Source of the DNA: Phormidium sp. OSCR
GTDB lineage: Bacteria > Cyanobacteriota > Cyanobacteriia > Cyanobacteriales > Geitlerinemataceae
Direction: 5' to 3'
Assembly (NCBI GenBank): GCA_001314905.1
Contig: LJZT01000028.1
Span: 1 to 44,354, forward strand
DNA length: 44,354 nucleotides
Every line of letters starts with the position of its first letter. The first letter of the stretch is position 1. Below, in pieces: positions 1 to 44,354 of the stretch. The notes beneath the pieces were generated by a model. The model saw nothing but the letters and a program-made list of their open reading frames with translations. It was not told where the DNA came from and did not search any database. The position numbers and the translations under genes are program-made.

Positions 1-206
1 GTTTCTCCAAGCCACTCCAACTCTCGCTTCCACTGGGGAAGCATTTTTTTAAGGTCGTAACCCGAGATGCCTTTCCCGGTTTGTCGGTAGGCTTCCGTCG
101 TCAGTTGCAGAGAACGGTTCCACACCAAGCGGCAGCAGCCAAAGGCTTTCGCCAAGGCGACGGACTGCTCTGGGGTGGGATAAATTCTCAGCTTAACGAC
201 GTTCAT
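1..206 (-). CDS. tnpB: IS200/IS605-type TnpB (OrfB), N-terminal part, cut by window edge
   Basis: The reverse strand opens with an ATG at 206 and reads without a stop to the window edge, giving about 68 residues. The product begins MNVVKLRIYPTPEQSVALAK and continues with CRLVWNRSL. This matches the helix-turn-helix start of TnpB/OrfB proteins, which are RNA-guided nucleases carried by IS200/IS605 elements. The RuvC-like catalytic part and the omega-RNA end would lie beyond the left edge, so whether the gene is intact cannot be judged. No tnpA is visible upstream. The identification rests on the N-terminal signature only. Confidence 0.8.
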   Translation of the reverse strand, partial: MNVVKLRIYPTPEQSVALAKAFGCCRLVWNRSLQLTTEAYRQTGKGISGYDLKKMLPQWKRELEWLGE

Positions 207-340
207 TAGTGCGATTAATAATCGTGTTAAGCTCAGTCTAGCAGATTGATTCGTTGATCCGCAACCTTGCCGCTCGGCTATCCCAAGCGCCGCTCACCCT
301 AACGGGTAGAGCGCGGGGCTTCCCGCCGAGAAGCTAACGA
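207..340 (-). mobile_element. Probable left-end/leader region of the tnpB element, with hairpins
   Basis: The stretch upstream of tnpB holds closely spaced imperfect inverted repeats. One has arms CGCTC and GAGCG with an inner CCC/GGG stem (about 291-313), and a second is CGGG-GCTT-CCCG (about 314-328). Subterminal hairpins are typical of IS200/IS605 ends, which are recognised as single-stranded DNA structures. I could not fix the exact end or the target pentamer, so the boundary is approximate. Confidence 0.4.
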
Positions 341-364
341 GTCCATGCTTCAGATCTTAGCAAA

Positions 365-553
365 TTACCAGCGTTTTGAGCTTTGCCAGGCGCTCAGGAG
401 TCCCAAGGCGATCGACAGGAAAATCCCAAGCCAGAGAACTAAGCCCGGCACAAAGCTCAACACCGTCAAGCCTCGCAAAATCCAAATGACCAGGGTTACG
501 CCCACCACCACCACAAAACAACGAAAGAGCAGAGAATCCGAGACAATTCGCAT
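365..553 (-). CDS. Small membrane protein, cyanobacterial conserved hypothetical
   Basis: This 62-residue product starts MRIVSDSLLFRCF. It has two hydrophobic segments (about residues 8-30 and 34-54) and ends in a basic tail (WQSSKRW). The pattern, with an LRGLTVLSFVPG linker between the helices, resembles small two-helix proteins seen in cyanobacteria; I recall the style but not a named family. I chose the internal ATG at 553 because the upstream extension is not hydrophobic and looks non-coding. The overlapping longer frame on the same strand (357-677) and the opposite-strand frame are treated as shadows. Function unknown. Confidence 0.55.
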   Translation of the reverse strand: MRIVSDSLLFRCFVVVVGVTLVIWILRGLTVLSFVPGLVLWLGIFLSIALGLLSAWQSSKRW

Positions 554-671
554 GGGGACAACGCGCGAGTGCAAGGGCCATTCTAGCAAATTGCGGACTT
601 AGGGCTGCCTGATCGTGGCGCTGCGCTAAGCTAAAGGCGAATGCTCCCACTCCCTTCGTCCAATCACCCTC

Positions 672-2345
672 ATGCAACGCTCACGCTTTCGCTTGTCCCT
701 GCTGTTCTCTGGACTGGTCCTCGGTGGTTTCCTACTCAGCGTTAGTCTGCCTGGCTTGAGTGCCGAGAAGATTACAGCAAGCTATAGTCTGTTTGAGCGT
801 TCCGTCTCCGTCAATGCCCTCGAAACCTATGCCCGAACCGGGGAGATTGGACGGGACTTAGCCCCGTACATTCGCTTTGCCGCTCCCGAACTGAGGGACA
901 ATATCCGTGAAGCCTTGTTAGCGCGGGCTGACGTGGATGCCGTGGCCGTCTCTCAATTTCTCTACACCCCCCAGGGAGAAGCCCTCTTACAGCGTCTCGG
1001 TCAAGCCATTCAACTCGGTTCAGGGCGATCGGGCTATTTGGGCTTGCGGTCAGCCTTGATTTTAGCCGCTGCCGATGAGAGTGAGGGCTTAACCCTGCTC
1101 AATGTACTGCGCTATTTTCCCACAGAGACCGTACGACTGGACTTTAACCAAACCCTGCGTATGGCCCAGGAGTTACAGGGTTTAATTCGAGATAATAACC
1201 ACGCCGTTGCTAGGATTGAGAATCAGTCGCGATTAGAAGCTCAAGACAACGGCGAGCTGATCACTCCCTTCGAGGATCTCATGGAGTTGGGCGAGTATTC
1301 CTGGGATGTCACGTCTTTAGATCTGCGCGATCGCGATCGCACCCTACCCTGGGGATATGCCTTTGCGATAGACCTATACCTACCACGAGCCAGGCGATCG
1401 GCCCCCATCGTTGTCATCTCCCACGGCTTAGGCTCCAATCGTCAATCCTTTCAATACCTGGCCGAACATCTCGCCTCCCATGGCTTCGCCGTAGTAGTTC
1501 CCGAACATTCCGGCAGCAGTGCCAGACATATGGAAGCCCTGTTACGGGGCCGCGCCCAAGAAATTTCTCGTCCTCAGGAGTTTATCGATCGCCCCCTAGA
1601 CGTGACCTTTGCCCTCAATAGCCTCGAAAAACAGGCCATCACCGATCGCCAACTGCGCGATCGCCTCAACTTTGAGCAAGTGGGGGTGATTGGCCAATCC
1701 TTTGGCGGCTACACCGCCCTCAGCCTCGGCGGGGCCAAAATCAACTTCCCCGAACTCGAACGTCGCTGTGGCGTCACTCAACAAAGCCGCTCCTGGAACG
1801 TCTCCATCTTCCTACAATGTCGGGCCTTAGAACTGGACCATTCCACCTCAGAGAGTCAATTAACCTTTCGCGATGCCCGAGTTCAGGGCGTGATTGCCCT
1901 CAATCCCATTGGCAGTGCCTTATTTGGTCAACTCGGCTACAGCAACATTGACGTACCAGTGATGATGGTCTCCGGGGGCGCCGATACCGTTGCGCCTCCC
2001 ATCGCCGAGCAAATCCCGCCCTTTGCCTGGTTAGAAGTTCCCGATAAGTATTTCGTCTTACTCAAACAAGCCACCCATTTCTCCGTCATCGGCAGTTCCC
2101 AAGAAGATAGCGTTACCTTACCCCTCGATATCATCGGTCCCAATCCCGCTCTCGCCCAACGCTATGTCAAAGCCTTGAGTTTAGCCTTTCTGCAAACCCA
2201 TATCATTGGCAATGATGAGTTTGCCCGCTATCTCAATGCCGCCTACGCCCAAGACATGAGTCAAGACCCCATTTCCTTATTTTTGGTGCAAGGCGTGATT
2301 GATGGCGTTCCTAGCCCCGATTCCTTAGCTAACCGTCATCTCTAA
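672..2345 (+). CDS. Exported alpha/beta hydrolase with N-terminal DUF1400-like region
   Basis: The 557-residue protein begins with a signal peptide (basic MQRSRFR, then a hydrophobic stretch to about residue 30). A cyanobacterial N-terminal region follows that resembles DUF1400, and then a C-terminal alpha/beta hydrolase domain from about residue 225. Visible hydrolase marks are the oxyanion-loop HGLGSNRQSF, the nucleophile elbow GQSFGG (Ser about 342), a later acid region (GGADTVAPP) and a histidine in THFS. The fold is close to the platelet-activating-factor acetylhydrolase/dienelactone hydrolase group, so an esterase or lipase acting outside the cytoplasm is likely. The substrate cannot be told. 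Its stop codon overlaps the end of the convergent coaR gene by four bases. Confidence 0.85.
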   Translation: MQRSRFRLSLLFSGLVLGGFLLSVSLPGLSAEKITASYSLFERSVSVNALETYARTGEIGRDLAPYIRFAAPELRDNIREALLARADVDAVAVSQFLYTPQGEALLQRLGQAIQLGSGRSGYLGLRSALILAAADESEGLTLLNVLRYFPTETVRLDFNQTLRMAQELQGLIRDNNHAVARIENQSRLEAQDNGELITPFEDLMELGEYSWDVTSLDLRDRDRTLPWGYAFAIDLYLPRARRSAPIVVISHGLGSNRQSFQYLAEHLASHGFAVVVPEHSGSSARHMEALLRGRAQEISRPQEFIDRPLDVTFALNSLEKQAITDRQLRDRLNFEQVGVIGQSFGGYTALSLGGAKINFPELERRCGVTQQSRSWNVSIFLQCRALELDHSTSESQLTFRDARVQGVIALNPIGSALFGQLGYSNIDVPVMMVSGGADTVAPPIAEQIPPFAWLEVPDKYFVLLKQATHFSVIGSSQEDSVTLPLDIIGPNPALAQRYVKALSLAFLQTHIIGNDEFARYLNAAYAQDMSQDPISLFLVQGVIDGVPSPDSLANRHL

Positions 2346-3454
2346 GGACGAGTGAGGTAGCAGTGGCAATCGGGTTTCTCAATCAGGGTTTCGAGCAAGG
2401 CATTGAGCGCAACAGCCGCCAGGAGTCCTCCCCCCAAACTCCCCTGAATAGTGATATAAGGCACGGGCAGAGCCATCAACTGACGCTTAGCCACAGGCGC
2501 ATGACTAAAGCCAATGGGCATCCCAATAACCAGAGCCGGTTGCAGCGTTCCCTGCTCAATCTCTTGGCCGGCCCTCAGTAAGACCGAAGGAGCATAGCCA
2601 ATCACGAGGATTGAGCCGGCCGGAACCTCCTGCAACCGTTGTTGCCAGAGGTCATTGTCCCAAAACGCCTGCTCAGCCTCATCAGCGGCGGCGATGTGGG
2701 GGTCATCAATCAAAGTTGTGATGGAACATCCCAGATGGGCCAGCCGCGTCTGATCCAACGTGGCGGCCACGGCGGGAACATCCGTGACGATCGCACACCC
2801 GGACTTGAGAGCCGTTCGGGCAGCGGCGACGGCCCCCTGAGGCAGGCGCACCAAACTGGCCAGACTCACATCACCACAGGCCAGCACCAGTTGATGCAGC
2901 AGATGAACCGTGATTTCGCAATAGTGAGACAGATCCGGCAACAAGCGGTGTAGGGACTCCTCAAACCGTTCCGGGTGAGTGGTGGCCTCAGCATCGAGCT
3001 GACTCCAGAACTGATCGAGTTGCCCTAATTCAGACTGAGCCTCCACATCCAACTGCTTCAGTTGGGCTAAGGCTTCGGCCTGGGTTCTCTCGCAGTGGAG
3101 ATCGCGCCCCAGCAACCCCTCCAATGCCCCTGCCGTTTGCCGTAGTCGGGTAATCTGCCGAATCACGGTCTGGTACTGCTGCTGGAACTGAGTCATCAGC
3201 GTTGAATCCAGACTCGCCTCAGCATCGCGATCCAAGAGCTGACGAATGTGAGACAACTGAAACCCCTGCTGCTTCAGGGCCATCACCCGCCGGAGTCGTT
3301 GCACATCCTGCCGAGTATAGAGCCGATAGTTGCCCTGAGAGCGCTGAGGTTGAGGCAATAGTCCCAAAGTATGGTAATGCCGCACCATGCGAGGTGTCAC
3401 GCCAGCGCCCACGGCATCGGTGAGTTCTTTAATGGTCAAAGGTTCGGTTTTCAT
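2342..3454 (-). CDS. coaR: CoaR: cobalt-responsive MerR-family regulator fused to a precorrin-8X methylmutase domain
   Basis: The 370-residue protein has a MerR winged-helix domain at residues 1-75 (TPRMVRHYHTLGLLPQPQR, then NYRLYTRQDVQRL), a coiled-coil linker, and a C-terminal half (about 160-355) that resembles CobH/CbiC precorrin isomerase. It ends in Cys363-His364-Cys365. This fusion with a terminal Cys-His-Cys is the hallmark of CoaR, characterised in Synechocystis as the activator of the cobalt exporter gene coaT in response to Co(II). The methylmutase-like half probably senses metal or corrin intermediates rather than working as an enzyme; that is known for the family and not shown here. 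It is transcribed divergently from coaT across a 93-bp gap holding the operator. Confidence 0.93.
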   Translation of the reverse strand: MKTEPLTIKELTDAVGAGVTPRMVRHYHTLGLLPQPQRSQGNYRLYTRQDVQRLRRVMALKQQGFQLSHIRQLLDRDAEASLDSTLMTQFQQQYQTVIRQITRLRQTAGALEGLLGRDLHCERTQAEALAQLKQLDVEAQSELGQLDQFWSQLDAEATTHPERFEESLHRLLPDLSHYCEITVHLLHQLVLACGDVSLASLVRLPQGAVAAARTALKSGCAIVTDVPAVAATLDQTRLAHLGCSITTLIDDPHIAAADEAEQAFWDNDLWQQRLQEVPAGSILVIGYAPSVLLRAGQEIEQGTLQPALVIGMPIGFSHAPVAKRQLMALPVPYITIQGSLGGGLLAAVALNALLETLIEKPDCHCYLTRP

Positions 3455-3484
3455 GTCTTCACAGTCCTCGCGGCACTCTCGGCC

Positions 3485-3516
3485 TTGACATTAACACTAA
3501 TGTCAAGCTTTAGGCT
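3485..3516 (+). promoter_or_regulatory. coaT promoter/CoaR operator with MerR-type long spacer
   Basis: A perfect -35 hexamer TTGACA (3485-3490) and a -10-like TAGGCT (3511-3516) are separated by 20 bp, not the usual 17. Between and over them lies a perfect inverted repeat with arms TTGACATTA (3485-3493) and TAATGTCAA (3498-3506) around the spacer ACAC. Overlong spacers with dyad symmetry are the known operator design for MerR-family activators, which untwist the DNA on metal binding. Confidence 0.85.
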
Positions 3517-3547
3517 ATCAGAGCAAGCCTATCGAATCAGTTAGACC

Positions 3548-5485
3548 ATGGTTTCCAAAGCCCTTGCCGCTCCCCGTGACTCCAACCTCTTTAGATTGAT
3601 CTTGACAGACCATCGAGAGGCGGCCGCTGCGATCGCCTGTGCCATCCTGGTCTTGTTGGGCTGGCAGGCCCTCAACCTAGGCTGGGTAGGAGCGGCTCTG
3701 TTCATTCTGACAGCGGCTTACGTCATCGGTGGGTTCGACAGTGCCAGAGACGGCGTAACCACCCTGCTGCACGACAAAGAACTCGATGTCGATCTGCTGA
3801 TGATCGTCGCCGCCCTCGGGGCAGCCGGCTTGGGCCTATGGCAACAGGAGTATTACCTACTCGTCGATGGAGCCGTCCTCATCTTAATTTTCGCCATCAG
3901 TGGCGCGCTCGAAGACTATGCCATGCAGCGCACCGAGCGCAGTATCGAGGGGCTAATGGGGTTAACCGCCGATACAGCCCGACGGCTCACCGAGAATCAC
4001 GAACAGATGGTTCCCATTACGAGCCTTCAGATTGGCGATCAGATTCTAGTTAAACCCGGAGAACTGGTCCCAACTGATGGCCGGGTCGTCGAAGGAGCCA
4101 GTACCCTCAACCAAGCCTCGATTACCGGGGAATCCGTCCCCGTGGAGAAAACCGTCGGTGATGAGGTCTTTGCCGGGACGTTGAATGGTCAGGGAGCGTT
4201 ACGGCTGACCATCCATCAGCCCCCTGAAAGCAGCCTAATTCAACGGGTGATTCAACTGGTACAGCAGGCCCAGACAGAAGCACCCCCCTCCCAACAGTTT
4301 ATTGAGCGCTTTGAGCGAGGTTACGCCAAAGTCATTGTCATTGCAGGGATTGTCCTAAGTACCCTACCGCCATTGCTGCTGGGCTGGTCCTGGGAGGAAA
4401 CGATTTATCGGGCGCTGATTTTCCTAGTGGTGGCCTCTCCCTGTGCGCTGATGGCGTCGATTATGCCGACCCTGCTATCGGGCATTGCCAACGGAGCGCG
4501 GCGGGGCATTCTCTTCAAAAACGGAGCCCAGTTAGAGCAAATTGGGCGCATCCGGGCGATCGCCTTTGATAAAACCGGCACCCTGACCACCGGTAATCTT
4601 CAGGTGGTCGATGCGATCGCCACTCACTCCGACTCCAGCCAACTCTGGCAGGTGGCCGCCGCCCTAGAGAGCCTATCAGAACATCCCATTGGCGAAGCGA
4701 TTGTCCAGGCCGCCCGTCAACAACACCTGACCTGGACAACCGCCAGCAACGGCCAGGCTGAGGCTGGCCGGGGCATCACCGCCGACCTAGATGGTCAGTC
4801 AGCGGTGGTGGGTAAACGGGCCTTTGTTCAAACCCAAGTCCCCGAGGTTCCCAGTCATCTGATCGCGCAAAGCCAACACTGGGAATCCGAGGGCAAAACC
4901 GTGGTCTGGATTGCCCAATCTGGGCAAATTTTGGGACTCATTGCCGTAGCGGATATCGTTCGACCCGCCGCCGCTCAAGCCGTCGCTCACCTCAAACAGC
5001 TCGGAGTCGAGCAAGTGGTGATGCTGACGGGAGATAACCCGCGCACCGCCCACAGCATCGCCGAGCAGGTCGGCGTCGATCAGGTCTATGCCGAGCTATT
5101 ACCCGAAGATAAAGTTGAGGTAATTCGCCAACTTCAGCAACAGTATCAGGCCGTCGCGATGGTGGGCGATGGCATCAATGATGCTCCGGCTTTGGCTCAA
5201 GCAACCGTCGGCATTGCCATGGGAGCGGCTGGCAGCGATGTGGCCTTAGAAACGGCGGATATTGTCTTGATGGCCGATCGCCTCGAACGGTTAGAACACG
5301 CCATTCGTCTAGGTCGTCGCTCTCAGAGAGTGGTCAAGCAAAACATTGTCTTTGCCTTAAGTTTTGTGGTGATTTTGTTAGTCCTAAACTTTGCCGGCAA
5401 CATGACCCTACCCTTTGGCGTTCTCGGCCATGAAGGGTCCACGGTGATAGTCACCCTGAGCGGACTGCGACTGCTGAGGGGTTAA
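3548..5485 (+). CDS. coaT: CoaT: P1B-type cobalt-exporting ATPase
   Basis: The 645-residue membrane ATPase carries all P-type landmarks in order: actuator motif TGES, the metal-site motif Ser-Pro-Cys (about 297-299), phosphorylation motif DKTGT (Asp 341), SEHP in the nucleotide domain, GDGIND in the hinge, and HEGST near the C-terminus (about 628-632). SPC together with HEGST, and no N-terminal heavy-metal-associated domain, marks the P1B-4 subgroup that exports Co(II) and sometimes other divalent metals. The protein should sit in the plasma membrane and pump cobalt out. The divergent coaR gene and its operator confirm the assignment. The length is normal for the family. Confidence 0.93.
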   Translation: MVSKALAAPRDSNLFRLILTDHREAAAAIACAILVLLGWQALNLGWVGAALFILTAAYVIGGFDSARDGVTTLLHDKELDVDLLMIVAALGAAGLGLWQQEYYLLVDGAVLILIFAISGALEDYAMQRTERSIEGLMGLTADTARRLTENHEQMVPITSLQIGDQILVKPGELVPTDGRVVEGASTLNQASITGESVPVEKTVGDEVFAGTLNGQGALRLTIHQPPESSLIQRVIQLVQQAQTEAPPSQQFIERFERGYAKVIVIAGIVLSTLPPLLLGWSWEETIYRALIFLVVASPCALMASIMPTLLSGIANGARRGILFKNGAQLEQIGRIRAIAFDKTGTLTTGNLQVVDAIATHSDSSQLWQVAAALESLSEHPIGEAIVQAARQQHLTWTTASNGQAEAGRGITADLDGQSAVVGKRAFVQTQVPEVPSHLIAQSQHWESEGKTVVWIAQSGQILGLIAVADIVRPAAAQAVAHLKQLGVEQVVMLTGDNPRTAHSIAEQVGVDQVYAELLPEDKVEVIRQLQQQYQAVAMVGDGINDAPALAQATVGIAMGAAGSDVALETADIVLMADRLERLEHAIRLGRRSQRVVKQNIVFALSFVVILLVLNFAGNMTLPFGVLGHEGSTVIVTLSGLRLLRG

Positions 5486-5577
5486 GGTTAAGGGGTTGAG
5501 AGTCTCGAACAAGATAGCGGTTCTCAGTTTGATGAGGTACATCTCATTCAAGACTATCTGTTGCCTCTTGCCTTCTT

Positions 5578-5624
5578 CTTCCCTGTTCCCTGTTCCGAAG
5601 TTCCCTGTTCCCTATTCCCTATTC
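5578..5624. repeat. Short tandem heptamer-type repeat (TTCCCTG/TTCCCTA)
   Basis: Variants of the 7-mer TTCCCTG and TTCCCTA repeat several times between coaT and the convergent peptidase gene. Degenerate heptamer tandem repeats of this kind (STRR) are known from intergenic DNA of cyanobacteria. Related tracts occur at about 19132 and 38110 in this window. Confidence 0.75.
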
Positions 5625-5626
5625 TA

Positions 5627-6592
5627 TTAAGACGAAGACCGCCGTTGTTTTTCCCGTTCAATTTCTGCTTGCAGCGCTTCAATCTGTTGCCGTAAACTCG
5701 TCACCGTCTGGCCGTCATCAGTGCGCACATTGACCGCGCCTCGGGCATCATCATGGCGGTAGTCTCCTGAACGAATCCGCTGATAGTCAGCAGACTGTCC
5801 CCATTGGCGGATATAGTGAAGCCGCTCAACGGCAAAAGGATGAGTAGCCATGCCCTGAACGCCGTTATAGAGCAAAAACTTATAGACTTGATTCAATTCA
5901 TCGCGATCTAACTCTTGATAGCGTTGGGACTGGCGGATAAACTCCCCCATATCCAGTTCATGGGCATATTTTTGACTGCCGCCGGCCATAATCATCAGGG
6001 TTTGCGTCACCGTATCGAGATCATCCATCACCAACAAGGCCGCGCGATCGGCTGAGAGTTCGGCTTTACGTCGCCATTCATAAAAGGCGTAGAGTAAGCC
6101 ACTGCCGAGGACATTGCCCATACCAAAGGTGAACTCACCCACAAACATGGCCGTGGAAATGGCCCACATGGCCATCTGAATCAAAATCGTATGGCCACAT
6201 TTGAGATGTCCCAACTCATGAGCGATGATGGCTTGAAGCTGCTCCTCATTCACAGCATCGACGAGGCCGGAGTTAAGGGTAATCGAAGGATGATCTTGTC
6301 CGAGGGAGACGGCGTTCAGTTGGGGATTTTGCGACAGGAATAGGAGCGGTTCCGGGGAAACATCTAACGACCGAACCGCCTCGCGAAACAGTTGATAGAT
6401 GCTCGAATACTGTCGCGGCCCCACTTGAATATAGTTGCCGGTCATGAACACCGCTTGGGGGCGTTCATAGACATATTCCACAAATTTACGGGCCACGCCA
6501 TCAAACCCCGGTAGGCTGCGTAGGGCGTCTTCGGCTTCGCGATCGAGGGGATGACGGAAGGCGTCACTTGAGAGTCCAGGATAGTCAGGCAT
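5627..6592 (-). CDS. M48-family zinc metallopeptidase (HtpX/Ste24-like)
   Basis: This 321-residue protein has the zinc site HELGH (His125, Glu126, His129) and the downstream third-ligand motif ELSADRAALL with Glu178, which defines peptidase family M48. A moderately hydrophobic stretch (about 138-172) lies between the two motifs and may associate with the membrane; there is no signal peptide. The C-terminal tail (about 290-318) is charged and coiled-coil-like (LRQQIEALQAEIEREKQ). M48 enzymes of this type take part in membrane-protein or lipoprotein quality control; the substrate here is unknown. The gene stands alone and is convergent with coaT. Confidence 0.85.
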   Translation of the reverse strand: MPDYPGLSSDAFRHPLDREAEDALRSLPGFDGVARKFVEYVYERPQAVFMTGNYIQVGPRQYSSIYQLFREAVRSLDVSPEPLLFLSQNPQLNAVSLGQDHPSITLNSGLVDAVNEEQLQAIIAHELGHLKCGHTILIQMAMWAISTAMFVGEFTFGMGNVLGSGLLYAFYEWRRKAELSADRAALLVMDDLDTVTQTLMIMAGGSQKYAHELDMGEFIRQSQRYQELDRDELNQVYKFLLYNGVQGMATHPFAVERLHYIRQWGQSADYQRIRSGDYRHDDARGAVNVRTDDGQTVTSLRQQIEALQAEIEREKQRRSSS

Positions 6593-6796
6593 AGGGCAGT
6601 CGATGGGTGAGGGTTAACAGGTGAGGGTTACGGGGGGTCAATCGGTCTCTTTCCCTGTTTTATCGTGTTTTGGCGGCGATCGCCGTCCTCCTTGGGGAGA
6701 ATTTGCTGGCGATCGCTTGCGCTTTGAGACCAGCTTGCTAAAATGATACCTATAGAAGACTGCGGCGTTGGTGACTGCCAATATTGTTTTACGATC

Positions 6797-6802
6797 TATA
6801 CT
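6797..6802 (+). promoter_or_regulatory. Candidate -10 box for the structured RNA
   Basis: TATACT lies about 4-7 bases before the 5' strand of the closing stem of the structured RNA below, where a -10 box would be expected. No good -35 hexamer is seen at 17 bp. Confidence 0.35.
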
Positions 6803-6805
6803 TGT

Positions 6806-6960
6806 CCTGTGTGAGGCCCTCAATGTACTTGTGGCTCGGTATGCTAACCTCGCGTTAGACTCCTAGAGCCGGAGATAAAGGGCTGAGGGACCATCTGGTT
6901 TATAGATAGCTCCCACTGTCGCATACAGGTCGGAAGCTGAGGTAAGACGGCGCTGCGGTT
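6806..6960 (+). ncRNA. ssaA: Structured non-coding RNA, probably 6S RNA (ssaA)
   Basis: No gene explains 6593-7078, but this part folds as nested stems on one long axis: CCTGTGTG (6806-6813) with CATACAGG (6922-6929, one G-U pair), CCCTCA (6817-6822) with TGAGGG (6884-6889), GGCTC (6833-6837) with GAGCC (6866-6870), and CTAAC (6844-6848) with GTTAG (6854-6858). A run of T follows at 6959-6971. A long interrupted hairpin with an open, asymmetric middle, a length near 155-180 nt and no reading frame fit 6S RNA, the RNA-polymerase mimic. Several loop segments look like cyanobacterial 6S RNAs as I remember them. It could be another cyanobacterial sRNA. The 3' end is estimated. Confidence 0.5.
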
Positions 6961-7037
6961 TTCTTTTTTTTGGGCCTTCGGTCTGGGGACAAGCGCGAGA
7001 TGGCAGACTCTAAGCACAGCACAGTCTTAGAAAAGTC

Positions 7038-7069
7038 GATAGAATGAAGTCTCAACAGTACATTCTATC
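7038..7069. promoter_or_regulatory. 9-bp perfect inverted repeat just before the hydrolase start
   Basis: GATAGAATG (7038-7046) and CATTCTATC (7061-7069) form a perfect dyad with a 14-base centre, ending 9 bases before the GTG start at 7079. It could be an operator or an RNA hairpin covering the ribosome-binding region. Confidence 0.4.
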
Positions 7070-7078
7070 AAGCGTGTT

Positions 7079-7972
7079 GTGACGGTACAATCTCCCTCCT
7101 CTGAGTCTTCTTTAAAACGACAGGTTTGGACTTGGCGCGGACAGTCCATCGCCTATACCGTCAATGGTGACGGACCGCCTCTGGTTCTCATCCATGGGTT
7201 TGGTGCATCTATTGGCCATTGGCGTCAGAATATCCCCGTTTGGGCGCAAGGGGGCTATCGTGTCTATGCCCTCGATTTGCTGGGGTTTGGTGAGTCTGCT
7301 AAACCGCCCCTGGACTATTCCATTGAACTCTGGCGCGATTTACTAGCGGACTTCTGGCAAGAGTTTATCGGCGAACCCACGGTATTTGTGGGCAATTCCA
7401 TCGGGGCCTTGTTGGCGTTGGTGATGGCGGCCCAATATCCAGACGCTAGCCGAGGGGCGGTGTTACTCAATTGCGCCGGTGGACTGAATCATCGCCCCGA
7501 GGAGTTGGCGTTTCCCTTGCGGCTGGTGATGGGGACGTTTGCCAAGTTGGTGGCTTCCAAAACCCTGGGTTCTCTGATGTTTAACCAGGTGCGACAGCCC
7601 CGACGCATTCGTAATACTCTCTATCAAGTGTATGGCAATCGCGAGGCGGTGACGGATGAGTTGGTGCAACTGCTTTATGAACCCTCCTGTGATACGGGGG
7701 CGCAACAGGTGTTTGCTTCGATTTTGTCCGCGCCTCCGGGGCCAAAACCCTCAGATTTGCTGGAGTCTGTCCGTTGTCCGGTATTAGTTCTTTGGGGTGA
7801 GGATGACCCCTGGACTCCCATGAAGGGGGCCGAGATTTACCGCCAGTGGGGTGAACGCCATCCGGTGGAGTTTCATGGGATTCCCCAAACCGGTCATTGT
7901 CCCCATGATGAACGTCCTGAGGTGGTTAATCCGTTGGTCTTGGACTGGCTAAACGGTCAGGTTGTCAGGTAG
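7079..7972 (+). CDS. Alpha/beta-fold hydrolase (MhpC-like)
   Basis: The 297-residue soluble protein has a complete alpha/beta hydrolase layout: oxyanion motif HGFGAS (residues 39-44), the DLLGFGES turn, nucleophile elbow GNSIGA (Ser107), acid in WGEDDPW (Asp242 or 243) and catalytic histidine in TGHCPHDERP (His273). The start is GTG. Proteins of this type are common and conserved in cyanobacteria and plant chloroplasts, where some relatives act on chlorophyll or lipid esters. The substrate of this one cannot be deduced. It lies between the structured RNA and the GH13 gene. Confidence 0.82.
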   Translation: MTVQSPSSESSLKRQVWTWRGQSIAYTVNGDGPPLVLIHGFGASIGHWRQNIPVWAQGGYRVYALDLLGFGESAKPPLDYSIELWRDLLADFWQEFIGEPTVFVGNSIGALLALVMAAQYPDASRGAVLLNCAGGLNHRPEELAFPLRLVMGTFAKLVASKTLGSLMFNQVRQPRRIRNTLYQVYGNREAVTDELVQLLYEPSCDTGAQQVFASILSAPPGPKPSDLLESVRCPVLVLWGEDDPWTPMKGAEIYRQWGERHPVEFHGIPQTGHCPHDERPEVVNPLVLDWLNGQVVR

Positions 7973-8126
7973 GCTGAATCCCGGAAGCTTACGAACGGCC
8001 GGGGTGAACCGAGTTTGCCCCGGAAAAAGCTGCCCCCAGAAAAATCTACAGGGGGTGTGATGGCGTACTCTAAATACGGCATTGTTTGTTGTTGATTGTT
8101 TATTACTAAAAATAGGAATTGCTGGA

Positions 8127-9797
8127 ATGACGGAAACAGGACAACGTTGGTGGGAAAAGGGAATTATTTACCAGATTTATCCCCTAACGTTTGCTGATGG
8201 GAATGGTGATGGAATTGGGGATATTCAAGGAATTATTCAGCGCTTAGATTATCTCAATGATGGCAATCCTGAGAGCGAGACATCTTTGGGGATTAATGCG
8301 ATTTGGCTATCTCCCATCAACGAGTCGCCGATGATGGATAATGGCTATGATGTGAGTGATTATCGAGAAATCTGCCCTATCTTTGGGACGATGGCCGATT
8401 TTGAGCAACTCTTGCAGGAATGTCATCAACGAGAGATGAAGGTTATTTTGGATTTGGTGTTGAACCATACTTCAAATCAACATGATTGGTTTTTAGAGTC
8501 TCAAAAGGATCGGCATAATCCGAAAGCAGATTGGTATTTGTGGCAAGAAGGCTATAAGGAAAATCTTCCTAATAACTGGCTTTCCTATTTTGGTGGCACG
8601 GGTTGGACCTACTGCGAAACTCGGCATCAGTATTATTTCCATACCTTTAATAAAAATCAGCCAGATTTGAATTGGCGCAATCAAGAGGTGCGGGATGCCG
8701 TTTACGATGTAGTTCGCTTTTGGCTCGATAAGGGAGTGGATGGTTTTCGCTTAGATGCGTCAAGTGTTTATAGTAAGGATAAGTTCTTTCGAGACAATCC
8801 GCTCAAGTTTGGTACAAATGATAAGAATGACTATAATAATTATCATCATTTGTACGAAAAAAATCTCCCGGAAAATCATGAAATTGTGCGGGAGATTCGC
8901 CAGATTTTAGATGAGTATGGCGATCGCCTACTCATTGGCGAAACCTTTATTGACAATCGCCTCTATGAGTCCAACACGTTTTATGGCGCTCATAACGACG
9001 AACTTCATCTGCCGTTTACCTTTGAATTTGCCTTTAGTCCTTGGTATCCGGGCTATTTACAACGGGAAATTGAACATAAAGAATTAGTGACCCCAGCCGG
9101 TGCGCAACCGGTGTACTTTTTTGACAATCATGATATCCCGCGTCATCTATCTCGCTGGGTTGAATGTAGTCTGTGTCTTGATTCCCATGCGATCGCCCAG
9201 GCGGCGGCGACATTACTATTGACGGTGCGAGGAACCCCGGTTTTGTATTATGGTCAAGAATTGGGGATGGTGGATCACGAGCATATTCCCCCGGAGAAGT
9301 TACGGGATAAGGCGATCGCGCCGAGTACCAGTGGCGAAGTTCCCCAACAGCGAGATGGTTCGCGAACCCCGATGCAGTGGGATGACTCGCCTCAAGCGGG
9401 GTTTAGCTTTGGGAAAGATGTCGAACCCTGGCTTCCCGTTCACCCCAATTACACCGCCTTAAATGTCGAGAAAGCCTGGAAAAACCCCGATTCGCTGCTG
9501 AACTTCTATCGTCGTTTGATTCAGCTGTACCAAAAAAGCCCAGCCTTGCAACGGGGAAGCTGGCGATCGCTGATTTACTATCCCCACGAACATTTAGCCT
9601 ATCTGCGAGAAGCTGAGGAACAGACCGTTTTGGTGGTGATTAACTTCTCGTTTCAGAAGCCGCTAGATCTCGATGAACCCATCGATCGCGACAATTGGAC
9701 GGTGTTACTGTCGAATCACTACGAAACCGGTGCAGTGATGGCCATTCCTGAAACGCTTCAGTCTTTTGACATCTGTTTGTTTGGCAAAGTCCATTAA
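8127..9797 (+). CDS. GH13 alpha-glucosidase / oligo-1,6-glucosidase-like enzyme
   Basis: The product (556 residues from the ATG at 8127) is a family-13 glycoside hydrolase. The (beta/alpha)8 barrel shows GIIYQIYPLTF, VLNHTS, GFRLDAS with the nucleophile Asp210, GETF with the acid/base Glu272, and FFDNHDIPR with the third acid Asp336. QPDLNWRNQEV and the later RTPMQWDDSPQAGFS are typical of the oligo-1,6-glucosidase/alpha-glucosidase/trehalose-synthase branch. It should act on short alpha-glucosides in the cytoplasm. I preferred the ATG over an in-frame TTG at 8082 because AGGAATT lies before it and the extension is not conserved in style. The first half lacks the HIP1 sites frequent in neighbours and looks AT-richer. 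Confidence 0.88.
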   Translation: MTETGQRWWEKGIIYQIYPLTFADGNGDGIGDIQGIIQRLDYLNDGNPESETSLGINAIWLSPINESPMMDNGYDVSDYREICPIFGTMADFEQLLQECHQREMKVILDLVLNHTSNQHDWFLESQKDRHNPKADWYLWQEGYKENLPNNWLSYFGGTGWTYCETRHQYYFHTFNKNQPDLNWRNQEVRDAVYDVVRFWLDKGVDGFRLDASSVYSKDKFFRDNPLKFGTNDKNDYNNYHHLYEKNLPENHEIVREIRQILDEYGDRLLIGETFIDNRLYESNTFYGAHNDELHLPFTFEFAFSPWYPGYLQREIEHKELVTPAGAQPVYFFDNHDIPRHLSRWVECSLCLDSHAIAQAAATLLLTVRGTPVLYYGQELGMVDHEHIPPEKLRDKAIAPSTSGEVPQQRDGSRTPMQWDDSPQAGFSFGKDVEPWLPVHPNYTALNVEKAWKNPDSLLNFYRRLIQLYQKSPALQRGSWRSLIYYPHEHLAYLREAEEQTVLVVINFSFQKPLDLDEPIDRDNWTVLLSNHYETGAVMAIPETLQSFDICLFGKVH

Positions 9798-11794
9798 TTG
9801 AAGGGATTGTCGATCGCAGAGCCATCCCAGTCAATGGGAATCCCCTCATCAAACTTACGTTCCAAATCCGTTTCTGGGGGAGGCGGGGGATTCAGTTGAG
9901 CATCCCAGTCGCGGATGAGTTGTTGGGCTTCAGCGTGAGCTTCCGTGTAACTGGGGATACGTTCGGCGATGGCGATCGCCCCCTGCAAACTGCGCCAAGA
10001 CTGAGACTCAGCTAACTCCAACAATTCCCAACCGAGATTCCGGATGAGGCGATCGGCATCGGCCCGCTGGCCCCCATAGCGGGTGATGCTGTTAGCGGTG
10101 CGAATGGCCGATTCGAGGGATTCGGCCGAACCACCGTTGGCGAGACGATAGGCTTGATCGAGGAGATCGCGATCGCGCTGAGCGCTGTTCCAACGGGCGA
10201 TGGCGGTTTGTGCTTCCCCCGACAAGGCACTGTCAGAGGGAATGCGCCGGGCCGTGGCGATGGCATCATCGAGGTTGCCGGCGTTGGCCTGACGTTCAGC
10301 CTGATTCAGAATCGGGCGATCGCGTTGTTCACTGATGGTTTGTTGCCAACGGTTCACCTGATCTTGGGCCTCAGTATAGAGCGCCCGAGAGGGGCTAATC
10401 CGTTGCGCTTGGGCGATCGCCTGTTGATAACTTCCCTGGCGGGCCAAGGCTTCGGCCCGCTGCAAAATGGGACGATCCTGATTGGTTTGTAACTGATTGC
10501 GCCAGCGCTCAATCTCTTGCTGGGCCTCATCATAGAGAGGTGTGGTATCGGAAATCAGTTCTGCCTGAGAAATGGCCGTCGTCAAATCGGCAATACTGCC
10601 TGTACGAGCGGTATTGCGGGCGCGTTCGAGAACCGCTACCTGATCGATGGCCATTTGCCATTGTCTAATCCGAGTTTGGGCGCGATCGTACAACGGACTC
10701 TCCAGAGGAATCCGTTGAGCCTGAGTGATAGCATTTTCCAAACTTCTGACACTTGGCTGCCAGGCCAGAAACTCGCCTCGGGCTAAAATCACAAAATCAT
10801 CGGCTTCCTCTTTTAACTGCGTACTGGCAGGAACCCGCCGAGCGATACCAATGGCTTCAGTGAGGTTTTGGGCCTCAAGTTCAGCATCCGCTAGATCCAA
10901 CATGGCCCGGCCAAACTCCTGCAACGCCTCTTGAGCGCTGTCATAAGCAAAGGAATCTAGGCCAATTTGTTCGGCCAGATTAATCGCTTCGAGGAGACTG
11001 TCAAGCGTGCGTTGGCTGGCAAGATTTTTAGCCCTGGCCAGTTGATTGACATCATTACGGGCCTGTTGCACCCGCTGGGTAATTTCCTCATGTTTGGTGA
11101 CGCGCCAATGTTGATTTTCCACGGAACGCAGGCGAGTGGCGGCAGCAAAGGCTAGATTCCAGCGGCGGTTTTCGAGGTGATCTTCAATCTCAGCGTAAAG
11201 AGCTTCGGCTTCAGTCCAAATGGCTTTCCATTCCTCGATACGCTGTTCAATGACCGGTTCAATGGTGGCTTGGGCGCTCGGGGAGAGTTCCTGGGTGGGA
11301 ATCCGTCGGGCAATGTCGATCGCCTCTAAGAACTGACCCTCATGGAAGGAGGTTTCGGCTAAATCGAGGAGATCTTGAGTCCACAGTTCAATTTGCTGGT
11401 TAATTCTAGGGCGCAAACCATGATCCTCAGGGAGTTCACTCACCAGGTCGATGGCTTCGAGGATATCGTCAACGGTTTGTTTGTCGGCAGCCAACTGTCC
11501 ACAATAGAGGCGCATCGAGGCTGAGGCGGTGGGCCAGAAGATGCGGGGACAATTGGGAACGGTGGGTAAGGTCAGCAGTAAGGCGGCGGCGGTGATGGCG
11601 GTCCCGATGGTTCCGACACCAAACAGGAGTGTCCAGAACTGCCAGCCTGGAAGCCAGGATGTCCAGGTGCGCTGGCGTTGTGGGTTGGTCTGGCCTTGTT
11701 GGTCTGGTTGCTGCTGCTTTCGTTCGATCACTTGAGTTGGGAAGTGAGATCCCCGCTGCGATCGCTCGAACGATAGGTTTGTTTTTTTCCTCAT
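9794..11794 (-). CDS. Large membrane-anchored helical-repeat protein (cyanobacterial hypothetical)
   Basis: The 666-residue product has a charged N-terminus, one transmembrane helix (about residues 50-75) and then a long region of alpha-helical repeats of about 40-45 residues. The recurring pattern is an AI..A..I....PLY.EAQ..I..W block; about ten copies can be followed. A proline run and an acidic tail end the protein. Such proteins are often labelled chromosome-segregation ATPase in cyanobacterial genomes, but I see no Walker motif and do not accept that label. A tetratricopeptide-like scaffold facing the cytoplasm or thylakoid lumen is the best structural guess. A shorter relative of the repeat is found in the protein at 15456-16352. 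The last four bases overlap the convergent GH13 gene. Confidence 0.7.
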   Translation of the reverse strand: MRKKTNLSFERSQRGSHFPTQVIERKQQQPDQQGQTNPQRQRTWTSWLPGWQFWTLLFGVGTIGTAITAAALLLTLPTVPNCPRIFWPTASASMRLYCGQLAADKQTVDDILEAIDLVSELPEDHGLRPRINQQIELWTQDLLDLAETSFHEGQFLEAIDIARRIPTQELSPSAQATIEPVIEQRIEEWKAIWTEAEALYAEIEDHLENRRWNLAFAAATRLRSVENQHWRVTKHEEITQRVQQARNDVNQLARAKNLASQRTLDSLLEAINLAEQIGLDSFAYDSAQEALQEFGRAMLDLADAELEAQNLTEAIGIARRVPASTQLKEEADDFVILARGEFLAWQPSVRSLENAITQAQRIPLESPLYDRAQTRIRQWQMAIDQVAVLERARNTARTGSIADLTTAISQAELISDTTPLYDEAQQEIERWRNQLQTNQDRPILQRAEALARQGSYQQAIAQAQRISPSRALYTEAQDQVNRWQQTISEQRDRPILNQAERQANAGNLDDAIATARRIPSDSALSGEAQTAIARWNSAQRDRDLLDQAYRLANGGSAESLESAIRTANSITRYGGQRADADRLIRNLGWELLELAESQSWRSLQGAIAIAERIPSYTEAHAEAQQLIRDWDAQLNPPPPPETDLERKFDEGIPIDWDGSAIDNPFN

Positions 11795-11915
11795 CACCAA
11801 AACCCCTGTACGTTGAACGGCTGAGATCGCACGTGGCGATCAATGTAGACAGTCGTGACAGAGGTTATCCTAGCATTGTCTTTTGCTGAGGATCGGCCTC
11901 AGGAGCAGTTGGGGA

Positions 11916-12671
11916 TCATTTCAGGGCAAAGCGGCGGCGGCGAATTTTCTGGGGATCGATGCTGATGATGATGTCATTCCAGGGAAGCGATCGCAGGCTT
12001 TCTTGCCAAACATTCGCCTGATACACTTGCTGATGGGTCACGTCAACGGCGGTCAGCCAGCCACTTTCGAGGGTATAGACTCCGGTATCGATTCCCAACC
12101 AGCCACAGCCGCGAACCAGTTGTCCAGATTGGACACCGGGAAAGGTAAAGGTAATGGTGTGGCCAATAATAATTAACTTGTCAGGAAAATAGGGTTGCGT
12201 TTGACGATGGAAGAGATCGCGAATCCAGCAAAACTCTTGAGTCGACTGTTCGGCGATGGGTAGATGGGGGTTAACCCCAGCGTGAACGAGCCAAACATCA
12301 CCGCGATCGCGATAGGCGGGTAAGGATTCGAGCCAGTTGAGATGTTCATACATGATCCCGGAATTGGGATAGCTTTCTAGGGTGAGATCGCCACCACCAC
12401 TGAGCCAAAAATTGAAATAGCGATCGTCATGTTGGCCATAGATCAGAGCCGATAGCATCATCTCTTCATGATTGCCTCGAATGGCATGATAGGAGGGATG
12501 AGACATGATCAAGTCCACGACTTGATAACTGGCTGGGCCGCGATCGATGAGATCCCCTAAAAAATCCACGCGATCGCCGTCTTTTAAGTCAAGGCTGTCC
12601 AAAAGTCGGACGAGAGTATCATAATGACCATGAACATCGCCAATTACGATTTGTCTGGGTAAGGTTGACAT
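11916..12671 (-). CDS. Calcineurin-like metallophosphoesterase (Ser/Thr phosphatase or ApaH-type)
   Basis: The 251-residue protein shows the PPP-family metal-site motifs in order: GDVHG (residues 12-16), GDLIDRGP (about 40-47) and GNHE (about 71-74), followed by later metal-site histidines (HAGV and GHT). The size and the RGNHEEMML stretch fit bacterial protein phosphatases and symmetrical diadenosine tetraphosphatases, which cannot be told apart by eye. It is probably cytoplasmic and dependent on two divalent metal ions. The gene is alone on its strand, followed by the helical-repeat gene after a 120-bp gap. Confidence 0.85.
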   Translation of the reverse strand: MSTLPRQIVIGDVHGHYDTLVRLLDSLDLKDGDRVDFLGDLIDRGPASYQVVDLIMSHPSYHAIRGNHEEMMLSALIYGQHDDRYFNFWLSGGGDLTLESYPNSGIMYEHLNWLESLPAYRDRGDVWLVHAGVNPHLPIAEQSTQEFCWIRDLFHRQTQPYFPDKLIIIGHTITFTFPGVQSGQLVRGCGWLGIDTGVYTLESGWLTAVDVTHQQVYQANVWQESLRSLPWNDIIISIDPQKIRRRRFALK

Positions 12672-12817
12672 CGGTCAAGTCCTGTGGTTGGAAGAATCGT
12701 TGAACCTTAGGGGAAATACTTAAGTTCTCGATCAGTTCTCGATGGTCTCCCCAAAAAATATAGTTTCCCCAGTCTAAGTATATCGAGAGCCATCCCCAGT
12801 CAGATGTTGATGTTTTA

Positions 12818-12829
12818 AAGTTTTGATGA
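12818..12829. promoter_or_regulatory. Upstream motif AAGTTTTGATGA (copy 1)
   Basis: This 12-mer lies 132 bases before the start codon of the small Cys-rich lipoprotein gene. The same 12-mer occurs before the PEP-CTERM gene (42746-42757), and a 10/12 match lies before its paralogue (43731-43742), at nearly the same distance. A shared regulator site is inferred. Confidence 0.35.
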
Positions 12830-12960
12830 GGATTTGGGACTCCATTCAGCCAACGGAACGAGGTTGCCGCTCCTGGGCCTCTGATAAAACCGAATCGGAA
12901 TTTTAAACGTAACTGCTACAGCACATTAACCCTGACCCATTCTCTTTGGGAGATACCTCT

Positions 12961-13128
12961 ATGAAAGTCCGCTATTTAGCCAATATTTCCATTGCTTCAA
13001 TCCTCGGTTTAGGTCTGGCCTTTGGCTGCGCCAACCCCTGTGCTGGACAAGATACCCCCGCCGGAGTGAGCGACCCCTGTGCCGGAGACCCCTGTGCCGG
13101 GAAATCCGAGGACCCCTGTGCTGGATAA
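12961..13128 (+). CDS. Tiny lipoprotein with [N/D]PCAG repeats
   Basis: This 55-residue protein begins with a typical lipoprotein signal (MKVRYLAN, then a hydrophobic run) ending in the lipobox-like AFGC, so Cys22 may be lipidated. The rest is low complexity: four copies of Asn/Asp-Pro-Cys-Ala-Gly at about residues 24-55, giving regularly spaced cysteines. GGGAGA stands 8 bases before the ATG. Small proteins with NPC/DPC repeats occur in cyanobacteria, but their role is unknown to me. Metal binding or disulfide cross-linking at the cell surface is inference. A perfect hairpin follows the gene. Confidence 0.7.
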   Translation: MKVRYLANISIASILGLGLAFGCANPCAGQDTPAGVSDPCAGDPCAGKSEDPCAG

Positions 13129-13158
13129 CCTGACCGCTCAAACAAGACTCCTATATAT

Positions 13159-13190
13159 GGTTGGTTGTCGCGAAGATTTAACAACCAACC
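13159..13190. terminator. Perfect 10-bp hairpin between convergent genes
   Basis: GGTTGGTTGT (13159-13168) pairs exactly with ACAACCAACC (13181-13190) around a 12-base loop. It lies between the lipoprotein gene and the convergent cysteine synthase gene. There is no T-run after it on either strand, so it would be a weak or factor-assisted terminator. Confidence 0.45.
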
Positions 13191-13244
13191 GATCTGCTAA
13201 CGACTCAAGACAAAACAGAGCATCAACCTCGGGACTCCAAACGG

Positions 13245-14225
13245 CTATAAGCTAGGAACAGATAACCCTTTAGCCTCCAACCAGTCCGAGTTATAAAGCC
13301 GCGATTGATAGCGAGAGCCGCTATCACATAACACCGTCACAATAGTATGGCCGGGGCCGAGTTCCTTGGCTAAGGCCACCGCAGCCCCCACGTTAATGCC
13401 AACAGAGCCTCCCATAAACAAGCCATCTTTGCGTAACAGTTGATAGACAACGCGCAGCGCTTCGGTATCGTCGATCTGAATCGCATCATCAATCGGCGCA
13501 CCCTCCATATTGGCCGTGATTCGACTATTGCCAATCCCTTCAGTAATGGAATTGCCGCTGCTATTGATCTCGCCGGTTTTGACGTAGCTATATAAACCAC
13601 TTCCCATAGGATCAGCCACGACACATTTGACCTGGGGATTCTTCTGTTTGAAGAACATCGCCGCGCCGGCATAGGTGCCACCGGTTCCGGTGGCGGAAAC
13701 CCAAGCATCAATGTTTCCGTCGGTTTGCGCCCAAATTTCGGGGCCTGTGGTTTCATAATGAGCGCGACGGTTGGCGGTATTGTCGAACTGATTGGCCCAG
13801 ATAGCATTGTCCATTTCCGCTGCCAGACGACCCGAGAGTTTAACGTAGTTATTGGGGTCACGGTAGGGAACCGCCGGAACGGGGCGAACTTCGGCCCCGA
13901 GGGTTCGCAGAGCGTCCATTTTTTCCTGGGACTGGGTTTCTGGGATGATAATGAGACATTTATAGCCCTTGGCGTTACAAATATGAGTCAGACCGATACC
14001 TGTATTCCCGGCTGTCCCTTCAACGACGGTTCCGCCAGGCTTGAGATGGCCCTGAGCTTCGGCATCTTCGATAATATAGAGGGCGGCTCGGTCTTTGACT
14101 GATCCTCCAGGATTGAGAAATTCGGCTTTTCCGAGGATTTCGCACCCGGTTTCGTCACTGAAGCTGTTGAGACGAATGAGGGGAGTGTTGCCGACGGTGC
14201 CGACAAAGCCGTTCTGGATATCCAT
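13245..14225 (-). CDS. cysK: Cysteine synthase A (O-acetylserine sulfhydrylase)
   Basis: The 326-residue enzyme joins O-acetylserine and sulfide to make cysteine. It has the PLP-binding lysine in GGSVKDRA (Lys44), the substrate loop EGTAGNTG, the phosphate-binding glycine loop SATGTGGT and the C-terminal SGSRYQSRLYNS common in this group. The ATG at 14225 (MDIQNGFVGTVGNTPLIRLN) gives the usual start; the upstream in-frame extension to 14279 is unlike the family. The gene is divergent from the DUF4340 gene. The window also carries metX and metY, so much of sulfur amino-acid synthesis is encoded here, although in a separate place. Confidence 0.93.
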   Translation of the reverse strand: MDIQNGFVGTVGNTPLIRLNSFSDETGCEILGKAEFLNPGGSVKDRAALYIIEDAEAQGHLKPGGTVVEGTAGNTGIGLTHICNAKGYKCLIIIPETQSQEKMDALRTLGAEVRPVPAVPYRDPNNYVKLSGRLAAEMDNAIWANQFDNTANRRAHYETTGPEIWAQTDGNIDAWVSATGTGGTYAGAAMFFKQKNPQVKCVVADPMGSGLYSYVKTGEINSSGNSITEGIGNSRITANMEGAPIDDAIQIDDTEALRVVYQLLRKDGLFMGGSVGINVGAAVALAKELGPGHTIVTVLCDSGSRYQSRLYNSDWLEAKGLSVPSL

Positions 14226-14392
14226 AAATGTCGATGAAATGTAGATGTTATGTGTTGTTCGATTGAGAACGCTGCCCAAAGGTCGCCGGCCTAGGTTTGT
14301 GGCTTCAACCCAGAGCCGAAGACCAGAGACGAGGGCTATTTGTTATTCTATCGGCTTCGGGGTTGGCATTAAGACGTGTTAAGGAGAAAGCG

Positions 14393-15448
14393 ATGAAATT
14401 AAAGCGATCGACTCAGGTGTTGTTGCTGTTGGCGGTGATTTTTGGCGGTGGGGTGCTGTTGTATGAGGGCGCGATCGCCCCAGAATTGGAGCGTCAACGC
14501 CAGGAGGAGCAACGAGCCTTTAAGTTTGAGGTTGAGGCGATTCGTCAGATGACCCTGCGCCGCGAGGACTATACTCTGGAGTTAACCCGGCTTGAGGAGC
14601 CGTTGGAGATTCCCTCGGAGGATGAAACGAGTTTTACCACGACGGATTGGCAAGCGGTCATTTTGCACGAGGGTGAGGCGGAGGCTCAAGAGTATCCGGC
14701 TAATGATGCTTATGTGTCGTTTCTGTTGATGGTCTTAGATAATGCTCGCAGCGATCGCCCGATTGTCACGCGGGAGGCGAATTTAGCGGAGTATGGCCTG
14801 GAGACTCCCCGCGCTCGCTTGCGGATTGAGTTGGACAATGGTGAGAGTCAGGAGTTATGGGTGGGCGATCGCGATTTTACGGGCAGTTTTGTCTATGGCT
14901 TGATTCGCTCTGGGGATGATGGCTCAGACAATGAGGCTGAAGGTTCTCCTGAGCCGGATACTGAGGTTAACCCTGAGACGGATTCTGAGACGGATTCTGA
15001 AACGGATTCTGAGGCTACTGATGGCAACAATACCCCTGAGACGCCTGAGACGGCTGAGACGAATGAGACGAATGAGACAAGTGAGACGGAAGAGGTTTCT
15101 GTTTTCCTCTTACCTCTGAACATCGAAAATGCCGTAAATCGTTCTCCCGAGGATTGGCAAGCGCAACCGCCACCAACACCGCCACAGGTTGATGAACCTG
15201 AAACGGAGACAGACACTCCTGAAACAGAAACCCCTGAAACAGACACTCCTGAAACAGACACTCCTGAAACAGAAACCCCTGAAACAGAAACCCCTGAAAC
15301 AGAAACCCCTGAAACAGACACTCCTGAAACAGACACTCCTGAAACAGACACTCCTGAAACAGACACTCCTGAAGCAGAAACCCCTGAACCACCTCAAACC
15401 AATTCAGAAGACGGAGAGGACGGAGACAATGGGACTCCACCGGGTTAA
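14393..15448 (+). CDS. DUF4340-like membrane-anchored protein with acidic PET repeats
   Basis: The 351-residue product starts at the ATG at 14393, preceded by AAGGAG. It has one N-terminal membrane helix (about residues 7-24) and then a DUF4340-like domain (about 30-180: YTLELTRLEEPLEIP, FTTTDWQAVILHEGEAEAQEYPANDAYV split over two parts, ANLAEYGLETPRARLRI). The rest is low complexity: Ser/Glu/Thr/Asp repeats (about 190-240), a short ordered island (VSVFLLPLNIENAV), and eleven five-residue PET[E/D]T-type units near the C-terminus. The tail should be disordered and strongly acidic. DUF4340 proteins often accompany gliding or ABC-transport genes elsewhere; none are here. Function unknown. Confidence 0.75.
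   Translation: MKLKRSTQVLLLLAVIFGGGVLLYEGAIAPELERQRQEEQRAFKFEVEAIRQMTLRREDYTLELTRLEEPLEIPSEDETSFTTTDWQAVILHEGEAEAQEYPANDAYVSFLLMVLDNARSDRPIVTREANLAEYGLETPRARLRIELDNGESQELWVGDRDFTGSFVYGLIRSGDDGSDNEAEGSPEPDTEVNPETDSETDSETDSEATDGNNTPETPETAETNETNETSETEEVSVFLLPLNIENAVNRSPEDWQAQPPPTPPQVDEPETETDTPETETPETDTPETDTPETETPETETPETETPETDTPETDTPETDTPETDTPEAETPEPPQTNSEDGEDGDNGTPPG
15218..15382 (+). repeat. 15-bp tandem repeat, eleven units, inside the DUF4340 gene
   Basis: Eleven in-frame copies of a 15-bp unit, CCTGAAACAGA[C/A]AC[T/C], encode PETDT or PETET; the last unit is changed to PEAET. The units are almost identical at the DNA level, so copy number can be expected to vary by slippage. A related 12-bp repeat coding SETD lies at about 14975-15012. 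Confidence 0.9.
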
Positions 15449-15455
15449 AGAACGG

Positions 15456-16352
15456 CTACTCTGTCGCCTGATCAACCTGTTCAGCACGTTGTTGAGCCAC
15501 TTGACTATTTTGGCGATAGAGTCGAGTGCGATCGCGAGCGGTTTGGTAACGCGAATCATCTGGGGGAACTTCCGCCATCAGATCAGCAGCTCGTTGCCAT
15601 TTGGCGGCTAAATCGAGCCACTCAGCTCGGCTTTGGGCCGTTTGTCCGGCAAAAGAGGCCTGTTCTGCCAACACCACGGCTCGAGCAAAGGGATCGGCCT
15701 GGGTGGCTGGCGGTGGAGAAGGGTCGTTTTGAGGCGTTTCTGCCTCCTGTGGGGGGATATCCGTCGAATCCGAGGGAAGGGATGAAATCCAGGTTCGGTA
15801 GGCCCAAACTCCGCCGAGGAGCAAGACAATCACAACGATCACTGATCCAATCAAGGTTTGGCGATCGCGATCGGGGTTGCGCGGTTGTGACGGTTGTAGC
15901 CGCCGAGGGAGAGCCACCTTACGAGGACTGCTGGGAGTGCGCCAGGTGGTTAGGAGCCGTTTGAAGAGATTTGGCCGTCGAATTGAGATCGGCTCGGACC
16001 ATAACAGTTGATTGTCAGGATCGCGACGGATTTCATCGAGCCAAAGCAGTTGGTCTTCTCGTGCAACCCGACAGTTGACATTGACACGGCGAATGTTGCG
16101 CGGGGAAATACTTTCTAGGATACTTTGAATCCGCTCAACCACTTCTTCCATCTTCAGGCCTTCCGCCTGGGGAGACTCACACAGAAGTTGCAGCCAACCG
16201 TCAGCAAACACGGCCCGAGTCCGCACGCCAATGTCCGTCAGGTTATCATTTAACACCTGAACGATGGCGGCAATACTTCCCTGACGGGCTTGCTGAACAA
16301 TGTTGTCTGCTGGATCGACCAGACGAGGCGATCGCACAAACGGGTCTTTCAC
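15456..16352 (-). CDS. Single-pass membrane protein, cyanobacterial hypothetical
   Basis: The 298-residue protein has an N-terminal alpha/beta region (about residues 1-130; QARQGSIAAIVQVLNDNL, VFADGWLQLLCESP), a basic linker, one membrane helix (about 163-185), a proline-rich spacer, and a C-terminal helical segment (about 220-298; AEWLDLAAKWQRAADLM). That last segment resembles one unit of the repeat in the 666-residue protein at 9794-11794 and is a pattern I associate with cyanobacterial hypothetical proteins. No catalytic motif is visible. It is convergent with the DUF4340 gene, with only seven bases between the stops. Confidence 0.65.
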   Translation of the reverse strand: MKDPFVRSPRLVDPADNIVQQARQGSIAAIVQVLNDNLTDIGVRTRAVFADGWLQLLCESPQAEGLKMEEVVERIQSILESISPRNIRRVNVNCRVAREDQLLWLDEIRRDPDNQLLWSEPISIRRPNLFKRLLTTWRTPSSPRKVALPRRLQPSQPRNPDRDRQTLIGSVIVVIVLLLGGVWAYRTWISSLPSDSTDIPPQEAETPQNDPSPPPATQADPFARAVVLAEQASFAGQTAQSRAEWLDLAAKWQRAADLMAEVPPDDSRYQTARDRTRLYRQNSQVAQQRAEQVDQATE

Positions 16353-16472
16353 GTCGTTTTCTTTGAACTTTGACCAACTACTGCCCTCAATCCTAGCAGG
16401 AGTCTCGCCGGATCTCCTCTCCTAAGGGGTAGAAACATTGTCTGCACCGGCAACAGACCGTTACAATATCGG

Positions 16473-16478
16473 TATAAT
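16473..16478 (+). promoter_or_regulatory. Candidate -10 box upstream of ndhM
   Basis: A perfect TATAAT stands 88 bases before the ndhM start codon, in the gap between divergent genes. No convincing -35 hexamer is present at the standard distance. Confidence 0.4.
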
Positions 16479-16565
16479 CCGCGAGTTAACCTGCCGTCAG
16501 ACGGGGGTAACAGTCGGTTTAGCCATTCGCTTGCTTGTTCTACTTGTTGTTTTTACGTGTGTTGT

Positions 16566-16943
16566 ATGTCCATCCCACCTGTGCTGCTCAAATCTACGAC
16601 TCGCCACATTCGCATTTTTACGGCTGAGATCGAAGGCAGAGATATTGTTCCCAGCTCCGATAAACTGACCTTAGACATCGATCCGGATAATGAACTGGTG
16701 TGGACCGATGAGACGGTGCAACAGGTCTATGACAAGTTTGAGGAGTTAGTAGCCGCCAGTGCGGGCCAGGATTTAACGGAGTACAATATCCGCCGCATTG
16801 GCTCGGATTTAGAGCATTTTGTGCGATCGATGTTGCAACAGGGCCAACTCAGCTATAACCTCGGTGCGCCGGTTCGCAACTATAGTTTAGGACTTCCCCG
16901 AGTGGATGAAAATGAAAATCCTCTCATGCAATCTCCGTCTTAG
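16566..16943 (+). CDS. ndhM: NAD(P)H-quinone oxidoreductase subunit M
   Basis: The 125-residue protein matches NdhM along its whole length: LLKSTTRHIRIFTAEIEG, then DKLTLDIDPDNELVW, YNIRRIGSDLEHFVRSMLQ and the C-terminal YSLGLPRVDE. NdhM is a peripheral subunit of the photosynthetic NDH-1 complex found in cyanobacteria and chloroplasts. It sits on the cytoplasmic side of the thylakoid membrane and supports cyclic electron flow and respiration. I chose the ATG at 16566; an upstream in-frame GTG would add only three residues. The gene stands alone and points away from the membrane-protein gene to its left. Confidence 0.95.
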   Translation: MSIPPVLLKSTTRHIRIFTAEIEGRDIVPSSDKLTLDIDPDNELVWTDETVQQVYDKFEELVAASAGQDLTEYNIRRIGSDLEHFVRSMLQQGQLSYNLGAPVRNYSLGLPRVDENENPLMQSPS

Positions 16944-16959
16944 GAGCGTTTGAGGAACG

Positions 16960-17023
16960 TTCTAGGACAGTTCTTCAGGTGTGTTGCTGTTTCTTTCCTA
17001 TCAAGAAACTGTCTATTCTAGAA
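16960..17023. terminator. Long inverted repeat after ndhM
   Basis: The arms TTCTAG-GACAGT-TCTT (16960-16975) and AAGA-AACTGTC-TATT-CTAGAA (17003-17023) pair with a small bulge. The placement just after the ndhM stop suggests a transcription end or processing hairpin; there is no clean T-run. Confidence 0.4.
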
Positions 17024-17086
17024 GGTCATATCAGTCATCTGAGCCTAAGCTAAGGACAACCTAATCATAACGGGAGTCAGTCTGAT

Positions 17087-18478
17087 ATGGCTTCGGAGAA
17101 ATTTCGCCGCCAACTTCGTCAAGAGTCGGAGCAATGGTGGAATGAGGGCTTAATTGATGCCCAACTGTACGAAAAACTTGCTGATCGCTATGGGTTTGAG
17201 GAGATTGAATCTCAGGCTCGGGGTCAGTTTACGACCATCCTAATTAGTCTAGGAGGCATTCTTCTGGGTTTAGGGGTCATTACATTTGTTGCGGCTAACT
17301 GGATGGTTTGGAGCCGCGAGGTTAAGGTCATCTTGTTAATGGTGACCTTTTTTGCGATTAATACAATTGGTTTTTATTTATGGCGATCGCCGGCTAAAAA
17401 TGGCGTACAAAAACTGGGAGCGGCGTTACTTCTTTTGGGAGGATTGACGTTAGGGGCCAACATTTCTCTCGTCTCCCAGATGTTTCACCAGACGGGCGAA
17501 CTTTACCAACTTTGTCTGGTTTGGGGATTCGCCGTCTGGGTGATGGCCTTGAGTTTGGCGATGCCCACGTTGAGTGTTTTATCGTTGCTGTTAGTGGGGT
17601 TTGGCTACCTACGGGGGACTCTCGACGCCATCAATGTCAGTGATCTGTCTATCTATCATTGGGCGATCGTACATATGCCGGTGTTGAGCTTGGTTTTGTT
17701 TCTGCCGCTGGCCCATCGTAGCCATTCTCGCTTGACCTTTGGCTTAGGCGCGTTGCTGTTTAGCCAGTCATTTTTCCTGAACCTGACGGCGATCGCCACC
17801 TGGAAGCTAGAGGTGGCGATCGTGGTTCCAGCGGCGCTTCTGTGGGCCTATAGCGCCCAATCTCCCAGAAAATGGATTGAACCCTCATTTCAGGCGATCG
17901 CCCGTAATCTCGCCTTAATTTGGCTGGCAGTTACCTTTTACATTTTCTCGTTCAACACCTGGGCCTCGATCTCAACCATGCCAGATCTGTTCAGGCTCTC
18001 CTGGGGGCTTCATGTGATGGCTGATTTCCTCGTCTGTTCGAGCCTAGCCATCTGGCTGTGGCTGAAACTGGGCCGTCGTTTGGCGAATTTTAGTCTCACG
18101 CAGGAGCGATCGCTCAATACCGGAGTCATCCTAATCATGCTACTGCTGACTGGGGGCAGTCTTTACATCCATTTGAACCTCACCCCCCTCGTCATCCTTG
18201 GGCCATTACTTTTCAACATTCTCTTTTTCGTCATCTCCATCGCCGCCATCCGCGATGGACTAGCCCTAGGGAGTCGTCGCAGTTTTTGGAGCGGTATGAT
18301 CCTACTCATTATCGGGATTATGACGCGCACTTTGGAATATAACACTGGCCTAATTACCAAGGCGATCGTCTTTGCCGCCTGTGGCGTGGGTGTGATTTTG
18401 GCAGGACTTTGGTTTGAACGCAACATCGAACAGACAAAACGACTCTCCCCATCGCAACTTCAGGAACACAACTCATGA
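17087..18478 (+). CDS. DUF2157 domain membrane protein
   Basis: The 463-residue protein starts with a soluble stretch (residues 1-45: SEQWWNEGLIDAQLYEKLADRYGFEE) followed by many membrane helices (about twelve from residue 48 onward). The N-terminal pattern and the first helices (LGGILLGLGVITFVAANW) are the DUF2157 signature. The function of DUF2157 proteins is not established. The last four bases overlap the next start (ATGA), so this and the GDYXXLXY gene are translated as a pair, an arrangement often seen for these two families. Confidence 0.85.
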   Translation: MASEKFRRQLRQESEQWWNEGLIDAQLYEKLADRYGFEEIESQARGQFTTILISLGGILLGLGVITFVAANWMVWSREVKVILLMVTFFAINTIGFYLWRSPAKNGVQKLGAALLLLGGLTLGANISLVSQMFHQTGELYQLCLVWGFAVWVMALSLAMPTLSVLSLLLVGFGYLRGTLDAINVSDLSIYHWAIVHMPVLSLVLFLPLAHRSHSRLTFGLGALLFSQSFFLNLTAIATWKLEVAIVVPAALLWAYSAQSPRKWIEPSFQAIARNLALIWLAVTFYIFSFNTWASISTMPDLFRLSWGLHVMADFLVCSSLAIWLWLKLGRRLANFSLTQERSLNTGVILIMLLLTGGSLYIHLNLTPLVILGPLLFNILFFVISIAAIRDGLALGSRRSFWSGMILLIIGIMTRTLEYNTGLITKAIVFAACGVGVILAGLWFERNIEQTKRLSPSQLQEHNS

Positions 18479-19131
18479 CTCAGCCAACGATTAGCACAAC
18501 TCCCGAAACTGAGCCTCAGCTACAACCTCAGTCGAGCAAACCTCGTATTCCTCAATGGCGTTTTTGGCTACCGTTATTGTTGCAGGCATTCCTCATTTTA
18601 GCGGTTCCCGCTCGTGACGCTCATACGGTGATGACGGGAACTCCCGTTGTCCTGCAAACGGCTCCCGTTGACCCCTATGATTTACTGCGGGGCTATTATC
18701 AAACCCTCAGTTATGAGATTTCTCAGCGAGATGTTCTAGAGCAACTTCCTGGAGGTCAAACGGTTTTTAATTCCTTAAACCGTCACTCGGGCAATTCCTT
18801 GGACTTTTACGTCGTTCTCGAACAACCCAGCCAGGTTGCCAATCCCGGCGAACCGCCACCGCCTTGGACTCCCGTGGCCGTCAGTTCAGACTTTCCCGAT
18901 GATCTACCGGCGAACCAAATTGCCTTACGGGGACAGGCCCGCAATTGGCAAATTCTCTACGGGTTAGAACGCTATTATATGCCCGAAGATCAACGCCATG
19001 ATATCAACAATCACATTCGCCAAATTCAAATGGATGAACCGGAATCGTTTGTTGTTCAGGTTAAGGTGAGCGATCGCGCTCATGCGGTTCCGATTCGTTT
19101 ATGGGTTGGGGACGAGAATTATGAGTTTTAG
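18475..19131 (+). CDS. GDYXXLXY-domain protein
   Basis: The 218-residue product has a proline-rich cytoplasmic start, one membrane helix (about residues 28-45) and an extracytoplasmic domain. The signature region PYDLLRGYYQTLSYEIS (about 63-80) corresponds to the GDYXXLXY motif, with Arg in place of the acid-flanking residue. It overlaps the DUF2157 gene by four bases and probably works with that membrane protein. No enzyme activity is known for the family. Confidence 0.82.
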   Translation: MTQPTISTTPETEPQLQPQSSKPRIPQWRFWLPLLLQAFLILAVPARDAHTVMTGTPVVLQTAPVDPYDLLRGYYQTLSYEISQRDVLEQLPGGQTVFNSLNRHSGNSLDFYVVLEQPSQVANPGEPPPPWTPVAVSSDFPDDLPANQIALRGQARNWQILYGLERYYMPEDQRHDINNHIRQIQMDEPESFVVQVKVSDRAHAVPIRLWVGDENYEF

Positions 19132-19178
19132 GGAACAGGGAATAGGGAACAAAAACTCTTCTGACACTCCCTGTTCCT
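19132..19178. repeat. Short heptamer-type repeat (GGGAACA/GGGAATA)
   Basis: Copies of GGGAACA and GGGAATA follow the GDYXXLXY stop codon, and a short reverse-complement part (CCCTGTTCC) follows them, so the RNA could fold back. This is the same sequence family, inverted, as the tract at 5578-5624. Confidence 0.65.
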
Positions 19179-19200
19179 GCTCATGATGCTTTAGGTTCTG

Positions 19201-20538
19201 TTATCCATTGTTGTGATAATAATGTTCCCAGAATTTTTGCCACCAATTTTTGGGTTGTTGATGCTCTCCATCATAGTCTGTGGGTCGTTGAGTGCGATCG
19301 CCTACCACTAAACTGCCCACATAATCGGCATCTTCATAAACACGGTTGATTTGTTGGTGAATCTCGTCAACATCCTCAGCCGATAAAACCCCATTATCCG
19401 TGGCCTTGTAAAACTGTACCGTGACCCGAATTGGAAAATCAGGATGACGTTCAATGGGGAGTTCGGCGATTTCTGTAAACGGCCCTTCCGGTTCCCCATG
19501 GCCAATCACCGCCTCTTCGACGTTGCTTCGCTCCATTTCCGGATCAGGCGCGGACATCAGCACGGGGCCACTTCCGACGATCATATCCATGTCCATCGGT
19601 TCTTTTTGCTTGAGGGGAACCTGAATCACCATGACCATATTTAAGCCCGACTCCCCAGCCGCTTCAGGAGTTGGCTCATCGGTAGGTTCGGCTTCTGAGG
19701 CTTGCTGGGCCTGAAAATCGCTCAGACGCTCTCCTGTGAGTCTGGCCCGTTGCCCGTTTTGGTTGAAAAACAGTTGTTGTCCCCATATCTGCCGATAGGG
19801 GAGATTGTCTTCATCCCGGTTATCGATAATCGTGATACTGGTTCCTTCACGGGTAGCCAGAAGCGTCAGCACAGCGGGATCGCCGGGATAGGACTGATAA
19901 TTGAACAACACTGGATTGAATTGGGCCTTGTCTCCTGGAGGAATGGGAAGAAAACAGGCTTGGGCGCTCACGAGAACATGAGTATCCCGTTTCGCGAGCA
20001 GGGAGGGGGTCTCATTCACCCAAGAGTCGGGATTGTGGAGATAGTTGGGCAGATTGTCTAAGACGTCTCGCAAGGAAACCCGTTCTAGGTCTCTCCCATT
20101 GTGATTCCCCACAAGCAGATGAAACTGATCGAGGGGAATATCAGCGGTGATATCGCTAAAGTTGGGATGGCGGATGACGGGCATTAAATGCTGTTCATAG
20201 CGCCGCTGTTCTGGGTGATATTGCCGAACCTGGATGGTCAAATCACTGATGTTAGGACCGACGGAGGAGTTGTCGTAGCGGGCGGTATCTTCCCACATGA
20301 CATTAACGATGTTGAGGCCGTATTCATCAACGAGGGACTGGGCGGTGTCATTGCGAACCATTCCGGTGGTTCGTTGGATAACCTGACGATACTGCTGATA
20401 GAGATCGAGGGAGTCGCGATCGCCGTCACTCATGGGTTCGGGGTTGGAGGGGTGAGGGTTGGGATTAGAGGTGGCCCAGGCCGATAGACTGAAGCCTAGG
20501 GCGGCACAACTGAGTAGGCTAATGACAAGTTTTTTCAT
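19201..20538 (-). CDS. Exported protein of unknown function
   Basis: The 445-residue product begins with a clear signal peptide (MKKLVISLLSCAALGFSLSAWA, shown here as MKKLVISLL followed by a cleavable AWA site). I preferred the ATG at 20538 because GAGGATG lies before it; an ATG at 20553 would add five residues. The mature part has no motif I recognise. It contains a beta-rich centre, a Met-rich segment (about 305-325: MVMVIQVPLKQKEPMDMDM), an acidic proline linker and an aromatic C-terminus (NWWQKFWEHYY). A periplasmic or surface role is likely. The gene is separated from proS by about 90 bp on the same strand, but the spacing and content give no shared role. Confidence 0.7.
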   Translation of the reverse strand: MKKLVISLLSCAALGFSLSAWATSNPNPHPSNPEPMSDGDRDSLDLYQQYRQVIQRTTGMVRNDTAQSLVDEYGLNIVNVMWEDTARYDNSSVGPNISDLTIQVRQYHPEQRRYEQHLMPVIRHPNFSDITADIPLDQFHLLVGNHNGRDLERVSLRDVLDNLPNYLHNPDSWVNETPSLLAKRDTHVLVSAQACFLPIPPGDKAQFNPVLFNYQSYPGDPAVLTLLATREGTSITIIDNRDEDNLPYRQIWGQQLFFNQNGQRARLTGERLSDFQAQQASEAEPTDEPTPEAAGESGLNMVMVIQVPLKQKEPMDMDMIVGSGPVLMSAPDPEMERSNVEEAVIGHGEPEGPFTEIAELPIERHPDFPIRVTVQFYKATDNGVLSAEDVDEIHQQINRVYEDADYVGSLVVGDRTQRPTDYDGEHQQPKNWWQKFWEHYYHNNG

Positions 20539-20630
20539 GGATGACATCCTCAAGACCGGTTAAGAAAACCTCTTGATCTCTCCCAACCTAACCTCGGTTT
20601 TGGCAATCTCATCTGAGTTTTGCGAAATTG

Positions 20631-22442
20631 TTACGCCAACCCGTTCAAACTCGCCTCAAGCCAGGTTTTGAGGGTTGAAACCACTTGGGAAATCTCCAGT
20701 TCTTGTTTCTCCTGGCTAGCCCGTTGGACGACTTCAACCTTTCCGTTGGCGATCGCCCGCCCGGTGACGACACGATAGGGAATCCCCATTAAATCGGCAT
20801 CTTTGAACTTAACGCCGGCCCGTTCCTTGCGATCGTCGAGGAGAGTTTCGACTCCGGCGGCGTTGAGTTCTGCGTACAGTTGTTCGGCCACCTGCATCTG
20901 TTCTTCGACGTTGATATTAGGAACGGTAATAATGGCATGATAGGGGGCGATCGCCGGATTCCAAATAATGCCATCTTTATCATGGGACTGTTCCACGGCC
21001 GATTGGGCTAAACGAGAGACGCCAATTCCGTAACAGCCCATCACCAGAGGATTGCCTTTACCATTTTCATCGGTAAACATCGCGCCCAGGGCTTGGGAAT
21101 ACTTGGTTCCCAATTGGAAGATATGCCCCACTTCAATGCCTCGGGCCGTTTGTAGGGTTAACTGGGGGTTTTTCAGACTGCGATCGCCCGCCATAGCTTT
21201 GTCCAAATCCAGCAAAGCGGGACAGGTAAACTGCTGCCCCCAATTAGCGCCCACCACGTGATAGCCCGTTTCGTTAGCACCTGTGACGAAATTTGTCAAG
21301 TCTTTAACGGTAGTATCTCCTAAGCGTAAAAACTTAGGATGAAGCTGTTTTTGAGATTGAATGAAATCATCATTTAAATCGGGGGCAATATAGCCCAGAG
21401 GCAGCGGTTTTGCCGCCCATTTTTGTTGCGCTTCAGCATCAGGAACTTCCATAGACATCAGGGCGTTGGCCTTATAATCTCCGGCACGGCGAGTCAGTTC
21501 ATTTTGCAGTTTGACCTCATTGACATCGCGATCGCCGCGAATACTCACCAAGACCAAAACCGTAATTCCCGTATCATAAACCGCCTGATAGAGAACATTT
21601 TTCACCACCTGAGTCGGCGAACAGTTGAGGTACTCACAGACTGAGGCGATGGTGGCGGTATCGGGGGTGTCTCGTTTCTCGTAGCTGGTGAAGGGAGAGG
21701 GTTCGGCGTCGGGGGGAAGGGAAACGGCTTTTTCCACGTTGGCGGCGTAACTTCCGTCCTCGACATAGAGAACTTCATCTTCCCCAGCCTCAGCCAGAAC
21801 CATAAACTCTTGGGAACCGGACCCGCCAATGGCCCCAGAATCGGCTTCAACGGCTTGGAAGGCTAAGCCACAGCGGCGGATGATATTGCGATAGGCCCGA
21901 TCCATATCGGCGTAGGTTTGTTTGAGGCTGTCCTCGTCGGTATGGAAGGAATAGCCATCCTTCATAATGAACTCCCGGCCGCGCATCAAGCCGAAGCGGG
22001 GGCGAATTTCGTCCCGGAACTTGGTTTGAATTTGATAGAGATGGAGGGGAAGTTGGCGATAGGATTGGATACAGTCGCGGGCGATCGCGGTAATCACTTC
22101 TTCATGGGTGGGTCCGAGTCCCATTTCCCGGCCTTGGCGATCGGTCAGGGCGAACATAATCCCTTCTGCTTTCGTATAGGTCTCCCAGCGCCCGGACTCT
22201 TGCCACAGTTCCGAGGGTTGCAGTTGGGGAAGCAGACATTCTTGGGCGCCGGTGGCGTTCATCTCTTCGCGGACAATGGCGGACACTTTCTGCAAGACGC
22301 GCCACATCAGGGGGAGGTAAGCGTACACGCCACTGGCGACTCGTCGGATGTAACCGGCCCGCAACAGGAGTTTATGGCTGGGGATTTCTGCCTCTGCGGG
22401 GTCTTCGCGCAGGGTGACGAGGAGCATTTGGGACAGTCGCAT
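20631..22442 (-). CDS. proS: Prolyl-tRNA synthetase
   Basis: The 603-residue enzyme charges tRNA-Pro in the cytoplasm. Class II landmarks are visible: motif 1 region ([16 protein letters not shown]), motif 2 ([23 protein letters not shown]), and motif 3 ([12 protein letters not shown]). Between motifs 2 and 3 lies the long insertion of bacterial-type ProRS (about 220-400), the editing domain that removes mischarged alanine. The anticodon-binding domain is at the C-terminus (about 490-600). Length and domain order are normal. Confidence 0.96.
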
Positions 22443-22520
22443 GGGGTTTGGCTCGGCTTACTGATGGGCGTTTGTTATCTTACTACGGTTTTTGGGGTGT
22501 CTGGGCCGCCAGTTTTGTCT

Positions 22521-22868
22521 TCATGTCTCCGCCTCGTCAATTAGCTTTCGCACCGCAGCTTCCAACCTCGGCAGGTATAACACCACCGCATCCCACACCT
22601 GTCCCAGATCAATACCGCCCAAGTAGTCATGCACCAGCACATTCCGAAACCCAGACAGCGCCCGCCAGTCTACCTCTGGGGCTTGCTCCTTCAGGCCATC
22701 TGATAACCGCTGAGTCGATTCTGCCATCGTCTGTAAGCGGCGCAATACCGCATCCTGAACCAAACTACTCTCCATAAACGCCGCATTGCCGTTGTGAGTA
22801 TAGTCCCGAATCCGATCCGCACACTCCAAAATATATGTCAGGTAAACCCGGTCATCGTGGGTCGTCAT
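22521..22868 (-). CDS. hepT: HepT-like toxin (DUF86 ribonuclease)
   Basis: The 115-residue helical protein carries the HEPN-family active-site motif R-x4-H-x-Y in RNVLVHDY (about residues 73-80). HepT toxins are RNases kept silent by their partner nucleotidyltransferase MntA, which adds AMP to the tyrosine of this motif; that is known from studied systems. The start codon overlaps the end of the antitoxin gene by four bases (ATGA), the usual order and coupling. The motif is intact, so the toxin is probably functional. The pair begins the accessory island next to proS. Confidence 0.88.
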   Translation of the reverse strand: MTTHDDRVYLTYILECADRIRDYTHNGNAAFMESSLVQDAVLRRLQTMAESTQRLSDGLKEQAPEVDWRALSGFRNVLVHDYLGGIDLGQVWDAVVLYLPRLEAAVRKLIDEAET

Positions 22869-23155
22869 AGAGGCTTGGCCTCCGCTAATACCCGTTCTCG
22901 AATCAGCGGACTAATGCCCCGTTCCGTCAGGACATCCACCCTTCGCCCCAGCAAGTCTTGTAAATCCATTAGCAACCCCCCCGGAAACCAGGGCGTCACC
23001 TGTTCCGGGTCGTAGTCAATCAAAAAATCGATATCACTCTCTGGGGTATCTTCCCCCCGCACCACCGAGCCAAACACCCGCACATTCGACGCTCCATGCT
23101 TGGCGGCCACAGCTAAAACCTGTTCTCGCTTTTCCTGCAAGAGTTCTAACAACAT
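22865..23155 (-). CDS. mntA: MntA-like antitoxin nucleotidyltransferase
   Basis: The 96-residue protein has the minimal nucleotidyltransferase signature GSVVRGEDTPESDIDFLID, i.e. Gly-Ser followed by Asp-x-Asp, with the acids that bind Mg-ATP. MntA AMPylates and so blocks HepT, encoded directly downstream. The ATG at 23155 is preferred over the in-frame TTG one codon earlier. The length is normal for the short MntA type. Confidence 0.88.
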   Translation of the reverse strand: MLLELLQEKREQVLAVAAKHGASNVRVFGSVVRGEDTPESDIDFLIDYDPEQVTPWFPGGLLMDLQDLLGRRVDVLTERGISPLIRERVLAEAKPL

Positions 23156-23241
23156 CAAAACCTACCTTGGCCAATTGGCGCTTAATCTCCCGATTTGGTT
23201 CTGTGGACTCCTTCATTTTAGACTGCTTTCTGACCTGTCAC

Positions 23242-23463
23242 TAACGGGCGATCGCTGAAGTATCCAGACTTTTCAAGAATCAGGCAAAGTCCCGTGGATG
23301 CTCCTAGGATCAATACATCCAGCGAAAATGGGTTAAGCGCATCCGTGGCAGTGACCTCACCTTTGAACAACCGACATATTCATTTCAGATGGAAGTCATT
23401 GATGAGACTGATTGGCTGGATGACAAGGAGAGCAATGGTCAGGAGGACTGTGAAATCCCATAA
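23242..23463 (+). pseudogene. Decayed gene end with an in-frame TAG
   Basis: One forward frame reads coding-like sequence across a stop: AIAEVSRLFKNQAKSRGCS, then TAG at 23305-23307, then DQYIQRKWVKRIRGSD, and on through EVIDETDWLDD to a TAA at 23461. Charged, helix-like codons on both sides fit a single old frame in which a TTG Leu codon became TAG. I do not recognise the family. No start codon with a ribosome site is visible, so this is read as the 3' remnant of a lost gene. The rest of the 23156-23762 gap holds only the hairpin listed next. Confidence 0.35.
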
Positions 23464-23670
23464 TCCGTTGTCCTTGATGCTGGTAGCTGAACAAGCCACT
23501 CCCTCAGTCTCCCTGACGTGAATACTTACCTCAACAAATAAATGTTTCAGCCCCTGCACTCAAAAGCCTTTGGACTATTGACGTTGACGCATCCCCCAAA
23601 TATTGTTATTCTAGACCGTATTACAATAAATTCTAGGCTGAGGCAGTTCTTACCAGGAGAGTGAATCTCA

Positions 23671-23724
23671 CTTACTGCATATCCTTGCGTGGCAAAAAAC
23701 TACGTAAGGATATGCAGTAGTAAG
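23671..23724. repeat. Long near-perfect inverted repeat before the acyltransferase gene
   Basis: ACTGCATATCCTTGCGT (23674-23690) and ACGTAAGGATATGCAGT (23702-23718) pair over 17 positions with one C-to-T change that leaves a G-U pair in RNA. Outer CTTA/TAAG bases extend it. The loop is 11 bases. It ends about 40 bases before the ATG at 23763. It could be a terminator guarding the gene, an attenuator, or the remains of a mobile end. Confidence 0.7.
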
Positions 23725-23762
23725 ATCTAAGTTTTTTTACCTTTCTACACAAGTTAAGACCT

Positions 23763-25037
23763 ATGTCAAACCGTAAATTAGATCCTATGGAGCAGGGCAT
23801 GGAGCTTTTTAATCGCTTTGCCCATTCACTAAATATAGTTGTAGTTAGTGAAATCAGAGGTTCACTTGATCCGTCGGTAGTAAGGAGATCTTTAGATTTG
23901 GTACAAGAGCTACACCCTAGTTTAAAAAGCCATATTATTGGCAATACTAATAATCTTAGGTTCGTAACAGAAGGTACAGAAAAAATTCCGCTACAAACGA
24001 TTCATCTTGATTCTGAAAACTGGAATTCAATTGTAGAGAGAGAATTGAATCAAAGGATAGAAAGTGAAAAAGTTCTTGTCAAGGCAACTTTAGTTAAGTA
24101 CAGCAAGGGTTCTTTAAATCATCTTATCACTACTATCCACCATGCTATTGCCGATGCTTTATCCGGTATAAATCTTCATAAAAAAATTTTAGAATTTTAC
24201 TGTGAAATTTTAGGTGGAATAACCCCAAATGTGTCTCCTATGCAAAAGTTACCATCATTAAAATTTTTGATGGACAAAAAAATTGGTAAAGATTTAGAAA
24301 ATAAAACCATCTCAAAAGACTTCATAGATCCTATTAGTAAGCCTCAAATTAGTAAGCTTCAAACTTCAAATTTTGCAACACACTTGGAAAGAACTTGTAA
24401 AATTTTTCATAAGAGGCTTAATCTCGATTCAAGCATTAAGTTGATGGCAAGATGTAAAGAGGAAGGAGTTACTGTCCATGGTGCAATCTGTGCAGCAATG
24501 ATGTTTTCCGTAGCAAAACTAATTCACGTAGATGATCAGGGGCTTTATTTTAGTTGTCGGTCTTCTGTAGATATGAGAAGACGGATTGATCCACCAATAA
24601 GCAACGATCATTTATCAATGATTGTTTCTGCACTAACATCCATTCATAAATTGACTGACAAAACCGATTTTTGGGAACTAGCGTTTTCTGTCACAGAACA
24701 AATTCAGCAACGCTTACAGACTTCTGAAATTCATGCGGGTGTCCTTAATTATAGGAAGGGTGCAGAAAAACTATTGGCTCACCCTGAATTCACACCTTTT
24801 TCAATTTTTGTCACTAATATTGGTAAAGTACAGATCCCTAAAGATTATAGATATTTTTCCTTAGAAAACGTCAACTACGCTCTATCTACAACAGTTATGG
24901 GCAATGTGTTTGGTGTGGCTGTTTCAACTTTTCTAGAGCAAACTACATTTAATTTTATATTCACTCATCCTTTGATCAACCAAAAGACCATGGATTACTT
25001 AATTGAAGAAACAATAATCCTCCTTATGGACGCCTAG
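23763..25037 (+). CDS. Condensation-domain-like acyltransferase (HHxxxD family)
   Basis: The 424-residue protein has HHAIADA (His126-His127-xxx-Asp131), the catalytic HHxxxD motif of the superfamily that holds NRPS condensation domains, polyketide-associated PapA acyltransferases and alcohol acetyltransferases. The start (LDPMEQGMELFNRFA) and the second half (VHGAICAAMMFSVAKL, LYFSCRSSVDMRRRI) follow the two-lobed layout of stand-alone alcohol-acetyltransferase-like members. The substrate is unknown. No biosynthetic partners (carrier protein, adenylation domain) are adjacent. The gene is much AT-richer than the left and right chromosome, has no HIP1 octamer and stands behind a long hairpin, all signs of recent transfer. 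Confidence 0.72.
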   Translation: MSNRKLDPMEQGMELFNRFAHSLNIVVVSEIRGSLDPSVVRRSLDLVQELHPSLKSHIIGNTNNLRFVTEGTEKIPLQTIHLDSENWNSIVERELNQRIESEKVLVKATLVKYSKGSLNHLITTIHHAIADALSGINLHKKILEFYCEILGGITPNVSPMQKLPSLKFLMDKKIGKDLENKTISKDFIDPISKPQISKLQTSNFATHLERTCKIFHKRLNLDSSIKLMARCKEEGVTVHGAICAAMMFSVAKLIHVDDQGLYFSCRSSVDMRRRIDPPISNDHLSMIVSALTSIHKLTDKTDFWELAFSVTEQIQQRLQTSEIHAGVLNYRKGAEKLLAHPEFTPFSIFVTNIGKVQIPKDYRYFSLENVNYALSTTVMGNVFGVAVSTFLEQTTFNFIFTHPLINQKTMDYLIEETIILLMDA

Positions 25038-25072
25038 AGTTAAAACAGTTGGTCAATTTTCTATCTCTCTGG

Positions 25073-28000
25073 TTAATCTTGAACTGCACCCAAAGTTATA
25101 AGCATTTCTTTTTGAGATAATGTCAAACCTTTTGCATTTTTAATATAAATTCCTTCGTATGGTCTTTCAGGTTTTAATAACATTAGACATTCTCCAGTAC
25201 TGAAATCCCATATTCTGATAGTTTGGTCATCACCACCACTGGCAACCATAAGACCATCATGACTAAAAGAAGCAGACCATATCCAGCTGTCATGGCCGAC
25301 CAAAGTTGCTATACATTCTCCAGACTTGACATCCCATATCTTTAAAGTTTTATCATCACTACCACTAACTAAGTAGCTGTTATCAGGACTAAATGCAATA
25401 GTTCGAACTCGCAAGCTATGGCTACTCAAAACTCTACATTCACCCGTTTTAATGTTCCAAATACGTATACCACCACTTCCATCACAACTTGCCAACGTAC
25501 CATCATCTCTATTAAAACTTACAGACCATACAGCATCCATATGACCGTCTAAATGATTTAGATATCTGTTTTCTTGAAGATTCCAAAGTCTAATGTAATG
25601 TTCTTCACTACTGATGGCAAGTATGTAACCATCTGGACTAAAACTAACATCTCTAGCTCGAGTTGGTTCACCGTTTGGATTTGACAAATGCAAACGGTGG
25701 ACTAGCTCATTAGTTTCATAATCCCATATATTTACCTTTTCTCCATAATAGTAGCTAATTGCTAAAATAGGATCTGTCGGATGAAAAGCAACTCCAATCA
25801 CCCTATCTCTATTTTCATCTTGCTTTTTCATGTTGATAAGTTTCTTAGAAGAAATATCCCAGATTTTTACTGTTCCGTCATAACTTCCACTAGCAAGAAG
25901 GCTTCCATTGTAGCTAAAAGATAATACCCTAACTAAATTTTCGTGAGTTCCTAGTAAATCACTTTCAATTTTCTCTGTACCTCTACTATCCTGCTCAAAG
26001 TTCCATATTCGGAGAGCATGATCTTCATCGCCACTGACTAACAAAGAGTTGTTAGGACTGAAGGTTACTGCCCATATAGGATTGGTGTACCCATAGATTG
26101 TCTTTAAGCAAGTTAAGGAACTAAAATCCCACATTTGAAGAGTTTGATCTTCTCCTCCACATAAGATCTGTTGATTCTCAAGTTTAGAATTAAAAGCAAT
26201 AGATCGAAGGGGCTTCTTATTATTTCTACTAAAGTCCTTTAGAGAATATAGCTCCCCGGTATTAATATCCCATCCTCGGATTACACCATCAGCACAACAA
26301 CCTAAAATGAATTGACCATCAGGATTAAAAGAGATATCTCTAATTCTACCCTTGTAACTCTTAGTACCCAATTTTTTGACACATTGCCAATTTCCAGTAT
26401 CAAGCAACCATACCTCTGAAAAGTCTCCGCAAATTGCAAACAATTTTCCATTAGGACTAAATTTAACTCTGTTAATTGGCTTTGGATAGTCAGTAAAGAA
26501 ATGTAACTGTTGAGCTGTACTCACATTCCAAAATCTTACATTTGTTCCTTGACTACCACAAGCCAAAACACTTCCATCAGGACTAAACGCAAGAGCATTA
26601 GCCCATGTCCGATGACCCCTGAAAACCTTTTCTAATTCTGAGGTATGAGTGTTCCAAAGCTTAATATCCCGATCCTCTCCACCAGTAGCAAGGTATTTGC
26701 CATCAGGGCTAAATACAACTGATCTTACTCTGCCAGAATGCCCAACATTCACTCTAATCCAATCGCCACTATCAACATTCCATAATTTAACTTGCTTATC
26801 GCCCCCACCACTTGCAAAGTAATTCCCACAAGGACTAAATGAAAGTGCCCAGACCCAATCAGCGTGAGCTTTGTAATTCCGAATACATTCTTCCTTGCCA
26901 TCCTCGAATGACCAAAGATGCACCTGGCCACTGGCAGTTCCTGCTATGGCATAGTCATTTCTGAAATCAATTGAAATGATAGTACTAAAACTTTCTCTAA
27001 AAATAGACTGAGACAGATCACAATCAGAAAAATTCGTGTACTTAACATATCTATTAGACAAATCTGCTTGTCTAACTCTCAATCCAGAAAAGTCATATCC
27101 ACGAATTTCTGGATGATGTTTTAGCAAAATATTAAGCAAATTGCCGGCTGCATAACCATTATTATCGCTCATAACAACGGATCTAATTTGTGACAGTTTC
27201 GAATCAACTTCCTGCAACGATATTTGTTCCGATATGGGAAGCACTATTCGCCGTGTCTGATCAGCCTTAATATAATCCTTATCCGTTGCCTTAACAATAC
27301 AGAATTTATTTAAGCTATCGATCTTATCTGACTTTATTTCTTCGACAATTTCTTTAATGAGTCTATTAAGCGTATATTCCACTAGGACAGGTTGCAAACT
27401 GTACTGTACAGGATGTTTACCAGAAGATCGCTCAACAGGAAGTGATCTAACATCCAATGTATTTTGAATAAGACCTTCTATGTCACAGGCAGGTAAAGAC
27501 TGCAGCATATCTTCAGCTAGGGAATTGGCAGGCACAGATTCACCATTAATGGATAGCCAGTAAATAATTTTCAATTCAGGTTCTGACAGCCTCTCAAATG
27601 TCCAATCCAACAAAGATTGAATATCAGGGTATATTTTTTCCCCCTCTCGAAGAAATCTCGAAATATCTCCCTGATAACGTGATCGTATCACTTTTGCGAC
27701 AATATTGAGAGCTAAAGGATTTCCAGCATAGAAGTCAACAAGCTTATTCCAATCTGAGTCTGAGCCTATAAAGTTATCAGCTATGGACGCAAAAAATAAT
27801 TTAACACTAGGACAATCTAGCCCTTCTAAGTAAAGTGAACGTACAGGTCTTTTGACACCTTCTAACTCATAAATTGTAGTAGGGTTCTCTCGACTATTAA
27901 GCAATAAACAACTTTGATGTTGTTGCCTGCCAACCTGTTCAAATAGTTTACCATACCCTGCACATCCAGGAGCATAATTTCCTAGTCCTTTAAGAATAGT

Positions 28001-29167
28001 TTCCACATTATCTATTACCAGCAAACAACGATATTTCCTGAAGTATTCTATTAACCCTTCAATTTGACTATCCAATGTATCAGGCAAATCATTTTTTTGC
28101 TGATTAGAAAGAAAGTTCAAAGCCCTTGCTATGAATTCTTTAAATGGTAAACCTGCCTTCAAAGTTACATAAATAACATAAGTAAATTCTGATTCAATGT
28201 TTTTGGACAGTGTTCTTGACAACTCGCTTTTTCCAATTCCAGCTTTACCGAGGCTCATTTGCGAAAGCGCAGACTTTCCAACACCTCCCATACCTAAGAT
28301 AGCTATCAACTTACATCTATCCTTCAAAATCCAATCTTCTAAAGATTGGAGTTCTTTTTCCCTCCCGACAAAATAAGTGGACATATCATCGGATTCAAAA
28401 TTTATATCGAGTACCTTTGTTTTTGTAAGCCTTTCCTGCTCTTCAAGTTCAGGTTGACGTGGAGCAAGTGTTGCACCTGTTGTCTTATTTTGAATACGCA
28501 GAAGTTGAGGCTGTAAGTTGATGTCTTGCTCTCGTAATAAGCGATTCCACTCATCGTCGTTATACACATCACAAAGTGGAACCGCTTCCAATGAGGCAGA
28601 ACGCTCTGGATTCTGATGTTGCCTTAGTACTGCGACTATCAAACCATCGCAGACAATAGCTGCACCTGAATTTCCTTCCCAATCAGAACCTGAATCTAGA
28701 GAACCTTCCGGTCTTCGTAAGGCTTCTAAGACTAATAATTCATCAGGTGATGTATCGGCTAAATATATAATACCTTCGACCTGTCGCCCCCCCGCGGCTA
28801 CCCCGTCTTCCCGTCGCGTTCTTCCCCATTTTGGATAACCATACATTTGAAAACTAAGCTTTTCGCCAACTTCGACTTTCGGTAACAAACCAAATGCAGC
28901 AGATTCAAAAGGCTGAATCCTTTCAGGCAGTTGAATTAAAGCAATATCCGCCCGTAAAGATTTCCATCGTACTGTAGCTTCTACTTCTCCAAAACTTCGT
29001 TTTGCCCTGACACGGCAAACAGAATTAACTTCATCCAAAATATGAGAAACAGTCAAAACTAGCCTGCCTCCTATTCGGTAACCAGAACCATACTTCGGGT
29101 GAATGACCTCTAATGCTCGACTCGGTTCAAAACGTCTAATCATAAAAATTCTATTTTCTTGCTGCAT
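25073..29167 (-). CDS. Trypsin-like protease / NB-ARC STAND NTPase / WD40 sensor protein
   Basis: The 1364-residue protein has three parts. Residues 1-200 form a trypsin-like serine protease with a visible triad: His42 (VLTVSHIL), Asp74 (ADIALIQL) and Ser167 (WEGNSGAA). An NB-ARC-type STAND NTPase follows from about 265 (YFVGREKELQSLE), with Walker A GMGGVGKS (292-299), a second GKAGIGKS (307-314) and Walker B CLLVIDNVE (381-389). After a helical region comes a C-terminal array of 14 WD40 blades (about 770-1330), enough for two seven-bladed propellers, and a tail (GLTLSQKEMLITLGA) common in cyanobacterial proteins of this type. By family knowledge this is an effector-switch-sensor design in which ligand binding should activate the protease. 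The trypco2 gene lies 14 bp upstream. Confidence 0.88.
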   Translation of the reverse strand: MQQENRIFMIRRFEPSRALEVIHPKYGSGYRIGGRLVLTVSHILDEVNSVCRVRAKRSFGEVEATVRWKSLRADIALIQLPERIQPFESAAFGLLPKVEVGEKLSFQMYGYPKWGRTRREDGVAAGGRQVEGIIYLADTSPDELLVLEALRRPEGSLDSGSDWEGNSGAAIVCDGLIVAVLRQHQNPERSASLEAVPLCDVYNDDEWNRLLREQDINLQPQLLRIQNKTTGATLAPRQPELEEQERLTKTKVLDINFESDDMSTYFVGREKELQSLEDWILKDRCKLIAILGMGGVGKSALSQMSLGKAGIGKSELSRTLSKNIESEFTYVIYVTLKAGLPFKEFIARALNFLSNQQKNDLPDTLDSQIEGLIEYFRKYRCLLVIDNVETILKGLGNYAPGCAGYGKLFEQVGRQQHQSCLLLNSRENPTTIYELEGVKRPVRSLYLEGLDCPSVKLFFASIADNFIGSDSDWNKLVDFYAGNPLALNIVAKVIRSRYQGDISRFLREGEKIYPDIQSLLDWTFERLSEPELKIIYWLSINGESVPANSLAEDMLQSLPACDIEGLIQNTLDVRSLPVERSSGKHPVQYSLQPVLVEYTLNRLIKEIVEEIKSDKIDSLNKFCIVKATDKDYIKADQTRRIVLPISEQISLQEVDSKLSQIRSVVMSDNNGYAAGNLLNILLKHHPEIRGYDFSGLRVRQADLSNRYVKYTNFSDCDLSQSIFRESFSTIISIDFRNDYAIAGTASGQVHLWSFEDGKEECIRNYKAHADWVWALSFSPCGNYFASGGGDKQVKLWNVDSGDWIRVNVGHSGRVRSVVFSPDGKYLATGGEDRDIKLWNTHTSELEKVFRGHRTWANALAFSPDGSVLACGSQGTNVRFWNVSTAQQLHFFTDYPKPINRVKFSPNGKLFAICGDFSEVWLLDTGNWQCVKKLGTKSYKGRIRDISFNPDGQFILGCCADGVIRGWDINTGELYSLKDFSRNNKKPLRSIAFNSKLENQQILCGGEDQTLQMWDFSSLTCLKTIYGYTNPIWAVTFSPNNSLLVSGDEDHALRIWNFEQDSRGTEKIESDLLGTHENLVRVLSFSYNGSLLASGSYDGTVKIWDISSKKLINMKKQDENRDRVIGVAFHPTDPILAISYYYGEKVNIWDYETNELVHRLHLSNPNGEPTRARDVSFSPDGYILAISSEEHYIRLWNLQENRYLNHLDGHMDAVWSVSFNRDDGTLASCDGSGGIRIWNIKTGECRVLSSHSLRVRTIAFSPDNSYLVSGSDDKTLKIWDVKSGECIATLVGHDSWIWSASFSHDGLMVASGGDDQTIRIWDFSTGECLMLLKPERPYEGIYIKNAKGLTLSQKEMLITLGAVQD

Positions 29168-29181
29168 TATGGAGATCGTAG

Positions 29182-29490
29182 CTACATTGGGGTCTCGTTA
29201 CTTCCCGTCAACACGGGCCTACCATCGTACCTAAGAGGTTTGAGAGGAACGATGACTTTATGAATAGATTTATCCTTTATGTCAAAACTTCCACCTAGCT
29301 CAACCACCCAAAACTTAATTCCGCCTTTGGCATTTGTATTCCGTTCTACTGCGACATGAAACTCAACAGTTACCTCACCAACTTCAAAGCGAAGCTTTTC
29401 ATCCTCTGAAGCAATAATAGATGCTATCAATTCTTGTCGTAGTGCTGCGATTGTTTCCCTTAAGCCAATTCTTTCTATATCACGAGTCAT
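29182..29490 (-). CDS. Trypco2 (trypsin-co-occurring domain 2) protein
   Basis: The 102-residue protein reads IGLRETIAALRQELIAS, LRFEVGEVTVEFHVAVER, IKFWVVELGG and HKVIVPLKPL. This helix-then-beta-sandwich pattern is the Trypco2 domain, a small domain known from genomic studies to sit beside trypsin-containing conflict systems. It lies 14 bp before the trypsin-NB-ARC-WD40 gene on the same strand, so the two are almost certainly one operon. Its exact role (adaptor, substrate or inhibitor of the protease) is not established. GAGAAGG precedes the ATG. Confidence 0.85.
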   Translation of the reverse strand: MTRDIERIGLRETIAALRQELIASIIASEDEKLRFEVGEVTVEFHVAVERNTNAKGGIKFWVVELGGSFDIKDKSIHKVIVPLKPLRYDGRPVLTGSNETPM

Positions 29491-29826
29491 ACCAAATTAC
29501 CTTCTCTTAATTATCAGCAATCCATTAAACAAGATATCGCATTGTATGTAAGCAAAGGTATGAAATTATTTCGGGGCAGGAGCAAAAGGCTAAAGCCTAA
29601 ATTCCCTTATTTGATAAATTTGATCAAGGGTCTTCAGAATCGTCCGAAATCTCCATCGTCCTGGCATCCAAGATGTAACACCCCTAATAGCTCCGTTATA
29701 TAGCAACTTTTTGTTCACGTCAAGTCTACAGCTAATATCCCAGCAATTCTCATTTTGACCCGCATCCTGTCGAAGATGGTCGAAGATGCCCAGTCTTGAA
29801 CGAAGGAATGGGGCTTTCAAGAATCA

Positions 29827-29848
29827 CTATTGAGACGATTCTCAATAG
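29827..29848. promoter_or_regulatory. Perfect 9-bp dyad in the gap upstream of trypco2
   Basis: CTATTGAGA (29827-29835) and TCTCAATAG (29840-29848) form a perfect inverted repeat around CGAT. It stands about 340 bp upstream of the trypco2 start in a 448-bp gap (29491-29938) in which I recognise no gene; it could be an operator or a small hairpin. Confidence 0.35.
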
Positions 29849-29938
29849 GCTAGGACAAAATTTCCATAATGAGAATTGCTGGTTAACATCTCGGGCAAAG
29901 ACTCTGAAACTCTCTGTGACATCAGATAAACTGGAACC

Positions 29939-30109
29939 ATGACCCAGCCCCTACAGCTTCAATCCACCCCTTACCCCGACTCTCCCACCGGGGTAAGGGT
30001 TCCCTGCACCATTGACGAAGCCATCGCCGAACTTGACCGATTGCTGCCCCCAGTCCTAAAAGCAGCCTTCATTCGAGGTAGTATCATCATAATTGATAGG
30101 CAGCGGTAG
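29939..30109 (+). pseudogene. Truncated small gene whose end is supplied by a MITE
   Basis: A 56-codon frame starts MTQPLQLQSTPYPDSPTGVR and continues CTIDEAIAELDRLLPPVLKAAF, a helical stretch resembling small cyanobacterial hypothetical proteins. From about codon 44 it runs into the duplicated flank and then the MITE copy A, and its TAG stop (30107-30109) is inside the MITE end. The natural C-terminus seems lost. Family unknown. Confidence 0.45.
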
Positions 30110-30310
30110 GGTGTGTTCCGGCTTGGTTCAATCCTGAGATTTTTGCAACAAGATTAAGCTAGCTGGAACGCACCGATTCGGGAACGAGATGATAAATACC
30201 GGAATATATTGATGATGAATCCTTGCCAGATTATCAAACCGGTGCGTTGCGGCAGCTTCTAGATTATTGTCTTAATTCTACATGGGTTTAAGCCGCAACA
30301 CACCCTACCG
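30104..30310. mobile_element. MITE copy A, 207 bp
   Basis: The ends CGGTAGGGTGTGTTCCGGCT and, on the other strand, CGGTAGGGTGTGTTGCGGCT form terminal inverted repeats of about 21 bp with one mismatch. An inner inverted repeat (AACGCACCG / CGGTGCGTT) allows a cruciform. There is no reading frame for a transposase. Elements with GGTAGGGTGTGTT ends are frequent in cyanobacteria. Copy B is at 30682. Confidence 0.85.
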
Positions 30311-30371
30311 TGACTCATGAATAATGGACGAATTGACAAAGATAATCCGAGGGTTTATGAGGGCGTTCTTC

Positions 30372-30665
30372 CTAACTCTCGAAATGCAAACTTTCAAGAT
30401 GACTAGAACTATCTTCATCAGCGACAGAAGTTCCATGCTGCCACAGTTCGTATTCACTAATGTCGATATCCTCATTCCAAACTAGCGCATATCCTCCAGG
30501 TTCGACCTGAAAGTTCCTAAAAAACGCGGGATTGTTTAAGAGAGCAAACATGGGATTATCTAACAATTTAGAGACATCATATTTCCGTATCTCTCCATTG
30601 TCAAATTCAACCAAAAGTTTATAATCTTCAATTACTTTGGCGGCATTAATTCGAGGTGGTATCAT
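30372..30665 (-). CDS. DUF2442 domain protein
   Basis: The 97-residue protein reads INAAKVIEDYKLLVEFDNGE, then IRKYDVSKLLDNPMFALL and the later GGYALVWNEDIDISEYELW. This is the DUF2442 pattern, a small beta-rich domain often found in toxin-antitoxin-like pairs, commonly next to DUF4160. No DUF4160 gene is adjacent here; instead a MITE starts 16 bases upstream of the ATG, so its normal promoter or partner may have been displaced. Confidence 0.8.
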   Translation of the reverse strand: MIPPRINAAKVIEDYKLLVEFDNGEIRKYDVSKLLDNPMFALLNNPAFFRNFQVEPGGYALVWNEDIDISEYELWQHGTSVADEDSSSHLESLHFES

Positions 30666-30681
30666 AACGATTGATAGGCAG

Positions 30682-30888
30682 CGGTAGGATGTGTTCTGGC
30701 TTCGTTCAATTCTTGGATTTTAGCAACAAGATTAAGCTAGCCGGAACGCACCGATTCGGGAACGAGATGATAAATACCGGAATATATTGATGATGAATCC
30801 TTGCCAGATTATCAAACCGGTGCGTTGCGGCAGCTTGTAGATTGTCGTCTTGATTCTACATGGGTTTGAGCCGCAACACACCCTACCG
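30682..30888. mobile_element. MITE copy B, 207 bp
   Basis: It has the same length, ends and inner inverted repeat as copy A, in the same orientation, 578 bp away. About 30 bases of left flank are also shared (TTCGAGGT...GTATCAT...TTGATAGGCAG), so the repeated unit is about 241 bp (30070-30310 and 30648-30888). Confidence 0.85.
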
Positions 30889-30996
30889 TGTCTAAAACCA
30901 TCATTGTTCAGCATCCCACGAGATGTCGATAGGTAAAATTAGGTCATTCTCAAACAAGATACTATCTTTCAACGGATTAATCGAACTCGATCGCTC

Positions 30997-31110
30997 CTAA
31001 GATTCTACCTCAACTCTTGACTGTTTCAATGCCCAAATAATACAAGACAAGATTTCAATCTGGGACTCATCAATCAAGTCAATTTCTCGTTTTAACTGTT
31101 CACGATCCAT
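30997..31110 (-). CDS. 37-residue small protein, antitoxin-like helix
   Basis: The product starts MDREQLKREIDLIDESQIEI and ends WALKQSRVEVES. Short proteins with this pattern, a single amphipathic helix beginning with a charged dipeptide and QLK.E.D, occur in cyanobacteria beside small toxin or hypothetical genes. Its ATG overlaps the stop region of the frame upstream by 11 bases, which suggests coupled translation. Confidence 0.45.
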   Translation of the reverse strand: MDREQLKREIDLIDESQIEILSCIIWALKQSRVEVES

Positions 31111-31219
31111 CACAACGGCCCTCAATGACGGTCAATTCAACAAAACTAGGCGAGTTCGCTTCACCAATAGCCACTCGGATGACGGCTTCACAATTCTGAT
31201 TCAAAAAACCGCGCATCAT
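31100..31219 (-). pseudogene. Truncated aspartic-protease-like small gene
   Basis: The frame starts MMRGFLNQNCEAVIRVAIGE and stops after 39 codons. The opening resembles the N-terminus of small retropepsin-like (clan AA) proteins of cyanobacteria, which usually continue into an Asp-Thr-Gly active site. Here the sequence leaves the pattern at about residue 34 and no DTG is present, so an intact protease is not encoded. It follows the 88-residue gene upstream, which commonly precedes such proteases. Confidence 0.45.
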
Positions 31220-31224
31220 CAGGA

Positions 31225-31491
31225 TCATTTCAAGCTTCGGGAACCAAAGCGATACAGAAACCGATCGCCGATTCTGATCACCCACGGTTGAGCATTAGGG
31301 TAGCGTTCATAAAGTCGATTCGTTGCCACTATCGGGGTATCATCCACCTCAAATGCACCGGTTTCAATGTCAATCGCCACCACCTTACCCCAGTTTACCA
31401 TCTCAATGCGAGGACGGATGTGAGCCTCATATAACACATTCCCCCGTCGAGCAAACTCCTCCTTGCTATAGCGAGGTTGTCGAACGTTCAC
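31225..31491 (-). CDS. Small conserved hypothetical protein (upstream partner of an aspartic-protease-like gene)
   Basis: The 88-residue protein reads RQPRYSKEEFARRGNVLYE, VNWGKVVAIDIETGAFEVDD and PWVIRIGDRFLYRFG. I recognise this as a recurrent cyanobacterial small protein that often stands before the retropepsin-like gene; here that gene is truncated. The domain looks beta-rich. Function unknown, possibly a toxin-antitoxin-like pair. Confidence 0.7.
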   Translation of the reverse strand: MNVRQPRYSKEEFARRGNVLYEAHIRPRIEMVNWGKVVAIDIETGAFEVDDTPIVATNRLYERYPNAQPWVIRIGDRFLYRFGSRSLK

Positions 31492-31521
31492 TGCAATGAC
31501 CTCATGGTGACGCTTACGGCT

Positions 31522-31740
31522 TCATTCTAACCTGGGTTCTACCCTGTCACACGGACGGGCGATCGCCGCCAGCTTCCGCAACTCCTCAACCGTAGAAATC
31601 ACATGATCCGCCACCCGATCAATCTCCTCTAATATGGAAGAAAAAGCCGGATCGATGAATTGATAGGGGCGCTCCCATAATTTTGACGGTATCCTGGTAG
31701 AAGGGTGGAGCTTTCACCCAAACTTTTGTAGAGTCCCGCA
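31522..31740 (-). pseudogene. Chimeric remnant ending in a copy of the cysteine desulfurase C-terminus
   Basis: On the reverse strand the frame reads WERPYQFIDPAF and then LEEIDRVADHVISTVEELRK to a TGA at 31522-31524. The second part is a near copy of the C-terminus of the cysteine desulfurase encoded at 33872-35065 (LEEINRVADHVISTVEALRK). At the DNA level 31559-31632 matches 33894-33967 at 68 of 74 positions, including 34 identical bases in a row. The first part is not from that enzyme; an adjacent frame reads WVKAPPFYQDTVK, so it is probably another gene's end with a frameshift. Confidence 0.6.
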
Positions 31741-31755
31741 GGCGACCTCTTCCGG

Positions 31756-31786
31756 TTACAATGTGTGATACGAGAAGGGTTATAAT
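31756..31786 (+). promoter_or_regulatory. Candidate promoter of the AAA/DUF4435 pair
   Basis: TTACAA (31756-31761) and a perfect TATAAT (31781-31786) are 19 bp apart, about 150 bases before the ATG of the ATPase gene. The spacer is long for a standard promoter, so this is tentative. Confidence 0.35.
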
Positions 31787-31938
31787 CTCAGAAATTCCGA
31801 TCTAACATTAGTAGGTCGTCAAGATTAAGTGTAAAATACAAAAGGCTGTCAACCCCTCTGAATAGGAAATGTAGGATTTCAGGCTTGGCGTTTATTTGTG
31901 AGCGCTTAACTTGCACACACCAACAAAAATCAAATGAC

Positions 31939-33048
31939 ATGAAAGTAGAGTCAATTAAAATTCAAAATTTCAGACGATTTCAAGATCTAGAAATTTCATT
32001 CAAGAATAACATCCTTGATGAGGTGAGCGATCGCTATCTGATCCTCGGCGATAACGGAACGGGTAAAACGACACTCTTACAGGCGATCGCGCTCCCTTTA
32101 GCATTGGCGACGGGTCAGATTCGAGATGTCGCAGATTTTAACTGGATCGGTTTTCTGCCTGATCGCCATTTCAGGTGGGGAGATCCCAAGATTGAGATGC
32201 AAATTTTATTTGAGGAGGAAGAATTAAAAACAACCTCTGAACTGGCAAAAAAATGGTACGACGCTCAACCGGATGAATTCAAAGAGATGCGCGAGTTTGT
32301 CGAACCCGGAGATAGCCGAAAAGTTCGCCTGCTCTTAAACGGTGATTTTTGGAAAGCGGGAGATACTCCGGCAGAACAAGCCCAATTTAGAGGAAGATAT
32401 TATGCTCAATGGTTTATCAACAGGAGAGAGCAATCTGTCCGACATTATTTTTCCAAACTTCCCGGTGTCTTTTGGTTTGACCAGTTCAGACATTTAGGTT
32501 CCCATTCTAACCCAGACAGTAGCAGAGATAAGCTCAACGAAAGTAGTAGTCAAGTATCCTTTGATGTCGGAGTCGGCCGTCTCCGGCAATACCTGATTGA
32601 TTGGCACAGAAATCAAGAATCCGGAATTGGCGATGATTCAACCAGTTACTTGTTGCAAATAGAAAGACTTTATAAAAAAGTTTTTCCCGATCGCTCATTT
32701 GCCGGGTTAGAAAAATGTCCAAGTCAAGATGATCCGACCGGAGAAGAAACTTATTTTCTGCTGAATGATGGACATCGAACCTATGATGTTGAAGAAATGT
32801 CGGCTGGAGAACAATCGGTTTTTCCTTTGCTGTATGAATTTGTCAGGCAACAAATTGCTTATTCCGTTGTCTTGATCGATGAAATAGACTTGAACTTACA
32901 TCCTCCAGCCGCTCAATATTTTGTCTCTCAACTGATGAAAATTGAACCGACCTGCCAATTTATTATTACCACTCACTCTGATTCAGTTAGCAATGTTGTT
33001 GGAGAAAGTGAAACCTACCGTTTACCGGGAGGATCACTATGTCTGTAA
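31939..33048 (+). CDS. AAA/ABC-type ATPase of a two-gene defence-like module (AriA-like)
   Basis: The 369-residue protein is a RecF/SMC-like ATPase: it starts MKVESIKIQNFRRFQDLEIS, Walker A GDNGTGKT is at 37-44, the ABC signature MSAGEQS at about 287-293, and Walker B VVLIDEID with Asp314-Glu315, then an H-loop in TTHSDSV. It lacks the nuclease domain that OLD-type proteins carry; that function seems to be in the overlapping next gene. ATPase plus DUF4435 is the arrangement of the PARIS defence system (AriA/AriB), where the ATPase senses phage anti-restriction proteins. The in-frame ATG at 31885 is rejected because MKVESIKIQNFR is the usual family start. Confidence 0.8.
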   Translation: MKVESIKIQNFRRFQDLEISFKNNILDEVSDRYLILGDNGTGKTTLLQAIALPLALATGQIRDVADFNWIGFLPDRHFRWGDPKIEMQILFEEEELKTTSELAKKWYDAQPDEFKEMREFVEPGDSRKVRLLLNGDFWKAGDTPAEQAQFRGRYYAQWFINRREQSVRHYFSKLPGVFWFDQFRHLGSHSNPDSSRDKLNESSSQVSFDVGVGRLRQYLIDWHRNQESGIGDDSTSYLLQIERLYKKVFPDRSFAGLEKCPSQDDPTGEETYFLLNDGHRTYDVEEMSAGEQSVFPLLYEFVRQQIAYSVVLIDEIDLNLHPPAAQYFVSQLMKIEPTCQFIITTHSDSVSNVVGESETYRLPGGSLCL

Positions 33049-33871
33049 CGAATCTCTACTGCGAAGGAAATTCTCAAAGCATTGATATTCGAGTCATTCG
33101 TGCGTTATTACCACAAGGTGTTTTAATTCACCCTCTCGGTGGAAAAACGTCAAGCTTTGTCAGTAGTATTATCGCCGATCGTCGCAGACGTCCCAATTTA
33201 GCTTGTCTGGTGGATCATGATTTTGATTGCCGAGACTGGCAAATAAAAAATCAACCTCTTAGATTTGAATATGATAGTAGATGGGTCGGTTGGGCATGGG
33301 AAAGAAAAGAAATTGAAAACTATTTAATCGATCCGGTCGTTGTCCGAAATGCCTTGGGAAAGAAAGCACCCGATCGCGATAAGTATCAGAATGCTTTAAA
33401 GGAAGCGGCGACAGAAATTGCTACATATTCCGCCGCAAGAACGGCTTTGGCTTGCGAAAACTTCAAAAATTATTGGGGCGATGAAGTCCGAGAAGGACAT
33501 CTATTTCCACCCAAGCGTGGTAGAAATTACTGCCAGGTAAGAATAGCCGAAATCGTCAGAGAATATCGGGGCAACAGAATTGTATCCGAAGAAGATGTTC
33601 AAGAGAAATTCAGGACTTTACTTCCTGAATTTCGGGACGGATCGCGTTTTCAAAATTATCTCCATTATTTTGCAGGGAAGGATTTACTCTACGTTATGAG
33701 AAACGCACTCCGCAATTTTGGATTTGAAGATACTTCAAATAACTATCACCCCGAGGAAGTATTCATCGAAAGAGTTGTAACTCGAATTGAAAGCACAGAG
33801 GGGGTCTGGGAGTGGTTGCCAGAATGGACAGTTCTCCGTCAGTTGATTGAGGAGACTGATTTTTCAGAAAG

Positions 33872-33875
<4 letters not shown>
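33039..33875 (+). CDS. DUF4435 (TOPRIM-like) effector partner (AriB-like)
   Basis: The 278-residue protein begins NLYCEGNSQSIDIRVIRALL and has CLVDHDFDC, giving the acids Glu9, Asp59, Asp61 and Asp63 expected of a TOPRIM-type metal site. ERKEIENYLIDP (about residues 88-99) is typical of DUF4435 proteins. In PARIS the partner (AriB) is a nuclease released by the ATPase on infection and cuts a host tRNA; this is known for studied systems, and the match here is at family and architecture level only. The start overlaps the ATPase gene by ten bases, so the pair is translationally coupled. Its end overlaps the convergent cysteine desulfurase gene by four bases. Confidence 0.8.
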
Positions 33876-36180
<2,305 letters not shown>

Positions 36181-36222
36181 TTCTGCCAACTGCGATCGCC
36201 CTCTCGGGAAGGCTTTAAGGCG

Positions 36223-36723
36223 ATGAACACAGAAGAACTGATTGCATTGATTGACACCGCCTTTGAGGGAGTTCCTCAGCCCCAGGACTTGACATTGCAC
36301 GTGGCCGAGGCTCACGATGATTACGACTACGGCAACGATGAGGAGTATCGCCGCCTGGATTATCGGGGCCGTTGGCAAGATGTACCCAACGAGCATATCA
36401 AAGCCTGCCAGTCCGCCTTAAGTTACTTGGACAAGGTAGGGATGAGATTTTATTTGCCGGCTTTCATGGTTTGGTATTTGCGATATTTCAGGACTGAGGA
36501 AGTTTGGTCGGACAATACCTTATATTCTCTGGGTACTTATGGCCAAAATCCCGGTTTAGCGGAGTATCAGAAGCAACGATTTTCATTATTTACCCCACAG
36601 CAAATGAGGGCTTGTGCCCAATTTGTCAAGTTCTGTGCCAAGGATACAACAGGGTTTAGCGACGATTATTTTGCTCAAACCATCTATGATGGCTATTGGT
36701 CTCAGTTTGATACTCCTGAATAG
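36223..36723 (+). CDS. DUF6714 family protein
   Basis: The 166-residue soluble protein reads LIDTAFEGVPQPQDLTLHVA, acidic YDYGNDEEYRRLDYRG, then VGMRFYLPAFMVWYLRYF and a second half with the pattern FSLFTPQQMRACAQFVKFCA. This is the DUF6714 style, a family of unknown function often found as a stand-alone or an immunity-like small protein. It sits between tocopherol cyclase and the convergent UPF0175 gene, 14 bases before the latter's stop. Confidence 0.72.
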   Translation: MNTEELIALIDTAFEGVPQPQDLTLHVAEAHDDYDYGNDEEYRRLDYRGRWQDVPNEHIKACQSALSYLDKVGMRFYLPAFMVWYLRYFRTEEVWSDNTLYSLGTYGQNPGLAEYQKQRFSLFTPQQMRACAQFVKFCAKDTTGFSDDYFAQTIYDGYWSQFDTPE

Positions 36724-36737
36724 GAAGTGGCGATGTA

Positions 36738-36986
36738 TTACTGATGACGAGCATAGTCCAAATCTTCTGCCATTTCCGTCTCTGAGTAATGTCTCAGAAG
36801 CTTCCGATCGCCCAACAGTTGACTAAACTGATAGAAGTCTTGCTTTGCAAGTTCACAGGCCTTGCCAGAAGACAGAATTTCCTGCTCATAAAGCGTTAGT
36901 GCGAGTTCCTTGAGAAGTTCGGCTTCCCGGCGGGGTTCGGGAAGTCGCATCGCTTGAACCACAGAGTCGGGAATGGAGAGTTGCAT
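36738..36986 (-). CDS. UPF0175 family protein (antitoxin-like)
   Basis: The product (82 residues from the ATG at 36986) starts MQLSIPDSVVQAMRLPEPRR, continues LLKELALTLYEQEILSSGKA and has the helix-turn-helix region CELAKQDFYQFSQLLGDRKL. These are the landmarks of the UPF0175 family, small DNA-binding proteins usually grouped with antitoxins. No toxin partner of the common PIN/DUF3368 type is adjacent. An upstream in-frame ATG at 37040 would add 18 residues unlike the family and is rejected. Confidence 0.82.
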   Translation of the reverse strand: MQLSIPDSVVQAMRLPEPRREAELLKELALTLYEQEILSSGKACELAKQDFYQFSQLLGDRKLLRHYSETEMAEDLDYARHQ

Positions 36987-37046
36987 CGCAATTTGGGAAC
37001 TGATAAATATCCACTCACCCGTAGTATAGCAAGCCAGCATGGGGTG

Positions 37047-38093
37047 TTATGGGTACAAAAATGCCATTACCAACTCATTCAACGCCACCATATTAATTAA
37101 AAAGGCATCATGGCCATGGGGAGACGATAACCACTCTAACTCGGCGTTGGGCATCCATTGGGCTAACTCTTGCTGATCCCGAGGTGGATAGAGGAGATCT
37201 GAGTCGATCGCCACCACCAACGTCGGCTGGGCGATCGCCCCCAACGCCGCCCGATAATCCCCCTCTCCCCCAGAAACATCATGACGATCCATGGCCTCGG
37301 TTAAGGCCACATAGGTATTCGCATCAAAGCGTTTAACTAACTTCTGTCCTTGATAGCGGAGATAACTGGCGATCGCAAACTCCCCATCTTCCTGAACCTC
37401 TCGCCCAAAGCGTTGTTCAAAACTCACTGTAGCCCGATAGGAAATCATGGCCATCATCCGGGCCGCCGCTAATCCCGTAGTAGGCGGAGTATCTTCTTCA
37501 TAATGACCATTACACCAATTGGGATCAGCAAAAATCGCTTGACGTTGGGCTTCACTCATGGCAATACACCAGGGCGAATGTCGTCCCGCCGCTGCAATTG
37601 ACACAATGCGATCGACATAATCAGGATAGAGTTTTCCCCATTCCAAAACTTGCATTCCCCCCAAGGAACCACCAATCACAAACTTAAGTTTCCTTACCCC
37701 CAACCCTTGCAGCAATCGCCATTGCAGCCGCACCATATCCCGAACCGTAATCGCCGGAAACGCCCGCCCATAGGGTTTCCCCGTCGCCGGATTAATCGAA
37801 ATTGGCCCCGTGGTTCCGTAACAACTCCCCAGGACATTACTACAGACAATAAAATCGCGATCGCCGTCAAAGGTGCGCCCTTCTCCAAACAGCGGCCCCC
37901 ACCATTCATCCGCATCAGCACTTCCCGTCAACGCATGACAAATATGAACGGCATTATCGCCCTGTTCATTGAGCGTTCCCCAACAACGATAGGCCACTTC
38001 AACTCCCATTAACACCTCTCCCGACTCCAATGCAAACGGTTCGGGTAGCTGATAAACTTGGGTCTCGGGGGAAATCAAATGGCGGTATTTCAT
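37047..38093 (-). CDS. metX: Homoserine O-acetyltransferase
   Basis: The 348-residue alpha/beta-hydrolase-fold enzyme acetylates homoserine for methionine synthesis. Landmarks are AYRCWGTLNEQGDNAVHICH, the oxyanion region HALTGSADA, nucleophile elbow GGSLGGMQ, catalytic Asp in AIDSDLLYPP, and His in SSPHGHDAFL. The ATG at 38093 gives MKYRHLISPETQVYQLPE, the usual start; the in-frame extension runs into a heptamer repeat. It follows metY on the same strand after about 200 bp that hold a repeat tract and a hairpin; the two catalyse consecutive steps. Confidence 0.93.
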   Translation of the reverse strand: MKYRHLISPETQVYQLPEPFALESGEVLMGVEVAYRCWGTLNEQGDNAVHICHALTGSADADEWWGPLFGEGRTFDGDRDFIVCSNVLGSCYGTTGPISINPATGKPYGRAFPAITVRDMVRLQWRLLQGLGVRKLKFVIGGSLGGMQVLEWGKLYPDYVDRIVSIAAAGRHSPWCIAMSEAQRQAIFADPNWCNGHYEEDTPPTTGLAAARMMAMISYRATVSFEQRFGREVQEDGEFAIASYLRYQGQKLVKRFDANTYVALTEAMDRHDVSGGEGDYRAALGAIAQPTLVVAIDSDLLYPPRDQQELAQWMPNAELEWLSSPHGHDAFLINMVALNELVMAFLYP

Positions 38094-38104
38094 TAGTGAA
38101 CAGT

Positions 38105-38150
38105 TAGAAGAAGGCAATAGGCAACAGGCAACAGGCAACAGGCAATAGGG
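38105..38150. repeat. Short tandem heptamer repeat (GGCAACA/GGCAATA)
   Basis: Consecutive GGCAACA and GGCAATA heptamers lie just upstream of the metX start, between metY and metX. This is the third heptamer tract in the window and has a different unit from the other two. Confidence 0.8.
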
Positions 38151-38240
38151 GGGAAGAAGGCGACAGGGTATGGGCCAATATTGCCTCCTCAGGGGAGATT
38201 TGACTTAGCCACTCTCAAAATTATCATAAATCGGGTTTTT

Positions 38241-38266
38241 CCCCCTCCCCTGAGGCGGGGAGGGGG
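38241..38266. repeat. Perfect 10-bp GC hairpin between metY and metX
   Basis: CCCCCTCCCC (38241-38250) pairs exactly with GGGGAGGGGG (38257-38266) around TGAGGC. Neither strand has a T-run after the stem in the direction of transcription, so it is not a standard terminator; it may stabilise or attenuate the metY-metX transcript. Confidence 0.6.
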
Positions 38267-38301
38267 CTAATCTAGCACGAATGACCTAGACCGGGTATCG
38301 G

Positions 38302-39750
<1,449 letters not shown>

Positions 39751-40194
39751 TTAGGACTTGGGGGACACCGGTTTGGGCTGTCCTGTTTCGGGATCGAGCG
39801 ATCGCAAGGCTTGCGCCCATTTCAGCGCCAGGCTAATTTCAGTAAAGGGAACCTGAATCGGCCCCTCATCACCCCGTTGGAAACAGAGGTTGACGCTGCG
39901 ACTGGTTTTGGGGGGATAGGCTTCGTTAATGAGATTGCCATTCACCTCAACCTCAATGGCGGTAACATCCTTGAGAGAAAACTCCTGCACCTCCAGTACC
40001 CCAGTGCGGCTGGGTTTGCCCCACACAAGGCGATCGCCCTTTTGCCCCAAAACCGCTAGAATGTCATATTTCGCACGCTCAAAGGTCTTGGCCCAACCTT
40101 GATAAGCATCCACTTTACGAAATTCATTCCATCCCGCCCAGGCTAAGCCAAAAAACAACACCAGCAAGGGCAACCAAATTAAACCGCGTTCCAT
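39751..40194 (-). CDS. Small single-pass membrane protein, cyanobacterial hypothetical
   Basis: The 147-residue product starts MERGLIWLPLLVLFFGLAWA, giving a membrane anchor, and continues into a beta-rich domain (KYDILAVLGQKGDRLVWGKP, VLEVQEFSLKDVTAIEVEVN) that looks like a small PH-like or lipocalin-like fold; this is a guess from the strand pattern. I chose the ATG at 40194 since the upstream frame to 40323 is not conserved in style. Divergent from the subtilase gene. Confidence 0.65.
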   Translation of the reverse strand: MERGLIWLPLLVLFFGLAWAGWNEFRKVDAYQGWAKTFERAKYDILAVLGQKGDRLVWGKPSRTGVLEVQEFSLKDVTAIEVEVNGNLINEAYPPKTSRSVNLCFQRGDEGPIQVPFTEISLALKWAQALRSLDPETGQPKPVSPKS

Positions 40195-40378
40195 AATTGT
40201 CAATAACGCTCTGTCTCTATCGATCTCTATTGTCACCCCTCCAGGGCAAACTCGGGATGCGTTATCGTAGGAAGACAGAGATTCCAACAGACTGGCACCG
40301 GATAAACGCTGCGAGGGGTTCAACTGCTCCCGGCGACCCGCGATTCCGTTGTTTGTCTAACCAAAATCAGTCAAAACC

Positions 40379-42211
40379 ATGAAAAACTTTCTACTCACCT
40401 GCCTATTTTTCCTGGGCTTGGGGTGGGCGTTAGCGACGTTTTCGGGACTAGCGAATCAGGGAACCTATGATTCGCTGATTCTCAACTTCCGCGAAGATCT
40501 CTCGTCCGCTGAAGTCAGCCAGCAGTTAGAGGAGATATCGCAACAGTTTAACCTTGACCCCCGTCTCAACAGTGAATTTTCCCAAGAGGATCACATTTAT
40601 ATTGTCGAGGGCGATCACGACGTCTTACAAGACCTGCGCCGCCAATTCCGTCCCTACTTGCAGTTCGCCGAACCCAACTACCTCTATGGGGTTCCCGAGA
40701 TGCAAATTCAGTCACGATTTGACGGAACGGGAGATCCTGGACTGGCCAAAGCCTATCCCAATGACCCCCTGTATTCCAAACAATGGAACCTCAAAGCCAT
40801 TAACGTCGAGGGCGCTTGGCCCGACAGTACCGGCGATGATGTCATTGTGGCGGTCATTGACACCGGGATTCTCAAAGTCCCCGACTTAGAGGAAACGGAA
40901 TTTGTCGAGGGTTACGACTTCGTCAATGACCGAGTGACGGCCGATGACGACAATGGTCATGGAACCCATGTGGCCGGAACCATCGCCCAAACCACCGATA
41001 ACGAGTTTGGCGTGGCCGGAATTGCCCATCACGCCAAACTGATGCCCCTAAAAGTTCTCAGTAAGCAAGGGGGCGGTACGGTGAGTGATATTGCCGAGGC
41101 CATTCGTTTTGCGGCGGACCATGATGCCGATGTCATCAACCTTAGTCTAGGTGGAAGTGGTGAGAGTCACCTCATGCGCGAGGCGATCGACTACGCTTAT
41201 GACAAAGGAGTGGTCATTATTGCCGCCGCCGGAAATGCCAATCAAAACAGTGCCGGCTATCCCGCTCGTTATCCCCGTGTCTTAGGAGTCGCCGCCAGTA
41301 ACGCCGCCGGAGACAAGGCCCCTTACTCCAACTTTGGCGCTGGGGTCGATATTTCTGCCCCCGGCGGCGATACCCGCAACGGTGAAACCGGCGGGATTCT
41401 CCAACATACCCTCAACCCCCAAGATGGTTCACCGGTGTTTGCGGCCTTCCAAGGAACCAGCATGGCCTCGCCTCACGTCGCAGCCGTAGCCGCCTTAGTC
41501 AAAGCCACTGGCGTTGAGAGTCCCGATGAGGTGATGCAAATCCTCAAGGAGTCGGCCCGTCCGGTAGACGAAGATAGTTTTAACCATTTTGGCGCTGGTC
41601 ATCTCGATGCCGCCTCAGCGGTACAGTTGGCGGTGAAAGGCCAGTTGAACTTCCGCGACTTTTTCCGTTGGTTACGGGATAACGGCTATCTCAACCCCCG
41701 CTTCTGGATTGATGGCGGAACCATTGCCCTGATTCCTAAGTTAGCGATGGTGATTGGGTCCTACCTCCTGGCTTGGTTGCTACGCAATTACTTCCCCTTC
41801 CGCTGGAACTGGAATCTGGCCACGGGTTTGGTCATGGGAAGTTCTGGGGTGTTTATTCTCCGTAGCTTCTATATCTTTGACTTACCCCAATGGCCCCTAC
41901 GGTTGGCGGGGAGTTCCCTACCGGAGTTAGGAACCGCTGTTCAGGGGAATCCCGCCTTGAACCCCATTTTTGCCAGTGTTTTGATTCCTGGGGTACTCTT
42001 AGTGCTGTTGTTGGGTCATGCACAACGGAAGTGGTGGGCTATTGGTGCAACCCTCGGTGTGGCCAGTTGTTTAGCGGTCAGTGCTGTGGTTAATCCTGAG
42101 TTGGTTTGGCTGGGAAGCGGCTGGCTGGCGCGAGGTTTCTTGGCCGCCAATGCCATGGCCTGTTGGCTACTGGCCCGACTCGCTGCAAAACCTGGAGGAC
42201 TAACGGCATGA
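40379..42211 (+). CDS. S8 subtilisin-like peptidase with C-terminal membrane domain
   Basis: The 610-residue protein has a signal peptide (residues 1-25), a pro-domain (about 30-110), and a subtilase domain with the complete triad: Asp161 (VIDTG), His194 (NGHGTHVAG) and Ser361 (GTSMASP). The oxyanion Asn is in AAGNANQN. Unlike plain subtilases it carries a C-terminal extension of about 180 residues with four or five hydrophobic segments (about 450-605), which should anchor it in a membrane. The stop overlaps the start of the next small gene (ATGA). The protease should act outside the cytoplasm; its target is unknown. Confidence 0.9.
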   Translation: MKNFLLTCLFFLGLGWALATFSGLANQGTYDSLILNFREDLSSAEVSQQLEEISQQFNLDPRLNSEFSQEDHIYIVEGDHDVLQDLRRQFRPYLQFAEPNYLYGVPEMQIQSRFDGTGDPGLAKAYPNDPLYSKQWNLKAINVEGAWPDSTGDDVIVAVIDTGILKVPDLEETEFVEGYDFVNDRVTADDDNGHGTHVAGTIAQTTDNEFGVAGIAHHAKLMPLKVLSKQGGGTVSDIAEAIRFAADHDADVINLSLGGSGESHLMREAIDYAYDKGVVIIAAAGNANQNSAGYPARYPRVLGVAASNAAGDKAPYSNFGAGVDISAPGGDTRNGETGGILQHTLNPQDGSPVFAAFQGTSMASPHVAAVAALVKATGVESPDEVMQILKESARPVDEDSFNHFGAGHLDAASAVQLAVKGQLNFRDFFRWLRDNGYLNPRFWIDGGTIALIPKLAMVIGSYLLAWLLRNYFPFRWNWNLATGLVMGSSGVFILRSFYIFDLPQWPLRLAGSSLPELGTAVQGNPALNPIFASVLIPGVLLVLLLGHAQRKWWAIGATLGVASCLAVSAVVNPELVWLGSGWLARGFLAANAMACWLLARLAAKPGGLTA

Positions 42212-42435
42212 AACTCAAAGGAGTTGTCAAACACGTCGTGATGGGGACGGGGGCCTGGACCCTGGAAACCGAGAACGGCAAGCTCTATGAGCTTCACGAA
42301 AGTACCCCCTCGGAGGTGTTGCAACAGGATCAGGTGGTGACCTTAGAGGGACAGATTCGTGAGGATGTGATGACCCTCGCGGCTATGGGGCCGGTTTTCG
42401 AGGTGGAATCGTTTAAATTGGGAACCAGTTCTTAA
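42208..42435 (+). CDS. Small beta-rich (OB-like) protein, cyanobacterial hypothetical
   Basis: The 75-residue product reads MKLKGVVKHVVMGTGAWTLE, KLYELHE, and VVTLEGQIREDVMTLAAMGP, a five-strand pattern like a minimal OB fold (DUF5818-like). It starts in the ATGA overlap with the subtilase gene, so translation is coupled and a role with that peptidase is possible. A clear terminator follows. Confidence 0.65.
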   Translation: MKLKGVVKHVVMGTGAWTLETENGKLYELHESTPSEVLQQDQVVTLEGQIREDVMTLAAMGPVFEVESFKLGTSS

Positions 42436-42470
42436 AGGTTCAAGTCAACTTAATTGTGAATGGCATTAGA

Positions 42471-42511
42471 AACATCTTGGAAAAAAAAATGTTCCAAGAT
42501 GTTTTTATTTT
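42471..42511 (+). terminator. Rho-independent terminator of the subtilase operon
   Basis: AACATCTTGG (42471-42480) pairs exactly with CCAAGATGTT (42494-42503) and the stem runs into a T-rich tail (TTTTTATTTTG). It ends the subtilase/small-protein operon 35 bases after the last stop. Confidence 0.85.
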
Positions 42512-42559
42512 GTAGGTAAAAATCATGACGCTATATCTGTAGTTTTACGGAAGCCACAC

Positions 42560-42577
42560 CTCCGTATTTATACGGAG
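42560..42577. promoter_or_regulatory. Perfect 8-bp palindrome in the PEP-CTERM upstream region
   Basis: CTCCGTAT and ATACGGAG face each other across TT. It is about 320 bp before the PEP-CTERM gene, in a 462-bp gap with no gene. It may be an operator or part of a leader. Confidence 0.35.
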
Positions 42578-42745
42578 TTTGCCGGGGTGGACAGGCTTGA
42601 AAATCGGGGGTCTGACCCCTCTTGTCAGAACACTCAAAAATCCCTGAAGTGCTTTCCTGGTGAACGATTAGACAGTTCTACTGATACCGGGAAGAATGAT
42701 GTCTTTTTTGTGAAGCTTCCGTAAAGCCACAGAGTTTAGATGATG

Positions 42746-42757
42746 AAGTTTTGATGA
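42746..42757. promoter_or_regulatory. Upstream motif AAGTTTTGATGA (copy 2)
   Basis: This 12-mer is identical to the site at 12818-12829. Here it lies in an 11-bp-period direct repeat (TGATGAAGTTT, 42741-42751, then TGATGAACTCA, 42752-42762), the geometry used by OmpR-family regulators. It is 141 bases before the PEP-CTERM start. Confidence 0.4.
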
Positions 42758-42897
42758 ACTCAGCAGTAAACAGGAGACATTTGCCGGGCAACCTCTTAAG
42801 ATAGGACTGTGGACAAAAGCACCACCTGACTGAAGGCGACGACCCAGAAATCGGTTCGCTTTCTAAACCTAAACTATTTAGAATGGAGCCATTCACA

Positions 42898-43515
42898 ATG
42901 AATTTTTCAAAATCAGGCTGGATCAGCCTCTCTGTTGCTACCGTCGCCTCGTTGACGCTGGGTGTCGAAGCAGCCAGTGCGCAACTCTCTGCCACCGGTA
43001 TGTCTTGCAACGTCGCTAACCTCACCGGTACGACTGACTGTGAAGGCATCTTCAGTGGCAATGATTCCAACACGATTACTACAGAAACGTCCTTGTTCGG
43101 CAAAACCGGCTGGACAGAACTGTTTAAGGTTGACAATAGCAGTGGTACAACTGGCCCCTTGACGGTCAAGTTAAATGAGGCCCGAGAGGAGACCTCTGGA
43201 ACCTGGGAACTATCGGAAGACTTTAACTTCGATAGCTATGAGTCCGTGATGTTTGTACTTAAAGGCGGCAATAGCTTCACCAGCTATCTCTCCGATGGTG
43301 AAACCATGGCGGGAGATTGGAATACGAATGATGCCCTCAAAGGCAACGGCCGCCGTGGTGCGGGTTTATCTCACTTCACCGTCTGGACGACCGGTACGGG
43401 TAACGATAATGATGAACCCACCCCCACCCCGGTTCCTGAACCCGCTGCCCTTCTCGGCTTAGGTTCTGTCGCCCTGGCGTCTCGGTTCCTACGTCGCAAG
43501 TCTGACGAGGTCTAG
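42898..43515 (+). CDS. PEP-CTERM sorting-domain exported protein
   Basis: The 205-residue protein has a signal peptide (residues 1-28, ending EAASAQ), a Ser/Thr/Gly-rich mature part with a Cys pair (MSCNVANLTGTTDCEG), a proline-rich spacer and a C-terminal VPEPAALLGLG-(hydrophobic)-RFLRRKS. That ending is the PEP-CTERM anchor, cut by an exosortase during export to the envelope or extracellular matrix. The ATG at 42898, with GGAG about 10 bases before it, is preferred over 42883. It is a likely paralogue of the gene at 43889. The middle domain is of unknown function. Confidence 0.9.
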   Translation: MNFSKSGWISLSVATVASLTLGVEAASAQLSATGMSCNVANLTGTTDCEGIFSGNDSNTITTETSLFGKTGWTELFKVDNSSGTTGPLTVKLNEAREETSGTWELSEDFNFDSYESVMFVLKGGNSFTSYLSDGETMAGDWNTNDALKGNGRRGAGLSHFTVWTTGTGNDNDEPTPTPVPEPAALLGLGSVALASRFLRRKSDEV

Positions 43516-43592
43516 GGTAGGAATCTGAATCGATACATCTGTTCGTTTCTTTAATCTCATTAACCCATCCCATTACCGTGTTACTCATCTGC

Positions 43593-43627
43593 CTCCCCCC
43601 TGGTTGTCATCAGGGGGGAGTTTTTTT
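43593..43627 (+). terminator. Rho-independent terminator after the PEP-CTERM gene
   Basis: CTCCCCCCTG (43593-43602) pairs exactly with CAGGGGGGAG (43611-43620), followed by seven T. This is the strongest terminator in the window. Confidence 0.92.
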
Positions 43628-43730
43628 GAGTCTGGTCTTACCGTGGTCTCAGGGTCGCCTTAGAGGTCTGGTTTGAGTCATCTGGTGATCTGGTTTAAAG
43701 CTTCAGTGAAGATACGCAGGCTCAATTATG

Positions 43731-43742
43731 AAGTTGTGGTGA
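43731..43742. promoter_or_regulatory. Upstream motif variant AAGTTGTGGTGA (copy 3)
   Basis: It matches 10 of 12 bases of the sites at 12818 and 42746 and lies 147 bases before the start of the truncated exported protein. The rest of the 43516-43888 gap has only the terminator. Confidence 0.3.
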
Positions 43743-43888
43743 TCTTTGCGCAAAACCAACTAAATTTTCCCCAACTTTCAAAAAATGACCACTAGAATGG
43801 CCGTGTAAATAGGCAAAGCTTCCGTCGAAACTCCCATTGCGGTTCCCTCGACTGAAGCCCAAGCCTAACTCAAGGACTTTGTCCCGCT

Positions 43889-44275
43889 ATGAACGTCTTA
43901 CTTTCAGTTGGGACAACCCTCGGTGGCCTGACGGTTGCTCTGATGGCAGCCTCCGCCCCGACTCATGCTGCAAACCTCGTCTGGGGGTCTTCCTTCGACT
44001 TGGATGGGGCAAACACTGAGAATGACTGCTCTGGCTACTTTGGCAGTGACGTGGAGACCTGTGAGATCGAGGGGTCTCCGGTCTTGGGCCAGGTCAATAG
44101 CCCTCACCGGGATAACGCGAGTTGGACGCTCAACGGCAGTTTCCCGAGCCTCAGCACAGGGGAATGGACCTTTGAACCCCCATCACTTCCGCCCCTGACC
44201 CAGGTTGAGATTGATACGGGAATGGACCGACTGATTATCTCAAGGGGAGACCAGGTTGACATCCTCCCACGCTAA
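43889..44275 (+). pseudogene. Exported PEP-CTERM-type paralogue cut short by an IS end
   Basis: The frame encodes a signal peptide (MNVLLSVGTTLGGLTVALMA, then cleavage near THAA) and a short mature part with a Cys pair (NDCSGYFGSDVETCEI) like the PEP-CTERM protein before it. It stops after 128 codons with no PEP-CTERM ending. The last four codons and the TAA come from the inserted IS end that starts after TTGAC at 44256-44260, so the true C-terminus is lost. AAGGA precedes the ATG. The protein may still be exported but cannot be anchored by an exosortase. Confidence 0.65.
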
Positions 44276-44354
44276 TTCAAAGAATATAGCGTGGGATTCC
44301 CACCATCACTAATGGGGTTTCCTCTTTCTACGACTCGACTTACCTTGAGGAGTT
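44261..44354. mobile_element. IS200/IS605-type element end, continues past the window edge
   Basis: Directly after the pentamer TTGAC comes ATCCTCCCACGCTA, and CCCACGCTA (44266-44274) pairs with TAGCGTGGG (44287-44295), followed by ATTCCCACC. A TTGAC target followed by a hairpin with this CATCCTCCC...GGGATTCC layout is the common end of IS200/IS605 elements in cyanobacteria. The transposase genes would lie to the right, outside the window. Confidence 0.7.

Follow-up and report, generated by a model that had tools for sequence, protein, structure and literature searches.

MITEs are, in general, short and non-autonomous elements with terminal inverted repeats, which occur dispersed. The repeats tagged by GTAG were surveyed in 2013, and the survey describes their head-head dimers, their reiteration in tandem together with flanking DNA, their presence in Cyanobacteria and the supply of stop codons by GTAG ends (PMC3733652). 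Table 1 of that survey gives stems of 5–13 bp, loops of 2–20 bp and units of 20–40 bp, and an inner loop region as long as 27 bp is named in the running text (PMC3733652). With regard to the gene that is found here next to such repeats, the DhiTA toxin-antitoxin module of Dickeya dadantii is described as consisting of a DUF4160 toxin and a DUF2442 antitoxin (PMC8198452), and a persistence module of Thermus is a pair of the DhiTA type (PMC12724237). Toxicity and its neutralisation have been reported for both of these modules (PMC8198452, PMC12724237).

The locus described here is situated in a stretch of 44,354 nt from Phormidium sp. OSCR (contig LJZT01000028.1), in the following called the window. 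Seven genomes of the genus formed the basis of the comparison.

A direct repeat containing two elements of 207 bp

A direct repeat of 254 bp is present in the window (30062–30315 and 30640–30893, spacing 578 bp, 92% identity). Each of its halves includes one element of 207 bp with the ends CGGTAG...CTACCG. The features of the locus are as follows.

Small ORF, 29939–30109, + strand: 56 aa, its end replaced by the flank of copy A; PF20594 (DUF6794) at E 0.18, below the cut-off
Flank of copy A, 30062–30103, + strand: bridge and relic start of a DUF2442 gene, which by eye reads MILPRMKAA on the - strand; 35/42 identical to the flank of copy B
Copy A, 30104–30310, + strand: REP-like head-head dimer of 207 bp, two inverted hairpins, GTAG at both outer ends
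Identical stretch of copies A and B, 30165–30258 (in copy B 30743–30836), + strand: 94 bp; the other three segments diverge by 7–17%
Segment X, 30311–30329, + strand: between copy A and the 3' end of the DUF2442 gene
DUF2442 gene, 30372–30665, - strand: 97 aa, predicted DhiA-like antitoxin, no DUF4160 upstream; PF10387 at E 1.7e-14
Flank of copy B, 30640–30681, + strand: first codons of the DUF2442 gene and bridge (30666–30681)
Copy B, 30682–30888, + strand: the same REP-like head-head dimer as copy A, GTAG at both outer ends

The initial annotation had reported two elements of 207 bp in the same orientation with a spacing of 578 bp, and this is confirmed, with 194 of the 207 positions being identical. 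The common left flank that it had noted is likewise real and homologous, but it extends over 42 bp and not over about 30; no other 42-mer on either strand of the window matches in more than 26/42. The flank of copy B had correctly been read as the start of the DUF2442 gene, the product of which begins with MIPPRINAA at the ATG in 30665 on the - strand. Equally correct was the placement of the stop of a small gene inside copy A, since the TAG at 30107–30109, with which the ORF 29939–30109 ends, is part of the GTAG of this copy.

Within its own genome the 254-bp repeat has 15 matches, copies A and B included. None of the 13 matches other than A and B begins before query position 40, so that the left flank is missing from all of them. 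A search in a plasmid collection gave no match.

Target-site duplications of 2–12 bp were looked for at both copies, with three choices of the element ends (CGG..CCG, GTAG..CTAC and AGGGTG..CACCCT). Distinct duplications at A and B, named in the initial annotation as the sign of independent insertions, were absent in the range of 3–12 bp from either copy with any of these ends. If the ends are set to GTAG..CTAC, a 2-bp CG duplication results at both copies, and with GGGTG/GGATG..CACCC as ends both copies have TA on either side; the CG and the TA are in both cases also part of the inverted repeat.

Segment X was at one point considered to be unique to this locus. This was rejected, as a similar tail, TGACTCATTGATNATGGATGAAT, trails the dimer at several other loci, and X is, judged by this likeness, in part a conserved extension of the element. 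With such a tail (30311–30335 in the window, and relatives) the element may reach beyond its inverted repeats.

The element resembles a GTAG-tagged REP dimer

A spacer of about 65 bp separates the two hairpins of the element, which are inverted relative to each other and measure about 70 bp each. GTAG is found at the outer ends, where it points outward, and is lacking at the inner ends of the hairpins. As single-stranded DNA, each of the four hairpins of copies A and B folds better by itself than shuffled sequences do (z from -2.4 to -3.9), with a stem of 12–14 bp and a loop of about 37 nt. The GTAG (or CTAC) tag is wholly unpaired in three of the four folds; the remaining one has the last G of the tag paired into the stem. 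Folded as a whole, copy B gives a z of -5.2 and its two ends pair with one another.

With at most one mismatch, the end motif is found at 21–98 sites per genome in all seven genomes of the genus (26 in the window genome), whereas the same motif in backward order, used as a control, gave 0 in all seven. In genome G005 there are 58 such end sites and thus 57 pairs of neighbours, 21 of them within 300 bp (10 HH, 4 TT and 7 HT).

An unpaired GTAG, many copies, head-head dimers and a RAYT in congeners are what this element has in common with the GTAG REP dimers, BIMEs and REPINs as these are described (PMC3733652, PMC3116915). It differs in its dimensions from the ranges given in the survey: the stem has 12–14 bp as compared to 5–13 bp, the loop about 37 nt as compared to 2–20 bp and the hairpin about 70 bp as compared to 20–40 bp (PMC3733652). 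Because unit, stem and loop exceed these ranges, we call the element REP-like rather than assigning it to a listed family; it would be of the RAYT-associated kind and stand outside the 24 GTAG REP families listed there (PMC3733652). The label MITE, which the initial annotation had used, appears doubtful. With MITEs the element shares its short, dispersed and non-autonomous character and the terminal inverted repeats, but it lacks a duplication of 3–12 bp at copies A and B, its inner ends are untagged and in congeners a RAYT and not a DDE transposase is associated with repeats of this kind. Therefore it is better read, on the strength of these sequence features, as a GTAG-tagged head-head REP dimer.

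RAYT genes among repeats with the same ends

Of 29 loci for Y1 transposases in the genus, 26 have no such end site and one has a single one nearby; the remaining two (one each in G005 and G002) are located where these ends form dense arrays. The gene in G005 codes for a REP-associated tyrosine transposase (NF047646, E 1.2e-53) and sits within a repeat array; its homologue in G002 is 91% identical. At L109 1031–1543 (- strand) the G005 gene lies between repeat clusters at 731–1003 and 1571–2374, one of which shows a unit spacing of 98 bp. Compared by eye, the repeats flanking the RAYT genes and the element of the window have their ends in common and differ in their loops. The initial annotation had proposed to search for the same family and its helper transposase elsewhere in the genome. 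The family is there, with the 13 further matches, but the relevant RAYT type is represented in the window genome by no more than a stretch of 31 residues (L181 2030–2122, G000:C185), at 37 bp from a GTAG end, and the genes within arrays belong to G005 and G002. The window genome also encodes a divergent Y1 gene of 181 aa, which is without such repeats.

The DUF2442 gene and its missing partner

As far as position 30667, the DUF2442 gene of the window is matched in four congeners (G001, G002, G003 and G004), the sequences of which then run on into a DUF4160 gene (PF13711). The latter is truncated in G003 and stands intact next to DUF2442 in G001, G002 and G004; it is absent from this locus in the window genome and in G005. 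The single PF13711 match of the window genome is on contig C13, and that of G005 is also elsewhere. Against the NCBIfam model DhiT, the DUF4160 protein of G004 scores 94.1 bits, which is below the cut-off of 100.

Among 27 DUF2442 loci that are more distant, 23 have a relative of DUF4160 within 600 bp upstream or in the first 300 bp; of the remaining four, one has only about 42 bp of upstream sequence. Therefore, the DUF4160-DUF2442 pair is probably the older state. The pairs of the congeners are like the described DhiTA modules in their gene order, DUF4160 and then DUF2442, and in their Pfam families, while the window locus differs from these in that the toxin-side gene is gone (PMC8198452, PMC12724237). 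The window thus carries a gene predicted to encode a DhiA-like antitoxin, for which an antitoxin function is presumed, without a local partner.

A complete but divergent DUF4160-DUF2442 pair of the window genome is located on C13 (L071 1233–1824, G000:C13); it was reached via DUF4160 and then confirmed by Pfam (DUF2442, PF10387, E 2.1e-26). Since this pair is complete and in the same genome, a toxin may act in trans on behalf of the orphan DUF2442 gene. Relatives of the DUF2442 type of the window are in the same genome restricted to a truncated piece on contig C41 and a distant one on C56. The truncated piece (codons 4–32; L045, G000:C41:43003–43089) abuts a REP-like dimer at C41:43091–43289.

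The orthologous locus in related genomes

In the window, G002, G004 and G005 the locus is bracketed by proS and a cysteine desulfurase gene (gene names taken from Pfam domains). Judged by proS, the window is closest to G001 (97.4% identity over 1899 bp), and G004, G002 and G005 are 93.2–95.3% identical to one another.

The exact junction between gene start and dimer, ATAGGCAGCGGTAGGRTG, occurs six times in the seven genomes (twice in the window, twice in G002, once each in G004 and G005), and all six occurrences are at this locus. Six further sites resemble it with one or two mismatches, none of which has a gene start; the search with the backward pattern as control gave one match, in G006. 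The junction being identical in G002, G004 and G005, the fusion of gene start and dimer is by this comparison older than the window. Furthermore, the confinement of the exact junctions to one locus makes it probable that the unit was multiplied by local recombination rather than by transposition.

In G004 the intact DUF2442-DUF4160 pair is followed by half a dimer and X, and these by a relic of the DUF2442 start, which leads via the bridge into a dimer and segment Y. Segment Y also comes after copy B in the window, where 30894–31148 is collinear with G004; in G004 it follows the last unit. The right flanks of copies A (X) and B (Y) differ. At the locus in G002 there is no pair, its intact DUF4160-DUF2442 pair being located elsewhere in the genome, and tandem units of relic start, dimer and X are found instead, units 1 and 2 of which agree in 269 of 272 positions. 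A version of X directly abuts a DUF2442 start in both G002 and G004 (30329|30634 in terms of the window). In the window and in G005, the DUF2442 start passes through the bridge into the dimer. The gene start of G005 looks, in an alignment inspected by eye, like a mosaic, of the type of the G004 operon copy on its left (GCGCAATTAATTCG) and of the relic type on its right (GGATCATAA..AATAAATAGGCAG). In G001 the neighbourhood is rearranged and the left dimer truncated, so that an earlier state of copy A is not visible there, and this genome was left out when the events at copy A were ordered.

DUF4160 was probably lost at least twice, counted on one gene block and not on a genome tree, because the pair is kept in G001 and G004 and is missing in the window and G005.

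Relationship of copies A and B

For a tree of the elements, 17 full ones were chosen by hand from the loci, four partial ones and other copies being excluded. Copies A and B pair in this tree with a support of 99/95. The six elements with the flank form a clade at 90/90, which is under the mark of 95/80 given by the tree tool. If the right hairpin is taken alone, copy B is 96% identical to the units of G004 and G002, 94% to that of G001 and 93% to copy A; the pairing of A and B is, as far as these identities indicate, based on the element outside its right hairpin. The claim of the initial annotation that element and gene start were duplicated as one unit, instead of two separate insertions, gains support from this pairing, from the homologous flank, from the lack of that flank at the other copies in the genome and from the lack of distinct target-site duplications.

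The differences between A and B are patchy (permutation p 0.0008), which suggests gene conversion between them. Divergence is greater in the flank (7/42) than in the element (13/207), and this excess would need gene conversion or a faster decay of the flank.

The block to the left of copy A and the wider neighbourhood

Homologues of the small ORF have 104 aa in G002 (counted from the first Met) and 58 aa in G008, and the ends diverge from about residue 42–48. The chimeric gene end proposed for copy A is borne out in this way, as both homologues end differently. The idea that the ORF 29939–30109 is a truncated gene was dropped; with homologues of 104 and 58 residues, only the replacement of its end is shown. 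This chimeric end is also the right-hand edge of a block of about 6.8 kb (23221–30061) for which no blastn match of at least 60 bp was found in the examined stretches of G001, G002, G004 and G005.

The interval between proS and the cysteine desulfurase gene (23221–33893 in the window) has about 11 kb here and is short in G002, G004 and G005. It contains a gene for a WD40 protein of 1364 aa (25073–29167), a Trypco2 gene (29182–29490) and a pair of genes for a PtuA/AriA-like AAA ATPase (31888–33045) and a partner of 278 aa with a weak match to AriAB (5e-5). The interval is perhaps a hot spot for defence-like genes. The ATPase gene and its partner are bracketed by a direct repeat of 74 bp (31559–31632 and 33894–33967, 68/74 identical), which corresponds to the 3' end of the cysteine desulfurase gene (33875–35083, - strand), and the block looks like an insertion that duplicated the end of that gene.

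Discussion

We consider it likely that recombination between repeats at a decaying DhiTA-like locus left the DUF2442 gene of the window without its partner and duplicated a unit of gene start and dimer. The order of events, and recombination as their mechanism, we infer from the junctions, the homology of the repeats, the presence or absence of DUF4160 and the synteny, all of which are directly observed. An ancestral DUF4160-DUF2442 operon of the DhiTA-like type would have been situated inside a small array of dimers, between proS and the cysteine desulfurase gene. One copy of the operon would have decayed in an ancestor, its DUF2442 start becoming joined to a dimer via the short bridge, and the resulting unit of gene start and dimer would then have been multiplied locally by recombination. 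In the lineage of the window, an intact and a relic DUF2442 start may have recombined, by which DUF4160, its upstream region and one dimer were deleted and a full-length DUF2442 gene fused to copy B was obtained. Indeed, a deletion between the two gene starts of G004 would yield the order seen at copy B. Copy A would represent a second relic unit across the gene, the left side of which was cut by the arriving neighbour block, and A and B would later have been homogenised in part by gene conversion. The origin of the very first junction between gene start and dimer lies outside this explanation. The initial annotation had missed that the fusion is older than the window, that copy B would mark a loss of DUF4160 and that the junction at copy A is situated at the right-hand edge of the unmatched block of about 6.8 kb.

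A simpler course would be a tandem duplication of gene start, dimer and DUF2442 over 578 bp within the window lineage, the outer part being lost afterwards and a G004-like ancestor playing no role. The spacing of 578 and the pairing of A and B in the tree are in line with it, but X differs from Y, and Y matches the sequence after the last unit of G004; the junction in G002, G004 and G005 is older than the window lineage, and the relic unit of the G004 type speaks against it as well, so we regard such a duplication as unlikely. We give very little credit to a classical MITE, derived from an IS with a DDE transposase, that inserted twice independently beside the DUF2442 gene start. The 42 bp of flank common to A and B, their pairing in the tree, the lack of a 3–12 bp duplication at either copy and the restriction of the exact junction to one locus in seven genomes all argue against it, even though terminal inverted repeats are present and the TA on either side of GGGTG/GGATG..CACCC at both copies would be compatible with a 2-bp TA duplication from a first insertion. 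Finally, the unit of DUF2442 start and dimer might itself be mobile, that is, an element mobilised by a RAYT which had captured a gene start and transposed beside its source. In G005 and G002 there are indeed RAYT genes inside arrays of repeats that have these ends, and each of four genomes has one or two copies of the unit; nevertheless, all six exact junctions are at one orthologous locus and the window genome has just the stretch of 31 residues of that RAYT type, which makes this mobility very improbable.

In both groups of relatives (the window and G001; G005 with G004 and G002) one member has the full fusion of DUF2442 and dimer without DUF4160, and another has the pair on the upstream side of the gene. 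One could go further than the recombination at a decaying locus preferred here and suppose that REP dimers are recombination hot spots by which chromosomal DhiTA-like modules lose their toxin gene time and again and retain the antitoxin. The latter perhaps persists because of a regulatory or anti-addiction role, which might be directed against the divergent C13 pair. We consider the idea unlikely in this general form.

Such a process is already known, and the locus illustrates it neatly and in good resolution; among the titles and the beginnings of abstracts examined on REPs, MITEs and toxin-antitoxin genes, no description of this case was found. An inverted-repeat element beside two similar gene starts is no evidence of two insertions. 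A REP-like family associated with RAYT is now tied to one cyanobacterial genus, and likely intermediate and end states of a repeat-mediated loss of the toxin-side gene survive in neighbouring species.
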